This document shows, piece by piece, positions 1 through 64,000 of a DNA stretch of 64,000 nucleotides. The notes below the pieces were generated by a model, which was not told where the DNA came from, ran no database searches, and was given only the letters and a program-made list of their open reading frames with translations. The stretch comes from Microcoleus sp. FACHB-831 (lineage in GTDB: Bacteria; Cyanobacteriota; Cyanobacteriia; Cyanobacteriales; FACHB-T130), in the NCBI RefSeq assembly GCF_014695585.1, contig NZ_JACJON010000018.1:1-64000 (forward strand), read 5' to 3'. Position 1 is the stretch's first letter, and every line of letters begins with the position of its first letter. The position numbers and the translations under genes are program-made.

Positions 1-390
1 ATTCCAGAGCATGAGATTGAGATGAGTGCGGTGCGATCGCAAGGGGCAGGGGGACAAAATGTAAATAAGGTGGCGACTGCCATTCACCTGCGCTTTGACA
101 TTGTGGCTTCCTCGCTACCCGAACGCTACAAAGAGCGGCTGTTGAAGCTTTCCGACCAACGCATCACTAAAGAAGGGGTGATTGTCATCAAAGCTCAAGA
201 ACACCGCAGCCAAGAGCAAAACCGAGAAGAGGCATTGCAACGACTGCAAGACTTGATTAAAAGTGCGATCGCAGTCGTCAAACCCCGCAAAAAGAGTAAA
301 CCGACTCGGAGTTCTCAAAGAAAGCGTCTGGATAGCAAAACTAAGCGAAGTCAGATTAAGACGATGCGAGGAAAAATTACAGAAGAATGA
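1..390 (+). CDS. arfB: Peptidyl-tRNA hydrolase ArfB (partial, 5' end outside window)
   Basis: This is a ribosome-rescue factor that hydrolyses peptidyl-tRNA on stalled ribosomes. The frame is open from base 1 ([20 protein letters not shown]), so the ATG at 22 is internal and roughly the first 10-15 residues lie outside the window. The GGQ catalytic motif sits in GAGGQNVNK, followed by the family-typical AIHLRFDI. The C-terminal tail is rich in Lys and Arg ([16 protein letters not shown]), as in ArfB where it enters the mRNA channel. The total length fits ArfB (about 140 aa) and not a full class I release factor. Confidence 0.9.
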
Positions 391-408
391 CAGTGCTGCA
401 TTAAATAT

Positions 409-1653
409 TTAACTCCAATTGCGATCGGCTTCTGGCCGCAATCGTTTAGCCGCGTCAATCACATCTTGCAGTTCTACCGGATCGCTGAACGGGTCAGCAT
501 CAAGTGTCATTACCCGATTGAGTTCTTTCTGCCAGCGTCGCAGTTCTGCAACGTATGCTTCGCAAGGCACCCGCTTCAGATTATCCCCTTCCTCTACCAA
601 ATCGTAAATCCCATTGTGCAGCCACTTTCCGGTATGCCAATCCGGCATATCAACAGCGGGAAATAAACAAATCCCATGCAGATCAATCCCCGCATTCACC
701 GCCGCCATAGCCTCTTCCATTACATCCTTGAGCCACTCATCTCTACCTGCTTCCATCCCGCTGGTTTCGCCAATAATCATCGGCCTGTGATAGCGTTCCC
801 ACACCCACCGCATTAGCTCGCAAAGCGGTTTGATGCGATCGTCGTGGGGTTCGAGTGCCTGATGGGGGCCATGTTCTCGGTATTCCATCTGACCGAAGGA
901 ATAGTGATTTGCGCCAACGATGTCCAGGATTTCCGGGGAACCGCCAAGTTCGGGATGTTCTTTCCCGTAGAGAATATCCCACGCCAAAAACGTATCGACA
1001 TAGGTTTCGTGATGTGCTGCATCGATCTGATCCTGGCGATCGCGCGGTGCGACCACCTGAACTAGGGGATCGATGTGGATCATCCTGGCGGAAGGTTCCA
1101 CTTCTCGAATCGCCTTAACACCAGCGATCGCTGCCTTACACAACGCTAATCGCAAGCGAAAACGGTCTTCTTTTGTGGTTTTATAAGGAGCCACCCAACC
1201 CCACTCGCCGCCGCAGAAGGAGAAAAACGTAATTTCATTAATCGGCGTGAAAAAATAGGGGCCACGCAAGCGGGGAATCACATACTCTGCTGCTGCGCGA
1301 CAGTAATTAGCATAGCGATCGGTAAACTCATTAGTAAATGGATCGAGATCGTCTGGATACCCATAGTGGCAGAGATCCCAAATGGGAACGATCTGCGTTT
1401 GCTGCATCGCCTCAATAATGGGGTCGATGCTAGAGAAGTCGTAGCAGCCATTACGATCGACTAACGGCCAAGGAATCGCTTCCCGTGCCACATCAATCCC
1501 CAGCGATCGCAATATGTTGTAGTCTTCCTGCGCGTGGCGATCGTGCTGTGTCTCTTCAATTAGATTCCGCCGTCCCTTGTCCTTCCAGAGAAATGTCGAA
1601 CACTCAAAGCCAGAGATGAAGAAGGTGGGGAAGATTCCAGGTCGTTGAGCCAT
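409..1653 (-). CDS. GH1-like glycoside hydrolase (beta-glucosidase-type TIM barrel)
   Basis: This 414-aa protein resembles clan A (GH1) glycosidases. The putative acid/base Glu is E140 in TPINEITF, equivalent to the TxNEP motif, and the putative nucleophile is E296 in IIGETSG, equivalent to I/VTENG. Aromatic and acidic residues near WDLCHYGYP (about 92-100) also fit the barrel. It has no signal peptide, so it is probably cytoplasmic. It is slightly shorter than classical GH1 enzymes and the motif spellings are divergent, so the substrate cannot be named; a role in a sugar or glycoside pathway is an inference. It stands alone, convergent with the arfB-like gene 18 bases away. Confidence 0.72.
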   Translation of the reverse strand: MAQRPGIFPTFFISGFECSTFLWKDKGRRNLIEETQHDRHAQEDYNILRSLGIDVAREAIPWPLVDRNGCYDFSSIDPIIEAMQQTQIVPIWDLCHYGYPDDLDPFTNEFTDRYANYCRAAAEYVIPRLRGPYFFTPINEITFFSFCGGEWGWVAPYKTTKEDRFRLRLALCKAAIAGVKAIREVEPSARMIHIDPLVQVVAPRDRQDQIDAAHHETYVDTFLAWDILYGKEHPELGGSPEILDIVGANHYSFGQMEYREHGPHQALEPHDDRIKPLCELMRWVWERYHRPMIIGETSGMEAGRDEWLKDVMEEAMAAVNAGIDLHGICLFPAVDMPDWHTGKWLHNGIYDLVEEGDNLKRVPCEAYVAELRRWQKELNRVMTLDADPFSDPVELQDVIDAAKRLRPEADRNWS

Positions 1654-1844
1654 GCGTTACGCTCTGGTAAATTTATTCGTCATCCTAAGCAATCTTGCTC
1701 ATTTAAGACACTATCCAGCGCGAGATAAATCCATTGATTACCCGATTTCTGATGTTGGGTAGAGTCAGTTACAAAGTCACCTAGCGAATAGACAGCTTGC
1801 CCAGCCTATCGTGTTTTATGCTAGTTTATCGTCTCTTTGAGCTT

Positions 1845-2130
1845 TTAGTAGTGTATTTGTTGAATCTTTTTGCTAGGCTTAATTAAGGTTTTGTTATCCT
1901 GCCGAGAAAGATATTTCCCGACTGGGTATTGCAGTATATTAAAACCGAGAAAATCAAATCCAGGGTCTAACCCAATACGTGCTACCAAAGTATGTACAAG
2001 ACGTATTTTACTCGGTTTGAGTGATAACCCTAATTTCCTAGCTACTCAGCGATGATTTCCTGGCACTGGAGTATAAATTCCAAATAGTCCTGGATGCAGA
2101 AAAACCATCAGTATACCTGATAAAGGTATC
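1845..2130 (-). pseudogene. Decayed group II intron reverse transcriptase/maturase fragment
   Basis: Reading the minus strand gives unmistakable pieces of a group II intron-encoded RT. About 2101-2121 reads RYTDGF, a damaged YADDF catalytic motif. About 1990-2033 reads LGLSLKPSKIRLVHTL. About 1861-1975 reads GFDFLGFNILQYPVGKYLSR ending in LIKPSKK. The pieces lie in different frames: a TAG replaces the expected Trp codon before LG near 2040, and at least one indel separates the YTDG part from the rest. There is no domain X or endonuclease. It occupies the upstream region of the oxygenase-kinase gene and is a dead mobile-element relic. Confidence 0.85.
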
Positions 2131-2153
2131 TCATTAAATCTTGTTTGTTTATT

Positions 2154-3848
2154 ATGAAAGATGTTATGTTGCCCGCACTAGCTTCATCAAATATGCCAAT
2201 TAAAACATCTAAACCAAAATGCACTGTTCATCGTGAAAATCTATCTCATTTGCTTCTACCAGTTTGGCACGATAAAACTACTTCCTCTGAATTTTTAGAG
2301 CCACGATTCCGCTTTTTGATTCCTGGTAGCAATAAAGTTCGTGTTGTAAAGGGACTATTGTCTGCTTTTGAAAGTACAAGCTTGATTCAAGCCATCGAGA
2401 GTTTAGGTTTCAGTACCCCCACTGCCTTTGATAAGTCAGTGCGGGCATGTGAACGCCGTCACACAGTTGATCTGGGTATGAGTGACGCTATCATGGCACG
2501 TTTGAAAAGTTACTTGCCAGAAATTGTACATATAGATGGCGTGCGTTGGAGATTAAAACGCTTCACTCATCATTGGCGATATATTAAGTACTTGCCCAAA
2601 GGTCATTTTGTGCCTCATTATGATGGAGCAAAAATGTTGCGATATCCCACTCCAGCTATTAGTGTTTTTACTGTACAAATTTATTTGAATGATGATTTTA
2701 CGGGTGGAAATACTCGTTTTTATTCTGACTATGAACCTGTCCGATATGCCAGTCATGATATTCCTATTGGGGAAGTTAAAAATTTTAAGCCATCTAGTTC
2801 ACCTACTCATGAAGTAAAACCAGAAACAGGTAGCGTCTTGATCTTCGATCACGTTAACAATGTGCTACACGATGGTGCTGAAGTAAAATCTGGAGTGAAG
2901 TACATTATGAGAGGTGATGTACTGTATGAAGTGTTTGAAGAAGATGTTCCTCAATTACTACATAATGTATCAAATTTAGAGCCTAACCTGTTAAATTGGT
3001 GCCCAGAAACAGCAATTAAATACGGCACTAGGAACCATGTTGGGGAAGTATGGCTATGTGACTGTGCTGATGATGGTCACGGTTCTGGTATTCATCACTG
3101 TGAAGCTTTTTCTTATGCTGATGAATATGTTTCAAAGGAAGATTCCAATGAGGAAAAGAAAAAAGTACGTCCTGCATCCACAGCAGAAGCTCTAAATGGC
3201 TTGCATGATAAGGAATTGCATGATAAAAATGGTCAATCATTGATATACATTCTAATAAGTGGCAAACGAGCATCAGGCAAAGATTACATCACTAATCTGA
3301 TTTACGATTCCTTAATTTCTAAAGGTATTTCAGTTCACCGCGCTGCGCTGGGTCATATCAATAAGCGTTCGTATGCTGCATCAATAGGTATTGATGCTAT
3401 ACGTTTAGAGAACGATCGTGAATTTAAAGAATCTCATCGTATCGCTATGGTCGCTCACCATACAGCACGAAATGCTCAAGATCCAGAAGGGTGTCTAAAG
3501 GAAGTAAAATCCAATGCGAAACAAGCCAATGCCGAGGTATTATTACTGAGTGATATCCGCACACTACAAGACTTACATTGGTTCAAGCAACAGCCTGGTG
3601 AAGTGGTACTGTTACGGATAACGGCATCAGATGAAACCCGCAAGTTAAGAGGATGGAATCCTTGCCAAAGAAAAGATTCCTTGCATACTGAAACTGAACT
3701 TGATAGTTTCTTTAATTGGACAGCCTGTTGGGATAACAGTGATGTTTCTCCAGAAAGAACTCAGCTATTGCATGAATGGATAGAATACACTGTAATTCCT
3801 AGAATTCCATTATCAAAGTTACGATTTGGAGCGGCTTTTCGACCATGA
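2154..3848 (+). CDS. Fusion: prolyl-4-hydroxylase-like 2OG-Fe(II) oxygenase + phosphomevalonate-kinase-like domain
   Basis: The protein has 564 aa from ATG 2154; a TTG at 2145 is an alternative start. The N-terminal half (about 60-260) is a 2-oxoglutarate/Fe(II) dioxygenase. H155 and D157 (HYD) plus H239 (VLHDG) form the iron facial triad, and R253 (IMRGD) is the likely 2OG-binding residue. A Cys/His cluster follows (CDC, then GHGSGIHHC, about 300-320) and could bind metal. The C-terminal half (about 364-560) has the P-loop SGKRASGKD (369-377) and LLSDIRTLQDLHWF, which match animal-type phosphomevalonate kinase (SGKRKSGKD). Cyanobacteria make isoprenoids by the MEP route, so mevalonate phosphate is an unlikely substrate. 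Low GC and no HIP1 sites suggest recent transfer. The real substrates are unknown. Confidence 0.8.
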   Translation: MKDVMLPALASSNMPIKTSKPKCTVHRENLSHLLLPVWHDKTTSSEFLEPRFRFLIPGSNKVRVVKGLLSAFESTSLIQAIESLGFSTPTAFDKSVRACERRHTVDLGMSDAIMARLKSYLPEIVHIDGVRWRLKRFTHHWRYIKYLPKGHFVPHYDGAKMLRYPTPAISVFTVQIYLNDDFTGGNTRFYSDYEPVRYASHDIPIGEVKNFKPSSSPTHEVKPETGSVLIFDHVNNVLHDGAEVKSGVKYIMRGDVLYEVFEEDVPQLLHNVSNLEPNLLNWCPETAIKYGTRNHVGEVWLCDCADDGHGSGIHHCEAFSYADEYVSKEDSNEEKKKVRPASTAEALNGLHDKELHDKNGQSLIYILISGKRASGKDYITNLIYDSLISKGISVHRAALGHINKRSYAASIGIDAIRLENDREFKESHRIAMVAHHTARNAQDPEGCLKEVKSNAKQANAEVLLLSDIRTLQDLHWFKQQPGEVVLLRITASDETRKLRGWNPCQRKDSLHTETELDSFFNWTACWDNSDVSPERTQLLHEWIEYTVIPRIPLSKLRFGAAFRP

Positions 3849-4042
3849 TTACTGCTAGTGGGGCTTAGCCCTCTTCTGTTACTCTCCGAAATAAAATTGA
3901 TGCTCGTAATGTGAAATACTTAGTCTTTGATAAAGACCTGCTTTTGGTTCGGATAATCTGTCCCCTACTCCTTTCCAAGTCATGCAAACCTATTGTTGCC
4001 CCCCAACCAGCCGCGTGAGGCAACTAACCCCTGGAGAAGTCG

Positions 4043-4888
4043 TTAAAGCATTTGTAGAGGAACAGGTTTAGTAGGCGGTGGGAAGGCAGCATCCAGGGCA
4101 GCCAATTCATCAGCACTCAATTTCAAATTCAGGGCAGCATAATTTTGCTCTACATGGTCAATGCGGCTGGATTTGGGAATCACAATTACATTATCTTGAT
4201 GCAACAACCACGCGATCGCCACCTGCGCCGCAGTAACTCCTCGTTCTTGAGCAATTGTCTTAAGTGTCCGATTGTTCAGCAAACGCCCTTGCTCAATTGG
4301 GGAATACGCCATAATTGGGATGCTTCGTTGCCGACACCAGGGCAGTAAATTCCACTCAATTCCCCGTCGCATTAGGTTGTAGAGGACTTGATTGGTTGCG
4401 ATCGCGTTTCCACCCTTTAGTTGGCTGGCTTCCTCCATATCCTCGACATCAAAATTGCTCACCCCATAGCTGCGAATTTTGCCTGCTTGTTGAAGCGTCT
4501 GAAATGCTTCCAGAGTTTCTGCTAATGGCACAGAACCGCGCCAGTGCAATAGGTAAAGGTCAAGATAGTCAGTTTTCAAGCGTTTCAAACTTCGTTCGCA
4601 TGCAGCGATCGCACCTTGCTTGGAGGCGTTGTGCGGATAAACTTTGCTGACTAAGAAGACGGATGCACGACGACTTGCGATCGCGTGGGCGATTACTTCC
4701 TCTGCACCGCCTTCACCATACATTTCAGCAGTGTCAATCAAAGATAAACCCAAATCGAGTCCATGACGCAAGGCATCAATTTCGCTCTGACGATTCCTGG
4801 CATTCTCCCCCATCTGCCAGGTGCCCATACCAAGAGCCGGAATTAATTGTCCAGAAGGTAGTTTAAGAGTTCGCATGGCAGTTTCCAT
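4043..4888 (-). CDS. Aldo/keto reductase
   Basis: This is a 281-aa NADPH-dependent aldo/keto reductase of the bacterial AKR5/YeaE-like type, a cytoplasmic carbonyl reductase of unknown substrate. The full catalytic tetrad is visible: D52 (SLIDTAEMYG), Y57, K82 (LVSKVYP) and H115 (LLHWRG). VIPKSSR near residue 240 is the nucleotide-binding signature. The alternative ATG at 4876 (MRTLKLPSG) gives the more usual family N-terminus. It is monocistronic, with no partner nearby that would reveal its substrate. Confidence 0.9.
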   Translation of the reverse strand: METAMRTLKLPSGQLIPALGMGTWQMGENARNRQSEIDALRHGLDLGLSLIDTAEMYGEGGAEEVIAHAIASRRASVFLVSKVYPHNASKQGAIAACERSLKRLKTDYLDLYLLHWRGSVPLAETLEAFQTLQQAGKIRSYGVSNFDVEDMEEASQLKGGNAIATNQVLYNLMRRGIEWNLLPWCRQRSIPIMAYSPIEQGRLLNNRTLKTIAQERGVTAAQVAIAWLLHQDNVIVIPKSSRIDHVEQNYAALNLKLSADELAALDAAFPPPTKPVPLQML

Positions 4889-5624
4889 CCATTCAAGCTA
4901 TTGTCAAGAGCGTATTTTTGGCTAACACATGGGTATGGCATTAATTGTAGAGAAAACCACTGTTAGAGCGACAGGTGCTTCCGTTGTTTCGGACTAAAGT
5001 TTTTCCCAACCACTACTATAACTACCAGGACTTACGCATCTTTATCACGCGCGATCGCCAACCCGATAAAGTAAGAGACAGGCAATATTGGGGATTTGGG
5101 CGGCTAGTCGCCTCAATATTTGCCGAATGTCGTGCTAGAGGTGCGTGCCGTTCGCGCTCATAATTGAGAAGTTTCGCACAAATTCTCAATCAATTAACTA
5201 TTAATCAAGATTTGAAATTTAATATTTTTCAAAGTTATATCGATTAACTTTACTGGAATAATTGCTAGAATAAGTTGTCAAAAACCAAAAATAGAGATTA
5301 TGCAAAAAAAGAATATCTGCCTAATTTGAAACAACGATCGCGCCATACAAACTAAGGATTAATAATAGAGTTACGGGCACAATTCATAAAAACATGGAGG
5401 CAGTGTAGCGGGCGTCATTTGCTGCATAGTTATTGCTCAATTTGAAAGGCTGACCTTCCCTAAGCTATAAGTTATTTATTACTAATTGGCTGTTTAAGTC
5501 CCAGTAAGCCCTGTAATTTATAAATCGGTTCCGAGCAACAGGGACAAGAAAAAGGCAGCACAAATAAATTTATGTTTAGCTAAAGATATACCGTAAGCGA
5601 TCGCTACCTTCAGATATAAAATAT
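4889..5624. other. Intergenic region, 736 bp, upstream of the TPS exoprotein gene
   Basis: I see no convincing gene here on either strand. The 3' part is strongly AT-rich and probably holds the promoter and leader of the exoprotein operon. An inverted repeat with 8-bp arms (ATTGAGAA / TTCTCAAT, 5163-5190) could form a hairpin but lacks a T-run. Isolated HIP1 sites occur. The stretch GGACTTACGCA (about 5029-5039) resembles ends of some cyanobacterial miniature elements, but no partner end was found. Confidence 0.5.
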
Positions 5625-7940
5625 ATGAGCCAGCTTCGTCACTTAGTCTGGGTTAGTAGTACAAGTTTTCTTTTGTGGTTGAGTAATCCTGGCAGCACCC
5701 TAGCACAAATCGTACCTGATGCGACGCTGCCAAACAGTACCGCTGCTATCTCAGAAGGTAACATCATCCGCATCGAGCGTGGCACGCAAGTAGGCGGGAA
5801 CCTATTTCACAGTTTTACAAAATTTTCTCTTCTTACAGGCGCAGAAGCTTTCTTCAACAACTCTCTAGACACTCAAAACATCTTCAGTCGGGTTACAGGT
5901 AGCGATATTTCCCAAGTTGATGGGTTGATGCGAGCTAACGGTATAGCTAACTTATTTCTTATTAATCCCAACGGCATTATTTTTGGCCCAAATGCCAAAC
6001 TAAATATAGGCGGTTCCTTCCTAGCCTCGACTGCTAACAGCATTCAATTTAGCAATGGAACTGAGTTCAGCGCTACCAATCCCAGCGCCCCCCCATTGCT
6101 AACAATAAATGTTCCGATTGGCTTACAATTCAACGAGTCAAATGCGGGAGTAATTCGCGTTCAAGGGTTGGGTCACACTTTCAGATTCGGACAGACAGGC
6201 GGATTAAAGCCAAATACGACAACCAATGGTTTAGCGGTGCAACCTGGTAAAACTTTAGCTTTAGTAGCAGGAGAAATCGCGTTAGAGGGCGGTAATTTAA
6301 AGGCTGAGTCTGGAGCAATTGAGCTTTGGTCGGTTACTCGTGGCTCATTGCCAATGCAAGTCAGCAGCGAACAAATCAGCTTCAACAACGAACAACTTGC
6401 AGAATTAGGAAATATCAATTTATCTGGTGCTGCTTCAGTAGATAGTAGCGGTTCGCAGGGAGGTTCGTTCCAGATACAAAGCCGAAACCTGAAACTAGAG
6501 CAAGGTTCGATCATCGTATCCCTTACCGGAGGCTATCAACCGGGGAAAAGCTCAACCATCAATGCTTTAGATGCAGTGGAACTGATTGCTAGAACAGCCG
6601 ATGGTAGAATGGGTAGCGGCTTTTTTGTTCAGACGAATGGTGAGGGAAAAGGCGGCGATCTAACAGTTACAACAGATCGGTTGCTAGTGCGAGATGGGGC
6701 ATCTATTGGTATGGGAACCGATAGTTCTGGGAATTCTGGTGCTTTAAGGGTGCAAGCGAGGGATGTGCAACTGGGGGGCCTTTCAGCGAATGGAGGGCGT
6801 CTGACAGGTATTTTTTCTAATCCTACTCTTGACTCAACTGGAGTTGGTGGTGATGTCATTATTGATGCTAAACAAGTATCCCTTGAGAACGGAGCTGTGA
6901 TTTCTGTATCTACCTTTGGCGCAGGTCAAAGTGGCAATATAACAGTTCGAGCCAATGACGTACAAATACGAGGAACTTCTGCAACCGGGGGAATTGGTAG
7001 CGGTTTTTATGCCCGGACTAGCTTAAGCAATCTTGCGAGTTCTCCACCGCCGTTAACAGGAAATGCTGGTAACGTAACGGTAATTGCTGACAGATTAAGT
7101 CTTGAAAATCGGGGAACCATTAATGTTGCTAATTTTGGGAAAGGGAATGCTGGTAACATTAATATTCGCGCTGCTACAGTTGAGCTAGCTAATAATTCGA
7201 GTATTAGAGCAACGCAGCGACAAGCAGAACAGGGAAATATTACGATTGAATCCCAAGATTTACGATTGTGGCGCAACAGCCTGATTACTACTGATGCCAG
7301 CAACATCATCATTTTTGATACGGGTCAGACGATTGCTAATAATGATATCAGTACCAATGGCGGCAACATCATCATTAATACAAAAACTTTGGTGGCTCTA
7401 GAAAATAGCGATATTACTGCCAATGCTCAACAAAGCTTTGGGGGCAGGGTAAGAATTAATGCTAGTGGCATCTTTGGAACAACGTTGCGTAGCCAAACTA
7501 CTCCAAAGAGTGACATTACTGCTACTTCTAATCTTGGGGCGGAATTCAGCGGCATGGTGCAAATTAATACTCTTGATATTAACCCTTCTGCTGGTTTAGT
7601 CGCGTTGTCAGAAAATTTTACTGACAACAGCAGTGAAATCGCCCAGGTTTGTTCTGCTTATAGTAGTAATAGTTTTGTCCTGACAGGACGCGGCGGTTTA
7701 CCCGAAGATCCCAACCAGACTTTATTAGGGAGTACAGTTTGGCGGGATTTGCGCCCTCGTAGGGGTGTTAGTTCCACATCTGTCACCGTTTCGATCGCTG
7801 CGTCCCCACCTACTCCAACAATTGAGGCAAATGGATGGTTAAAAAATGCTAATGGGGAGATAGAGTTGGTCGCAAAATCTATTAATGGTGTTAGTCAAAA
7901 CCCCTGGGATAATGTCGCCAAGTGCAGTGTTTCTAAATAA
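5625..7940 (+). CDS. Filamentous haemagglutinin N-terminal (TPS) domain exoprotein
   Basis: The 771-aa protein starts with a Sec signal peptide (hydrophobic stretch ending near LAQIV, about residue 28). It continues with the two-partner-secretion haemagglutination domain, shown by NLFHSFTKFSL and NPNGIIFG (about 113-120). The rest consists of beta-helix repeats rich in Asn, Gly and Ser (GGDVIID, GNITVRANDVQI, NAGNINIRA). It should be exported through an outer-membrane TpsB-type pore, none of which is encoded in this window, and displayed or released at the surface. The C-terminus (PWDNVAKCSVSK) has a conserved-looking Cys and no obvious anchor. Its TAA overlaps the start of the CHAT gene by one base, implying translational coupling. 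Confidence 0.9.
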   Translation: MSQLRHLVWVSSTSFLLWLSNPGSTLAQIVPDATLPNSTAAISEGNIIRIERGTQVGGNLFHSFTKFSLLTGAEAFFNNSLDTQNIFSRVTGSDISQVDGLMRANGIANLFLINPNGIIFGPNAKLNIGGSFLASTANSIQFSNGTEFSATNPSAPPLLTINVPIGLQFNESNAGVIRVQGLGHTFRFGQTGGLKPNTTTNGLAVQPGKTLALVAGEIALEGGNLKAESGAIELWSVTRGSLPMQVSSEQISFNNEQLAELGNINLSGAASVDSSGSQGGSFQIQSRNLKLEQGSIIVSLTGGYQPGKSSTINALDAVELIARTADGRMGSGFFVQTNGEGKGGDLTVTTDRLLVRDGASIGMGTDSSGNSGALRVQARDVQLGGLSANGGRLTGIFSNPTLDSTGVGGDVIIDAKQVSLENGAVISVSTFGAGQSGNITVRANDVQIRGTSATGGIGSGFYARTSLSNLASSPPPLTGNAGNVTVIADRLSLENRGTINVANFGKGNAGNINIRAATVELANNSSIRATQRQAEQGNITIESQDLRLWRNSLITTDASNIIIFDTGQTIANNDISTNGGNIIINTKTLVALENSDITANAQQSFGGRVRINASGIFGTTLRSQTTPKSDITATSNLGAEFSGMVQINTLDINPSAGLVALSENFTDNSSEIAQVCSAYSSNSFVLTGRGGLPEDPNQTLLGSTVWRDLRPRRGVSSTSVTVSIAASPPTPTIEANGWLKNANGEIELVAKSINGVSQNPWDNVAKCSVSK

Positions 7941-10624
7941 TGGGAAAAATTAGTTCGCTAGTAAAAAATATTCATTACAGCATCTGGATAGGCTTGCTAA
8001 CCTTGTTGTTCGTTACAACTGTTTATCCTGCTGTAGCTCAAACTAAGTTTAAATTTTATTATTCAGATGTTGGCGTCGTATATCTTGCACAAAATTTGAA
8101 TGGTTCTAAAACTACTCCTTCAGAACCTAAAATTACAAATGATGCCTTAATTCTGCTAGAACAAGGTAGAAGACTTTATGATGGGGGACAATTTTCGAGT
8201 GCGATCGCACTATGGGAACAATCTCTTAAAAACTTCGAGGCGCAGGGAGATCGCCTGCAAGTTGCCCTCACTTTAAGCTATCTCTCGAACGCTTATCAAG
8301 AATTAGGAAAATGGGAGGAAGCTAAAAGCGCGATCGCCCAAAGTCTGAATTTATTGCAAACTCAACGCGATGCAGCCACTCTCGCCCAAGTTTTGAACGC
8401 TCAAGGCAGTCTCTTGCTAGCGATGGGGCAAACCGAAGCAGCTTTAGATACTTGGAAACAAGCGGAAAAAGCTTATGCTTCGTCTAGCGATGAAATTGGT
8501 AAATTGGGCAGTCTAATTAACCAAGCTCAAGCTTTGCAAACATTGGGGCTTTACCGACGAGCCAAAATATCATTAGAACAATTGAATGCTCAATTACAAA
8601 CTTTTCCGGATACCAACTTAAAAGTATCAGGATTGCGAAGTCTGGGAGTCGTTTTGCAAGTAGTGGGAGATTTAACTCAGTCTCAGCAAGTTTTAGAACA
8701 AAGTTTGGCAATTGCTCAAAAACTAAACATTTATTCGGAAATAAATGCCAGTTTATTTAGTTTGGCTAATACTCTTAGAACTTTACATAATCCAGAAGAA
8801 GCACTGAAAAATTACCAAAAATTAGCCGATAACGCAATCAATCCTACTACTAAACTACAAGCTCATATAAACCAGTTCAGCCTTTTAGTAGAAACGAAAC
8901 AAAAAGAGGCAGCAGAATTATTGTTGCCTCAAATTCACTCTGAATTAGAGAATATATCCCCCAGTCGCTTGGCTGTTTACAGCCGGGTCAATCTGGCTAT
9001 AAATATCCTAAAATTAGGCTATCAGGGAGAGGTGACTACGGAGCGATTGCCCTTGGCGCTGCGCGGAGCGCAATCGCAAATTTCCCAGCCTCAAGATATT
9101 GCACGGATATTGGCAAAAGCTATTGAACAAGCAAGAATACTTAAAGATGCGCGTGCTGAATCTTACGCGCTGGGTGAACTAGGATATTTATATGAACAAA
9201 CGCAGCAGTGGGAAGCAGCAGAGGAGCTGACTAAACAAGCACTAGCGATCGCGCAATCCATCAACGCTAATGATATTTTCGCTCGTTGGGAAGGGCAATT
9301 AGGCGAAATCCTCAAACAGAAAGGCGATATCCCAAATGCGATCGCGGCTTATACCCAAGCAGTTAATAGCTTACAATCCCTCCGCAGTGACTTAGTAGCA
9401 ATTAATCGCGACGTACAATTTTCCTTCCGAGAAAATATCGAACCTGTCTACCGTCAGTTAGTTGGATTACTATTAGAATCTAATCCCAGCCAAAATAATC
9501 TCAAACAAGCTCGTGAAGTCATTGAAGCTCTGCAATTAGCAGAATTAGATAACTTCTTTAGAGAATCTTGTTTAGATGTTAAACAGAAGCAAATTGACCA
9601 ACTCGATCCTGAAGCAGCGGTAATCTACCCAATTATTTTGGCAGACCGTTTAGAGGTAATACTATCCTTGCCAGGACAGCATCTACAGCATTACGCTACT
9701 AAATTGCGGGAGAGCGACACAGAAAAAACACTTGAGCAGTTGTTGGAATCTCTTAACCCATTTTTCTCAAGCCAGGAACGTTTGCGCCTTTCTGAACAAG
9801 TTTATAGCTGGCTGATTCAACCTGCTGAAACACAATTAAGTAAAAGTCAAATTAAAACTTTAGTATTTGTGCTAGATGGTTTATTACGAAATCTACCAAT
9901 GTCAGCCCTTTATGATGGCAAACAGTATCTTATTGAGAAATATAATATTGCAGTAGCTCCGGGTTTACAGCTAATTGCACCGCGAGGGGGAAGCGTGCCC
10001 TTAAACGTCTCACTTACCCAAAGGCGAACGAAAATTTTAGCAGGCGGAATTACCGAGGCCCGTCAAGGCTTTTCAGCGCTACCAGGAGTAGGATTTGAAG
10101 TTAGCCAAATTGCATCCGAAGTTCCTTCTAAGGTATTTATAAATCAAAATTTTACCGAAACAAACTTACAGAAACAGTTGAACGCCACTTCCTTTCCCAT
10201 CGTTCATTTAGCTACCCACGGTCAATTTAGTTCTAGAGCTGACTCTACCTTTATCCTAATGTGGGACGGCAAAATTAATGTCAAGGAATTTGAAAATTTA
10301 TTACGCTCTAGAGAGCAGGCTAGCTTTAATCCGATTGAACTATTGGTTTTGAGTGCTTGCCAAACTGCAACTGGCGATAAGCGAGCAACTTTGGGATTGG
10401 CAGGAGTAGCTGTGCGGTCTGGCGCACGCAGTACTTTAGCAACTCTCTGGTCAGTGCAAGATGAATCCACTGCCAAACTCATGGGTCAATTTTACCAGCA
10501 GCTATTACAAGGGCAGAGTAAAGCAAAAGCTCTTCGTCAGGCTCAGCTAACTCTGCTCAAGCAACCTAAATATTCTCATCCCTTTTATTGGGCACCTTTC
10601 ATTTTATTGGGAAGTTGGCTCTAA
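7940..10624 (+). CDS. Secreted TPR-CHAT protein (caspase-like peptidase domain)
   Basis: This 894-aa protein has a signal-like N-terminus (hydrophobic stretch ending PAVAQT, about residue 34). A long TPR solenoid runs from about 65 to 510 (for example LEQGRRLYDGGQFSSAIALW), and a CHAT domain ends the protein (about 630-894). The CHAT dyad is intact: H760 in LATHGQF and C807 in LSACQTA. CHAT proteins are caspase-superfamily cysteine peptidases often coupled to sensing or cell-death decisions. Coupling to the upstream exoprotein (ATG overlapping TAA) suggests joint function at the envelope, but the target is unknown. Bases 9043-9077 are a palindromic small repeat translated in frame (LPLALRGAQS). 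Confidence 0.9.
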   Translation: MGKISSLVKNIHYSIWIGLLTLLFVTTVYPAVAQTKFKFYYSDVGVVYLAQNLNGSKTTPSEPKITNDALILLEQGRRLYDGGQFSSAIALWEQSLKNFEAQGDRLQVALTLSYLSNAYQELGKWEEAKSAIAQSLNLLQTQRDAATLAQVLNAQGSLLLAMGQTEAALDTWKQAEKAYASSSDEIGKLGSLINQAQALQTLGLYRRAKISLEQLNAQLQTFPDTNLKVSGLRSLGVVLQVVGDLTQSQQVLEQSLAIAQKLNIYSEINASLFSLANTLRTLHNPEEALKNYQKLADNAINPTTKLQAHINQFSLLVETKQKEAAELLLPQIHSELENISPSRLAVYSRVNLAINILKLGYQGEVTTERLPLALRGAQSQISQPQDIARILAKAIEQARILKDARAESYALGELGYLYEQTQQWEAAEELTKQALAIAQSINANDIFARWEGQLGEILKQKGDIPNAIAAYTQAVNSLQSLRSDLVAINRDVQFSFRENIEPVYRQLVGLLLESNPSQNNLKQAREVIEALQLAELDNFFRESCLDVKQKQIDQLDPEAAVIYPIILADRLEVILSLPGQHLQHYATKLRESDTEKTLEQLLESLNPFFSSQERLRLSEQVYSWLIQPAETQLSKSQIKTLVFVLDGLLRNLPMSALYDGKQYLIEKYNIAVAPGLQLIAPRGGSVPLNVSLTQRRTKILAGGITEARQGFSALPGVGFEVSQIASEVPSKVFINQNFTETNLQKQLNATSFPIVHLATHGQFSSRADSTFILMWDGKINVKEFENLLRSREQASFNPIELLVLSACQTATGDKRATLGLAGVAVRSGARSTLATLWSVQDESTAKLMGQFYQQLLQGQSKAKALRQAQLTLLKQPKYSHPFYWAPFILLGSWL
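9043..9077. repeat. Small dispersed palindromic repeat inside the CHAT gene
   Basis: This stretch starts GCGATTGC and ends GCAATCGC, with a GC-rich GCGCTGCGCGGAGCGC core. It stands out from the AT-rich surroundings and resembles the very small mobile repeats (SDRs) known from cyanobacteria. It is read in frame between TPR units, so the gene stays open. Confidence 0.55.
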
Positions 10625-10974
10625 ATAATAATTAAAAAAAGCTCTTTAGTTTTAACATTAAAGCTCAAAACTATAGTATAAATTTTGTAAATAATTTATT
10701 AATATTTATTTTTAAACTTAACCATAAAAATATTTAATGCAATATTTCTCCAAGACCTGAATAGTTGCCTATAGGTTATACATATAAAACTAAATTTTTG
10801 CTTAAAAAAAGAACTTATGTAGGATATTGAATATCTAACATATATTTAAATAATCTTTTTCAAAGAGCTTTTACTATAATAAATTCCGTATAATTACTGA
10901 AGCCAAAAACGCAACCATCGCTATAATTACATTAAACACTCCGTAGAAATACTCCTAAAAATTGCTAGAAAGAA
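10625..10974. other. AT-rich spacer between CHAT and DUF928 genes, 350 bp
   Basis: This spacer is extremely AT-rich and has no coding potential. An imperfect hairpin just after the CHAT stop (AGCTCTTTAG...CATTAAAGCT, about 10640-10667) may act as a weak terminator. The DUF928 gene therefore probably has its own promoter here. Confidence 0.4.
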
Positions 10975-11748
10975 ATGACACAACAGAAAATTTTTAGCCA
11001 TTTAAGGCTATTTGCATTATCTCTAGCGCTCGGAATCATTATTGTTCCTGGTTTCTTATTAAAGATACGCGCCCAAGCGGAAGCGGCTAACCCATCTCAA
11101 AGTATAGTTCATACTTCGATAGCTCGCGTAACCTTCGAGCCGCCAGGAGAAGGAAAACCAGATGACACGGCAGGAGGTGCATCTCGTGGTGATGGATGTC
11201 CTCAAGAGCAATTGGCTGTAGGTCAATGCATTACTGCCTTGACACCTGCAATTAAAAACACCTTAACAGTGCTAGAGCATCCGACATTCTTTGTTTATTT
11301 ACCTCAAACTTCTGCCAAAGAAATATTTTTTGGATTAGTAGATGAAAACAACAATTCTCATTACCAAATAAAAGTTCCCATCTCTAGCAAATCTGGCATC
11401 CTCAGCTTCAAGCTCCCAGATAATGCGCCACCTCTAGAAATTGGCAAGAATTATCGGTGGACTTTTATCATTGTTGGCGAACAAGGACTCAGACCTGATA
11501 GCTCTGGTGTACGAGGAGAAATTCGGCGAATTACACCTAGCGCCGAGCTAATGAGCCAGTTACAGAATCAACCTCTACTGGAGCGTGCAGCTTTGTATGG
11601 CAAAAATGGTATTTGGTACGATATGCTCGCTAGTTTAGCTGAAGCTAGACGTGAAGAGCCGGGTAATGCAACCTTGGCCTCAACGTGGCAAGAATTGTTA
11701 AAATCGGCTGGGCTAGAGGCGATCGCCACAAAACCGTTTTTAAACTAG
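10975..11748 (+). CDS. DUF928 domain protein
   Basis: This 257-aa protein has a hydrophobic N-terminal segment (about 13-33) that looks like a signal peptide or anchor. It then carries the DUF928 signature: FEPPGEGKPDDTAGG, a Cys pair in GDGCPQEQLAVGQC, ALTP, and PTFFVYLP. The domain looks beta-rich and lies outside the cytoplasmic membrane. The C-terminal helix pair (WYDMLASLAEARR, LASTWQELLKSAGLEAIA) is typical of the family. Function is unknown. In cyanobacteria, to my knowledge, these genes often neighbour CHAT and CHASE2 genes, as here, so a role in envelope sensing with the downstream CHASE2 kinase is inferred. A remnant of a second copy lies at 19246-19347. Confidence 0.85.
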   Translation: MTQQKIFSHLRLFALSLALGIIIVPGFLLKIRAQAEAANPSQSIVHTSIARVTFEPPGEGKPDDTAGGASRGDGCPQEQLAVGQCITALTPAIKNTLTVLEHPTFFVYLPQTSAKEIFFGLVDENNNSHYQIKVPISSKSGILSFKLPDNAPPLEIGKNYRWTFIIVGEQGLRPDSSGVRGEIRRITPSAELMSQLQNQPLLERAALYGKNGIWYDMLASLAEARREEPGNATLASTWQELLKSAGLEAIATKPFLN

Positions 11749-11861
11749 GGCAACAGGTAAAGGGGAAAAAGGAAAGTAATTAACCCGCCTTAAGTGAATA
11801 TAGTTATGAAATTAGGGAGGTGAGTTGAGCGGAGACTTTGGCTTGAGAGATTGATGGAGAT

Positions 11862-12079
11862 GTGCAACAGTATAAAGACTTAAAAATATTACGGAAGGAT
11901 TTGAAAGCTCCTTTCGCAGAGAATACCTAAACTTTCTGAATATTGCTAAGGGTTCTGCCGGAGAAGTTCGCAGTATTTTAAGATGGTATTGTTGTGTTGG
12001 CTATCTAGAGCAACATAACAATACATAATCTTATAACTACGCTATGGACTTGAGTCGGATGCTGTTTAATGAAATTTAA
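11862..12079 (+). pseudogene. Remnant of four-helix-bundle (S23 / intervening-sequence) protein
   Basis: The reading frame from 11862 begins QQYKDLKIL, the usual start of the family. It then jumps by a frameshift to 11897, which reads GFESSFRREYLNFLNIAKGS, then AGEVRS and VGYLEQHNNT. After an in-frame TAA (12026) it continues NYAMDLSRMLFNEI to TAA at 12079. The segment between the N-terminal piece and GFESS is missing. These small proteins are widespread in cyanobacteria and related to proteins encoded in 23S rRNA intervening sequences; their function is unclear. This copy is dead (frameshift, deletion, internal stop). It fills most of the 442-bp gap upstream of the CHASE2 kinase. Confidence 0.8.
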
Positions 12080-12190
12080 GCATCAACCCATCCCCAAAAT
12101 CATAAACGCTTTACCCATTAGCGTTATGTAAAATAAATTCCGCGTTACCCTTTACCCTAATCTTAGTGCCATGTTTGGTGCGAAGAGTTA

Positions 12191-15100
12191 ATGGTGCAAA
12201 AATTTAAAAAGCAAATTTTTCGATGGCGTGGCCTACTGATTACACCTCCTACCGTAGCCTTCACAGCCATTGCTATAGGTTCTTTAGGCTTCTTCCAAAT
12301 ATTAGATTGGGCTATATTGGATCAATTTTTTCGCTGGCGACCTCGCGAACCAATAGATCCACGTATTATACTTATTACTGTTAATGAATCAGATGTCAAA
12401 AAATTAGGGCAATGGCCTATTTCGGACGCTCTCTTAGCTAAAGCGATCGCAACCGTCCAAGCCCAACAACCTAGAGCGATTGGGTTGGATATTTTCCGAG
12501 ATTTACCAGTCCCCCCCGGCCATCCAGCGCTCGTTAAAGTCTTTGAATCTACGCCTAATCTAATTGGTGTCGAAAAACTGGCGGGAAATACAGTTGCGCC
12601 GCCACCAACATTGAATCGTGTGAACCAAATAGCGTTAGCAGATCTGGTGTTAGATGCAGATGGCAAAGTGCGTCGAGGTTTGCTATCTGTAAAAACATCA
12701 GACGGTAAAACTCATTTGAGCTTAGGAGCAAAGCTGGCTTTAATGTATCTGGAGAAAGAAGGAATTACCCTCCAGAGCGTTGATGCGAAGAAAAATCAGT
12801 TGCGATTAGGTAAAGCTGTATTTGCCCCATTTACAGGAAATAAAGGCCCTTACGTTCGTGCCAATTCCGGTGGATATCAGATTTTGTTGAACTACCGGGG
12901 AACGCTAGAAAATTTCTACAGCGTATCGCTGACAGATGTTCTGGAGAACCGCATCCCGCCCAATCTTCTACGCGAGCGTATTGTATTGATTGGTACGATC
13001 GGCGCTAGCTTCAATGACCAAACTTTGACGCCTTACAGTAGCAGTCTATATTCAACTCCCAAACGCTCCCCTGGCGTAGTCATACATGCCAACTTAACCA
13101 GTCAAATTTTGAGCGCTGCTTTAGAAGGTCGTCCTTTAATCCATGTTTTGCCTGAAGCAGTTGAGGCTTTGTGGATTTTGCTTTGGTCTTTTATTGGCGG
13201 TGGGGTGAGTTGGACTTTACTTGGCATCAAACCCTTCAGAAGAAATGCTTGGTGTAGGTGGCTCGTCTATGGAGTTAGCATTTGCCTAAGTGGAGGAATT
13301 CTGACCGGAGGCAGTTACCTAGCGTTTTTAGCAAGTTGGTGGCTGCCAGTAGTTTCCCCGCTAGTAGCAATGACTGGCTCCACCGTGTCACTCATCGGTT
13401 ATCGCAGTCTGAAATTACAGCACTTAGCGAACTTGAAGCGCAAACAAGCAGAAGCCGCACTGCGGGAAAGTGAAGCTAAATTTCGCCACCTTGCGGAAAA
13501 TGTACCTGGTGTAATTTACCGATATATTCGCTATCAAGACGGCACCCATGAGTTTACATACATGAGTTCCGGCATTCGCGAAATCTATGGATACGAACCA
13601 GAAGCGATCGTACACAATTCTAATATTGCCTGGGATGCCGTGCATCCGGATGACCTACCTTCCTTAGATGAAAGCATCCTAATTTCTGCTAGAGACTTGC
13701 AGCCTTGGCACTGGGAAGGTCGAATTAGCTTGCCTTCGGGTCGCTGGAAATGGATGCAGGGCAACTCCCGCCCAGAAAAACAACCCAATGGGGATATTAT
13801 CTGGGACGGCTTGCTCGTCGATATCACCGAGCGCAAGCAAGCAGAACAGCTGCTAGCCGACTACAACCGCACTCTAGAAAGCCAGGTACAAGAGCGCACC
13901 GCTAAACTAGCCCGAAGCAATGCTCGCTTAAAACGAGAGGTTGGCAGACGCCGGGAGACAGAAGCTCAATTACGGCAAAGTCAGGCATTATTTAAAAATG
14001 CATTTGAAACAGCAGCAATTGGCATGGCTCTAGTTGCTCCGGAGGGACAATTAGTAGCAGCTAATCGTTCATTTTGTCAAATGTTAGGTTATTCAGAAAC
14101 GGAATTGCTATCCCTCACATTTCAGGGAATTACTTACCCGGACGATCTCGAATCTGACCTTGATTATGTGCAGCAATTACTAGCAGGAAAAATTTCTACT
14201 TACGACCTAGAGAAGCGTTACTTACATAAAGATGGGCATATTATTTGGAGTAGCCTGAGTACATCTTTAGTGCGAGATTCCCAGGAGAATCCGCTCTATT
14301 TTATTGGGCAGATTCAAAATATTACCGCTCGCAAAATTGCAGAATCGGCACTCAAAGAAAGCGAAGAAAAATTCCGTGCTATCTTTAACCAAACATTTCA
14401 ATTCGTTGAATTGCTCCAGCGCGATGGGATTCTCTTGGAAGCCAACGAGACTGCCCTTGAATTCGCCGGTATGACTCGCGAACAGGCGATTGGAAAGCCA
14501 TTTTGGGAAGCGCGATGCTGGACGATTTCAAAAGCAACTCAGGAGCAATTAGAAGCCGGAGTCGATCTTGCTGCCAAAGGAAAATTTATCCGCTATGAAG
14601 TGGATGTTTTGGGGAAAGGAGATCGCGTCGCCACTATTGACTTTTCCCTGCGTCCGATGCGAGATGAATGTGGGCAGGTGAAGTTACTGATCGCTGAAGG
14701 ACGAGACATCACCGAACGCAAAGCACTAGAACTAGAACTTGCTCAAAAGCAAGAACTTTTAGATGCCTTCATCACAAGTGCCCCGGTGGGTATGTGCGTT
14801 CTTGACAGTCAACTGCGCTTCACCCTGATCAACGAAAGCCTTGCAGAAATCAATGGTATTTCCGCAGCAGAACATATAGGTAAAACACCGTGGGAAATCG
14901 TACCTGACTTAGCACTTAAGCAGGAGAAGATCTTCCAACGAGTTTTGGCGACTGGAGAAGCCGTCCTGTACGTTGAAATTAATGGAGAAACGCCAAAATT
15001 ACCAGGTGTCAATCGAACCTGGTTAGCTTCTTACTTTCCCATTCAGGCGCAAAGCAATCAGCCCATTGGGATTGGGATGGTACTGGTAGAAATTAGCGAT

Positions 15101-17416
15101 CGCAAACTTGCAGAAGAAAACCTGAAGCAAGCCGAGTATAAGTACCGTACATTAGTCGAACAAATTCCCGGAGTAGTTTACATATCGCCTACTGGAGCAA
15201 CTACCGAGCAAGCTTATATTAGCCCCCAACTGCAACAACTATTAGAGATTCCTCTAGAAGAATGGTCTCCTGGCTTCTTTAATAGTTGGGTTGATTACGT
15301 TCATCCAGAAGATCGCGATCGCGTTTTGCAAGCCGTAAACACCACGATCTCTACAGGAGAACCGTTAATCGCAGAATATCGGATGATTACCCGCAATGGC
15401 AAAACCATCTGGATAAGAGATCGAGCCAAGTTAGTAGTTTCCAGCGATGGACAGGCGCAAGTGCTTCAAGGTTTAGCCTTCGACATCAGCGATCGCAAGC
15501 AAATTGAGCAAGCGCTGCAAGAAAGCAACGAACGTTTTCACTTAGCAGCATCGGCAGTTAAAGGATTTATCTACGACTGGGATCTCAAACAAAATATCGT
15601 TCTAAGGACGCAGGGACTGTTTGAACTGGTTGGATACCGCCCCGAAGAAGCCGAAGCTAAAGTTGATTGGTGGAACAAACACGTCCACCCAGAAGATTTA
15701 CCGAAAGTTTCCCAACAGCTATCCGAAGCATTTACTACTCCAATTCAAAATTATTACGTGCTTGAGTACCGACTTCGCCACCGAGACGGTCACTATGTTT
15801 ACCTGTCAGATTATGGGACGATAGCACGAGATGCAGACGGACAAGCAATTCGAGCCATAGGTCACGCGATAGATGTGAGCGATCGCAAACTTGCAGAAGC
15901 AGCCCTGCAACAGGCACTCCAAGCAGCCCAAGCCGCATCCATTGCAAAAAGCCGCTTCCTGTCTAACATGAGCCACGAACTGCGTACCCCCCTCAATGCC
16001 ATTCTAGGTTTTAGCCAAGTGATGGTTCGCAGCCATTCTCTTTCCGCTGACCACAAAGAACAGCTAAAAATCATCAATCGCAGTGGCGAACATTTGCTAA
16101 GTCTGATTAATGATGTTCTGTCAATGGCCAAAATAGAAGCGGGTCAAGCCACTCTCCATGAAAATCGTTTTGACTTGTATCAGCTACTCGACGACCTAGA
16201 AAAGATGCTGCGGTTCAAAGCTATCTCCCAAGGCTTACAGCTCATATTTGAACGCGGGGAAAACGTTCCCCAATACGTGCAAAATGACGAAAATAAATTG
16301 CGCCAAGTCTTAATAAATTTGTTAGGAAATGCTATCAAATTCACTCAAAAAGGTAGCGTTATTTTGCGAGTGAAACTTGCACGCGAAAAAGGTTACAAAG
16401 TAAACCAAAAAGATTATCAGTTCTTAATCGCCTTTGAAGTTGAAGACACTGGCCCTGGCATCGCACCTGATGAGATGGGCACCTTGTTTGACCCCTTCGT
16501 ACAAACTGAGACTGGCCGCAAATCAATGCAAGGAACGGGATTAGGTTTACCTATAAGCCGACAATTTGTGCGGTTGATGGGGGGAGATATTTTAGTCAGC
16601 AGCCAAGTGGGTAAAGGAACGATTTTTATATTTGACTTGCTGGTGAGTAAGGTTAGCACTGTTGATAAAAAGGCTTTATCTACCAACAAAAATATAATTG
16701 GACTAGATCCGAACCAACCTACTTATCGCATTTTAGTTGTTGAGGATGTACAAGAGAATCGCCAGCTAATGATGAAGCTGCTTGAACCGTTAGGATTCCA
16801 AGTGCGGGAGGCAGCTAACGGCATCGAAGCGATCGCTTTGTGGTCAAGCTGGAGACCAGATCTCATATGGATGGATATAAAGATGCCTGTCATGGACGGT
16901 TATGAAGCGACCAGGCAAATTAAAGCTAGGGAAAGGCAATTAGCGAGTGGGGACTTGGAAATAAATAGCCTTGAAAACTCTTCTACCCAAGGCGCGATCG
17001 CCAAGACTGTTATTATTGCCCTTACTGCCAGCGCTTTTGAAGAAGAAAGAGTCAATATATTGTCAGCAGGCTGCGACGACTTCATTTCTAAGCCTTTCCG
17101 CGAGTCAGTGCTATTTGACAAAATGGCTCAACACTTGGGGGTACGCTATCTCTTTGAAGAAGAAAATTACCCCCCTTTGTCTCAGCCAGCTACAATACCT
17201 AGACAACTGATACCCGAGGATATTAGCGTGATGCCAACGGAATGGATAGCGCAGCTACATCAAGCCGTCTTATGCGCCAACGACGAGGAAATCTTAAAGC
17301 TAATCGAACAAATTCCCTCCCCCGAAGCTTCTTTGGCTTACGCTCTTAAAGAATTAGTTAATAACTTTCGTCTAGATCTGCTCTTTGATTTAACTCAATC
17401 ATTTATAAATGAGTAG
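12191..17416 (+). CDS. CHASE2 multi-PAS hybrid histidine kinase
   Basis: This is a 1741-aa membrane sensor kinase. There is one N-terminal TM helix (about 17-37), an extracytoplasmic CHASE2 domain to about 320, and a cluster of TM helices (about 325-405). About six PAS domains follow (about 425-1235; for example GYEPEAI, GYSETELL, GYRPEEA). The HisKA box is MSHELRTPLN with H1262. The HATPase has N (LGNAIKF), G1 (DTGPGIA) and G2 (GTGLGLP) boxes. A C-terminal receiver has its phosphoacceptor Asp in WMDIKMP (about 1561), and a helical tail of about 70 aa ends the protein. It overlaps the diguanylate cyclase gene by 8 bp (ATGAGTAG), so the two are co-translated and the cyclase receiver is the obvious phosphotransfer partner. 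Confidence 0.92.
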   Translation: MVQKFKKQIFRWRGLLITPPTVAFTAIAIGSLGFFQILDWAILDQFFRWRPREPIDPRIILITVNESDVKKLGQWPISDALLAKAIATVQAQQPRAIGLDIFRDLPVPPGHPALVKVFESTPNLIGVEKLAGNTVAPPPTLNRVNQIALADLVLDADGKVRRGLLSVKTSDGKTHLSLGAKLALMYLEKEGITLQSVDAKKNQLRLGKAVFAPFTGNKGPYVRANSGGYQILLNYRGTLENFYSVSLTDVLENRIPPNLLRERIVLIGTIGASFNDQTLTPYSSSLYSTPKRSPGVVIHANLTSQILSAALEGRPLIHVLPEAVEALWILLWSFIGGGVSWTLLGIKPFRRNAWCRWLVYGVSICLSGGILTGGSYLAFLASWWLPVVSPLVAMTGSTVSLIGYRSLKLQHLANLKRKQAEAALRESEAKFRHLAENVPGVIYRYIRYQDGTHEFTYMSSGIREIYGYEPEAIVHNSNIAWDAVHPDDLPSLDESILISARDLQPWHWEGRISLPSGRWKWMQGNSRPEKQPNGDIIWDGLLVDITERKQAEQLLADYNRTLESQVQERTAKLARSNARLKREVGRRRETEAQLRQSQALFKNAFETAAIGMALVAPEGQLVAANRSFCQMLGYSETELLSLTFQGITYPDDLESDLDYVQQLLAGKISTYDLEKRYLHKDGHIIWSSLSTSLVRDSQENPLYFIGQIQNITARKIAESALKESEEKFRAIFNQTFQFVELLQRDGILLEANETALEFAGMTREQAIGKPFWEARCWTISKATQEQLEAGVDLAAKGKFIRYEVDVLGKGDRVATIDFSLRPMRDECGQVKLLIAEGRDITERKALELELAQKQELLDAFITSAPVGMCVLDSQLRFTLINESLAEINGISAAEHIGKTPWEIVPDLALKQEKIFQRVLATGEAVLYVEINGETPKLPGVNRTWLASYFPIQAQSNQPIGIGMVLVEISDRKLAEENLKQAEYKYRTLVEQIPGVVYISPTGATTEQAYISPQLQQLLEIPLEEWSPGFFNSWVDYVHPEDRDRVLQAVNTTISTGEPLIAEYRMITRNGKTIWIRDRAKLVVSSDGQAQVLQGLAFDISDRKQIEQALQESNERFHLAASAVKGFIYDWDLKQNIVLRTQGLFELVGYRPEEAEAKVDWWNKHVHPEDLPKVSQQLSEAFTTPIQNYYVLEYRLRHRDGHYVYLSDYGTIARDADGQAIRAIGHAIDVSDRKLAEAALQQALQAAQAASIAKSRFLSNMSHELRTPLNAILGFSQVMVRSHSLSADHKEQLKIINRSGEHLLSLINDVLSMAKIEAGQATLHENRFDLYQLLDDLEKMLRFKAISQGLQLIFERGENVPQYVQNDENKLRQVLINLLGNAIKFTQKGSVILRVKLAREKGYKVNQKDYQFLIAFEVEDTGPGIAPDEMGTLFDPFVQTETGRKSMQGTGLGLPISRQFVRLMGGDILVSSQVGKGTIFIFDLLVSKVSTVDKKALSTNKNIIGLDPNQPTYRILVVEDVQENRQLMMKLLEPLGFQVREAANGIEAIALWSSWRPDLIWMDIKMPVMDGYEATRQIKARERQLASGDLEINSLENSSTQGAIAKTVIIALTASAFEEERVNILSAGCDDFISKPFRESVLFDKMAQHLGVRYLFEEENYPPLSQPATIPRQLIPEDISVMPTEWIAQLHQAVLCANDEEILKLIEQIPSPEASLAYALKELVNNFRLDLLFDLTQSFINE

Positions 17417-18968
17417 CCATCAAACATCTGCTTATTCCCCAGACATTCTTCTTGTTGATGATACTCCAGACAACCTGCGAGTTCTATCCACCATGCTCGG
17501 TGAAAGCGGGTATCGAGTCAGGAAAGTAATTAACGGAAAGCTAGCTTTGAAGGTAGTTGAAGCCGCTCCTCCCGATTTAATTTTACTCGATATTTTAATG
17601 CCAGATATGGATGGCTATCAAGTCTGCTCGTTACTAAAAGCTAATCCCCAGACATCGGATGTTCCAGTAATTTTTATTAGCGCTCTCGACGACATATTTG
17701 ATAAGGTAAAAGGTTTTGAAGTCGGTGCTGTAGATTACATTAGCAAACCCTTCCAAGAAGCAGAAGTTTTAGCGAGGGTAAAAAACCAACTAACCATCCG
17801 ACACCTATATAATCAGCTTGCCACACAAAATGCAGTTTTGCAACAACAAATCCAAGAACGTCAGCGAGCTGAGGCTGAAACTAATCTTCTCTTACAAATA
17901 ACGCAAGCAATTAGTAAATCTTCCGACTTGGACTCAGCCTTAGAAGTTACCCTCCAGCAAGTATGTGAAACTATTAGTTGGAATTTTGGAGAAGCCTGGA
18001 TTCCTAATGATGATGGATTTTTAGAATGCAGTTGCGGGTGGTATGCCACAACTGAAAGTCTCCAGGAATTTCGATATTATAGCGAAAAGTTGACATTTAC
18101 TCCCCATACGGGGCTACCAGGGCGAGTTTGGATGTCGCAGAAACCTGAGTGGATAGAAAATGTTTCGCTTGAGCAAAACCAACTTTTTTTACGTTCTGAT
18201 ATTGCCTTAGAAGCAGGACTCAAAACTGCTTTAGGCGTTCCCCTAGTTCTCGATGACCAAGTGCTGGCTGTTTTAGTTTTCTTTAAAACAGAACAACGAA
18301 AACCAGAAGAAAGATTAATTGAGCTAGTCAATGCTGTTGCTACTCAATTAGGTTCGCTCATCCAGCGCAAAAAAGCAGAAGCCGCTCTTGTTAAAGCCAA
18401 CATTGAGCTAGAGCGTCTCGCCACCTTAGATGAATTGACCGGAGTCCCCAATCGCCGTCACTTTAATGAGTATTTAAATAAAGAATGGCGGCGACTGGCA
18501 CGAGAGCAATTACCCTTATCGATGATTTTATGCGATATTGATTATTTCAAGAGCTATAACGACACTTATGGTCATTTAGCGGGAGATTTTTGTTTGCAGC
18601 AAGTAGCTAAAGCAATTAGAAGGGCTGTTAAGCGTCCGGCAGATTTAGTGGCTCGTTATGGAGGGGAAGAATTTGCTGTCGTTCTGCCTAATACTCATAC
18701 TGAAGGAGCTTTACAAGTAGCGGAAGCTATCCGGGATGGGGTGCAAAGTCTTAAAATTGCTCGCCTTCACTCTAGTGTTAGTGAATATGTTACTTTAAGT
18801 TCGGGTGTTGCTAGCTTGGTTCCCCAACATAAACTTGACCCTTCAGCTTTAATTGCTCTGGCTGACAAGGCACTATATGAAGCTAAAGACAAGGGGAGAA
18901 ATCGCTGTATTATGAAAAGTTTTGATTCCCTATCCTCGCATTTGCAAGACAAGGCGCTTTCCGGCTAA
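17409..18968 (+). CDS. REC-GAF-GGDEF diguanylate cyclase response regulator
   Basis: This 519-aa output protein makes c-di-GMP. An N-terminal receiver (about 13-130) has the phosphoacceptor in LLDILMPDMDG and the Lys in ISKPF. After a coiled coil comes a GAF domain (about 160-315), then a GGDEF domain (about 345-505) with an intact GGEEF active site at residues 418-422. RPAD five residues upstream is the inhibitory I-site (RxxD), so product feedback is expected. Its start lies inside the stop region of the CHASE2 hybrid kinase, which probably phosphorylates it. Confidence 0.93.
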   Translation: MSSHQTSAYSPDILLVDDTPDNLRVLSTMLGESGYRVRKVINGKLALKVVEAAPPDLILLDILMPDMDGYQVCSLLKANPQTSDVPVIFISALDDIFDKVKGFEVGAVDYISKPFQEAEVLARVKNQLTIRHLYNQLATQNAVLQQQIQERQRAEAETNLLLQITQAISKSSDLDSALEVTLQQVCETISWNFGEAWIPNDDGFLECSCGWYATTESLQEFRYYSEKLTFTPHTGLPGRVWMSQKPEWIENVSLEQNQLFLRSDIALEAGLKTALGVPLVLDDQVLAVLVFFKTEQRKPEERLIELVNAVATQLGSLIQRKKAEAALVKANIELERLATLDELTGVPNRRHFNEYLNKEWRRLAREQLPLSMILCDIDYFKSYNDTYGHLAGDFCLQQVAKAIRRAVKRPADLVARYGGEEFAVVLPNTHTEGALQVAEAIRDGVQSLKIARLHSSVSEYVTLSSGVASLVPQHKLDPSALIALADKALYEAKDKGRNRCIMKSFDSLSSHLQDKALSG

Positions 18969-19150
18969 AGCAAAGCAGTTTGAGCGGTCAAAACTCCTTT
19001 AATTACTAAAATTATTGAATAATAAACTTGGTAGTTGATGTATTTAAAAAATATTATAGCGATTCTCAATTCTGTAGGGGCGGGAAGTTTTATCGCCCTA
19101 ACGCTTAAGCGTATGAAGGCGATTTAAAATATGTAAAATGTCAGAGGTTC

Positions 19151-19183
19151 AGATACCCGACTTCTTAAAGAAGTCGGGTATCT
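19151..19183. repeat. Dispersed palindrome, copy 1
   Basis: This is a perfect inverted repeat with 16-bp arms (AGATACCCGACTTCTT) and a one-base loop, followed by CGCCTTCA. A second copy with the same flank lies in the opposite orientation at 35840-35872. It has no downstream T-run and therefore looks like a dispersed repeat more than a terminator. Confidence 0.85.
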
Positions 19184-19245
19184 CGCCTTCACGAATTATT
19201 TAAGACTGTTATATGTTGAAAACAAATTGTCTAATGGAATAGCAT

Positions 19246-19347
19246 GGCGATCGCTACCTGAGTGATGCAACTATAGCTGCCACCTGGAAAAACCTGTTAA
19301 CATCGGTTGGACTAGAAGCGATCGCAACCCAGCCACTATTACCCTAG
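19246..19347 (+). pseudogene. DUF928 C-terminal remnant
   Basis: One frame reads GDRYLSDATIAATWKNLL then TSVGLEAIATQPLLP and a TAG at 19345. This aligns residue for residue with the end of the intact DUF928 protein upstream (NATLASTWQELLKSAGLEAIATKPFL). No start or earlier domain is present. It sits directly upstream of the second CHASE2 gene, as the intact DUF928 gene precedes the first. This indicates duplication of a DUF928-CHASE2 module followed by loss of one DUF928. Confidence 0.88.
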
Positions 19348-19461
19348 CGCTAAGTACCATTAAAAATTATATCGGGGTGCCAGTGTCCGGTAGCTGATAG
19401 CTAACCGCTTGTAAGAATAAGCGTTAGCGCTCGACGGTTGATTTCTAGTTGCCAAGGATAT

Positions 19462-22449
19462 ATGTGGCGAAAGCTCAGGCGGCGAATTTTAGAATGGCGA
19501 GGGGTACTAATTACCGCCCCAAGTGTAGCAGGATTAGCTATTGGAGCTACTTCCCTTGGATTGCTTCAGGTTCTAGAATGGCCAGTCCACGACCAATTTT
19601 TTCGGCTGCGTCCCGAAGAGCCACCTGACCCGCGTATTGTTATTGTCACTATTGGAGAATCAGATCTTGCGAACATTAAGCAAGGGCAAGTTTCTGATGC
19701 TGTTTTGGCTAAATTGCTCCAGAAAATTAAAGTACAGCAGCCTGTAGCAATCGGTCTAGATCTTTATCGAAATCTACCCGTCGAACCCGGCTATCAGACA
19801 TTAGTGGAGGTGTTTAAGTCCACCCCCAACTTGATTGGCATTGAAAAAGTAGGTGGAGAGATGGTTGCACCACCCCCCACCTTAAATCAGCTCGGCCAAG
19901 TTGCGGCGGCAGACTTGGTGCTAGATCCCGATGGCAAGGTGCGTAGAGGTTTGTTGACGATTAAAAATGACAAGCGCCAGACCAGAGAAAGCTTAGGAGC
20001 GAAGCTGGCGTTGATGTATCTGGAAAGTAAAGGCGTTACCCTCGAGGTGAGCGATGCCGCCAAGAAGCATTATCGCTTGGGTCGAGCTGTAATCAAGCCG
20101 TTTACGGGGAATGAAGCAGGTTATGTCCGTGCTAATACGGGTGGATACCAGATTTTGTTGGACTATCGCGGGACGCAAAAAAACTTCCATACTGTATCAA
20201 TGACAGAAGTTCTAGAGAACCGCATCGATCCGAACTTGATAGGCGATGCCTCCGGCTCTGCTTTCGCAGGACGCATCGTCTTGATCGGTGCTATTGGGCA
20301 GAGTTCTAACGACTTGTTTTTTACTCCCTACAGTAGCAGCATTACCAGTCCCAAACGAATGCCTGGTGTAGTCATTCATGCAAATTTAGCCAGCCAGATT
20401 TTAAGTGCTGCTCTAGAGGGGCAACCTTTAATTAAGAGTTTGCCTAAACCAATTGAATGGCTGTGGATTTTCAGCTGGTCGTTTGCAGGTGCCTCAGTGC
20501 GTTGGATGTTGCTACGGGCACTGTTGAAAAAGAGCCTGCTTCCCAGTTGGGCAATCCATAGCATTTGCATTGTCTTAGCAGGAGGCGCTATTTTTACTTG
20601 CAGCTATTTAGCCTTTTTGGGAGGTTGGTGGATACCTGTAGTTTCCCCATCGCTGGCTTTGATTGGGTCTATAGTTGCGATCGCAGGTTATCATCGCGCC
20701 CAATTGCAGCAGGAAAATACCGATCTGGAAATCGTCCTGGAGGCTACTAACGAACACTACGATGCCTTGACGATGGAGTTGCAAATCCAGGCAGAGGAAG
20801 CGGTTAAAGCAAGTGAGAGGAAGCTGGCTCAATTCTTAGATGCTGCGTCGTTGGCAGTAGTAGCCATTGATGGGACGGGCAAACCCTACTTTTTTAATCA
20901 GAGGTCAAAAGAGTTACTGGGTAAAGGAGTCGTGCCGTCAGCTACCATCGAGCAATTGGCAGAAGTTTACCAATTCTATATCGCGGGTAGCGATCGCTTT
21001 TACCCTGTAGAACAGATGCCTATCGTGCGTGCGTTGAAGGGGGAGCGCACTTCTGTGGATGATATGGAGATCCGCCGAGGGGGCAAGATTATCCCCATAG
21101 AAGTTTGGGGAACCCCCATTTACGATGAGTCTGGGCAAATTACTTACGCGATCGCGGCTTTTCAAGACATTACCGAACGCAAACAGGCTCAACAGGCACT
21201 AATACAAGCTGAAGAGAAGTATCGCAGTATCTTTGAAAATGCCCTTGAAGGCATATTTCAGACCACGCCCGACGGAGGTTATTTGAGCGCCAATCCAGCA
21301 TTGGCACAGATTTACGGCTACGATTCAGCCGAAGAGTTGATGGCAACTCTCACTAACATTCAGCATCAACTTTACGTCGATCTGCAACGCCGCAGCGAGT
21401 TCCTGTCATTAATGGAGCAGTATGGTGCTATATCTGGGTTTGAATCTCAGGTCTATCGCAAAGATCGCAGCATTATCTGGATTAGCGAGAATGCCCGTAC
21501 TGTCTGCGATGATAATGGCGTACTGCTCTACTATCAAGGCTTCGTTGAGAACATCACCGAACGCAAACTGGCAGAAGAAGAAAGGCAAAAATTTACCAAT
21601 CAGCTCTATCAAATCAATAAGGCAAACGAACGTTTTGTGCCGCGTAAATTTCTCCAGTTGTTAGAGAAAGAAAGCATTCTTGATGTCCAATTAGGCGACC
21701 ACGTACAGCTAGATATGTCGATTCTCTTTACGGATATTCGCGATTTCACGACGCTATCGGAAAAAATGACTCCAGAAGAGAATTTCAAATTCATAAATGC
21801 TTACCTCAGTCACATGGAGCCTGTTATTCGTGAAAATAATGGCTTTATTGATAAATATATTGGCGATGCAATTATGGCGCTGTTTGGCGGCAGTGCTGAT
21901 GATGCAGTTAAAGCCGGAATAGATATTTTGCACCGACTTGCCGAATACAATACAACAAGAAATACACCAGAAAGTCCACCGATTCAGATCGGCATCGGCA
22001 TCAACACGGGTTCTTTGATGTTGGGAACTGTAGGGGGGCGCAACCGCATGGATGGTACGGTGATTAGCGATGCTGTTAATTTAGCTTCTCGCCTAGAAGG
22101 GCTGACGAAATATTACGGGGTGTCGTTGTTAATTTCTCATAATACTTTTAGCTGTTTGCAGCGTTGCGACGAGTATGGGTTGCGCCTCATCGATCGCGTC
22201 AAAGTTAAGGGGAAATCAGAAATGGTGTCAGTATTTGAGATATTTGATGCCGATCCACCAGAAGTTCGAGAGAGTAAATTAGCTACAAAAGCAACTTTCG
22301 AGCAGGCTGTGTTTCATTACTATATGCATTCTTTCACAGAAGCAGCACAACTGTTTCAACGGTGTTTGGAGATTACCCCTTGGGATAAAGTTGCTCAAAT
22401 TTATCTGGAACGCTGTCAGCAGCAGGCGATCGCAGCGATGTCTCTTTAA
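19462..22449 (+). CDS. CHASE2-PAS-PAS class III adenylate cyclase
   Basis: The protein has 995 aa from ATG 19462, chosen because MWRKLRRRILEWRG aligns with the start of the CHASE2 kinase; a TTG lies 24 bases upstream. An N-terminal TM helix, a CHASE2 domain and TM helices (to about 415) are clearly paralogous to the kinase. Two PAS domains follow (about 460-715), then a class III nucleotide cyclase (about 745-925). Metal-binding Asp residues lie in LFTDIRDF (about 755) and DKYIGDAIM, and the transition-state region reads DAVNLASRLE. A TPR-like tail ends it. The predicted product is cAMP, made in the cytoplasm in response to an extracytoplasmic cue. A small repeat at 20242-20278 adds about 8-9 residues to CHASE2. 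Confidence 0.92.
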   Translation: MWRKLRRRILEWRGVLITAPSVAGLAIGATSLGLLQVLEWPVHDQFFRLRPEEPPDPRIVIVTIGESDLANIKQGQVSDAVLAKLLQKIKVQQPVAIGLDLYRNLPVEPGYQTLVEVFKSTPNLIGIEKVGGEMVAPPPTLNQLGQVAAADLVLDPDGKVRRGLLTIKNDKRQTRESLGAKLALMYLESKGVTLEVSDAAKKHYRLGRAVIKPFTGNEAGYVRANTGGYQILLDYRGTQKNFHTVSMTEVLENRIDPNLIGDASGSAFAGRIVLIGAIGQSSNDLFFTPYSSSITSPKRMPGVVIHANLASQILSAALEGQPLIKSLPKPIEWLWIFSWSFAGASVRWMLLRALLKKSLLPSWAIHSICIVLAGGAIFTCSYLAFLGGWWIPVVSPSLALIGSIVAIAGYHRAQLQQENTDLEIVLEATNEHYDALTMELQIQAEEAVKASERKLAQFLDAASLAVVAIDGTGKPYFFNQRSKELLGKGVVPSATIEQLAEVYQFYIAGSDRFYPVEQMPIVRALKGERTSVDDMEIRRGGKIIPIEVWGTPIYDESGQITYAIAAFQDITERKQAQQALIQAEEKYRSIFENALEGIFQTTPDGGYLSANPALAQIYGYDSAEELMATLTNIQHQLYVDLQRRSEFLSLMEQYGAISGFESQVYRKDRSIIWISENARTVCDDNGVLLYYQGFVENITERKLAEEERQKFTNQLYQINKANERFVPRKFLQLLEKESILDVQLGDHVQLDMSILFTDIRDFTTLSEKMTPEENFKFINAYLSHMEPVIRENNGFIDKYIGDAIMALFGGSADDAVKAGIDILHRLAEYNTTRNTPESPPIQIGIGINTGSLMLGTVGGRNRMDGTVISDAVNLASRLEGLTKYYGVSLLISHNTFSCLQRCDEYGLRLIDRVKVKGKSEMVSVFEIFDADPPEVRESKLATKATFEQAVFHYYMHSFTEAAQLFQRCLEITPWDKVAQIYLERCQQQAIAAMSL
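20242..20278. repeat. Small dispersed repeat inserted in frame in CHASE2
   Basis: This palindromic GGCGATGCCTCCGG...GACGCATCG stretch encodes GDASGSAFAG. The paralogous kinase lacks these residues at the same place (NLLRERIV versus NLIGDASGSAFAGRIV). The extra 24-27 nt match the size and style of very small cyanobacterial mobile repeats. Confidence 0.75.
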
Positions 22450-22486
22450 ATTAAGCGAGGATCGTGGTAATTTTTAGGTGTTTGAG

Positions 22487-22535
22487 CTGCTCATTCGTAC
22501 AGAAGTGGTAACAGGTTTAAATCCTGTATCGCCCA
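22487..22535 (+). other. tRNA-like 3' half (remnant)
   Basis: A T-arm is visible: ACAGG stem, 7-nt loop TTTAAAT, CCTGT stem (22511-22527). A 7-nt acceptor-like ATCGCCC and discriminator A follow (22528-22535), as in tRNAs beginning GGGCGAT. Just upstream, CATTCGTACAG resembles a decayed anticodon arm, perhaps CGT. No matching 5' acceptor or D-arm is present, so this is at most a fragment. Confidence 0.45.
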
Positions 22536-22552
22536 TTCGTTCGGCTTGTGGT

Positions 22553-22632
22553 TTAACAGATTATTTATCGTCGTTAACACATTGTTATCGAGCTGACAAA
22601 ATAAGTGAGGTTTGACAGATTATTTGTTATTG
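22553..22632 (+). repeat. Four tandem degenerate repeats, TnsB/TniA-binding-site-like
   Basis: Four consecutive 18-22 nt units start at 22553 (TTAACAGATTATTTATCGTC), 22574 (TTAACACATTGTTATCGAG), 22593 (CTGACAAAATAAGTGAGG) and 22611 (TTTGACAGATTATTTGTTAT). The shared core TRACANATTATTTGTCGTC is the style of transposase-binding repeats at ends of cyanobacterial Tn7/Tn5053-like elements, including CRISPR-associated transposons. No transposase is near, so this would be a solo end or scar. Confidence 0.55.
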
Positions 22633-22809
22633 ATGGACTTGTGGCAAAGGTTTAAAAATTAGTGTTTGTTAGCGAATAAGTTGGTAGCGCGGAGTTTTGT
22701 AATAAAATACTTAAAGTACTTTTCTTACTGGAAAATTATTAACTAAAATTAGTATATATTTTTGGTTATTTAAAATTGCAAATAATTAATAACTCAGCGC
22801 CTATAGACG

Positions 22810-22875
22810 GTTTACCAGTGGAATCGGGTGAATGAGCTGGGTTTTGCCAACTTTGCCTTTAATGCAGAAAGCTAA
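22810..22875 (+). pseudogene. C-terminal remnant of a second TRAP (DctP-like) binding protein
   Basis: The frame reads VYQWNRVNELGFANFAFNAE S and TAA (22873). It matches the C-terminus of the intact downstream gene (VYSWNRINELSFASFAFIQEK). A TAG precedes it and nothing earlier survives. It ends 12 bases before the intact gene's ATG, so a tandem paralogue has been deleted down to its last 21 codons. Confidence 0.85.
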
Positions 22876-22887
22876 ACGAGGTTATTT

Positions 22888-24003
22888 ATGAAACGTCGGA
22901 ATTTGCTTAATTATGCGGCGATCGCAACAACTAGCGCAGCAGCACTAGCAGCTTGCAGCAAAACTGCCCCTAACACTTCATCTCCGATCGCGAGTCCTAG
23001 CCAGCCAATTATTCAATGGCGTATGGCAACGGGTTGGAACAAGTCCCTCAACGTCGTCTTTGGGGCGATCGATCGTTTTTGCCAACGAGTTGGTCATGCT
23101 ACCAATGGGCGGTTCACCATTACGCCCTACGAAGCCGGAGAGATTGCCTCGGCGCTAGAAATTCTCGATGTTGTATCCGCTAAAACCGTTGAGTGTGGCT
23201 TCACGGCTGGTTATCACTACGTCAATAAAAATTTCGCATTTGGGCTTTCGACGGCTGTTCCGTTTGGATTGAATGCCCAACAACAAAATGCTTGGTTGTA
23301 TTACGGTGGTGGGTTAGAAGCGCTCCAAAAAGTTTACGCGCAGTACGGTGTCATCCAATTTCCCGCAGGCAATACAGGCGCACAAATGGGCGGTTGGTTC
23401 ACTCGTAAAGTTAATTCTGTTGCTGACCTAGAAGGTCTAAAGATGCGGATTCCCGGTTTGGGTGGAGAACTTATGAAGCGCCTGGGTGTAGATGTGCAAG
23501 CAATGCAAGGAACGGAAATCTTCAAGGCATTGGAATCTGGAAAAATTCAAGCCGCAGAGTGGGTTGGTCCCTACGAAGATGAAAAACTAGGATTGGATCG
23601 GGTCGCACCCTACTATTACTATCCGGGCTGGTGGGAGCCAGGAACGATGTATGAAATTCAGGTGAATCAAGCGGCTTGGGATAGGCTGCCCAAAGAGTAT
23701 CAAGCAATTTTTCAAAGCGCAGCTGTAGAAGCTAATCTGACTATGCAAGCTCAATATAATGCTGTTAATGGTGAAGCGCTGGAACGATTGGCGCTAAAGG
23801 GAACAAAGTTGCTGCCCTTCAGCGAGGAAATTTTACGATCTGCTCAAAAAGCGGCGTTTGAACTATATGAAGAAACTGCCAGTAAAGATGCAACGTTCAA
23901 AGCCATCTACGAGCATTGGAAAACATTTCGCACCCAAGTATATAGTTGGAATCGCATTAACGAGCTAAGTTTTGCCAGCTTTGCGTTTATCCAAGAAAAA
24001 TAA
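22888..24003 (+). CDS. TRAP-type solute-binding lipoprotein (DctP/TakP family)
   Basis: This 371-aa periplasmic binding protein has an RR-containing signal (KRRNLLNYAAIATTS) and the lipobox LAAC (Cys near residue 22), so it is probably a lipoprotein and possibly Tat-exported. The DctP fold is supported by KMRIPGLGGELMKRLGVDVQ, the usual substrate-contacting Arg region, and by ESGKIQAAEWVGPYED. Substrates of this subgroup are organic or keto acids; the exact one is unknown. No DctQ or DctM permease gene follows. Instead a histidine kinase lies 35 bp downstream on the same strand, so a sensory role for the binding protein is possible. Confidence 0.85.
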   Translation: MKRRNLLNYAAIATTSAAALAACSKTAPNTSSPIASPSQPIIQWRMATGWNKSLNVVFGAIDRFCQRVGHATNGRFTITPYEAGEIASALEILDVVSAKTVECGFTAGYHYVNKNFAFGLSTAVPFGLNAQQQNAWLYYGGGLEALQKVYAQYGVIQFPAGNTGAQMGGWFTRKVNSVADLEGLKMRIPGLGGELMKRLGVDVQAMQGTEIFKALESGKIQAAEWVGPYEDEKLGLDRVAPYYYYPGWWEPGTMYEIQVNQAAWDRLPKEYQAIFQSAAVEANLTMQAQYNAVNGEALERLALKGTKLLPFSEEILRSAQKAAFELYEETASKDATFKAIYEHWKTFRTQVYSWNRINELSFASFAFIQEK

Positions 24004-24038
24004 GATTGGGTTTAACTTTTTATTAGTGAAATTTTTAT

Positions 24039-26288
24039 ATGCTACGACTCCCGCAGTTTAATGATGGTGGTTTAAAGCGATTAGGCAAGCAAGGAAGAAG
24101 CATTCTCTCAATGCTGGACGTTCGCTTTCGCAATTTAAAGATCAGCGGCAAACTGAATCTGGGTTTTGGCATACTGGTTGTTCTTACATTTCTGGTTATT
24201 GGACGCAGTTATCTGAGTAGCGTTCAGGCAACTATTACCATTAATAGAACGCGACAAGTAAGGATGCCCGCTGCTCTTATCTCCGCCGATGCTCAAACTA
24301 ACTTGCTGAAGATGGTGTCTGATATGCGGGGTTATTTGGTATCTGGAGAATCTGTGTTTCGCGATCGCTATCAGCAGTCCCGGCAAACCTTTGAAGCAAG
24401 GCTGGCTGAACTAACAAATATTCTCCAGCAACAGCCATCTTCGGACAATCAACGTCGTCTGAGGGAACTCCAGCAAACTTATAAACTATGGGCTGCGCTC
24501 CCCGATCGGCTATTTGCCCTCCACAACAACTTACTTGATAATCAACCAGCGTTGCGAATGTTAGACAAAGACGGGGAGTTTCTCATTTCCACCATCTTGG
24601 TCGAAACCGATCGCATCTTGGACGAACAAGAAGAGCGATCGCCCTCAAATACCAACACCTTACTCCTTAAAGATGTAGTCGAATTTAAAAGCTCGTTTGC
24701 ACTTATGATTTCGCAATTGCGCGGCTATCTGGTGACGCAAGATCCAGAATTTCGATTTGACTATGCGAGCTATTTCAAAACAAACCAAGCTGCTTGGAAG
24801 GCTTTAAATAGCAGACGAAATGCCCTAAGCGCAAGCCAGCAAGCTCGTCTAGACAAAATTGCACAATCGTATCAGCAATTTCAGCCATTGCCTCAGCGCA
24901 TGTTTGAAATTGTGGAAGGCGAACATTATCGAGAAGATTTATTTTTGTTTCGCCAAGAAACGGAACCTTTAACTGAAAAAATGCTGAGCCTGCTAAATGA
25001 AATTGTGGCAAGTCAGCAACATGCACTTACGTCTGAGTTACAAGCTGGAAGTCAAGGATTAGCGACAGGTGAGTGGCAAACCCTTTTAGGAGGACTAATT
25101 GCCTTGGGGGTGAGTATCAGCCTAACTCTACTCCTGCGGCGACAAATTGCCAATTCAATCAATCGCCTCACAACCGTAACTAATCGCATCATAGAAGGCG
25201 ATCTTGATGCCAGAGCTAGCATAGAATCGCGAGATGAAATTGGTATTTTGGCTAAGACGTTTAACCAGATGACAGATTACTTGCAGCGCTCGAAAGAGGA
25301 ATTGGAGGAGTACAGCCGTACCTTAGAGCAAAGAGTCGATGCACGAACCCAGGAATTGCAGGAAAAGAACCAACAATTAGGCGAAACACTTATACATTTA
25401 CAACAAACTCAGGCTCAATTAATCCAAACTGAGAAAATGTCTAGCCTTGGACAACTGGTGGCGGGTGTAGCACATGAAATTAATAATCCTGTAAACTTTA
25501 TTCATGGTAATGTTTTACACGCCAATCAATACGTCCAAGATTTGTGTAAGTTAGTGGAACTTTATCAAACTGAGTATTCTCACCCTAATCGCAAAATTGA
25601 AGACTTTATAAAAGAAATTGATTTAGAGTTTCTGCAAGAAGATTTACCCAAAATATTCACATCCATGCAAGTGGGAACGGAACGCATTCGTGAGATTGTT
25701 CAGTCGCTACGAACTTTCTCTCGTTTAGATGAATCCGAAGTTAAAGAAGTGAATATTCACGAAGGAATTGATAGTACGCTGATGATTTTGCATAATCGCT
25801 TGAAAGCAAAACCCGATCATCCAGAAATTACAATTATTAAAGAGTACAAGAATTTACCTCGGATTGAATGCTATGCAGGACAGCTTAATCAGGTGTTCAT
25901 GAATGTTTTGACAAATGCGATCGATGCTTTGGAGGAAAAGGAAAAAAATAAGAAGCGGGAATTAGAGATTAAAAATGGCTCAAATTCTGAGATTCACTCA
26001 GCTCCCACCATTTGGATTCGCACTGAAGTGCTAGGTACTAATCGCGTTACTATTCGCATTGCAGATAATGGCCCTGGTATGCCAAAAAATGTCCAGCAGC
26101 GGTTGTTCGATCCTTTTTTCACTACAAAGCCTGTCGGCAAAGGTACAGGTCTGGGAATGTCAATTAGCCATCAAATTATCACTGAAAAACACAAAGGTAC
26201 TCTGAGTTGTATTTCTAGTCCTAAAGCAGGAGCTGAGTTTGTGATTGAAATTCCAATTCACCAGCATTGTAATAGCGATCGCATTTAA
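24039..26288 (+). CDS. Membrane histidine kinase with CHASE3-like sensor and HAMP
   Basis: This is a 749-aa sensor kinase. TM1 lies at about 42-62. A periplasmic four-helix-type region follows that looks like two CHASE3-like bundles in series (MRGYLVSGESVFRDRY and LRGYLVTQDPEFRFDY). Then come TM2 (about 350-370), HAMP (about 370-425), a coiled coil, and a HisKA box GVAHEINNP with H479. The HATPase has NAIDAL, DNGPGM and GKGTGLGMS boxes. There is no receiver, so the cognate regulator is elsewhere. The short gap to the TRAP-type binding-protein gene suggests a two-gene operon in which the binding protein could present ligand to this kinase. Confidence 0.9.
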   Translation: MLRLPQFNDGGLKRLGKQGRSILSMLDVRFRNLKISGKLNLGFGILVVLTFLVIGRSYLSSVQATITINRTRQVRMPAALISADAQTNLLKMVSDMRGYLVSGESVFRDRYQQSRQTFEARLAELTNILQQQPSSDNQRRLRELQQTYKLWAALPDRLFALHNNLLDNQPALRMLDKDGEFLISTILVETDRILDEQEERSPSNTNTLLLKDVVEFKSSFALMISQLRGYLVTQDPEFRFDYASYFKTNQAAWKALNSRRNALSASQQARLDKIAQSYQQFQPLPQRMFEIVEGEHYREDLFLFRQETEPLTEKMLSLLNEIVASQQHALTSELQAGSQGLATGEWQTLLGGLIALGVSISLTLLLRRQIANSINRLTTVTNRIIEGDLDARASIESRDEIGILAKTFNQMTDYLQRSKEELEEYSRTLEQRVDARTQELQEKNQQLGETLIHLQQTQAQLIQTEKMSSLGQLVAGVAHEINNPVNFIHGNVLHANQYVQDLCKLVELYQTEYSHPNRKIEDFIKEIDLEFLQEDLPKIFTSMQVGTERIREIVQSLRTFSRLDESEVKEVNIHEGIDSTLMILHNRLKAKPDHPEITIIKEYKNLPRIECYAGQLNQVFMNVLTNAIDALEEKEKNKKRELEIKNGSNSEIHSAPTIWIRTEVLGTNRVTIRIADNGPGMPKNVQQRLFDPFFTTKPVGKGTGLGMSISHQIITEKHKGTLSCISSPKAGAEFVIEIPIHQHCNSDRI

Positions 26289-26409
26289 TATGCATACTAC
26301 CGGAGGTGTTTGTCTGAACAAGTTTTAAAATGTATTTATGGCGCGAATCCTTTAGCTCTAACTAGGTTCTTTATACTTGAGCTTCTTTAGCGCGATCGCC
26401 AATATAAAA

Positions 26410-27954
26410 TTATATTTTTTTCAGTCTCCAAAGCGATATATCCGTCTGGTAAATAGAATCTATTTTAATATTCTGCTCTTGCTGAAGATCGGCAATAAAC
26501 TTTTTAGAAGGATTAAATAAAAATACATCGCTATAACCATCAGGTATCTTAGGTACATTTGGCTGCACAAACAACAGCAGCCGGACTTTAGGATCGAGGC
26601 GATAGCTTAAAGGCATTACTTGGCCTAAACGAGCATCGGAAATTATAATTGGGGATGAAGCTTGGTTGATGACGCGAGACATATCGACAATAAATTTATC
26701 TTTCCCCCACCACGTCTGTGCTTGTGAATCTATCGCACAAGATAAAACGCCCGCAGAAATTAGCAAGCTAGTGGCAAGTTGCCATAATTTAACCCGTTGC
26801 AAGCTAATGTTTAGAGAGCTAATTTGACTAGCTAGAAGATAAGCAACAGCAATTTCAAGACCTAAATAACATGGCGTAAAATACCTATCTACCGTTGAGC
26901 GTCGTCCTCCGGAAATTAAATCTGGCAGTACAAATGCTAATGCCGTTACTCCTATTAAGGTGAAAATAAATAACCAAACTCGTTCTTCAGTATGACGGCA
27001 TAAAAAATAAATTGAATAAATTACCAAAATTAATACTGGTAGGCTCAAATAAATTAATAAATTATCATATTCATAATTCCAAGATATAAATAAATGGCAT
27101 AGGTTGAGACTCCATTTTTTTAGCAAAGATAAAAAAGGCAATGGTAATTTTATCCACTCCATAACATCAAATGCCCGGTTCCTAAGAATAAACCATACCC
27201 AAGGAGTAAAGCTTAAAACCGCAAAAATAGAGGCTAGCGAATAAGCAATAAGAGTTTTATTTAAGCGGAAGCGTTGAAGGATAATGAGATAAATTCCATG
27301 ACTCGTTAAAACTAAAATAGAAAATAAATGGGAATAAAAACTTAACGCCATAATTGCCGCATAAGCAATCCATGCAAGTTTTGTTTTAATGCGTATAGCC
27401 CGTAACAATAACGTGCTTGATAGCAATATCATTACTGCCCATAGACTGTACTGGCGCACTTCCTGAGCATATCTGACAAAAAAAGGCGATACAGCAACTA
27501 ACGCCATTGCCAGCCAGCCTACTGTTGAGGATTCAAATAATTCTAAACATAGCCAGTAAATGCAAGGAAATATAAATAAGCTAATTAAAGCAGGGAAACT
27601 TCGCATGGCTGTTACAGAACTGCCAAAGCACTGCGCCCAAAATCTTGCTAATACATAATAAATAGGTGGATGTTCAGACCTCTTTTTGAGAATATTTAAT
27701 GTATCGTTTATATTTTTATCAAATTTAATTTGTTGATATTTATGTAAATCATCAATAGTAATTTGCTGGTTGTTGTAGGCTAACTCGGTTGTTATTTTAT
27801 CGTCATAACCAGCTAGCCATAATGAAGTATATGTTTCATCTTCCCAGTAAACTTTTTGATTGAGGCTAGCAAAACGGAAAAATATGCCAAGGATTAAAAT
27901 AATAATAACGAAAAAATTTAACCATTTTTGAGGCATTGGATAAGGCGGATTCAT
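26410..27954 (-). CDS. GT39-family polytopic glycosyltransferase
   Basis: This 514-aa integral membrane protein has about ten to twelve hydrophobic helices. The first extracytoplasmic loop contains YWEDETYTS (about 36-44), the acidic motif of GT-C/GT39 enzymes that use lipid-linked sugars (ArnT- and PMT-like). A second loop has EHPPIYY (about 92-98), also typical. It probably transfers a sugar from a polyprenyl-phosphate donor to a protein or lipid on the outer face of the cytoplasmic membrane. The region is AT-rich compared with neighbours. It stands alone between opposite-strand and same-strand signalling genes, so its acceptor is unknown. Confidence 0.82.
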   Translation of the reverse strand: MNPPYPMPQKWLNFFVIIILILGIFFRFASLNQKVYWEDETYTSLWLAGYDDKITTELAYNNQQITIDDLHKYQQIKFDKNINDTLNILKKRSEHPPIYYVLARFWAQCFGSSVTAMRSFPALISLFIFPCIYWLCLELFESSTVGWLAMALVAVSPFFVRYAQEVRQYSLWAVMILLSSTLLLRAIRIKTKLAWIAYAAIMALSFYSHLFSILVLTSHGIYLIILQRFRLNKTLIAYSLASIFAVLSFTPWVWFILRNRAFDVMEWIKLPLPFLSLLKKWSLNLCHLFISWNYEYDNLLIYLSLPVLILVIYSIYFLCRHTEERVWLFIFTLIGVTALAFVLPDLISGGRRSTVDRYFTPCYLGLEIAVAYLLASQISSLNISLQRVKLWQLATSLLISAGVLSCAIDSQAQTWWGKDKFIVDMSRVINQASSPIIISDARLGQVMPLSYRLDPKVRLLLFVQPNVPKIPDGYSDVFLFNPSKKFIADLQQEQNIKIDSIYQTDISLWRLKKI

Positions 27955-28140
27955 GGCAATATTCCTTAAAAATCAAGGTTGCGATCGCGCAACAATATTA
28001 CAAGACAAGATTAGCGATCGCGTAATTAATTTTACTTCGCGCGATCGCTAGCCACACGTATTATGTTCATACACTTTAGAGGAAAGCATCATTTGCACCA
28101 CAAAAATTTCCTCTCGTTTCCCCCTAACAAAATATCACTG

Positions 28141-31100
28141 CTACTCTCCAGCAGCAAGTAAAGCACCAGCAGCGATCGCATCTACAGGTTTAGAAAAAAA
28201 GTAGCCCTGTCCGTGTTCGCATTGCAACCCTTCGAGTAAGGCTAACTGAGTTTGAGTTTCTATCCCTTCAGCGATCGCATCCATACCTAAACTATGAGCT
28301 AAGTTTATAATCGCCTGTACGATCTCGGAATTTTCGCCGTTTGCACCCATACGGCTGACAAAAGAACGGTCAATCTTCAATGTATCTATGGGAAAACTGT
28401 GCAGATAACTTAAAGAAGAATAACCCGTCCCAAAATCATCAATACTTAAATGAATATCCAGTGCTTTCAGTTCTTGAAGCATAGCTTTTGCAGCACTCGC
28501 ATTTTCCATTACAATACTTTCTGTAATTTCCAGCTTGAGACTGCCCCCGTCCAGCCCAGTCTCGCAGAGTATTTGCTCAATTCGCTGCGTTAAGTCTGGC
28601 TGGGAAAACTGTTTGCCAGAAAGATTAACGCTAATCGTCAATTTCTGATGGGGAAATTGCATCTGCCATATACGCATTTGCAGGCAAGCTTCGCGCAGCA
28701 CCCAGGCTCCCAGAGGGATAATTAAACCAGTTTCTTCAGCGACAGGAATAAACTCTACTGGGGAAACCATGCCACGAGTGGGATGCAACAAACGCACCAG
28801 CGCCTCAAACCCAGTAATCTGACCGCTCGTTAAGGCAACAATTGGTTGATAGTAAAGTAGGAAGTATGGCTTTTTAGCCCCGTGTTTTGAATGTTGGCGA
28901 TCGCCTGTTGCTAAGTGCTGGGTCTCCTCAAGCGCCAGTCGCAAGTCATTTTCTAACTCCAAGCGGGCGACAGCATGGGCGTGCATGGGGGCGTTAAACA
29001 CCTGGTAACGTGCTTTACCCATTGCTTTAGCTTGATACAAAGCGATGTCAGCATCCCTCAAAAGATTTCCCGGCCAGTAGCAGCGATCGCTATGGCTAAT
29101 TCCACCCAAGGTAATACCAATGCTAGCCGTAACGACAACTTGGTGGCCGTCGAGATTAAAAGACGACCTCAGTTCCTGTTGGATGCGGTCGGCAATTTCC
29201 GTTGCATCGCTAACATCGTTAATCTCATCAAGCAAAATGACGAATTCATCGCCCCCAAGTCGTGCGACAGTATCGCCAGATCGCAGACATACTTCCAATC
29301 GTCGCGCGATCGCGCTTAGTAATTGGTCGCCGACTACGTGCCCCAAACTGTCATTGACGATCTTGAACCGATCCAGATCTAAAAACAAGACCGCAAACTG
29401 ATATTCTGGTTGGCGACGCAGCCGCGCGATCGCAATGGACAGCCGATCCATAAATAACGAGCGATTCGGCAGACCTGTTAGCGGATCGTGGAAGGCATCA
29501 TAAAACAATTGTTCCTCAGCTATCTTGCGATCGCTAATATCCGTCTGCGACCCAGCCATGCGGTATGCAACTCCATTTTTTTCCCTCACCGCCAGCCCCC
29601 GACACAGCATCCAGCGGTAGGTTCCGTCTCGATGCAACATGCGATACTCTTTCTCAAAATGTTGAGTCAGCCCATCTAGATGCGCCGTAATAGCTGCGCT
29701 GACTCGTTCAAAGTCTTCTGGATGCACCCGGTTAAACCACTCATCCGGGCTATCGCCAATTTCGTTATCTTTGTGACCGAGCATGGCTTTCCAGCGCGGG
29801 GATAAATAAATCGTGTCGGCTTTTATATTCCAATCCCACAACCCCTCATTACTACCGCGCACTGCAAGTTCATAGCGTTCTTCCGATTCCCGCAGAGCAA
29901 CTTCTGCTTGCTTGCGCTCAATTGCTGTCGCCAGCACGTTAGCAACGGCTTGCATAAAGTTAACCTCATCAGAGGTAAAGCGTCGGTGTTTGGATGTGTG
30001 GGCGCTCAAAACACCAAAAGGCTGAGTAGACCCGTGAACGATCACGCTCATGCCGCTAACTATTCTGTGATTGTGCAGCAGCGGCGTTCCAGCAAAGCGG
30101 GTTTCTATGCGGAGGTCTTCGACAATGACTGGTTCGCCAACAAGCAAAGTATAGCCTGCCTGCGATCGCCCATTAGCACCTACGACCGCAGACCCGACAA
30201 GCCCTTCCTGCCAGCCCACACCTGCACGTAATAATAAAGTGCTGCCACCTGGCATCAGTTCCAAAATTTGACAATATTTCACCCCAAGAGTCTGAGCCAC
30301 AAGAGTGACCGCTCGCTCCATCAGCGTCGCTAGCTCTATCCCCGCCAATGCCTGCTGACCCAATTCAGCCACAACTGCACTCGCACGGGCATAAGCTCTT
30401 ACTTCTTGTTCTGCCTGCTTGCGGCTGGTAATATCGCGCTGCACGGCAAGAAAATGAGTATAGCAACCCCTAGCGTCTGCAATGGGTACGATGTTCAGAT
30501 CCACGCAAAATTCATAACCATCTTTGTGCTGGTTGATCAGTTCCGCTCTGACTGGCTCGCATCGTGATATTGCTTGACGTATTTTCTCTAGTTCAGAACG
30601 TTGCGTATTAGAGCTTTGCAGAAAGCGCGGTGTCCTGCCAATAATCTCTTCTAAGCTATAACCTGTCATGCGAGTAAAAGCTTTATTAGCATAGACAATC
30701 TTAGGGCCGTCCGGCTCATTGATTGGACTAGCTTCAGTAATAACGATCGCATCGTTGGCATTTTCTACGCACGACTCTAACAGGCGCAGCCTTTCCTCTG
30801 CATACTTAGGTTCTGTAATGTCGCTAAACGAAGTCACAGCAGCGTATGGCTTTGTTTCCCCTGGGGAAAACAAGGGTTGTGAATTAATCGCAATCCAAGT
30901 AACAATACCGTCCGGTTTGTAGATGCCCATCAACACATTCGCACAAGGCTTCCCGGTTCGCAACGTCACCATTGCTGGATGTATCTCGCCAGGAAAGGGA
31001 GAGCCATCAGGATAAATCGCACGCCACTGCGGATCTATCGATGTTCGTCCTATAATTTGATCTGCTGTTAGCCCCAAAATGCGCTCCGCAGCAGTATTGC

Positions 31101-32100
31101 AAGCTTGGATAGTGCCTTTAGCGTCTTGCAGTACAACACCTTCTTCCATCGCCGCAACAACCGAGCGATAGCGTTCCTGGCTTTTTCGCAGCGCTTCCTC
31201 TGCTTCCTTGCGTTGAGTAGTATGCCACAGGCTTTCGCTAATATCCTTCGCCGTTGCGTAAATCAACTGCTGTCCCTTCAGAGGTGTGGCGTTCCACAAC
31301 AGCCATTTATAGGAGCCGTCTTTGCAGCGGTAGCGATTTTCAAAAGAAAGTGTCTCGCCACCAAGAGTCAGTTTTTCGATTTCTGCCTCTGTTATTTCAC
31401 GGTCGTCTGGATGCACAAATTCGATAAACGGTCTAGCCAACAATTCATCGTTGGTATAGCCCAAGATTTTTTCCCACTGGGGGTTCAGCCGCTTGAAGTA
31501 CCCATCCATTCCAGCAGTGCAAAGCATATCCAGCGACAGAGCGAATAAATGCTCTAGATCCTGCTCCGCTTGCTGGCAATCCCGGAGCCTACGCTCCATC
31601 TGATTAAATTGATTTCGCAAGTCCAGAAGCGTCCGCACCTGTCGTGCTAAAGTTCGCAATGATGAGCTTTGCTCGTAGCTCAATTCACGCGGTACTAAGT
31701 CCATTACGCATAAAGCTCCGGTCGGATGGCCTACCTGAGTCATTAAGGTAGCACTTGCATAAAAGCGGATATAGGGGCTAGATATAAAGTGCGAAGTTGC
31801 GCTAAAACATATGTCCTGGTGTGTATCCGGGACAATTAACAAATCAGACGATTGAGGATGACTCGCTAACAAAGTTTCAATAAAAGACAGTTCCGGCGGG
31901 AGATAATCGCCCACCAGGGATGTAAACCATTGTCTGGTACCATCGCTCAGCCATAGCAGCGCAAGTGGAGTCTGGCAAATATGGGCTGCCATGCGAGCAA
32001 TATCCCCGAACTCCATCTCCGAGTAGGCGTCGAACAGAGGAGATTGGAGCTTTGTAGAGATTTTTACTACTTGATGCCCATTCAGATGTGGTTTAATCAT
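28141..32100 (-). CDS. GAF/PAS sensor with GGDEF and EAL domains
   Basis: This is a 1319-aa soluble c-di-GMP enzyme. Domain order: GAF-like (about 20-165), PAS (about 180-295), PAS (about 305-430), a LOV-like PAS (about 440-565), GAF (about 580-735), PAS (about 745-870), GGDEF (about 885-1050) and EAL (about 1075-1315). The GGDEF motif is intact (ARLGGDEF) with an upstream RSGD I-site. The EAL motif is intact (FEALVRL) with DDFGTGYSS present, so both synthesis and hydrolysis are possible. The LOV-like PAS has GRTPRFLQ where photosensory LOV has GxNCRFLQ, so it lacks the flavin-reactive Cys. It has no membrane segment. Confidence 0.92.
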   Translation of the reverse strand: MIKPHLNGHQVVKISTKLQSPLFDAYSEMEFGDIARMAAHICQTPLALLWLSDGTRQWFTSLVGDYLPPELSFIETLLASHPQSSDLLIVPDTHQDICFSATSHFISSPYIRFYASATLMTQVGHPTGALCVMDLVPRELSYEQSSSLRTLARQVRTLLDLRNQFNQMERRLRDCQQAEQDLEHLFALSLDMLCTAGMDGYFKRLNPQWEKILGYTNDELLARPFIEFVHPDDREITEAEIEKLTLGGETLSFENRYRCKDGSYKWLLWNATPLKGQQLIYATAKDISESLWHTTQRKEAEEALRKSQERYRSVVAAMEEGVVLQDAKGTIQACNTAAERILGLTADQIIGRTSIDPQWRAIYPDGSPFPGEIHPAMVTLRTGKPCANVLMGIYKPDGIVTWIAINSQPLFSPGETKPYAAVTSFSDITEPKYAEERLRLLESCVENANDAIVITEASPINEPDGPKIVYANKAFTRMTGYSLEEIIGRTPRFLQSSNTQRSELEKIRQAISRCEPVRAELINQHKDGYEFCVDLNIVPIADARGCYTHFLAVQRDITSRKQAEQEVRAYARASAVVAELGQQALAGIELATLMERAVTLVAQTLGVKYCQILELMPGGSTLLLRAGVGWQEGLVGSAVVGANGRSQAGYTLLVGEPVIVEDLRIETRFAGTPLLHNHRIVSGMSVIVHGSTQPFGVLSAHTSKHRRFTSDEVNFMQAVANVLATAIERKQAEVALRESEERYELAVRGSNEGLWDWNIKADTIYLSPRWKAMLGHKDNEIGDSPDEWFNRVHPEDFERVSAAITAHLDGLTQHFEKEYRMLHRDGTYRWMLCRGLAVREKNGVAYRMAGSQTDISDRKIAEEQLFYDAFHDPLTGLPNRSLFMDRLSIAIARLRRQPEYQFAVLFLDLDRFKIVNDSLGHVVGDQLLSAIARRLEVCLRSGDTVARLGGDEFVILLDEINDVSDATEIADRIQQELRSSFNLDGHQVVVTASIGITLGGISHSDRCYWPGNLLRDADIALYQAKAMGKARYQVFNAPMHAHAVARLELENDLRLALEETQHLATGDRQHSKHGAKKPYFLLYYQPIVALTSGQITGFEALVRLLHPTRGMVSPVEFIPVAEETGLIIPLGAWVLREACLQMRIWQMQFPHQKLTISVNLSGKQFSQPDLTQRIEQILCETGLDGGSLKLEITESIVMENASAAKAMLQELKALDIHLSIDDFGTGYSSLSYLHSFPIDTLKIDRSFVSRMGANGENSEIVQAIINLAHSLGMDAIAEGIETQTQLALLEGLQCEHGQGYFFSKPVDAIAAGALLAAGE

Positions 32101-32196
32101 TAATAATTAGCTGGTTGCAATGCTAGCGGCGATATGCGCTATTTCTCAGCTTCTCTATCTCATTCTCTCTCTTTTTCTGGCGCTCTTAATAATTGC

Positions 32197-33546
32197 TTAA
32201 TTCTTCTCAAACCTTGTAAAGCAAACGCGCAGCCCATCCTTCGGGCGCCGCGTTGGAATTAGTACTGGTTCAAGCCTTTGTCGGGCAGTTATTTCCCACT
32301 GATAGTCGCGCAATAAGTGGGCAGCAACAATTTTCATCTCCAGCTTCGCAAACGCGATCCCCAAACAAATGCGCGGGCCGCCCCCAAAGGCTATTAGACT
32401 GAAATGTTTTGGTTTTTGTTCCTGTCGTTGCGGGCCAAATCGGTCTGGGTCAAATTGTTCTGGCTGCGGGTAGATTTCTTCTAGTTGGTGAGTTCCCAAA
32501 ATAGAATAGAGCAACTGCCACCCAGCAGGCACGTAAAAGCCATTAAACTCAAACGGCTTGACGACTCCCCGGAATCCACCGTTTACAGGTTGATGGCAGC
32601 GTTCGATTTCGCAGAATATCTGGTCTAAGTAGGGCATTTGCCCAATTTGTTCTAAACTTAGCGCTCCCGAGCTTGCCAGATGCAACTGTTCTTCCCTAGC
32701 GCGTTGCAAGACTTCTGGGTGACGCCCTAACTCTAGACAAAACCAGGTGAGCATGGATGTTGTTGTTTCATGTCCGGCGAACAGCAACAGCATCGACTGT
32801 GCAGTAAGTTCTTGTAATGTCATGCCGTTTCCCTCTTCATCTCGTGCTTGCACTAAGAGACTAAGGGCGTCGTCGGTGGGGTGTTGCTGGCGCTGGCGCA
32901 CAACAGAGGCGAGATGCTCTAGCAATTGATTGCGGGCAGCGATCGCACGTCCAAATTTACTACCGGGTAACGTCCAGGTATTGAGGGCAAACAAACCATG
33001 TGTCAAGGTGTCAAACAGTTGGCTCAATCGAACTGAGTCCGCACCTGGCTTCGTGCCTAATAACAGTTCGCTGGCAATATCAAATGTTAGCTGTTTGTAT
33101 TCGTCGAACCAGATAAACTCTCGTTTCTGTTCCCACTTTTGGAGATAGCCTTGCGTTATTGCATCCATCGTGGTGAAGTAGCGTGCCAGTGCCGAACTAT
33201 GAAAAGCTGGCATCATCAAACGCCGATTGCGCCGATGTTCTTCACCATCTTGGACAAAAAGCGATTCTCCCAGCAGCAGCTTAAAAGTGTCTGGCCAGCC
33301 TTCACGCCAGGAAAAATGGTCAAAATGGCTCGAAAGGACAAATTCGACGGCTTCTGGGCCAATCATAAATACAGTAGGTCTGCCAATTATCTTGGTTTTG
33401 AAGATAGAACCATACTGCTTGTAGCGCTTCTGGATAAACTGGGGGTCGAGGAGGAATGCTAGCGTTTCGCCAACAACTGGCAGACCTATGCTGCCTGGCG
33501 GTAGTTGTTTATTGTTCATAGTTAATTGTTCGTTGTTGTGCGCCAC
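32197..33546 (-). CDS. Cytochrome P450 (CYP120-like)
   Basis: This 449-aa haem-thiolate monooxygenase has the I-helix oxygen-binding motif FAGHETTTS, the K-helix ExxR (EIER) and the haem ligand C394 in FGGGPRICLG. Overall it resembles cyanobacterial CYP120, which hydroxylates retinoids, so an apocarotenoid or other hydrophobic substrate is plausible. The first residues (MAHNNEQLTMNNKQ) are encoded by a heptanucleotide repeat, so the true start may be the internal ATG at 33519. It is divergent from the mnmH gene with only 19 bp between the annotated starts. Confidence 0.9.
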   Translation of the reverse strand: MAHNNEQLTMNNKQLPPGSIGLPVVGETLAFLLDPQFIQKRYKQYGSIFKTKIIGRPTVFMIGPEAVEFVLSSHFDHFSWREGWPDTFKLLLGESLFVQDGEEHRRNRRLMMPAFHSSALARYFTTMDAITQGYLQKWEQKREFIWFDEYKQLTFDIASELLLGTKPGADSVRLSQLFDTLTHGLFALNTWTLPGSKFGRAIAARNQLLEHLASVVRQRQQHPTDDALSLLVQARDEEGNGMTLQELTAQSMLLLFAGHETTTSMLTWFCLELGRHPEVLQRAREEQLHLASSGALSLEQIGQMPYLDQIFCEIERCHQPVNGGFRGVVKPFEFNGFYVPAGWQLLYSILGTHQLEEIYPQPEQFDPDRFGPQRQEQKPKHFSLIAFGGGPRICLGIAFAKLEMKIVAAHLLRDYQWEITARQRLEPVLIPTRRPKDGLRVCFTRFEKN

Positions 33547-33565
33547 TGGCGACTAATTTGTAATT

Positions 33566-34612
33566 ATGGTGCGATCGCTTATCTATACCCAAATGCCTTT
33601 TGGAGAAACATATAGCGAAATTATCGATGTTCGCTCTCCGTCAGAGTTTGCCGAAGATCGTATTCCGGGCGCTATCAATTTACCCGTCTTGGATGACGAG
33701 GAACGTGCCAAAGTCGGCACCATCTATAAACAAGTCTGTCCCTTCACCGCCCGCAAGGTAGGAGCATCCCTAGTAGCTGCAAATATTAGCAAGCATCTCA
33801 CCACCCACTTCGCCAGCATTGACAAAAATTATCATCCCTTAGTTTACTGCTGGCGCGGCGGGCAGCGTTCCAATAGCATGGCAATGGTGTTGAGTGAAAT
33901 TGGCTGGCGAGTCACCCTACTCCAAGGTGGCTACAAAACCTACCGAGCTTATGTGCGCGATGTCTTGCAACACGTGCCAGAAAAGTTTACCTACCGCGTA
34001 TTATGCGGTTTAACTGGAAGCGGCAAAACTCACATGCTCCGACAAATGGCGGAGCGGGGTGTCCAAGTGCTGGATTTAGAAGGTTTGGCTAACCATCGCG
34101 GTTCCCTACTGGGTGAAGAATGGAAGTCACCCCAGCCATCGCAAAAGTATTTTGAATCTCTATTACTAAAGCAACTTCAAACTTTAAATCCCACTCAGCC
34201 AGTTTGGGTAGAAGCAGAAAGCAACAAAATTGGGCGGGTGTATCTACCCCAGTCGCTTTGGGAGCAGATGAAACAGGCAAGTTGTGTAGAGATCCAGTTA
34301 CCTCTAAAAGCCAGAGTCGAATTTCTTTTGCAAGAATATCCCCACTTGATAACTCACCCGGAAGTATTGAAAGCCAAGCTACAGCAGCTCAAAGCCAAGC
34401 ATGGGGGGCAAAAAATCAATTATTGGAATAATCTGATCGATGCTGGTAAGTGGGAAAGTTTTGTGGGCGACTTGCTACAGTGCCATTACGATCCGACTTA
34501 CACTCAGTCAATGGACAAGTGCTATTCCAATGTGGAACGGGTTATGCGCCTAGCGGATTTATCAGATGCAAGTGTTGACTCGCTTGTAAATGCTGTAGTT
34601 GCTGACTCCTGA
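33566..34612 (+). CDS. mnmH: tRNA 2-selenouridine (geranyl-2-thiouridine) synthase MnmH
   Basis: This 348-aa enzyme (also called SelU/YbbB) modifies wobble 2-thiouridine in tRNA, replacing sulfur with selenium via a geranylated intermediate. The N-terminal rhodanese domain has C95 in YCWRGGQRS, and the start IDVRSPSEFAEDRIPGA is diagnostic. A P-loop follows, GLTGSGKT at residues 148-155, with LDLEGLANHRGS downstream, also diagnostic. Length matches the family (about 350-370 aa). No selD is visible in the window. Confidence 0.94.
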   Translation: MVRSLIYTQMPFGETYSEIIDVRSPSEFAEDRIPGAINLPVLDDEERAKVGTIYKQVCPFTARKVGASLVAANISKHLTTHFASIDKNYHPLVYCWRGGQRSNSMAMVLSEIGWRVTLLQGGYKTYRAYVRDVLQHVPEKFTYRVLCGLTGSGKTHMLRQMAERGVQVLDLEGLANHRGSLLGEEWKSPQPSQKYFESLLLKQLQTLNPTQPVWVEAESNKIGRVYLPQSLWEQMKQASCVEIQLPLKARVEFLLQEYPHLITHPEVLKAKLQQLKAKHGGQKINYWNNLIDAGKWESFVGDLLQCHYDPTYTQSMDKCYSNVERVMRLADLSDASVDSLVNAVVADS

Positions 34613-35119
34613 TTTTCACCCAGCCTAGCGACAATAGAAGCCCAACCCCCACATCACAATTCTGTAAAAGTGAGGGGGGCTGAGAACGCAGTTAGGAGGT
34701 ATCGTCTTGCAGTCTAAATTATCCGCATAAATCTCCTAACCTAGCGACTCTTAATAAGTTTTTAATGTGCGATTTGAGCAATTTTAGAGAGTGTAATGTT
34801 CAAATTGGCAGAATTGCTTTATTTCCAGCCAATGTGCGATCGCGATTGATACAGCTAAAATGAGCCACGATATATACAACCTACCCGATGCTCGCTTAAG
34901 TAACTTATAGATATGTTTATTTTCTAACTATGGTTAATTTAATCCAAACTAGCAAAAAGTAACAACTCAACTTAATAATTTTTACTTGATATATTTCCAA
35001 CGATAGAGGTAGGAGTTATTCCTAGTGGCAGATATGGCAAGTTCAATAGCACCGTAAAGTATTGCTTAAGGACGAATATTAACAAAAAAATTAATACAAA
35101 GGAAGAGAGGTAGTTAGCT
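34613..35119. other. Intergenic region, 507 bp, with hairpins
   Basis: No gene is recognised here. A perfect 8-bp inverted repeat (GTTAGGAG 34691-34698 / CTCCTAAC 34733-34740) encloses a 34-nt loop. An imperfect C-rich/G-rich pairing near 34640-34680 could terminate mnmH. The 3' part is AT-rich and probably carries the promoter of the following membrane protein; AAGGAAGAGAGG at about 35098-35110 may serve as its ribosome binding site. Confidence 0.4.
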
Positions 35120-35752
35120 ATGGCATACTCTAATCGGCCAGGAGAAAACGTACTTGTCGATCCAGTTGTGGCGCCTCAAGTTGTTGATTACCATGACCGT
35201 GTAAGGTGGGGGCCGATTATTGCAGGTATTATGACTGCTCTAGCATCTCAACTCGTTTTGAGTGCTATCGGAGCAGCAATTGCTGCTAGTAATATTGCAG
35301 GTTCAGGCGCACCAAGATCGAATGCAGGTAATGTTGGTGAAGCCGTTGGAATATGGTCTATTATTTCTTTGTTTCTTTCATTATTGATTGGTAGTTGGGT
35401 AGCATCGCGCAGCAGCGGCCCCCTCAACCGCAACACAGCTATGCTTAATGGAGCAATTTTGTGGGCTACTACTTTAGCATTAAGTTCTTGGTTATTAGCT
35501 AACGGCGTATCTGGTGCATTTGGAGTGGTTGCAGCAAATGCTGGGGAAGTCATAAATCAAGTACAACAGGGTGGGGCGAATCTACCAAACAGCGCTCCCG
35601 ATGTAAACGTGAGCGCTCAACAAGCTCGCGAACTTGCTGGTAATGCAGCTAAGGTTGGTTGGTCGTTTGCAATCGGTTCCCTATTGGGTTTAGCAGCATC
35701 GCTGATCGGCTCGTCTATCGGTGCCCGCACACCGCGTCACTATAACACCTAG
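35120..35752 (+). CDS. Small polytopic membrane protein of unknown function
   Basis: This 210-aa protein has a soluble N-terminus of about 30 residues and then the conserved-looking RVRWGPIIAGIMTALASQ. It has roughly four hydrophobic helices (about 33-55, 75-95, 110-130, 175-200) rich in Ala, Gly and Ser. It resembles TIGR04086/YrzE-like membrane proteins that are common in cyanobacteria, but no function can be assigned. A strong terminator follows, so it is monocistronic. Confidence 0.6.
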   Translation: MAYSNRPGENVLVDPVVAPQVVDYHDRVRWGPIIAGIMTALASQLVLSAIGAAIAASNIAGSGAPRSNAGNVGEAVGIWSIISLFLSLLIGSWVASRSSGPLNRNTAMLNGAILWATTLALSSWLLANGVSGAFGVVAANAGEVINQVQQGGANLPNSAPDVNVSAQQARELAGNAAKVGWSFAIGSLLGLAASLIGSSIGARTPRHYNT

Positions 35753-35800
35753 TAGTTGACTGCAAAATCAAATCCTGAAGCTATTTTTAAGGCACTATTA

Positions 35801-35827
35801 AAAACACCTTTTTTAAGGTGTTTTTTT
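35801..35827 (+). terminator. Rho-independent terminator
   Basis: A perfect 10-bp stem (AAAACACCTT / AAGGTGTTTT) with a TTTT loop runs directly into a T-run. It lies 49 bp after the membrane-protein stop codon. The A-rich left arm also allows function in the opposite direction for the convergent epimerase gene. Confidence 0.85.
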
Positions 35828-35839
35828 ATAATGAAGGCG

Positions 35840-35872
35840 AGATACCCGACTTCTCTAAGAAGTCGGGTATCT
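35840..35872. repeat. Dispersed palindrome, copy 2
   Basis: The inverted repeat has 15-bp arms (AGATACCCGACTTCT) and the loop CTA. With its flank (TGAAGGCG) it is the reverse complement of the element at 19151-19192. It sits just after the terminator, between convergent genes. Confidence 0.85.
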
Positions 35873-35958
35873 TAAGTTCTGATATATCACAACGGGCGCA
35901 TAGGATTGCTATAGCAAAATTCTCAGTGTCGGCTCTAGCGTACAAATATCTGCAACAG

Positions 35959-36909
35959 TTATCTGGAAACACCACTAACTTTCAAAACATCGCTCATTGT
36001 GGCACAGTAGGTAGGAAGTCCAAATGTACCGGGATTAACGGTGTCTTTGTAAGTAAAATGCCTATAGTCCAGGCAGAACCTATCCCAAGCTGCCATCTGA
36101 ATTCGGAACAAGACGATAAATAAATTAGCCAGCCCCATAGACAGCGGTATGCGAAACTGAATCGATTTATCCAAATAAGCGCAAACTTCTTCTACAGCCT
36201 GGTTAGCTGTTATTGGCTGATTTCCTAGAACTAAATTCCTTGATTCGTCGGGTGCAGGGGGATTTTGTAGCAAATACCGCACTACTTGAGCAATATCGCG
36301 TCCGTGAATAAAGTGGAAGCTGCCGTCTGCTTTAAAATATTTAATCAGGTCAATCCATTTTGCCACTGCGGGCAACCCAGAGGAGAGATGGGAGTAGGGT
36401 TTGGTATCATCTCCTCCCAGTACCAAGGTAGGAAAGAGAGTAGTAATTCGGGGGGCGATCGCTAGTCTCGATAATCTCCCCAAACAATCGTACTTGGAAC
36501 GAATATAGTCTGTCCCAAGTTGACCTGCGGCTTTGAGTGTTTGGTTGTTCTTGTCGAGTATGCTAGCTGTTGAAAAATAAATGACCTGCTCGCACGTTCT
36601 TTTGTCCAGCAGGTTCAGCAATTGAATCGTTTTGACAACGTTAATATCAAACGCATCTTTGCCACCCCAAGCGGCTGCTGTCAAAACAGCTCCGTTCATC
36701 GTCTTGAGCAAGTCACCTATTCGGTCGATGTCTCGCATATCTTCATGCAAGATGGTGATGCCAGGACGAGCCTCGTAGTCAATTTTCAGCTTGTCTGGAT
36801 TTCTGACAAGCAGGTACAAATCGTATTCTGTATCTTGAATTAATGCTTCTGTAATGTAGTGACCAATGCAACCACTTGCACCAGTCACCAAAATCCGCTT
36901 GGGGGTCAT
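35959..36909 (-). CDS. NAD-dependent epimerase/dehydratase (extended SDR)
   Basis: This 316-aa Rossmann-fold protein has the cofactor motif VTGASGCIGHY (GxxGxxG, about 8-18). The expected Tyr-Lys pair is not clear: YIRSKYDCLGR (about 135-145) has a YxxxK-like arrangement (Y-I-R-S-K), which may serve as the active site. It probably acts on a nucleotide sugar or isoprenoid-like substrate in the cytoplasm. The gene lies 103 bp downstream of hemE on the same strand. Confidence 0.82.
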   Translation of the reverse strand: MTPKRILVTGASGCIGHYITEALIQDTEYDLYLLVRNPDKLKIDYEARPGITILHEDMRDIDRIGDLLKTMNGAVLTAAAWGGKDAFDINVVKTIQLLNLLDKRTCEQVIYFSTASILDKNNQTLKAAGQLGTDYIRSKYDCLGRLSRLAIAPRITTLFPTLVLGGDDTKPYSHLSSGLPAVAKWIDLIKYFKADGSFHFIHGRDIAQVVRYLLQNPPAPDESRNLVLGNQPITANQAVEEVCAYLDKSIQFRIPLSMGLANLFIVLFRIQMAAWDRFCLDYRHFTYKDTVNPGTFGLPTYCATMSDVLKVSGVSR

Positions 36910-36936
36910 AAAGTTTAATTGTTTATTATCAATTCT

Positions 36937-37000
36937 GAATTATGAATCCTGAATTTTGAAATGCTTAGATAGGCAATTCATCATCCAGCATTCATAATTC
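36937..37000. repeat. Inverted repeat between hemE and the epimerase gene
   Basis: Perfect 11-bp arms, GAATTATGAAT (36937-36947) and ATTCATAATTC (36990-37000), sit in an AATTC/GAATT-rich stretch typical of short tandem repeats in cyanobacterial spacers. It could fold into a hairpin after hemE but has no T-run. Confidence 0.6.
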
Positions 37001-37012
37001 ATCATTTATCCA

Positions 37013-38071
37013 TTACCCGCTAACCCCTGACTTGATCTGTTTAGCAGTTTCAAAGAAGAAGGCCACGTTTTCTTCCGGGGTAGCGGGTAAAACACCGTGA
37101 CCTAAATTCATAATATGTCCGCGATCGCCTGCTTTGCGAACGGTGTCTAAAATGCGATCGCGTATGAATTCTTTTGAACCAAACAATGCACAGGGGTCCA
37201 TGTTTCCTTGAACTCCCACTTTTTGGCCTAGCCGCTGTCGCGCCTCTGCCATATCCACTGTCCAGTCCACACTGACGATATCAACTCCCGATTGTGCCAT
37301 CCGCTCCAGTATTCCGGCGCTGCCGTTAATATACAGAATCAGCGGTGTATCGGGATGAGTTGCCCTCACTGCCTTGACAACTTGCTGTTGATATGGTAAA
37401 GCAAAAGTTTCGTAATCTTGAGGACTGAGTTGACCAGCCCAAGAGTCGAACATTTGGACAACTTGGGCACCGCAATCAATTTGGTAGCGCACGTAGGTTG
37501 CGATCGATTCCGCCAATTTGCCCAAAAACTTATGCAGCGTCGCAGGTTCGCAAAAAGCCATGCTCTTAATGATGGTATAGTCTTTCGAGCTTTTACCCTC
37601 AATTGCATATGCCGCCAGCGTCCAAGGCGCACCCACAAAACCCAAGACGGTAGAACGGTTGCCAACTTCTTGGCGCAACGTCTGCAAAATTTCCCGAATA
37701 AACGGCAAAGAACTTGCCGGATCTAGGGGATGCAGCTTGTCAATCTGCTCCAGGCTGCGGATAGGCGGATCGATAACCGGCCCTCGACTTTCAATGATAT
37801 CGAATGGAATGCCGATTCCAGGGAGCGGAGTTAGAATATCGGAAAATAAGATAACCCCGTCAGGCTGAAAAGCCCTCCAGGGTTGAAGGGAGATCTCAAT
37901 TGCCAGATCTGCTTTCTCAGAGCGATCGCGAAATGAAGGATACTTATCCCGCAAGTCGCGATAAACCTTCATGTAGCGCCCCGCCTGCCGCATCATCCAT
38001 ACGGGCGGGCGGTCTAATACTTCACCACGAGCGGCCCGCAGCAGGTAAGGAATCTCGGTTGACACGGCCAT
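37013..38071 (-). CDS. hemE: Uroporphyrinogen decarboxylase
   Basis: This 352-aa enzyme of tetrapyrrole synthesis decarboxylates the four acetate side chains of uroporphyrinogen III to give coproporphyrinogen III, needed for haem and chlorophyll. Diagnostic motifs: [14 protein letters not shown] near residues 21-34, whose Arg residues bind substrate; [12 protein letters not shown] with the catalytic Asp; [16 protein letters not shown]; and NLGHGVLP near the C-terminus. Full length and colinear with the family. Confidence 0.97.
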
Positions 38072-38181
38072 CTACACTTTACCCCAGCTAGTTTATTCAA
38101 CGCATTTGTTAGCTTATCATTCTAGTATGCGTCTGCGTTCGCTGCTAGCCCAGACAAAGCAATGACCTTAACCCAGATTGT

Positions 38182-39633
38182 CTACTTGACGAGGCAGATG
38201 CCGCCAACTTCCACAGTGCATCGCCGAGGTTTTGTAGCAGAGTCTAAGGTGCGCGTGCTGGTGTTGTAAGTATATTCTCCAGCTGGGAAAACTCGGTTGG
38301 GATTAGCGCATACGCTAGTAGAATTTAAACCTGTGTCCGCAAAAGACACTGAAACTACAGAAGTCTTTACCGCAGGACAGGTGTCTAGAACTGTCAAGCC
38401 AAACTCATTTTGAAGAATTCTTCTTCTTTCATCTTGAGATGGAGTTTGGGCAACATTTCCAGTAGGTCTTAACTCATTGTTGCTAACGTCATAGGTGTAC
38501 TCTCCCGCTGCAACAGCGCGGTTAGGATTCGCACAGTAGGTGTACGTTTGTCCATATTCCCTAAACGTAACTACAACCAAAGAACTCGTTACCGAGGGAC
38601 AAGTGTCCAGCACCCTCAATCCATACTCGCTTAACAGCATTTGTTTCCTTTGATCTGTAGCTTGACTAGATGGGTTTTGGGCAACAGATCCAGCAGGTCT
38701 AATTTCATTAGTTGCCGTGTCATAAACATATTCTCCTGCTTTGACAAGGCGGCTGGGATTAGCGCAGTAAGTGGAAGTTTGACCATACTCAGTAAACGTA
38801 ACCGCAACTACAGAATTTCTGAGTTGAGGGCAGGTATCCAGCACTCTTAACCCATACTCATTTTGTAGAAATTCTTTTCTGCGATCTGTGGTTTGAGTCG
38901 ATGTAGTTTGGCCAATAGATCCAACAGGCTTTATCTCATTGCTTGCCGAGTCATAAACATATTCTCCTGCTTTGACAAGGCGGCTGGGATTGGCGCAGTA
39001 AGTGGAAGTTTGGCCAAATTCCTGAAACGCAACTACAACTAAAGAACTTCTTACTTGAGGGCAAGTATCTAATAGTCTCAACCCATATTCATTTTGCAGA
39101 AATTGCCGCTTTTGATCTGTGGTTGTGGTTGGAGTAGAGGGGTTTTGGGCAATTCCTCCCCCCTGATTAATTCCCGATACTGAAACGCTATATCTACCGC
39201 GAGAATTATTCTGAGCTAAAACGAGGAGTTTGTACTCAGCAGAAGAAGGTACTTGATAGCGCAGCGAATTATTTCTGTTAGTGAAGGCAACTTGTCTACC
39301 AGTCCGTGAATTAGTCAGAACTAAAATAGGCAATATTTGCCCCGCGTTCTGAAAAGTAACAGAAACTTGAATAGTGTCACCTTGCTGGGCATTAAAAACA
39401 TATTCGTCACCAGCGGCTATTTCTAGAGGAGCGCCTCTTTTTGAGTCGTTTCTGAAGCGGAATGCTGGAGAGTTAGCACGGATGACTCCATTAACAGTTT
39501 GACCATTATTTAGCGTCGTTGCTGCCCAAGTTACCTCGGAAAGCGGTGCAATCATCATTCCTGAGACAGCGATAGTTGCAGCGACTTTAGCGACTTTATT
39601 AACAAACTTACGATCGATCATGGTAGGCCCCAT
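38182..39633 (-). CDS. Secreted protein: PPC-like domain plus four Cys-containing tandem repeats
   Basis: This 483-aa protein has a signal peptide (cleavage near residue 37, VTWAA). A beta-sandwich region at about 42-155 looks like a bacterial pre-peptidase C-terminal (PPC) domain. Four tandem units of about 75 aa follow. Each has EYGLRVLDTCP then YCANP(S/N)R and AGEYVYD. The paired Cys residues are 191/213, 268/290, 345/367 and 419/442, always 22-23 residues apart, so one disulfide per unit is likely. Two further Cys (472, 480) close the protein. The repeat family is unknown to me; the likely location is periplasmic or extracellular. A second ATG at 39621 is an alternative start. Confidence 0.75.
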   Translation of the reverse strand: MGPTMIDRKFVNKVAKVAATIAVSGMMIAPLSEVTWAATTLNNGQTVNGVIRANSPAFRFRNDSKRGAPLEIAAGDEYVFNAQQGDTIQVSVTFQNAGQILPILVLTNSRTGRQVAFTNRNNSLRYQVPSSAEYKLLVLAQNNSRGRYSVSVSGINQGGGIAQNPSTPTTTTDQKRQFLQNEYGLRLLDTCPQVRSSLVVVAFQEFGQTSTYCANPSRLVKAGEYVYDSASNEIKPVGSIGQTTSTQTTDRRKEFLQNEYGLRVLDTCPQLRNSVVAVTFTEYGQTSTYCANPSRLVKAGEYVYDTATNEIRPAGSVAQNPSSQATDQRKQMLLSEYGLRVLDTCPSVTSSLVVVTFREYGQTYTYCANPNRAVAAGEYTYDVSNNELRPTGNVAQTPSQDERRRILQNEFGLTVLDTCPAVKTSVVSVSFADTGLNSTSVCANPNRVFPAGEYTYNTSTRTLDSATKPRRCTVEVGGICLVK

Positions 39634-39716
39634 TTCCTGCGAAAAAGACGTGCTTTCTGTCTGGACAGATTATACACGGTGATAGTTCCCAAAGGGCTGG
39701 CTCAGATGTTAGATAC

Positions 39717-40643
39717 CTATTTATCGTTAACGCTTAAAATGCCTTTGTTGCCATCTAAATGAGCCAGTATTCCTACTGGTAAAGCGGCATTACAGCCATC
39801 GTGACCGAAGGGTAGATCGGAGACAATGGGGATGCTGAGATTAGAGAGGCGATCGCGCAATACTTCCTCTACACTCAAGCTTGGTATATTTTGTGGAGCC
39901 TCGCAGCGGCTAAAACGTCCCAGCGCAATACCTTTAACTTTCTCAAAAGCACCAGTCATTCGCCATTGTGTCAGCATCCTATCGATGCGGTAGGGTGCTT
40001 CTGTCACATCCTCTATAGCCAGGATGACGTTATCTAGTTCCGGTTGTACGGGAGTGTTGAGGAAATGCGTCGCCACTGTCAGATTTGCTGGTAGCAACAC
40101 ACCAGTCACGGTACCTCCACCCCAGCCGTTACCTTCCAAGGGTTCTAATTTGCGTCCCTCCACGCAGTCAAATAATCGCTTTAGCGACCATTCTGGTTCT
40201 GCTGCTATAGTTGTTAGCAACGGCCCGTGAACGCCTGCAATTCCCTGATGGCTGAGACTCCACAGCAATCCAGTCACGTCGGAGAAACCGATTAGCCACT
40301 TTCCGATTTTTGATTTTTGATTTTCCGTATCGCCTCTTGACGCTGGCCATACCCAGTCTTCTAACAATCTAGCGCTGCCATAACCGCCTCTAGCACAGAG
40401 GATGGCTTTGCATTCTGGATCTGTCCATGCTTCTTTAAGCTGGTGGCGGCGATTGTCGTCTGTTCCGGCGAGATAACCCCAGCGGTCTTCAACACTGGTG
40501 CTGATTTTTACATTGTAGCCGCGCGATCGCCACACTTCGATACCTTGCTGAAAGGCATCTAATTCTCGCAAAGCGCCGCTAGAAGCAATTACTCTGAGCA
40601 AATCCCCTGGTTTTAGGGGCGGTGGCAGTTGGCACAAGTTCAT
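39717..40643 (-). CDS. LD-carboxypeptidase (peptidase S66)
   Basis: This 308-aa serine peptidase of the LdcA/MccF family cleaves the L,D bond between residues 3 and 4 of the murein tetrapeptide during recycling. CARGGYGSARLL (about 83-94) is the family signature. GFSD (about 119-122) is the usual nucleophile region, and IEDVTEAPYRIDRM and DLPFGHDGC provide the expected Glu and His. Between the first two motifs is an odd segment, ASRGDTENQKSKIGK, encoded by a heptanucleotide repeat and apparently absent from typical members. No signal peptide is evident, consistent with cytosolic action. Confidence 0.88.
   Translation of the reverse strand: MNLCQLPPPLKPGDLLRVIASSGALRELDAFQQGIEVWRSRGYNVKISTSVEDRWGYLAGTDDNRRHQLKEAWTDPECKAILCARGGYGSARLLEDWVWPASRGDTENQKSKIGKWLIGFSDVTGLLWSLSHQGIAGVHGPLLTTIAAEPEWSLKRLFDCVEGRKLEPLEGNGWGGGTVTGVLLPANLTVATHFLNTPVQPELDNVILAIEDVTEAPYRIDRMLTQWRMTGAFEKVKGIALGRFSRCEAPQNIPSLSVEEVLRDRLSNLSIPIVSDLPFGHDGCNAALPVGILAHLDGNKGILSVNDK
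40302..40327. repeat. Heptanucleotide tandem repeat inside the S66 peptidase gene
   Basis: On the plus strand the run TCCGATTTTTGATTTTTGAT and the TTTCCG that follows it contain two to three copies of a GATTTTT unit. It is in frame with the peptidase and encodes NQKSKIGK, just before the GFSD nucleophile motif. Confidence 0.6.
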
Positions 40644-40993
40644 AATTGCGATGCGTGAAGCTTAAAATGTTGAATCTGAGTTTAGCGTCAAGGCGATCGC
40701 TATCGTAACCTTTGATAACCAATAAATATCTATTAACCCTGGATATCTTGGGTGCAAACGGATAATCGCCTTTTAGCAGATAATCTGCGTCAGGCCTATT
40801 TCAAGTTTCTTTAACTGGTGTGTAATCTTTCAATAAGTAGCCCTTACTACTTCAGCAAATTAACATAAACCCATCGCCCAAAATAATATATGAACCATCC
40901 ATTAATATAAAATTACAGAGTTTAGTTATTGGCATTCATCCCAATATATTTTGATTGTATACTTTAAAAAGTGTATTTTATATAACCTTGTAA
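40644..40993. other. Spacer between divergent peptidase and sugar-binding protein genes, 350 bp
   Basis: No coding or RNA signal is recognised here. The right half (40850-40990) is AT-rich and likely contains the promoter of the downstream lipoprotein. One HIP1-like site occurs near 40694. Confidence 0.4.
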
Positions 40994-42274
40994 ATGCTAA
41001 ATCAGTGGGTACGTTTTCTTGGGGTAGCTTTGCTTTGCCTTAACTTGCTGCTTTTGTGCGGATGTCAGTCATCAAATGCGGACAAAAATAGCCCAATTAA
41101 ATTGACGTTGTGGCAGAGTATCAACCCGCCACCAAATCGGGATGTATTTCAAAAACTTGTAGACAAATTTAATCAGACTCATTCTGATATTCAAGTTGAA
41201 TCGCTTTATACGGGTCAAGCAGATCAGCAGATGCCAAAAATTTTAACTGCTGTAGTCGGCAATGCAGCCCCAGATTTATTCTGGTTTGATTCGCTGTTAA
41301 CAGGTAAATTAGTAGAACTGGGGGCAATCAGATCGCTAGAAGATTGGCTAAATAACTCACCTTTGAAGTCTGAAATCGATCCGCGTCTATTCGGTGGAAT
41401 GAATCTGGATGGTCATATTTGGTCGATTCCTTTTAGTACGAGTAACATTGGGATTTATTATCGTCCAAGTTTGTTTAAAGCAGCGGGAATCGATAAGTTG
41501 CCTGAAACTTGGGAAGAACTAAGGGAAGCTGCTAAAAAACTGACGCAGGATAAAAATAAAGATGGGCAGATAGATCAATATGGGATAATGCTGCCGTTGG
41601 GTAAGGGTGAATGGACTGTTTTCACCTGGGTGCCTTTCATGTATAGCGCTGGCGGCGAGTTGCTAGAAGGTAGCAAGCCTAATTTAATGAATAAGGGCGC
41701 GATCGCAGCTTTACAATTGTGGTCTGATTTATTAAAAGATGGTTCCGCTATCCTCTCCGCGCCAGAACGAGGTTATGAAGAAGATCGCTTTGTTGCTGGT
41801 CGAATAGCTATGCAAATAACAGGGTCTTGGACGGTGCGCTACATGGAAAAAGCTGGAATTGATTTCGATGTTTTTCCAATTCCAATTCAACAGCAAAAGG
41901 GGACGGTAATAGGAGGGCCTAACCTGTTTGTAATGAAGACTACCCCAGAACGCGAGAAAGCATCTTTGAAGTTTTTGGAGTATGTCTTAAGTGAAGAATT
42001 CCAAACTGAATTGGCTGTAGGTACTGGGGATTTGCCAATTAACCTTAAATCAAGGGAAAGCGAGACTTATAAGGCGTTTGTAGCTAAACAGCCAGCATTG
42101 AAAGTGTTTCTAGACCAGACCTCTGTCGCGCGATCGCGCCCTAATATCTCTGGCTATCCTCGTATATCTGAAAATCTCGGTCGGGCAATTGAAGAAACTC
42201 TGCTAGGTAACGAGCCAAATAAAGCACTAAAAAAAGCTCAAGATCGGCTAGATTTAATTTGGGATGCTCAATAA
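40994..42274 (+). CDS. ABC-transporter sugar-binding lipoprotein
   Basis: This 426-aa family 1 extracellular binding protein has a lipoprotein signal with lipobox LLLCGC (Cys near residue 24). Mature-protein features fit sugar-binding proteins: LTLWQSINPPPNRDVF, APDLFWFDSLLTGKLVELG, WSIPFSTSNIGIYYRPSLF, PETWEELREAAKKL and ITGSWTVRYMEKAGIDF. It should capture an oligosaccharide, glycoside or osmolyte in the periplasm for an ABC importer, but no permease or ATPase gene is adjacent. It is convergent with the glycosyltransferase gene. Confidence 0.88.
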   Translation: MLNQWVRFLGVALLCLNLLLLCGCQSSNADKNSPIKLTLWQSINPPPNRDVFQKLVDKFNQTHSDIQVESLYTGQADQQMPKILTAVVGNAAPDLFWFDSLLTGKLVELGAIRSLEDWLNNSPLKSEIDPRLFGGMNLDGHIWSIPFSTSNIGIYYRPSLFKAAGIDKLPETWEELREAAKKLTQDKNKDGQIDQYGIMLPLGKGEWTVFTWVPFMYSAGGELLEGSKPNLMNKGAIAALQLWSDLLKDGSAILSAPERGYEEDRFVAGRIAMQITGSWTVRYMEKAGIDFDVFPIPIQQQKGTVIGGPNLFVMKTTPEREKASLKFLEYVLSEEFQTELAVGTGDLPINLKSRESETYKAFVAKQPALKVFLDQTSVARSRPNISGYPRISENLGRAIEETLLGNEPNKALKKAQDRLDLIWDAQ

Positions 42275-42308
42275 ATCTGGTGTAATCTTTTTAAAGCAAA
42301 GAGTGGAA

Positions 42309-42336
42309 GTTGGGTTAAGCAATAGCGAAACCCAAC
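42309..42336. repeat. Inverted repeat between convergent genes
   Basis: GTTGGGTT (42309-42316) and AACCCAAC (42329-42336) form a perfect 8-bp stem around a 12-nt loop, followed by CTACAAAAAAG. The GTTGGGTT...AACCCAAC pattern is a dispersed element of cyanobacterial spacers. Here it could terminate both the binding-protein and glycosyltransferase transcripts. Confidence 0.6.
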
Positions 42337-42350
42337 CTACAAAAAAGTGT

Positions 42351-43631
42351 TTATCTGTTAGCAGACAAGACGGGCTTTCCTGTAGATATTGCCTGCTCGA
42401 TAATATCAGCCGCACGACTGACTCCACCTGCAAGAGCGATCGCTTCTTGCAGGCGGGATGCATTCTTTTTATAAGAATCTTGGGTTAGCACTCGCTGTAT
42501 GGCAGTTCGCAACTTGGGAACGTCCAAGCTAGGTAGAGGAACAACTTCACCTGCTCCCGTCCAAGCCACACGCGCTGCTACACCCGGCTGATCGTTAGTA
42601 ATAGGAATTGCCACCATCGGCACGCCATTACTTAAAGATTCTAATGCAGTATTCATCCCCGCGTGGGTTATAGCAACAGCGGCTTTTTGTAGCAATTCTA
42701 ATTGCGGTGCATAGCCAACAACCAGAGGCGAACCGGGCAGTTTTGGAAGCGATTCTGGTTTACCTGCGCCACCCAAAGAAATCGCTAATTGAGCATCCAA
42801 TCCCACGCAAGCTTCAGCTATAGATTGGAAAATTTCTATTAGACGATTTTGCAAAGTGCCCATAGAAGCGTAAATCAGCGGTTGCCCGGTTAACTTTTCC
42901 CAAGGAAAAGCGACAGGTTCCCTGCTAGCTTGGTTATAGTATGGGCCAGTGAAATGGAAGAATTTAGGCAAAGCACTGCGCGGAAATTCAAACTCAGCAG
43001 GTTGCGGGCTTAGTTGAGCCAATTTCGAGTAAGCTTGTTCGGGATGAGAATATATGGGCAACTTCCATTCTTTGCGAAACTCGTCGATTACCTCCATGAC
43101 TGGTTTGCCAATGCGATCGCTCTTAGCATAACCGTATCGGTTTCGCAGACGCGCCCACCAAGCAGGATTGTAGTTCCAAGATGTAAAAAACGGGGGAATT
43201 GTATATTCTCGATTCAGCATTACCCCAGTACAGGCGGTGATATAAGGAAGATCCAGGTATTGTGCAACAGTGATACCTTCGTATGAAACTTGGTCGATGA
43301 GGAAAGCGTCCACCCCTGCTGCTTTGGCGGCGGCTGGAGTTTCCCGGAGGATCATCGCCGCATCTTCTTTTACCAGACTGAGATTGTATGCCAACGCATC
43401 TAATCCAGTTAGTTGTCCCAGTTTTGCATATCTTTCGACTGTGCGATCGCTGGGAAACTCAGACTCGCCTATTACCCAAAAGTCCAATCCTGCTGCTAAT
43501 GCCTTTGATTTACCAAAAGGCGCACCAATTAGGGTAACGCGATGTCCCCGTCTTTTAAGTTCTCGACCCAACGTAGTCATCGGGTTGAGATGGCCAACAG
43601 CAGCAGGGGAAATGATTCCAAAATGAGTCAT
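42351..43631 (-). CDS. UDP-glycosyltransferase (MGT/CrtX-like)
   Basis: The protein has 426 aa from ATG 43631; a TTG lies six bases upstream. It is a GT1-type, GT-B fold transferase. The N-terminal GIISPAAVGHLNPMTTLGRELKRRGHRV is the acceptor-domain start (split here as GIISPAAVGHLNP and LGRELKRRGH). The C-terminal donor-binding PSPG-like region reads THAGMNTALESLSNGVPMV with PITNDQPGVAARV. It could glycosylate a carotenoid (CrtX-like) or a macrolide or sterol; I cannot choose. A run of heptanucleotide repeats lies immediately upstream of the start. Confidence 0.85.
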   Translation of the reverse strand: MTHFGIISPAAVGHLNPMTTLGRELKRRGHRVTLIGAPFGKSKALAAGLDFWVIGESEFPSDRTVERYAKLGQLTGLDALAYNLSLVKEDAAMILRETPAAAKAAGVDAFLIDQVSYEGITVAQYLDLPYITACTGVMLNREYTIPPFFTSWNYNPAWWARLRNRYGYAKSDRIGKPVMEVIDEFRKEWKLPIYSHPEQAYSKLAQLSPQPAEFEFPRSALPKFFHFTGPYYNQASREPVAFPWEKLTGQPLIYASMGTLQNRLIEIFQSIAEACVGLDAQLAISLGGAGKPESLPKLPGSPLVVGYAPQLELLQKAAVAITHAGMNTALESLSNGVPMVAIPITNDQPGVAARVAWTGAGEVVPLPSLDVPKLRTAIQRVLTQDSYKKNASRLQEAIALAGGVSRAADIIEQAISTGKPVLSANR

Positions 43632-43662
43632 ATTCAAAATTCAAAACTCAAAATTCAAAACT
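43632..43662. repeat. Heptanucleotide tandem repeat (STRR type)
   Basis: Four and a half copies of a 7-nt unit occur: ATTCAAA, ATTCAAA, ACTCAAA, ATTCAAA, ACT. They fill the 31 bases between the glycosyltransferase start and the stop of the HEAT-repeat gene. Such short tandemly repeated repetitive sequences are known in filamentous cyanobacteria. Confidence 0.8.
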
Positions 43663-45135
43663 TTATGGCGATCGCTCATCGGATTTTCCCTCCGGCAAAT
43701 TATCGACGCCAGAGTTCTTGCGGACGCGGTTTAATTGTCCTAATGCCCACTGCGCTGTTTGCTTAACCTCCGCATCCGGATCGTCGGTGGCGTGGCGCAA
43801 CATCTGGTTAATTTGAGAAAGCAATTCATATATTCGTGTCAAATCCCGAATACCATTTTTACGCACATCGGCGTTTTCATCTTGCAGCGATATCCCCAAA
43901 GCACGGTTAATTGGTTTCAGAGTCCGCGTGCAAATTTGCGACAGCGCCTCCAAAATTAAGCTGCGCTGCTGCGAATCTGAGTCAATCATTAACTCTACCA
44001 AAGGCTGTACCGCCCGCGAGTCCCCGCGCTGCGCTAACTCCCAAATAGCCTTGCGTCGCTTTTGTGAGTTTCCACCCTGTAAATCCTTGATTAATTCCTC
44101 AACAATGTCAATTTTAGGCAACCTAGTGGTTTGCTCAATGTGCAAGCTGTCTTGAGGTTTTTTGTCCGCTGTAGGCGAGAGGCTAGATGAGGTACCGCTT
44201 GGGTTGGGTGCGTCAGGTATCTTTTCTTCCTTAGAAAAGTTTTTATCTACGTTGGGTAATTCTGCATTGCCTTTTGCACCGCGATCGCTATCAGCTAGCC
44301 AAGCGTCTTGAGGTGCTTGCTCCTCGTGCGGCGATAGGTTAGATAAGTGCCCATCCACGTTGGGTAATGCTGTCTTGTTACCCAATTCGTGCGGTATGTC
44401 GGAACTATCTTCGGATGTGTAGGAGCCTGTTGTATCAGTTGGATCAGCCAAAAACTGCTCGGTACTAGCATAGCCATTTTTGCTATTGCCGTTGCTGCTG
44501 GTGTCTTTATGGGCTGCTATACCGTTCGATCTGTGGTTTGGGGGATCGAACGGGTTGTCTTGCAATTGTTGGTTAGCATCATCCGCTTCGTCTTCTTCTG
44601 GCTCTAAATTGATGGCTTTACCAAAAGATTTGAGCAACAAGTATACCGATCCTCCCACTGTCGCTGCTACCACTATTGCGCTCAGTAGCAAAAAAAGCAT
44701 TTTCTTCTTAGAGCGTGGTTTAGCCGCTGCTTTGGGCTTACTTTTTTTGGGGGGATTGGCTTTCGCGTCTTGAGCAGCTTGGAGTTTATCCCAGGTTGTA
44801 GAACCTACAGTACCATCGGCAGGTAATTTAAGAGCTTTCTGAAATTTGGCAACGGCTATCTTTGTAGTTTCTCCGAAGGCTCCGTCTGCGGCTCCAGTGT
44901 AGTACCCTAGCTGCTTAAGCTTCATTTGCAGTTCGACGACTTCTGCACCGCGATCGCCCTGTTTGAGGACAGTCGCAGGCGGCGTCGCTCTAACTGCTGC
45001 TGGAGAGGGAGACGTACTGGCGGGCGCTTGGGCGATCGCTTCCTCCCCCAAAGCAAAATTACTACCTGAACTGGGGGCGATCGCAATACAGGTAACGCAG
45101 GTGAGTAATAGCAAAGTTGAGCGGTAGGGCATCAT
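43663..45135 (-). CDS. Peptidoglycan-binding and HEAT-repeat membrane protein
   Basis: The protein has 490 aa from ATG 45135; an upstream TTG would add six residues. A signal-like hydrophobic N-terminus leads to a PG_binding_1 domain (about 55-120): VLKQGDRGAEVVELQMKL, GYYTGAADGAFGETT and VAKFQKALKLPADGTVG. A TM helix follows (about 140-166, after a Lys-rich stretch), then a long acidic Ser/Asp/Asn-rich linker (about 170-345). The C-terminal HEAT-like repeats (about 350-480) include RKAIWELAQRGDSRAVQPLV and VKQTAQWALGQL. It would link the cell wall to a protein-binding solenoid across the membrane. Topology is uncertain. Confidence 0.75.
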   Translation of the reverse strand: MMPYRSTLLLLTCVTCIAIAPSSGSNFALGEEAIAQAPASTSPSPAAVRATPPATVLKQGDRGAEVVELQMKLKQLGYYTGAADGAFGETTKIAVAKFQKALKLPADGTVGSTTWDKLQAAQDAKANPPKKSKPKAAAKPRSKKKMLFLLLSAIVVAATVGGSVYLLLKSFGKAINLEPEEDEADDANQQLQDNPFDPPNHRSNGIAAHKDTSSNGNSKNGYASTEQFLADPTDTTGSYTSEDSSDIPHELGNKTALPNVDGHLSNLSPHEEQAPQDAWLADSDRGAKGNAELPNVDKNFSKEEKIPDAPNPSGTSSSLSPTADKKPQDSLHIEQTTRLPKIDIVEELIKDLQGGNSQKRRKAIWELAQRGDSRAVQPLVELMIDSDSQQRSLILEALSQICTRTLKPINRALGISLQDENADVRKNGIRDLTRIYELLSQINQMLRHATDDPDAEVKQTAQWALGQLNRVRKNSGVDNLPEGKSDERSP

Positions 45136-45345
45136 AAACCAACTCGGTGCCAAGAAGGTACAGCCAGTGTTACCTATTAGGGGACGGCTTCAAGCTAGCT
45201 TAATCCTAACTGGCATTACCGTATTAACTATAGGATGCTCCAATTACCACAATCATCAATTTATCGATTCCAGTAATGCGGACGGAAGATTCGGTAAAAG
45301 TGTCTCTCCTGTGTGAGGTGTGCCTAATCGTCTCTACTTTTATTA

Positions 45346-46446
45346 CTAACGATTTGGCAAAATTTCCTCTGACGATTCTGTTATTTTTAGGGGAAGTTGC
45401 GCTAATTGACGCTCTGATGCCTCCAACTGGCGTAGTTCTGAGGTCGTGGCGCTAAGCGAGACGGCTTCAGGTTGGCTGCGCGATCGCCACTTTTGCGCTA
45501 AAGCATCGCGCTGATTAATTAGATAAATACTAACTAAGGTAAGGGCGACGCCAGTCCACTGTAACGGGCTGAGAACCTCAGCTAGGAAGATGCTGCCAAA
45601 CAACAGGGCGAATACTGGTGTAAGAAAGGTCAGGGAACTGAGACTGGTTAGGCTGCCGCTAGAAGCAAAGTAAAAGAATAACCCGTAGGCGATCGCGCTG
45701 CCAAATACGGTCGAGTAACCCAACGCCATCCACCCATACGAATCAATATTCGTCCACTGCTCTGATTCCCACAATCCTGAGAGTGCAAATAACGGCAGAC
45801 CGCCTAAAATCATGTGCCATCCCGTCGCTGTAACTGGATCGGCATATCGACAAACCGCCCTAATTGTCACCGTTCCCACTGCCATTGACAACGCTGCCAA
45901 TAACATTAACCACTGCCCGTTCTCAAATAGCTGAAATATAGAGCTTATTTGCAACGTCCCTACTGTCGATATTCCTCCGTGCAGCAGGTTGAAAACCAAC
46001 TCATCGCCTACGCCTATTAAAGTAATACCCAAAACGCCCGCGCCCAGACCTATACAGCCCCAAAAGTTTATCTGTTCTCCATACAACCACCACGACAGCA
46101 AAGCTACAGCTAAGGGTTGAGAGTCAATCATCACCGAACCCAAACCAGCAGTGGTTCTAACCAGTCCAAAGGCTAAAAAGCCTTGAAACATTGCGCCATC
46201 CACTAGGGCAAACAAGCCGATCCACAGCCAAGCCGCCCACCCTTTGGGTTGCGGTCTGCCCATCAAAAATGCTGCAATCAGAACTAATATGCCAGCGGGC
46301 ACTAAGCGCACCCCAGCCATAAATAGCGGTGTGGTATTGGGGATGACACCTTTCATCGCTACCATTGCTGTCCCCCAAAGGAAAAATGGGGCTATTAGTA
46401 GCATTGTTGCTAGAGGAAGTCTGGATTCCGTGAGTTTTAGCTGCAT
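45346..46446 (-). CDS. EamA/DMT-superfamily transporter
   Basis: This 366-aa inner-membrane protein has ten predicted helices in two EamA repeats (about 15-140 and 185-320). Features include FFLWGTAMVAMKG, LVPAGILVLIAAF, GLVRTTAGLGSVMIDSQPL and TFLTPVFALLFGSIFLAE, the usual repeat endings. Members export amino acids or small metabolites; the substrate is unknown. The C-terminal 45 residues are a soluble tail. Monocistronic. Confidence 0.88.
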   Translation of the reverse strand: MQLKLTESRLPLATMLLIAPFFLWGTAMVAMKGVIPNTTPLFMAGVRLVPAGILVLIAAFLMGRPQPKGWAAWLWIGLFALVDGAMFQGFLAFGLVRTTAGLGSVMIDSQPLAVALLSWWLYGEQINFWGCIGLGAGVLGITLIGVGDELVFNLLHGGISTVGTLQISSIFQLFENGQWLMLLAALSMAVGTVTIRAVCRYADPVTATGWHMILGGLPLFALSGLWESEQWTNIDSYGWMALGYSTVFGSAIAYGLFFYFASSGSLTSLSSLTFLTPVFALLFGSIFLAEVLSPLQWTGVALTLVSIYLINQRDALAQKWRSRSQPEAVSLSATTSELRQLEASERQLAQLPLKITESSEEILPNR

Positions 46447-47108
46447 GCGATCGCGTTTGTGGGAATTACACGGCTTTGCTTTACATTATTGTACTCAATT
46501 GTGAACTTGTGTTAAGCAATTGCGATCGCCTTGCGGCATATCTCCAGACTTGGGTATTTAGGATTGCCATACCTAATTTATGTCCGCATATGCTATTTTT
46601 ATCGCATTCAGAATACAAGCCTGTAGAGCGTTTTAGGGTTTTTTGTAACGGACGTAACAAACTTGCTTAACATCAGGCTCATTCTTTAGAGAGAAAATGA
46701 CTTGGTTCCTGGGATAGAAGTTTGGCGAGACAGTAACAGTTACTTTTCTTAATATCGACGGAGCGAGTTGAAGCCAGGGTGTTACCAACAATGGTTTCGC
46801 GAAAGGTGAGGATTGGGGCTAGTAGGTGTAGCTAGCAGCGATCGCGATCGCGTTCCAAACACTCCTGGTTACTAACTCATTTTAGTTGCAAGCCAGGAGA
46901 CACAGAGTAACTGGAAAAAACTACCGCCAGATCGCAAGCTGAAAATTTTTGGCTTGGCCCAAGTGATCTGGTCAGTAGCGCTGATTGAGGAAGGCTCAAG
47001 ACTCTTAAAGAGGTCTGCGTTCGGTCTACTCAATTCAGCAGGTAAGTAGTTGTCAATGACTTTTTGAATATTAACAACCCGCAGGGATCTAAAAGAGAAA
47101 CAAATACT
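46447..47108. other. Intergenic region, 662 bp, with structured-RNA potential
   Basis: No protein gene is recognised. The left part (46447-46680) lies upstream of the divergent exporter. The right part contains several nested inverted repeats at 46862-46971, described as a separate feature, ahead of the WGxxGxxG protein gene. Confidence 0.45.
46862..46971 (+). other. Candidate structured leader or small RNA
   Basis: Stem A: CTCCTGG (46862-46868) pairs with CCAGGAG (46893-46899). Stem B: GTTACT (46868-46873) pairs with AGTAAC (46906-46911). The order A5'-B5'-A3'-B3' allows an H-type pseudoknot. A small internal hairpin AACT/AGTT lies at 46874-46887. Stem C: CCAGATC (46927-46933) pairs with GATCTGG (46965-46971), with a nested AAGC/GCTT pair. 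All pairings were read by eye and match no RNA class I know. Confidence 0.35.
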
Positions 47109-47777
47109 ATGAAGCCTTCTGATTTTTCAAAAGTTGTTTTGGCGAGTGCTTTTGCCCTGAGTGCAGCTACTTTGCCCTTAACGGTACCTGCTTCTGCCCA
47201 GACTGGCACATCTACTGGTGGCTCGACAACAGGTAGTGGCACATCTAGTGGTGGTACGACATCAGGTACTGGCACTAGCACATCACCCAGCACCACAGGT
47301 ACTAGCGCATCACCCAGCACAACCGGGGGAACTGGCACGACAGGAACTGACACCACTACTGGTACTGGCACGACTGGAGGAACTGGCAGTGGTCTAGGCA
47401 GCACGCCGGGGGGAAGCAGCACATCACCCAGCACGACAGGAACTGACACGACTACCGGGACTACTGGCACGACAGGTGGAAGTAGCACTACTGGTACTGG
47501 CACGACAGGTGGAAGCAGCACATCACCCAGCACGACCGGAACTGACACGACTACCGGGACTACTGGCACGACAGGTGGAAGCAGCACATCACCCAGCACG
47601 ACTGGAACTGATACGACAACCGGGACTGGCACGACGACTACAGGTACTACCCCTTACCAACAAGTTAGCCCTGAAAGACGCGATCGCAATAATAACTGGG
47701 GCTGGCTGGGATTATTAGGTCTAATCGGTCTCGCCAATCTGTTCCGTAAGAACAACGACAACTCCGCTTATCGTTAA
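47109..47777 (+). CDS. WGxxGxxG-type secreted/anchored Thr-Gly-Ser-rich protein
   Basis: The protein has 222 aa from ATG 47109; the frame extends to a TTG at 47064, but the Met at 47109 begins a proper signal peptide ending PASAQT. The centre (about 30-185) is almost only Thr, Gly and Ser, with a 22-residue unit (SSTSPSTTGTDTTTGTTGTT and GG) repeated with 66-nt spacing. The C-terminus reads WGWLGLLGLIGLANLFRKNN, a WGxxGxxG sorting-like signal (hydrophobic segment plus basic tail). It is probably an envelope-anchored flexible stalk. A hairpin terminator follows at 47823. Confidence 0.8.
   Translation: MKPSDFSKVVLASAFALSAATLPLTVPASAQTGTSTGGSTTGSGTSSGGTTSGTGTSTSPSTTGTSASPSTTGGTGTTGTDTTTGTGTTGGTGSGLGSTPGGSSTSPSTTGTDTTTGTTGTTGGSSTTGTGTTGGSSTSPSTTGTDTTTGTTGTTGGSSTSPSTTGTDTTTGTGTTTTGTTPYQQVSPERRDRNNNWGWLGLLGLIGLANLFRKNNDNSAYR
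47405..47640 (+). repeat. Minisatellite with 66-nt unit in the WGxxGxxG gene
   Basis: The block GGAAGCAGCACATCACCCAG recurs at about 47412, 47511 and 47577. The last two copies are exactly 66 nt (22 codons) apart, and shorter related units fill the gaps. Being a multiple of three, copy-number change would keep the frame open. Confidence 0.75.
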
Positions 47778-48144
47778 CGAACGGCCAGAATAATTCTGGT
47801 TGCCAATAGTTTTTGTTCCTAAGTAGAGTGGAGGCTGTCTCAGCCCACTCTACTTTCTGCATTCTCAAATTTTTGATGCCTAACCTTTAGCAGGCATGGA
47901 AATAAAAGTATAAATTTCTGTACAGCAAAAGCAAACTCTCCGTCTAAGTTTTATTTAAAAATAGCCAATTTGCAGATCTGCTCGAGAATTTGGATACGAG
48001 ACAGGGGGTAAGTATATGAAAATCAGGCTTACAACCAAGCTAGGCCACGAAACTAACAGAGATCGTGCAAACTAGAGAAGGGATCGCCGCAAACCGACTT
48101 CCCGAAATTAATACATTCTTTCACGACTGGTTCGTTCACCGCAC
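47778..48144. other. Spacer between the WGxxGxxG gene and sppA, 367 bp
   Basis: Apart from the hairpin at 47823-47853, the spacer contains a perfect 15-nt palindrome-like CCAGAATAATTCTGG near 47785-47799. No coding signal is seen. The sppA promoter is presumably within 47870-48140. Confidence 0.45.
47823..47853 (+). terminator. Hairpin terminator after the WGxxGxxG gene
   Basis: GTAGAGTGG-AGGCTG and CAGCC-CACTCTAC form a long, nearly perfect stem around a TCT loop, followed by a short TTTCT. It lies 45 bp after the stop codon. Confidence 0.65.
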
Positions 48145-48966
48145 ATGATCTGGCCTTTTAAGCCCAAATTTCGCAAACAAATAGCCCGAATAGAAATTAC
48201 AGGAGCGATCGCAGGCGCAACCCGCAAGCGAGTTCTGGAAGCACTTAAAACCATTGAAGAAAAACGCTTCCCAGCTCTACTGCTACGCATCGACAGTCCT
48301 GGCGGTACGGTTGGGGATTCTCAAGAAATCTACAGCGCCCTAACCAGACTGCGTGAGAAAGTCAAAATTGTTGCCAGTTTCGGCAATATTTCCGCATCTG
48401 GCGGAGTCTACATCGGCATGGGAGCAGAACACATAGTCGCCAACCCAGGCACGATCACGGGTAGCATCGGCGTTATCATCCGGGGTAATAACATCGAGCG
48501 TTTGCTCGAAAAAATTGGAGTTTCTTTCAAAGTTATCAAATCCGGCCCCTATAAAGATATCCTATCTTTTGATCGGGAACTGACTGAGCCAGAAAAGGAA
48601 ATTCTCCAAGAATTGATCGACACCAGTTACCTCCAGTTTGTCCAAACTGTTGCTTCAGCGCGTAACCTGGACATTGAAAAAGTAAAAAGTTTCGCCGATG
48701 GGCGCATTTTTACCGGAGAACAGGCTAAAGAGTTGGGTATCGTTGACAGGCTGGGAACTGAGGAAGATGCAAGGCGCTGGGCAGCAGAATTAGCAAATCT
48801 AGACCCTGAGAAAGCTCAGTGTTATACCTTAGAAGAGCGTAAACCCTTGTTAACCCGTCTGACATCACAAAAAGTGCAATTGCCAACAAGGTTGGCAACT
48901 GGGTTAGAGTGGTTAGAGTTTGATCAATCTACCAGCGGCCTGCCTTTGTGGTTATATAGACCATAA
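48145..48966 (+). CDS. sppA: Signal peptide peptidase SppA (short form)
   Basis: This 273-aa member of peptidase family S49 degrades cleaved signal peptides at the membrane. The Ser-Lys dyad is clear: nucleophile S85 in ISASGGVYIGM and general base K137 in SGPYKDI. LLRIDSPGGTVGDSQEIY and TGSIGVI are also diagnostic. It is the short form with a single S49 domain. There is only a weak hydrophobic N-terminus (MIWPFKPKF), as in the cytoplasmic-like cyanobacterial SppA2 type. A heptad-repeat hairpin separates it from aroH. Confidence 0.93.
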   Translation: MIWPFKPKFRKQIARIEITGAIAGATRKRVLEALKTIEEKRFPALLLRIDSPGGTVGDSQEIYSALTRLREKVKIVASFGNISASGGVYIGMGAEHIVANPGTITGSIGVIIRGNNIERLLEKIGVSFKVIKSGPYKDILSFDRELTEPEKEILQELIDTSYLQFVQTVASARNLDIEKVKSFADGRIFTGEQAKELGIVDRLGTEEDARRWAAELANLDPEKAQCYTLEERKPLLTRLTSQKVQLPTRLATGLEWLEFDQSTSGLPLWLYRP

Positions 48967-48976
48967 TCGCTAGGTA

Positions 48977-49060
48977 ATTGGTTATTAGTTTTTGGTTGTT
49001 CGTTGTTATAGTTGTGGGTTGTTGGCAGTTAGCGATCGCTGCTAATAACCAACAACCCAC
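48977..49060. repeat. Heptad repeats forming a 12-bp-stem hairpin
   Basis: A run of 7-nt units of the TTGGTTA/GTTGTTC type ends in a perfect inverted repeat. GTGGGTTGTTGG (49014-49025) pairs with CCAACAACCCAC (49049-49060), with a HIP1 site in the loop. It may terminate sppA transcription. Confidence 0.75.
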
Positions 49061-49108
49061 AAGAAAATTAACAATTAAAAAATAAGTAAATAAACGGAGG
49101 ATTTTTGC

Positions 49109-49495
49109 GTGGAGTGGCGAGTAAAAGGAATTCGCGGGGCAACAACTGTTTCAGAAAATTCCGTTCAGGCTATCCGAGAAGCGGTCACGGAACTGATGGA
49201 TGAATTGGAATCGCGTAATCAACTAGACCCAGATGAGATTATCAGCGTTGTTTTCTCTGTCACCCGCGATCTAGATGCTATCTTTCCTGCCGCGATCGCC
49301 CGCCAGCGTCCTTTCTGGGACAACGTTCCCCTCCTCGACGTGCAGCAAATGCACGTCGAAGGCGGCTTAGAGCGTTGCATCCGGTTTTTAATTCACGTTA
49401 ATATGCCAGCCGCCCATAAGAAAATTCATCATCCTTATCTGCGCGGGGCAAAAAACCTTAGACCAGATTGGCAACTCGCTCCAGCCACCTTGTAG
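49109..49495 (+). CDS. aroH: Chorismate mutase, AroH class
   Basis: This 128-aa monofunctional chorismate mutase makes prephenate for Phe and Tyr synthesis. It starts at GTG 49109, supported by a CGGAGG ribosome binding site about 8 bp upstream. The family signature is complete: VKGIRGATTVSENS with the active-site Arg near residue 9, SVVFSVTRDLDAIFPA with the second Arg, FWDNVPLLDVQQMHVEG and CIRFLIHVN. Length matches Bacillus AroH (127 aa). Confidence 0.96.
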   Translation: MEWRVKGIRGATTVSENSVQAIREAVTELMDELESRNQLDPDEIISVVFSVTRDLDAIFPAAIARQRPFWDNVPLLDVQQMHVEGGLERCIRFLIHVNMPAAHKKIHHPYLRGAKNLRPDWQLAPATL

Positions 49496-49542
49496 GTTTC
49501 CCCAACTCTAAAACTTTCCTGTTGCACGAAATTATAGCTTCT

Positions 49543-49581
49543 CCCCCGCTTCCTTCCCCCTCTCGGAAGGAGGCTAAGGGG
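49543..49581 (+). terminator. Hairpin after aroH
   Basis: CCCCCGCTTCCTT and AAGGAGGCTAAGGGG form a mostly paired stem about 50 bp after the aroH stop, followed by TTAAATTTG. The T-run is weak, so termination efficiency is uncertain. Confidence 0.45.
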
Positions 49582-49643
49582 TTAAATTTGTTGCAACATT
49601 TAATTATCTATAAAAAACAATTTTGGCTAAAAGTGAGTTGGGG

Positions 49644-51107
49644 ATGCACTGGTCTATCAAAAACAAGATCGTCGGAGGTTTTGCTCTAGGCTCGGCAATT
49701 TTGCTCACTTCTGGTTTGGTTGGTTATGCGCGCACCCTTAGCCTGATCCAGGACAGTCGCTGGACTGCACATACGCAAGAGGTGCTTAAAGAACTGCAAA
49801 AAACACTCACCACTGTTACTGATGCCGAAACTGGACAGCGGGGCTATATCATCACAGGAGAAGAAACTTATCTAGAACCTTATAACAAGGCCATCTTTGC
49901 CATAGATGAACGTATACAGCGGCTGAGGAAATTGACAGCAGATAACGTCAACCAACAACGACGGATTAACGTCCTACAGTTGAAAATTTCCGACAGATTT
50001 GAGCTTCTTAAGTATACGATTGAATTACGCAAGACAAAAGGATATAACGCTGCGTGGGAATTTGTCTTGACTGGTTCGGGAAAACAGATAATGGATGAAA
50101 TCCGGAATCTGATCGACCAGATGGAAACTGAGGAGAACGCTTTGCTGGCTGGTCGGTCTGAGAAGGAGAAAACTAGCGCCCACAACACAATTCTAAGTTA
50201 CTTAATTGGTATATTTCTGAATTTTTGCCTGCTCTGCTTTGTCTATTATCAAATGCATCGCGAGATCTCCAAGCGCCAACAGGCAGAAAAGCAAATAATA
50301 GATTTGAATCAAGAATTGATGCGCCAAAGTGTTGAACTAGCAGCTGCTAACAAAGAGTTAGAGGCTTTTAACTACTCTGTTTCGCACGACCTACGCGCAC
50401 CGCTACGACATATCAACGGTTTTACACTGCTGCTACAGCAATTTTACGCTGACAGTCTGGATGAGGAGGGTAAGGAGTATCTCCAACGTATGGCGCTGGC
50501 AGGTCAACGGATGGGGAAAATGATTGATGATTTCCTCAATTTATCGCGCATTTCACGCACTCCAGTTCAACCGCAAAGCGTTGATTTGAGCAGCCTAGCG
50601 GAAAGTATTGCACTCCAGCTGCAAAGTACGCAAGCTGACCGCAACGTAACATTTAACATAGCCAAAGGTGCGATCGCTCAAGGGGACGAAGGGCTATTAC
50701 GATTAATGTTAGAAAACTTACTGGGTAATGCTTGGAAGTACACAAGTTCTAAAGTAAATGCCATCATTGAATTTGGCATAGTTGATAGTAACCGGAGACC
50801 AGGGGCTGGTGACGCTGAACTAGAGGAACGCAATAATGCATTTACGGCCTCTTCCCAATCCCCAACCCCTAATCCCCAATTGCCTACCCCTATTTACTTC
50901 GTCCGCGATAACGGTGTTGGTTTTGATATTAAACACGCTGAAAAAATATTTAAACCTTTCCAGCGTTTGCACTCGATTACTGAGTTTGAAGGCACGGGAG
51001 TTGGCTTAGCTACAGTGGGGCGAATAATTGAGCGTCATAGCGGTCGCATTTGGGTTGAAGCAAGTGTTGAACAAGGTGCGACCTTTTATTTCACGCTGGG
51101 TTTGTGA
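49644..51107 (+). CDS. CHASE3 membrane histidine kinase
   Basis: The protein has 487 aa from ATG 49644; a TTG at 49623 is an alternative. TM1 lies at about 8-28. An extracytoplasmic CHASE3 domain follows (about 35-175: DAETGQRGYIITGEETYLEPY is diagnostic in two parts, TGQRGYIITG and YLEPY). TM2 is at about 185-205. The HisKA box is SVSHDLRAPLRHINGF, of the phytochrome-kinase type. In the HATPase the N box is LLGNAWKYT and the G boxes DNGVGFD and GTGVGLA. A proline-rich insert of about 35 residues (including QSPTPNPQLPTP) encoded by heptad repeats lies between the N box and the G1 box. The 3' end overlaps convergent crtR by 22 bp. Confidence 0.9.
   Translation: MHWSIKNKIVGGFALGSAILLTSGLVGYARTLSLIQDSRWTAHTQEVLKELQKTLTTVTDAETGQRGYIITGEETYLEPYNKAIFAIDERIQRLRKLTADNVNQQRRINVLQLKISDRFELLKYTIELRKTKGYNAAWEFVLTGSGKQIMDEIRNLIDQMETEENALLAGRSEKEKTSAHNTILSYLIGIFLNFCLLCFVYYQMHREISKRQQAEKQIIDLNQELMRQSVELAAANKELEAFNYSVSHDLRAPLRHINGFTLLLQQFYADSLDEEGKEYLQRMALAGQRMGKMIDDFLNLSRISRTPVQPQSVDLSSLAESIALQLQSTQADRNVTFNIAKGAIAQGDEGLLRLMLENLLGNAWKYTSSKVNAIIEFGIVDSNRRPGAGDAELEERNNAFTASSQSPTPNPQLPTPIYFVRDNGVGFDIKHAEKIFKPFQRLHSITEFEGTGVGLATVGRIIERHSGRIWVEASVEQGATFYFTLGL
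50852..50893 (+). repeat. In-frame heptanucleotide repeat inside the HATPase region
   Basis: About six 7-nt units of the CCCAATC/CCCAACC/CCTAATC type occur in a row. They are translated as SQSPTPNPQLPTPI within the CHASE3 kinase, just upstream of the FVRDNGVGFD box. Confidence 0.75.
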
Positions 51108-51976
51108 CCGTGAAAATGGATGCCCAAAAAGAGGTCATAGACGAAACTCCAAAAAGCTTTCCCTTTCCACAATCCCAAAGTTTGCGGAGATCCTTTGGCA
51201 TCTAATAATGGCTTAATAGCGTAATAGGTTGGCTGGTAGTTATACCAGGGAACAGAAGGCCACAAGTGATGAATGAGATGGTAATTTTGCCCCATAATTA
51301 ACACATTTAAAATTGAGTTGGGGTAGACTCTAGCATTCTTCCAGCGATCGCGATCTTGGAATGGTCTGTGCGGTAAATAATCGAAAAACAATCCTAGTGC
51401 CAGCCCTACTATGAAAGAGGGTATAAACCAAAAATTGAGAATGTAACCCAAAAAGTGGTATTGAATTGACACATAGAAAATAGAACCGACTACCAATCGG
51501 CTCAAAAACCATTCCAGCAATTCATATTTGCGCCACAGCCGCCTTTTAAAGAAAAATACTTCGTGGTATAGAAAGCGCACCGGAATTAACCACAGCGGCC
51601 CACCTGTAGAAACATAATGATCCGGGTCGTTTTCCGGATCGTTTACATTTGCATGATGCTGTAAGTGAACGCGGGTAAAGACGGGGTAGGCAAATGCTAA
51701 CATCAACGCGCTGCCATGCCCTAACATAGCATTGACAATTTTATTACGATGGGCAGATTGGTGGCAGGCATCATGAATCACCGTCCCGCAGATATGCAAA
51801 GCAATGACGTTGATGACAAAGCAGCACCAATCAGGCCAGTTCCACAGCCAATAACCAAAGTTTGATAGCACGGCAGCGATCGCCGATGCTAAAAACATTA
51901 GTAGTGTCGGGCTTAGATTCGCTGGCGCTTCCAAATATTCTCTGGGAACTGTCAGCGCCTTTACTGCCTCAGACAT
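51086..51976 (-). CDS. crtR: Beta-carotene hydroxylase, CrtR type
   Basis: This 296-aa diiron membrane hydroxylase converts beta-carotene to zeaxanthin, or hydroxylates the myxol ring, in cyanobacteria. It has the His clusters of the desaturase-like superfamily: HDACH plus SAH (68-76), HLQHH (about 105), and NYHLIHHLWP (about 245). NDPENDPDHYVSTGGPLW is typical of CrtR. Several TM helices are visible. It reads into the convergent kinase gene by 22 bp. Confidence 0.9.
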   Translation of the reverse strand: MSEAVKALTVPREYLEAPANLSPTLLMFLASAIAAVLSNFGYWLWNWPDWCCFVINVIALHICGTVIHDACHQSAHRNKIVNAMLGHGSALMLAFAYPVFTRVHLQHHANVNDPENDPDHYVSTGGPLWLIPVRFLYHEVFFFKRRLWRKYELLEWFLSRLVVGSIFYVSIQYHFLGYILNFWFIPSFIVGLALGLFFDYLPHRPFQDRDRWKNARVYPNSILNVLIMGQNYHLIHHLWPSVPWYNYQPTYYAIKPLLDAKGSPQTLGLWKGKAFWSFVYDLFLGIHFHGHKPSVK

Positions 51977-52307
51977 CTTTGCTTGTACTCCTTTTAATTA
52001 GACTAGACTGCAAAATCTTACCAAGGGCGTAGATACTCAGAACTGAAGGGAACATTTTTCAGTTTTACCCGTCATACTGACATCTAGGGGAGCAGTATAC
52101 GTTTATAGCAATACCCCGCTGCGTCCAGTTTCAGCAGTTGCCCGCCCAGGTTCGCCTCTTCCGTAGTATAAGATACAAAGGCTATTTACAAAGATTTGTG
52201 AAGTAAGTAGCTAATTTAATTATCAGGATGCTGGGTAAGAAGCAGGGATGTTGGGGGGCGATGCGGGGCAAAAAAGAGTCTTGAAATCTGCTATGAGGAT
52301 TGTTTCT
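51977..52307. other. Divergent promoter region of crtR and the COP23 gene, 331 bp
   Basis: No gene is recognised. Both flanking genes point outward, so promoters for both must lie here. A GAGGA at 52295-52299 is well placed for the COP23 start at 52308. Confidence 0.45.
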
Positions 52308-53141
52308 ATGTCACGACCGATGTATAAGGTTTCGTTGAAAAGTATTGGTTTAGCAATTGGTTTGGGAATGGTAGTAAGTATGGGGGCGGCGATCGCCGCC
52401 GAGCCGAATACCACCTCAAACGACTCCTTAACTAAACCTCAACGTGAAGATGTTGAGGTAGATACTAAGACAGAAGGTGACGAGTCAACAACGACAACCA
52501 CTGGTTCAGCATCGGATAACAGAACAGTCACTCAAGCAGCAAGGTTTAGCTGCGAGTTGTTTAACGGTCAGCACACCGTAATGTACCACCCAAAAAGCCA
52601 ACCCAATGAATCCTACCCTTGGGCGACTCCTAGTGCAATGGGGAGCGGTTGGTCGCCAGAACGTCGTTGTAACGAAATTAGCCGCCGATTGGAAACGTAC
52701 CGCCCAGATGGCTTGCAAGAACTGCAAACAGCGGTAGAGAATAACTACAATACGATTTGTGTAACTACGCAGAAAGATCGCACCTGTAGGATTGTGCTTA
52801 CAGTACCCCCAGGACAGAGTGCAGATATAACCCGCGATCGCGTGTTTGAAAACCTAACAATTGCTGACAGTGGCAAAACGACAGAAGGCGTCAACACCTT
52901 TGTAGGTGGCGGTAAAGATAGCGAACTGCTAGACCGAATGCTGGGTGCAGCCGGGTTGCCTGGAGTAGGCAAAGGCATCGGCAGCATCGGCGGAAATTCT
53001 ATGAGAGCGAATGGTATTAACCTGCGACCCTTCTTAGATTCAGCAGACGGCGGAACTGGGGCAAAACTGATAGGAGGAGCGCGTTTCCGTAGCAATTCAC
53101 GCTCTACTCCTCGTCGCTTAAGTCCAGGCAACTTCCGCTAA
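52308..53141 (+). CDS. COP23-domain protein
   Basis: The protein has 277 aa from ATG 52308, preferred over 52293 and 52248 because of the GAGGA site and because it begins the signal peptide (hydrophobic stretch ending AAIAAEP). A Thr/Glu-rich linker precedes the COP23 domain (about 75-190). FSCELFNGQHTVMYHP, WSPERRCNEISRRLE, ICVTTQKDRTCRIVLTVP with conserved Cys residues mark this domain, named after a circadian oscillating polypeptide. The C-terminus is Gly/Arg-rich and basic. The likely location is periplasmic or membrane-associated; function is unknown. Confidence 0.85.
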   Translation: MSRPMYKVSLKSIGLAIGLGMVVSMGAAIAAEPNTTSNDSLTKPQREDVEVDTKTEGDESTTTTTGSASDNRTVTQAARFSCELFNGQHTVMYHPKSQPNESYPWATPSAMGSGWSPERRCNEISRRLETYRPDGLQELQTAVENNYNTICVTTQKDRTCRIVLTVPPGQSADITRDRVFENLTIADSGKTTEGVNTFVGGGKDSELLDRMLGAAGLPGVGKGIGSIGGNSMRANGINLRPFLDSADGGTGAKLIGGARFRSNSRSTPRRLSPGNFR

Positions 53142-53150
53142 GGAAACCTC

Positions 53151-53185
53151 ACCCTAACCCTCTCCCACAGGGAGAGGGTTAGGGT
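53151..53185. terminator. Bidirectional hairpin between convergent genes
   Basis: ACCCTAACCCTCTCCC and GGGAGAGGGTTAGGGT are perfect 16-bp arms around an ACA loop. It overlaps the stop codon of the minus-strand receiver gene. The ACCCTAACCCTCTCCC hairpin is a widely dispersed bacterial repeat, and here it probably terminates transcription from both sides. Confidence 0.75.
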
Positions 53186-53553
53186 TGCAAAGCTTCTGCC
53201 ACTTGCTCGGCAAGAGTCATGGGGTCGAAAGGTTTAGCAATAACTCCATTAATTCCTAATCGCTCGAAGCGGCGTCTATCGGCAGCTTGCATCTTTGCCG
53301 TTAGCAAAATTACAGGAATGTTTCGCGTCCTTGGATTTTCCTGCAACTTCTCAAACGTACTCGGGCCATCCAGGTCGGGCATCATCACATCTAGAAGAAT
53401 AGCATCCGGCAGTTCGGCAGCGGCGACAGCAAGACCCTCACGACCAGAGCCAGCCGTCAGGACTTCCCAGTTTCCCACCATCTCCAAAGAAAGTTGAGCC
53501 ACTTCCCGGATATCCTCTTCATCATCAATCACTAAGATACGCTTTGCCGTCAT
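53179..53553 (-). CDS. Single-domain response regulator
   Basis: This 124-aa CheY-like receiver starts at ATG 53553 (MTAKRILVIDDEED); the longer frame to 53700 would add 49 residues that look non-native and overlap the upstream kinase. Acidic pocket DDEED, phosphoacceptor in LLDVMMPDLDG, Thr in LLTAKMQ and Lys in IAKPFDP are all present. No output domain. It follows the hybrid kinase by 97 bp on the same strand, so it is probably a phosphotransfer partner in that relay. Confidence 0.9.
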   Translation of the reverse strand: MTAKRILVIDDEEDIREVAQLSLEMVGNWEVLTAGSGREGLAVAAAELPDAILLDVMMPDLDGPSTFEKLQENPRTRNIPVILLTAKMQAADRRRFERLGINGVIAKPFDPMTLAEQVAEALQP

Positions 53554-53650
53554 TTTGTACCTTGTCTGTGTCTGTTGTTCGCTTGACCCATGACCAATGA
53601 CCCAAAAAGTAAAAAGGCAACTTTTTGCTTTTGCCTTTCTCAACCAGCGA

Positions 53651-56600
53651 TTAACTGTGGGGAATAATTCGATTAAGTAAGGAAATAACGCGCTGTTCAA
53701 ATTCGTCTGGTGAAATGCGCCCTTTGGTCAGAAACTCTGTCTGTCCCAGACGCAGCCGCTCCCGTTCAGCATTATCCACATCTTTAGCAGAATATACTAC
53801 TAGCGGGATTTGGCTCAGGCGGTCATGCTGCCGTAGGCAATCTACTAGAGAAAAACCATCTGATTCTGATAGCACCAGATCCAATACCAGCAAGTCAGGA
53901 GTGATGCGCTGACTCAGATCGATAGCTTCTCGATCAGTAGTTGCGTGGAAAGTTTTGATGCCCCGTCGCTCAAACATAGCTGCGATCACTCGCCCCAGAT
54001 CGATGTCATCCTCAACTACTAAGACTGTGGCTAACTTTTCTCGCTGCTGCACCGACTGCTCTAGAGCATGGAATAATGTATTTTCGTCTAGGGAGTTAGC
54101 TACCCAACCTCTAACATCTGCATGAGGAGAGTTAGCCTTGTTCTCTAGGGATAAATCGCTGAAGAGAATGATGGGGATATCCTTGGTATCGGGGCGCTGT
54201 TTGAGGATAGCAGCGGTTTCCCAGCCGTTCATACCGGGGACGAGCAAGTTGAGTAAAATCGCCGTCGGTTGCTCTTGCGTGGCCAAGTCCACCGCCTCCC
54301 GACCAGAATTGGACATTAAAACGTGGTAGTTTCGCTGTTCTAGTGAAGTTTTGAGCCTTGTGCAGACCGCAGGTTCGTCATCGCAGGCGAGGATTAAGGT
54401 AGCGATCGCTCGCTCTAGGGATGGCTGAATATCTGCTAGCTCTGTTACAGGGGCAATTTGGATTTCTTTAACTACTGGTAGGGTAAAGTAGAAGCTACTA
54501 CCGCCACCCGAACAGCTTTCAACCCAGATGCGACCTTTGTGCTGTTCGACAATGCTGCGACAGATCGCTAAACCTAGACCTGTGCCTCCTTTAGCTCGCG
54601 AGTCACTCGCATCGACTTGCCCAAATCGCTCAAAGATGGTTTGGAGTTTATTATCAGGAATTCCCCGTCCGCGATCCTTGATTTCAAACAAGATTTCTTT
54701 ATCTTGAGCTGTGGCGCTCAACCAGACTGTAGAGCCTTCGGGCGAAAATTTGATGGCATTGCTGAGTAAGTTCGTCAGGGTTTGGATGATGCGGTCTGGA
54801 TCGCCCCAGACTTGGGCTGAAATGGGAGACACTGATATAGCAACCCCTGCCTTATCAGCTACGGGGGCGATCGCGTCTGACGCCTCAGACATCAGATTTG
54901 CGATATTACAAAGCTGCTTTTCTAAAGGAACGCGCCCCGACTCTATTCGCTCTATGTCTAGAATGTCGTTAATCAGGCGCACTAGGCGGTCAGTGTTGCT
55001 TAGAGCTATTTCCAGCATGCGAGTAGCGTTTTCAGGTCGCGATTTTAGCAGACCACCTGCTAGCAAGCCCAATGCACCGCGAATTGATGTAAGGGGCGTG
55101 CGTAGTTCGTGGCTGACGACGCCGACAAACTCATCTTTCATTCGTTCTATCAGTCGGCGATCGCTAATGTCGCGAGAAATCGCCGAAATACCTGTTACTT
55201 TGCCATTAGCATCGTGAATCGGAGAAACGGTTAGGGCGACATCAATTTGCTTGCCATCTTTTCTCACGCGCACTGTTTCATAAGAGTTAATACGTTCTCC
55301 CCGCTTTAGTTTTTCTAGAATTTCCTCCATCTCATCGAAGCGATCTGGTGGTAGCAAAATCGAAATATGTTGCCCCTTGACTTCTTGGGCACTATAGCCA
55401 TAAATCTTCTGGGCACCAGAGTTCCAAGAAACAATGACGCCATCTAGGGTCTTGCCGATGATAGCGTCATCTGAAGATTCGACAATAGAAGCTAATTGAG
55501 ATCGCGCTTCTTCCCCGCGCTTGCGATCGCTAATGTCTTGGATTTGACCAATAAAATACAACGGGTTCCCCTCGACATCGCGTACCAAGGAACCGCTTAA
55601 CAAAATCCATACTACGTGCCCTTGCTTGTGCAAGTATCGCTTTTCCATTTCGTAGGAACGAATCTCCCCAGTTAGCATTTGGCGCACGTATTCGAGATCT
55701 TTATCCAAATCGTCTGGATGGGTGATTGCCTGAAATGTTGTTGTCAGCAATTCTTGCTCTGAATAGCCGACAATTTCGCACAAAGAGCGATTGACTTGCA
55801 GCCAACGCCCATCAGTTGATAAAAGCGCCATGCCAATTGCGGCGTCGTAAAATGCTCGGCGGAAGCACTCTTCACTTTCGGATAATGCTTCTTCAACAGC
55901 TTTGCGATCGCTAATGTCACGCGCAATTGTAGAAATATAATCAACAGTTCCATTGGGAGATTTGTGCGACATAATTAGCTGCGAAACTGGTATTTCACAT
56001 CCTTGAGCGCTTAAAAATTCAGTTTCACCAATCCAGACACGATTACCAAGGGGATTTGCAATTATCCCATTGAGAATTATTTTAGTTGCCCAAGTCGGAT
56101 GGACGCCCGGTATCTTTAGAGCTGATATTTCCTCATTCTCGCTGACTCCCAAAATTATCCGTGCGGCACGATTTAAGTAGAGGACTTCTCCGTTAATGTT
56201 CGCAGTACCAACAAAATCCGAAGTTGTTTCCAGGATGTTTACTAAATTAGCTCGTTCATCTTCTATACGCTTGCGTTGGCTAATTTCATGTTTTAGTTGT
56301 TTGTTAGTAAGCGCTAGGTCTTTTGCTTGTCGTTTCAGTTGCTGCGTTTTCTTGTACAAATCGATAAACACAGCTACCTTGGCTCTTAATATTTCTGGCA
56401 CGATTGGCTTGAGCAGATAGTCCACTGCACCAAGAGCATAACCTTTGGATATCAGCGAGTCGCTATTACTAAAAGCTGTAAGAAAAATAATTGGCGTGTG
56501 CTTAGACTTCTGCCGTTCTCGAATTAAGGCTGCTGTTTCAAATCCATCTAGAATGGGCATTTGCACGTCGAGCAAGATCGCGGCAAAATCCTGCTTGAGG

Positions 56601-56737
56601 AGACATTTTAAGGCTTCCTCTCCCGAACTGGCTAAAACCAGATTTTGGCCCAAGCCCTCAAGTATAGCCTCCAAAGCCAGCAGATTATGCTGGCTGTCAT
56701 CCACCAGGAGAATGTTTACTTTCTCACAAGGCTGCAT
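53651..56737 (-). CDS. REC-PAS hybrid histidine kinase with two C-terminal receivers
   Basis: This is a 1028-aa soluble kinase. Order: receiver (about 8-125, LLDVQMPILDG), coiled coil, three PAS domains (about 160-530), HisKA (VVSHELRTPLTS), HATPase (LLSNAIKF, KDRGRGIP, GTGLGLA), then two receivers (about 785-900 and 905-1025). The middle receiver has LLNLLVPGMNG where LLDxxxPGMDG is expected, so its phosphoacceptor Asp is an Asn and it cannot be phosphorylated there. The last receiver keeps its Asp (VLDLVLSESDG). It begins a probable operon with the downstream single receiver. AGGTAGAA upstream of the ATG may serve as ribosome binding site. Confidence 0.93.
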   Translation of the reverse strand: MQPCEKVNILLVDDSQHNLLALEAILEGLGQNLVLASSGEEALKCLLKQDFAAILLDVQMPILDGFETAALIRERQKSKHTPIIFLTAFSNSDSLISKGYALGAVDYLLKPIVPEILRAKVAVFIDLYKKTQQLKRQAKDLALTNKQLKHEISQRKRIEDERANLVNILETTSDFVGTANINGEVLYLNRAARIILGVSENEEISALKIPGVHPTWATKIILNGIIANPLGNRVWIGETEFLSAQGCEIPVSQLIMSHKSPNGTVDYISTIARDISDRKAVEEALSESEECFRRAFYDAAIGMALLSTDGRWLQVNRSLCEIVGYSEQELLTTTFQAITHPDDLDKDLEYVRQMLTGEIRSYEMEKRYLHKQGHVVWILLSGSLVRDVEGNPLYFIGQIQDISDRKRGEEARSQLASIVESSDDAIIGKTLDGVIVSWNSGAQKIYGYSAQEVKGQHISILLPPDRFDEMEEILEKLKRGERINSYETVRVRKDGKQIDVALTVSPIHDANGKVTGISAISRDISDRRLIERMKDEFVGVVSHELRTPLTSIRGALGLLAGGLLKSRPENATRMLEIALSNTDRLVRLINDILDIERIESGRVPLEKQLCNIANLMSEASDAIAPVADKAGVAISVSPISAQVWGDPDRIIQTLTNLLSNAIKFSPEGSTVWLSATAQDKEILFEIKDRGRGIPDNKLQTIFERFGQVDASDSRAKGGTGLGLAICRSIVEQHKGRIWVESCSGGGSSFYFTLPVVKEIQIAPVTELADIQPSLERAIATLILACDDEPAVCTRLKTSLEQRNYHVLMSNSGREAVDLATQEQPTAILLNLLVPGMNGWETAAILKQRPDTKDIPIILFSDLSLENKANSPHADVRGWVANSLDENTLFHALEQSVQQREKLATVLVVEDDIDLGRVIAAMFERRGIKTFHATTDREAIDLSQRITPDLLVLDLVLSESDGFSLVDCLRQHDRLSQIPLVVYSAKDVDNAERERLRLGQTEFLTKGRISPDEFEQRVISLLNRIIPHS

Positions 56738-57055
56738 ATTTCTACCTCGACAGGGGTGACAAAGATGGCTCTCTCAACAAGCAGCGCTATGCTGCTCAAT
56801 CTTTTAATTGTCATCTATCGGGAGGCATATTAGCAATTAGTACTAGCTGGTTCAGCTGAGTTGGCTAAAAAAAGGAGGCATACGCGCGATCGCCCAATTA
56901 AATCAAGTCCGCTGCGTGGTGGTATAGCGCTTGGCGCTACGCTTCGCTAACCAATCGAAGAACTCATCGCCAAATGTTGTGTTGTATGAGTGGCTGTACA
57001 AACCCCTATCCCGCTGTAAATCTCCATGAGGCATTTAATATTTTTTGCTGCTATG
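56738..57055. other. Spacer with a small palindromic repeat, 318 bp
   Basis: No gene is recognised. TAGCGCTTGGCGCTACGCTT plus CGCTA at 56925-56949 is an SDR-like palindromic element of about 25 nt, and one HIP1-type site lies near 56885. Confidence 0.5.
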
Positions 57056-57955
57056 TTACCCGCTTCCCGGATATTTTTCTGTTTCTAGAAGCTCGTTTCG
57101 TAAAACAGCTAACAGTTCGCCTAAGTGTAGAGCCTCATTTTCACCTAAAAACGCTCCGCTGTTAAAAATTTCCTCTATTTCCTTGGCTAAAAGAGAACCA
57201 CAAGGAAAACCAAAAGTACCTAATGAACCCGCCAGCTTGTGAGCCTCCGACTCTGCTTCAGAACGCAACCCCTCGGATAATTCGCCCAAACGCACAGCCG
57301 CGATCGCCTGCTCAATTACAATTACCCTAGCCACGATCTTGTCTTTGAAGCGCTGCCACACGCTGACCATTGCTGCCTGGATCTGTAGCTGCGTTGGGAG
57401 CTGGTGTGGGTCTGGAACAGATAAGGCTGGGACTGCGAAGAAACTCGGAGGTACGCAGAGGGAGAAAGGCTGAAAGCTTAAGTTACTGGGGTGCAAAGGC
57501 GATGGAGAAAATTGATGAATTGGTAAATTTCTTTGTTCTTCCTCCTTTGTGGAACTATCTGGATCGTCAGATTGCGAATCCGCGCTTGGAAACGTCTCTA
57601 TAAGACTTGCACTCTGGCTTGCTTTACTACTCGTGCAGAATGTTTTTTGTCTGCAAAGACGATAACCCAGCCCATAAACCGTCTCTATAAAATTAGCAGG
57701 TGCCCCTGCTGCTTTGAGTTTGTGGCGTAACCCTTGGATGTGCCATCTAACCGCCTTCTGTTTCGGCTGTTTTCGCATAGCCCAGAGGCTTTCTAGTAGC
57801 TCTGTGAGGCTAAATACTTGCTGGCTGTTTTGCAAGAACAGCTCGACTAGACCATACTCCAAGGGAGTCAGATTTAGCAGGTTATTTTTATAAGTCACTT
57901 GACAGCTATTACGGTCAAGGCGCAGGTTTTCCCACTCAAGAACTGAAGGTGACAC
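57056..57955 (-). CDS. Winged-helix DNA-binding domain fused to an HPt domain
   Basis: This 299-aa protein starts at GTG 57955. Residues about 8-102 are an OmpR/PhoB-type winged helix: LTPLEYGLVELFLQN, SLTELLESLW, VRWHIQGLRHKL and FIETVYGLGYRL. A Pro/Ser-rich linker (about 105-185) leads to a C-terminal HPt four-helix domain (about 190-285) with the phosphorylatable His in EAHKLAGSLGTFGF. There is no receiver. The arrangement suggests a transcription factor acting directly as the His phosphotransfer station of a relay. Its two neighbours on the same strand are hybrid kinases with receivers, the natural partners. Confidence 0.88.
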   Translation of the reverse strand: MSPSVLEWENLRLDRNSCQVTYKNNLLNLTPLEYGLVELFLQNSQQVFSLTELLESLWAMRKQPKQKAVRWHIQGLRHKLKAAGAPANFIETVYGLGYRLCRQKTFCTSSKASQSASLIETFPSADSQSDDPDSSTKEEEQRNLPIHQFSPSPLHPSNLSFQPFSLCVPPSFFAVPALSVPDPHQLPTQLQIQAAMVSVWQRFKDKIVARVIVIEQAIAAVRLGELSEGLRSEAESEAHKLAGSLGTFGFPCGSLLAKEIEEIFNSGAFLGENEALHLGELLAVLRNELLETEKYPGSG

Positions 57956-58292
57956 AGAATTACCCCAGCGCAGTAAAACTTTTATATAAGCTGATAATTA
58001 AGTTTTGACGACATAATTATTTGTTTTGGCATCCAACAACATGATTTTATCAGTGCTGGTGTCGGCAAACAGTTAACAAGAGAATAGATATCGCCAAAGC
58101 TATAGATTAAGCTATCTGGCTGTTTTTTGGGGAGCGATCGCCAAAATTTTAATCTGGTTGGGAAATACCTGATTGTTGTGGTTGATATAGGGCAAGCGAT
58201 TGGCGCGATTTAGCAAACATTTAGCTTTTTAGCGGTATATGCAGCTACTATTAAGTGCCTAAAGTTAACCCAGGCGTTAAAAGCTAAGGTAT
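57956..58292. other. Spacer between two signalling genes, 337 bp
   Basis: I see no gene, repeat or strong hairpin here apart from one HIP1-like site near 58136. It should contain the promoter of the wHTH-HPt gene on its left side and the 3' end region of the hybrid kinase on its right. Confidence 0.4.
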
Positions 58293-61082
58293 CTACTTTT
58301 TACTGAGAGCCATTTGTACATTTTTCACTAATTCCTCTGACGTATAAGGTTTTGGCAAAAAGGTTTTGACATTACTGCCAACAGCTTCAGCTATCTGAGA
58401 ATTTGAGGAAAGTCCGCTAACAGCAATAATTTTTACTTCGGGGTTTATTTTTTGCAAGGTGCGGATGGCTGTTAGGCCATCCATCGACGGCATCATGATA
58501 TCAATCAACACAACATTAATGTCTGCTTTGTGTTCTGCATATAGCGCGATCGCCTCTATGCCATCGTTAGCAATTAAAACTTTGTAATCATAAGTTTCCA
58601 ACGACATTTTTGTAGTTTCTCGAATGTAGTCTTCATCATCAACAACGAGAATTAATTCTCCATCCCCTCTGGGCAATTCGTAACTAGGCTTACTTGTTTC
58701 ATTTGTGATAGCTGTATCCGTTGCTGGCAAGTAGACATTAAAGTGAGTTCCTTTTCCCAGTTGGCTAAATACCTTCACAAAACCGCCATGACTTTTTGTT
58801 ATGCCGATTGCTGTTGAAAGACCTAAGCCAGTACCTTTACCCAGTTCTTTCGTAGTGAAAAATGGTTCAAAAATACGCTCCAATATTTCCGCAGGAATGC
58901 CACTACCTGTATCGGAAACTGTAATCACAACATATGGGCCAATTTTAGCATCAATGTTCATGCGGGCATAGCTATCATCAATCCATATGTTTCTGGCAGA
59001 AATCTCCAATACACCGCCGTTTGGCATAGCGTCGCGAGCATTAACGCACAGGTTCATCAGTACCTGGTGCAGTTGCGTAGAATCAGCAGAGATAGGCCAA
59101 AGTTCTAAAGTCTGTATATCAGTGCGTATGTCGATACTTTTAGGAAATGTCTGTCTACCAATTTGCTCAATTTCTAATATTAAATGCCCGACTTGTAGAA
59201 TTGAACGCTGACCTTCTACTCCTCGGGCAAAGGACAGCACTTGTTTAACTAAATCGGCGCTCCGTTTAGTATTAGTTTCTAATATTTTTAGTAGCCGCTG
59301 GCTCTGTTCGTCTTGGATTTTTTGTTTTAGCAATTGAACAGATATTAGAATTGGTGATAGCGAATTGTTAAGGTCGTGGGCAATACCGCTTGCCAGAGTG
59401 CCGATACTTTCCATACGTTGTGCCCTCAGAAATTGGGTTTCGAGTTGCTTTTTTTCTGTAATGTCAGTGTTGACAGTAAGAATAAATTTTGGCTGCCCAT
59501 CTTCATCCCGCACAAGAGTCCAGCGGCTCGCAACGACAAGTTCTTTACCATCTTGCGTGACTTGATGCAATTCTCCCTGCCACTCACCTTTTTCAGCAAT
59601 AATTTCTTGATTCTTTTGGAGCTGAGGATAAGGTTCCTTATACAAAAGCTGGTTAGCATTCTTGCCAATAACTTCTTCTATTTTCCATCCGTAAAGAACT
59701 TCAGCGCCTTTATTCCAAAATATAATTTCGTTGTTTCGATCCCGAACGAGAATAGCATCTGTGGTTATATCCAGCAAAGCAGCTTGTTCGCGGATTTTGT
59801 TATTTGCCTGTTTGCGATCGCTGATATCTAGGACGAAACACACAGAGTTTTCTTCAGACGGTTCTACGAGCGCTCCACCCACCAAAACAGGAAGGCGGCT
59901 ACCATCTTTGCAGATAAATTCTTTCTCAAATGGGGTACAAACGGCAGAAGTTGTAAGTTCTGCCATCGCTTTTTCATCCAAATCGCGATATTCCTGTGGA
60001 GTTAATTTATCCCAACTTAATTGCCCTGATACCAGTTCATCGCGTTCATATCCCAGCATCTTTAGAAACGTATCGTTAGCGTCTGCAATTTTACCGCTTA
60101 AGTCTGCTAACATGATTCCAATAATATTGGAGTCAACTAAGCATTTAAACCGAGCTTCACTTTTTTGGAGTTCTTTAAAAGCTTGTTCTCGTTCCTCTTC
60201 TGCTCGTTGGCGTTGCGTAGCCGCCGCCACAGCATCGCTGATATCAACAATAAAGCCAATCATCCTACTAATATCGCCTGCACTATCTAGAAAGAAATAG
60301 CCATTTTCTTCAACTGTGATGTAACTACCATTTTTCCTAACTACACGGAATTCCAAATGAAATGGTTCTTTTTTTGATAAAACGCGGCTGATTTCTGCCT
60401 TAAACAAATTTTTATCTAACGGGTGAATCAACTCGATCCAGCGACTCAAACCTCCTGACATCTCCTCTATCGAGTAGCCTAATATTCTTTCTATATCGCC
60501 ATCATACGTTACATCGTTAGTATGAGAATCCCAGTCGTATAAAATCTGGCCGCTAGCCTGAATCACTGCTTCATAACGATTTTTCCACTCTGCTAACTCA
60601 GCTGTATGGCGTCGTAAATCTTCTTCTACCCGCTTGCGCTCAGAGATTTCTTGTTCTAGGTGTAGATTTTGCTTTGTTAGCCTTTTTGTAAGGTTTCGCA
60701 GTCTCAGATGTATGTTGACGCGGGCTAAAACCTCTTCATGCTGTAGCGGCTTTGTGATGTAATCGACTGCCCCAAGATTCAACCCTTTGACCTTATCTAC
60801 CGTGTCGGTAAGTGCGGTCATAAAAATTATAGGTATATCTTTAGTTAAATTATTTGCTTTCAGGCGCCGACAAGTTTCAAAACCGTCTACCCCAGGCATC
60901 AGTACATCCAACAATATTATATCTGGCGTTGCATATGCAACTTTCTCAATTGCACTTTCACCATTTTCTGCTACCAACACTTTGAACTTAGATTCGGCTA
61001 AAACATCAAACAATATTTTTAAATTTGTGGGATTGTCATCAACAATTAAAATCGTATTTTGAGCGCAATCGTTAATATTCAT
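58293..61082 (-). CDS. REC-PAS-PAS-PAS hybrid histidine kinase with C-terminal receiver
   Basis: The protein has 929 aa. The ATG at 61082 is preferred to the TTG at 61094 because GGAGA lies seven bases upstream of it. Order: receiver (about 9-125, [11 protein letters not shown]), coiled coil, three PAS domains (about 165-545), HisKA of the NtrB-like type ([14 protein letters not shown]), HATPase ([25 protein letters not shown]) and a C-terminal receiver (about 805-925, [16 protein letters not shown]). All phosphorylation sites look intact. The C-terminal receiver could pass phosphate to the HPt domain of the downstream gene on the same strand. Confidence 0.93.
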
Positions 61083-61222
61083 TGGTATCTCCAATAGTGT
61101 TGGGCAGACTCTAGAATTTATTTCTATTTAAAGTTTTATTTGGCTTGATGTATATGGTGTGAAAACCCGTATCTAGTGCGGCTCTAAAGTCTTCATTTTA
61201 GCTGTTTGTCCTAAAATCTCTT

Positions 61223-61836
61223 TCAAATCGCCCATCCATACCAAAGTAACCTCGGAAAATACAAATCAAGCCAGAAACCGTTGTCCTTGCATATCTTAAT
61301 ATTACTTAAATTTTTTGCTGAAATTCGACAGGCATCTGCTGCTACTTGTGCTGTTATAGCATTAGTAGCTAAGTCCTTAAGACTGAATAGGCGTGGCTTG
61401 TTAAGAATCCCTTCTGTGGGTTCGGTAACAGATTGGAAAGTACTGACAACACGCTCCGAATCGTCGTGAATGAGACTGTGAGAAAATGTTAAGTAAGCCT
61501 CGTAGATATAGATGAGATGATATACCCAAATTCTGTCCGCCAAGGGTATGCTGCCTGTCGCATTGCTCTAGGATGCTGGTTGACATCAAGAATCCGACGG
61601 AATCCGTCGTTGTAGAACTGGGCGTACTCTGTTCCCCGCTGAAACAGCACCGAGAAGCGCGAGGCTAAGATGATACTTAGCAAGGTCTGGAGCCAAGTAC
61701 TAACAGGAACCGCTAGGGCTTTTGGCCATTCGAGCGTTAGCGAAGCGACTCTTTCGGAGTTTCGCGTTATTTCGCCCATACCCCCGCCAACAGCAAGGCA
61801 ATCTTCTGGTTTAACCTCCTTCATCTCATCAATCAC
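61223..61836 (-). pseudogene. Broken PAS-GAF sensor kinase, N-terminal fragment
   Basis: The N-terminal piece (61836-61489) reads STWLQTLLSIILASRFSVLF then YAQFYNDGFRRILDVNQHP, the PAS-like start of a common class of PAS-GAF hybrid kinases. After a frameshift near 61500-61540 a second frame reads YLTFSHSLIHDDSERVVSTF, SVTEPTEGILNKPRL and SLKDLATNAITAQVAADAC, the link into the GAF domain, and stops at 61223. No kinase domain remains. A small palindromic repeat at 61734-61766 is embedded near the start. It lies upstream of, and in the same direction as, the intact hybrid kinase. Confidence 0.82.
61734..61766. repeat. Small dispersed repeat inside the PAS-GAF pseudogene
   Basis: GCGTTAGCGAAGCGACTCTT and the following TCGGAGTTTCGCG form a GC-rich, partly palindromic stretch. 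It encodes a non-family segment (TRNSERVASLT) between otherwise recognisable kinase residues. Confidence 0.6.
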
Positions 61837-62439
61837 AAGCTCTCCTCCCCTCTGACTCTAGAAATAACATCAATTGAGAAGATTTTGCTTTTGTATTTAG
61901 AATGCCCTCAAACTTAAAAAAAATATTCTCTACTAAATTATTCTAAATATTACAAAATAAAAGTTTTTATTTACTTTGGGCTAAGGAAAGGATAAATTCT
62001 CTAAAAGATACTTATCTTGGCTATGTATAACCTACTCTATCCTCAACGGAGTTAGCAGTTTGGGGCATAAATGATAGCAAATTTACCTTTAGTTATTACC
62101 CCTTAAGAGTATTGGGTAAGAATGGTACGAGTAGAGTTTTGAGTTTTAAGTTTATAATTTAGCAACCCCCGCTCCCTAGTTCCTTTGAGGGGAGGCATTT
62201 ACGTTTAAGTATATTCATCTATTTATCAAATAATTAGGCACTAGGCACAACCTAAACGTATGGATTACCAGGGTAAAGGATTATCAAACTGGTGCAAAAG
62301 CGATCGCAATGAAATTATTTTAATTTGCACCGATTTTTCACGAGCTAACGACAAGCGAAGCGCGATCGCCAATATATCTCATGTTGCTAAAATTATATAT
62401 AGCTTTAGAAATATTGATTAAGAGTAAGGGGCATTTAAA
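61837..62439. other. Leader region of the second TPS exoprotein, 603 bp
   Basis: This region is AT-rich with no recognised gene. Two HIP1 or HIP1-like sites lie near 62300 and 62360, next to AGCGAAGCGCG, which resembles part of a small dispersed repeat. The promoter of the exoprotein gene should be here. Confidence 0.4.
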
Positions 62440-64000
62440 GTGAAATCAGATTTTAGAATTCTACTGTTGTCACTTGTAGCCTTGCCTCTGAGTACGACAT
62501 TCAGCTTACCTCAACCCGCACAAGCACAGTCTATCACCCCAGGTGATGACGCTACGGGTACAATTGTCACGCCTGATAGCAAGAAAATCGACATCACAGG
62601 AGGAAGCCTTTCCAAAGATGGCGCGAATCTATTTCATAGTTTTGAAAAATTTGGTTTGAAGCAAGGCGAAATTGCTAACTTTATCTCAAATCCGACTATC
62701 CAAAATATCCTGGGGCGCGTTACTGGTGGCAATGCTTCTTATATAAATGGCTTAATTCAAATTACAGGCGGAAATGCAAATTTATTTTTAATGAACCCCG
62801 CTGGCATTGTTTTTGGTTCTAGTGCAAGCTTGAACGTGCCAGCAGCATTTACAGCTACTACGGCAACTGGTATAGGTTTTGGGAATAACTCGTTAAATGC
62901 CTATGGCGCGTCAAACTATGCAGCATTAGTAGGAAAGCCCAGCAATTTTACCTTTAATACATCTAACCCAGGCAGTATTATCAACGCGGGTAATTTAGGT
63001 GTAAATTCAGGGCATAATTTAGCTTTATTAGGCGGCAATGTTGTTAATACTGGGACCCTGACTTCGCCAGGGGGCAATATCACTATAGGGGCAGTCCCCG
63101 GAACAAGTAGAGTACGCATTAGTTCTGAGGGAAATTTGCTGAGTTTAGAGGTGGAGACTGGCAATAACTCAACATTAACTAATAATCCCCTTTCTTTAGC
63201 AGAATTACTGACAGGCTCGGGGATAACTTTAGCAGACAATATCGGCGCAAGCAGCACCAACGCGATCGCATCCGGCAAACTCGATGTATCCGGTGAAACA
63301 GGCGGTAGTGTCAAGGTTTTAGGCAACAACGTAAGCGTCATCGATGCAAACATCAACGCTTCTGGAACGAATGGCGGTGGTACCGTCCTCATCGGCGGAG
63401 ATGATCGAGGCAAAGGTACTGTACCAAATGCCAATCGCACCCTATTCAACAGCAACTCAACGATTAATGCAGATGCGCTGACGAATGGTAACGGTGGAAA
63501 AGTAATAATTTGGGCAGATGATACAGCCAGTATTTACGGCAAAATATCGGCACGCGGAGGGTTATTTTCTGGGAATGGCGGCTTTATTGAAACTTCTAGC
63601 AAAAAGTTTCTTAATCTCACATCAACCCCCAATGCTAGCGCCGCTAATGGCATCGCTGGTACGTGGTTAATTGACCCGACTGATATCACAATTGTAAGTA
63701 GCAGTGGCGGCGCAATTGGTACGAACTCGGTGGATGTCGCCAATATCAACGCTGCTCTTAATATTGGAACGAGTGTCATCCTCGACACCGCAACTGCTTC
63801 TGGCGCTTCTGGTGCTGGTGATATAACTCAGAACAGCGGGGCAAATATTAACAAAACAGGTGGTGGAGATGCCACTCTGACTTTACTAGCTACAAACAGC
63901 ATAATTTTGAATGGCGCGATCGCCTCTACTAGCGGCAAGTTGAACGTAACCCTCAACGCTGATTCTGATGCAAATGGTGCAGGCGCGATCGCTCTAAATT
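62440..64000 (+). CDS. Filamentous haemagglutinin-like (TPS) exoprotein, partial, runs off right edge
   Basis: The open frame starts at GTG 62440 with AGTAAGGGG upstream and is still open after 520 codons. A signal peptide ([17 protein letters not shown]... ending PAQAQS) is followed by the TPS haemagglutination domain: [34 protein letters not shown] (about 117-130). Beta-helix repeats then begin, with [32 protein letters not shown] and [25 protein letters not shown] near residue 405 is typical of large cyanobacterial and pathogen TPS exoproteins. It is longer than the exoprotein at 5625 and only distantly similar to it. Confidence 0.92.

What the first reader, a model, noticed from the sequence alone, without database searches (positions are those of the whole stretch)
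2154..3848. 2OG-Fe(II) oxygenase fused to a phosphomevalonate-kinase-like domain
Seen: HxD...H and Arg of a prolyl-hydroxylase-like dioxygenase, then a C/H-rich motif (CDC, HHC), then SGKRASGKD and LLSDIRTLQDLHWF as in animal phosphomevalonate kinase. Known: cyanobacteria use the MEP pathway, so mevalonate phosphate should not be available. Inference: a bifunctional enzyme that hydroxylates and phosphorylates an unknown small molecule or peptide. The gene lacks HIP1 sites, is AT-rich and sits beside a group II intron relic, so it was probably acquired.
Basis: partly seen in the sequence, partly recalled or inferred. Interest (0 to 1): 0.78.

Follow-up and report, generated by a model that had tools for sequence, protein, structure and literature searches.

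The report
Acquired hydroxylase–kinase fusion gene, cyanobacterium
A cyanobacterium has picked up a single, apparently intact gene that joins an oxygen-using hydroxylase to a kinase resembling the animal enzyme phosphomevalonate kinase, a pairing not met in the other genomes searched here; what it acts on is unknown.

Summary
Observation confirmed. One open frame (2154-3848, 564 aa) carries a prolyl-4-hydroxylase-like 2OG-Fe(II) oxygenase (PF13640) and a phosphomevalonate-kinase (PMK)-like kinase (PF04275, 3.5e-21), both above cut-off. Structure models agree: P4H Z 18.3, human PMK Z 11.6. Nearly all expected catalytic residues are kept. The kinase looks nearer to animal and giant-virus PMK-type proteins than to bacterial or phage relatives, but its branch is long and weakly placed. 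It lacks two arginines recalled as phosphomevalonate contacts, scores far below the PMK equivalog cut-off, and the host shows no mevalonate-diphosphate decarboxylase: PMK-like, not shown to be a PMK. The gene lies in a 2.3-kb insert missing from four sister genomes and from a second copy of the flanks in the same genome; the insert also holds a decayed group II intron reverse transcriptase. Of 388 sampled genomes of its class, only this one passes PF04275; my searches found no fused or neighbouring split homologue. Best reading: a horizontally acquired orphan bifunctional enzyme whose acceptor is probably a phosphorylated small molecule other than phosphomevalonate. Substrate, activity and cooperation of the domains are inference.

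The parts
2154..3848 (+). Fusion gene, 564 aa; GC 39.5%, GC3 0.278 (lowest of 30 window ORFs of at least 250 aa)
2325..2945 (+). 2OG-Fe(II) oxygenase domain, P4H-like fold (residues about 58-264); H155, D157, H239 iron ligands, K249 probable 2OG Lys
   Evidence: PF13640; alignments; model matches PBCV-1 prolyl hydroxylase Z 18.3, rmsd 2.8, 159 aligned
2946..3230 (+). Linker of about 95 aa with a Cys/His-rich stretch (C302, C304, H309, H314, H315, C316); no relatives found
   Evidence: pLDDT < 50 over 277-341
3231..3845 (+). PMK-like P-loop kinase domain (PF04275 at residues 368-480); K371, R372, K376, D377, K404, K425, R429, R469, R488, R496, R499 kept; A373, N440 and T470 stand for human K19, R84 and R111
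1738..4033 (.). Insert of about 2.3 kb that carries the gene; about 8 bp stand in its place in relatives, so no simple target duplication seen
   Evidence: 4 of 5 same-family genomes and the second locus of the own genome lack it; the fifth is uninformative
1812..2033 (-). Relic of a group II intron reverse transcriptase with two in-frame stops
   Evidence: 53% identity over 80 columns, E 7e-22 to a Crinalium LtrA; 40 plasmid records by tblastn; the 66-aa piece matches no Pfam family; no Rfam group II RNA hit
3862..3895 (.). Possible end of an IS701-family element (weak)
   Evidence: 34 bp, 91%, E 4e-3, beside an IS701-family transposase gene in one Planktothrix plasmid; no transposase remnant in the window

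Best explanation
A horizontally acquired, intact, single-copy gene encodes a two-domain enzyme. The N-terminal half is a P4H-fold Fe(II)/2-oxoglutarate hydroxylase (His155/Asp157/His239 bind iron, Lys249 probably binds 2OG). The C-terminal half is a P-loop phosphotransferase of the phosphomevalonate/NMP-kinase type that moves the ATP gamma-phosphate to the phosphate of a small acceptor. Because R84 and R111 of human PMK are lost and the host shows no mevalonate-diphosphate decarboxylase, the acceptor is probably not mevalonate 5-phosphate. The tether would let hydroxylation and phosphorylation act on one small metabolite or be controlled together. Shown: domains, conserved catalytic residues, single frame, insertion into a site empty in relatives. 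Inferred: activity, acceptor class, joint action.
For: Both domains above Pfam cut-offs. Folds: P4H Z 18.3; human PMK Z 11.6 and silkworm PMK Z 10.6, next row 9.4. Catalytic residues kept. Open frame P about 1e-17 and similar GC3 in both halves, 0.284 and 0.288. Empty site in 4 of 5 same-family genomes (the fifth lacks one flank) and in the own genome's second locus. PF04275 over cut-off in 1 of 388 class genomes and 1 of 388 order genomes, overlapping samples, each time this genome. No mevalonate-diphosphate decarboxylase over cut-off in the own genome.
Against: No homologue of the fusion is known to me that would show selection on it; pattern scans of genome contigs confirmed none of 26 and 77 candidates. 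The kinase branch is long (2.13 changes per column) and its place with the two animal sequences has only 83/72 support. The kinase model is middling (best of five models pLDDT 58, the others 42-51; residues 138-210 below 50). I recognised no gene beside it that would name a substrate. K19 of the human P-loop is Ala here. The 31% identity to silkworm PMK is low for inferring a substrate.
Confidence: 0.45

Rival explanations
1. The kinase half is a (deoxy)nucleotide kinase of phage dNMP-kinase type, and the oxygenase acts on a base, nucleotide or nucleic acid, so the protein makes or salvages a modified nucleotide.
For: phrog_139 dNMP kinase matches the kinase half (2.3e-6). Cyanophage PA-SR01 has a related stand-alone kinase annotated as deoxynucleotide monophosphate kinase, one gene away from a DNA polymerase gene, and viral contig L175 has one next to a DNA-polymerase-like gene. 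The T4 dNMP kinase structure has Z 9.1. Stand-alone PF04275 kinases occur in most of the 165 of 386 phylum genomes that match (own genome included), and none of 9 sampled carriers shows mevalonate-diphosphate decarboxylase over cut-off.
Against: PMK scores higher than dNMP kinase in sequence and fold. PF21448 DNMK is not listed at E <= 1. R18, K48, R130 and R138 are PMK-like, not phage-like. The oxygenase is P4H-like rather than a shown base hydroxylase.
Confidence: 0.22
2. A recently landed passenger gene with no function in this host, on the way to decay among mobile-element debris.
For: Single genome, insert with a decayed intron RT and possibly an IS end, no recognised partner gene beside it, lowest GC3 of 30 window ORFs.
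Against: No stop in 564 codons and the main catalytic residues of both domains are intact.
Confidence: 0.2
3. A true phosphomevalonate kinase kept to use scavenged mevalonate 5-phosphate.
For: Best PDB sequence and structure matches of the kinase are animal PMKs; R110 and most P-loop residues kept.
Against: TIGR01223 equivalog: 76.7 bits against a cut-off of 188.15. R84 and R111 lost. No mevalonate-diphosphate decarboxylase over cut-off.
Confidence: 0.08
4. Artefact: two neighbouring genes joined by a sequencing or assembly error.
For: Draft assembly with 85 contigs; contig C18 begins inside a repeated gene. TTG codons that could start a separate kinase lie at codons 350, 355 and 363.
Against: In-frame linker with GC3 like that of both halves. 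No ATG between codons 252 and 432. Both halves lie inside one insert.
Confidence: 0.05

Closest known systems
Animal-type phosphomevalonate kinase (human 3ch4, silkworm 7xnd; PF04275, TIGR01223)
   Same: About 31% identity to silkworm; P-loop SGKRxSGKD, SDIR and R..RG motifs; fold Z 11.6 and 10.6
   Different: Far below the equivalog cut-off; K19->A, R84->N, R111->T; fused to an oxygenase; no mevalonate-diphosphate decarboxylase found in the host
Terrestrivirus (giant virus) 'phosphomevalonate kinase' A0A3G4ZNZ0
   Same: Best BFVD match of the kinase model, E 2.9e-11, 31% identity over 204 columns, ahead of the second row at 6.4e-7
   Different: 203 aa, so no room for an oxygenase domain; its activity is unknown to me; sequence not fetched
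Stand-alone PF04275 kinases of small-genome Cyanobacteriota relatives
   Same: Same Pfam family; K48, K69, R73, R110, R130, R138, R141 kept in the 9 rows aligned
   Different: Q instead of R18 in the P-loop (8 of 8 rows that cover it); 169-239 aa open frames among the printed rows; separate group 93/90
Phage deoxynucleoside monophosphate kinases (phrog_139, PA-SR01)
   Same: P-loop kinase with SD(I/L)R motif; phrog_139 2.3e-6
   Different: The 4 phage rows lack K17, R18, K48, R130 and R138; long insertion; separate group 100/100
P4H-type 2OG-Fe(II) oxygenases (PBCV-1 vCPH 5c5t, algal P4H, Pseudomonas P4H; PF13640)
   Same: HxD...H, Lys 10 residues after the distal His, beta-helix fold Z 18.3
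   Different: 26-33% identity to the stand-alone versions aligned; extra N-terminal 50 aa and the C-terminal Cys/His linker plus kinase

Membership tests
2OG-Fe(II) oxygenase, P4H type (PF13640) | Profile score above curated cut-off | tested here: met
   31.5 bits (cut-off 27), 33.2 for the half alone
2OG-Fe(II) oxygenase, P4H type (PF13640) | HxD...H iron triad and basic 2OG-binding residue | tested here: met
   H155, D157, H239, K249
2OG-Fe(II) oxygenase, P4H type (PF13640) | Double-stranded beta-helix fold | tested here: met
   Model vs 5c5t Z 18.3, rmsd 2.8, 159 aligned
2OG-Fe(II) oxygenase, P4H type (PF13640) | Hydroxylase activity | not testable with these tools
   Needs an assay
P-mevalo_kinase superfamily (PF04275) | Profile score above curated cut-off | tested here: met
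   75.7 bits, cut-off 33.8
P-mevalo_kinase superfamily (PF04275) | PMK-like P-loop kinase fold | tested here: met
   3ch4 Z 11.6, rmsd 4.3, 153 aligned; 7xnd Z 10.6, rmsd 3.8, 140 aligned; model pLDDT only 58
True phosphomevalonate kinase (animal type) | NCBIfam equivalog TIGR01223 cut-off 188.15 bits | tested here: not met
   76.7 bits, 78.6 for the half alone
True phosphomevalonate kinase (animal type) | Full set of basic active-site residues (numbering and roles recalled) | tested here: not met
   R84->N, R111->T, K19->A; R93 is Lys, as in silkworm; K17, R18, K22, D23, K48, K69, R73, R110, R130, R138, R141 kept
True phosphomevalonate kinase (animal type) | Mevalonate pathway in the host | tested here: not met
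   Mevalonate-diphosphate decarboxylase TIGR01240: no match over cut-off in the own genome (best 18.9 bits; cut-off 171.35); other pathway genes not tested
True phosphomevalonate kinase (animal type) | Phosphorylates mevalonate 5-phosphate | not testable with these tools
   Needs an assay
Phage dNMP kinase (PF21448 / phrog_139) | Profile match | tested here: inconclusive
   phrog_139 2.3e-6, but PF21448 not listed at E <= 1

The most novel reading that the evidence does not exclude
The founding member of a bifunctional enzyme family in which a P4H-type oxygenase and a eukaryote- or giant-virus-type PMK-like kinase act in sequence on one metabolite (hydroxylation plus conversion of a phosphate to a diphosphate), moved from a eukaryote or its virus into a cyanobacterium and kept as an intact gene.
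Probability: 0.18. Interest if true: 0.75.

Novelty: new variant of a known kind. Interest (0 to 1): 0.5.

Why it matters
If active, the protein would be an enzyme with a domain pairing not found in the collections searched here, with a kinase of the animal/giant-virus PMK type in a photosynthetic bacterium. Its acceptor would show what PMK-like kinases can do outside the mevalonate pathway, a question also raised by the stand-alone PF04275 proteins of many small-genome relatives, 9 of 9 sampled carriers of which show no mevalonate-diphosphate decarboxylase over cut-off.

Tried and rejected
Sequencing-error fusion: no sign of it, though reads were not available. Group II intron carrying the gene as cargo: considered because the RT relic and the gene share one insert; no group II RNA was found by Rfam in the whole window or in 1600-4200 at E <= 5, no intron end was recognised by eye, and the 66-aa RT piece matches no Pfam family; dropped. 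Defence system: PADLOC gives only a general '2OG' model, labelled CRISPR-associated, at 8.3e-12; not pursued. Adjacent split homologues: the kinase half was compared with all frames of at least 50 aa in the 173 loci then held; no oxygenase locus carried a kinase within its stored flanks of up to about 1.5-4 kb. Literature, judged from the listings (titles and starts of abstracts) except where passages are cited: phosphomevalonate kinase with 2-oxoglutarate and cyanobacteria (8 papers listed, none opened), active-site or substrate-binding terms (1 paper each, none), nucleoside monophosphate kinase and gene transfer (1 paper, passages read), Melainabacteria and mevalonate (8 listed, one read in passages), PF04275 (none), giant virus (1 paper), hydroxymethyluracil or hydroxylysine kinase terms (none). 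Nothing seen there describes this fusion. The roles of human PMK residues are therefore recalled, not read. Eukaryotic genomes could not be searched, so the donor is undetermined. No library of predicted cellular structures was on hand.

Full report
What is there. The window (contig C18 of a 6.42-Mb draft genome in 85 contigs) holds an open frame at 2154-3848, 564 aa. Pfam places a 2OG-Fe(II) oxygenase at residues 144-252 and a P-mevalo_kinase domain at 368-480, both above their curated cut-offs. NCBIfam gives the animal PMK model only 76.7 bits against an equivalog cut-off of 188.15. Against PDB sequences the whole protein finds silkworm and human PMK, through its kinase half, at 1.5e-16 and 1.1e-15; the three other rows have E of 0.087 or more, and the oxygenase half alone has no match better than 0.22. 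A shuffle control for the kinase gives 72 bits real against 23.5 for the best of 1000 shuffles.

Folds and residues. AlphaFold2 on the N-terminal 359 residues (12 sequences, mean pLDDT 61; residues 101-270 lie in blocks of 73-94 except 191-210, which are about 50) matches the PBCV-1 prolyl hydroxylase at Z 18.3, rmsd 2.8, 159 aligned. The kinase half (6 sequences, best model mean pLDDT 58, residues 138-210 below 50) matches human PMK at Z 11.6 and silkworm PMK at Z 10.6; the next rows are 9.4 and 9.1, among them T4 dNMP kinase. Foldseek ranks silkworm and human PMK first. Against viral predicted structures the top row is a Terrestrivirus protein named phosphomevalonate kinase, E 2.9e-11, with the second row at 6.4e-7; many rows below are dNMP kinases of phages and giant viruses. 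The iron triad is H155, D157, H239. K249 is invariant in the 10 rows and the 12 rows. In the kinase, K17, R18, K22, D23, K48, K69, R73, R110, R130, R138 and R141 of human PMK are kept, while K19, R84 and R111 are Ala, Asn and Thr (human numbering and roles recalled). A tree of 16 kinases puts the query with the two animal sequences at 83/72, on a long branch of 2.13, so its place is unsure.

Distribution. PF04275 is over its cut-off in 1 of 388 sampled genomes of the class and in 1 of 388 of the order, overlapping samples, each time this genome. One search, run at E <= 1, also listed 74 other genomes with weak matches below the cut-off. In the phylum sample 165 of 386 genomes match, this one included; all the others are small genomes (1.5-2.5 Mb), with open frames of 169-239 aa in the rows printed (the list of places was cut). 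I read these as the non-photosynthetic Gastranaerophilales-like lineage from genome size and number, not from a name. Among 100 relatives searched with the whole protein, 8 have a match at E <= 1e-5, one being the genome itself; the other seven match only within residues 30-276, the oxygenase. In phage records 6 match, 5 by the oxygenase (two of them the same phage) and 1, cyanophage PA-SR01, by the kinase. In plasmids 10 match, all within residues 8-260. Pattern scans of genome contigs found 26 and 77 candidate stretches, none confirmed. Scans of viral contigs with the query kinase, two kinase alignments or the linker gave none (and its repeat 104, 31, 98). The PA-SR01 kinase as query gave 7 loci, and an alignment of query, silkworm and PA-SR01 kinases gave 4, three of them on contigs already found. 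An oxygenase alignment gave 180 confirmed loci, of which 80 were kept. No oxygenase locus carried the kinase within the stored flanks. These pattern scans reach close relatives best, so absence is not proof.

Acquisition. In 4 of 5 same-family genomes the glycoside-hydrolase-like gene and the aldo/keto-reductase-like gene (names from my reading of the sequences) that flank the insert lie 101-102 bp apart; the fifth genome lacks the first gene and says nothing. BLAST places the insert at about 1738-4033, with 8 bp in its place in L069 and L070. The own genome has a second copy of these flanks on contig C58, also without the insert. The insert has GC 39.7% against 44.7% for the window, and the gene has the lowest GC3 of 30 ORFs of at least 250 aa. 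It has no HIP1 site, but about 3.4 are expected, so this alone is weak. Beside the gene lie a minus-strand group II intron RT relic with stops and a 34-bp match to the flank of an IS701-family transposase gene. The latter is weak: E 4e-3 in one record, no transposase remnant, and a single copy of the pattern in the genome. The window's flanks and HIP1 density (95 sites, 0.9 expected by shuffles) show cyanobacterial DNA, so the gene is not on a stray contaminant contig of another kind of organism.

Function. The catalytic residues of both active sites look intact, so an active enzyme is more likely than a wreck, but no relative found shares the fusion and I recognised nothing beside it that names a substrate. 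PMK and NMP kinases phosphorylate a phosphate (recalled), so the acceptor is most likely a phosphate ester. Loss of R84 and R111, the low equivalog score and the lack of mevalonate-diphosphate decarboxylase (no match over cut-off in any of 10 genomes; 7 of 10 had weak matches at E <= 0.01, as had 11 of the 14 control genomes, 2 of them over the cut-off) argue against mevalonate 5-phosphate. The nucleotide rival rests on the phage dNMP-kinase kinship. For the wider family, a paper states that Vampirovibrio lacks two of three mevalonate genes and encodes the non-mevalonate pathway (PMC4451040, passages read). In P. putida a dNMP kinase encoded in a genomic island supplies the thymidylate kinase activity, and 1 of 871 of its relatives in that study was annotated as phosphomevalonate kinase (PMC10653934, passages read).

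Verdict. It is a new combination of two known domain families in one genome, acquired inside a short insert. What it does is open and directly testable by assay.

Noticed in passing
window 1-5000 and L085 6151-11176 (own genome, contig C58): The own genome holds two copies of the ArfB-like / glycoside-hydrolase-like / aldo-keto-reductase-like segment, pieces 82-96% identical. In the C58 copy the similarity of the hydrolase ends near residue 129. Contig C58 ends, and C18 begins, at the same base of the ArfB-like gene, so the repeat probably broke the assembly.
   Followed up: partly
L012 1465-2010 and L038 1471-2007: In 2 of 7 inspected loci of small-genome relatives the stand-alone PF04275 kinase directly follows an rpsA-like gene (my reading), an arrangement recalled for cmk-rpsA; with no mevalonate-diphosphate decarboxylase over cut-off in 9 of 9 sampled carriers, these 'phosphomevalonate kinases' may be NMP kinases.
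   Followed up: partly
L059 3986-4633, L175 727-1371; relatives L060-L066: A group of cyanophage-like contigs carries a PMK/dNMP-kinase-like gene; in L059 (one hypothetical gene between) and L175 (adjacent, my reading) a DNA polymerase gene follows; the neighbours in L060-L066 were not looked at. PA-SR01 annotates its copy as deoxynucleotide monophosphate kinase.
   Followed up: partly
window 25384-25948: This stretch matches many places in all six genomes searched at 66-71% DNA identity (capped at 40 scored candidates a genome), apparently a large paralogous family in this lineage; not identified.
   Followed up: no
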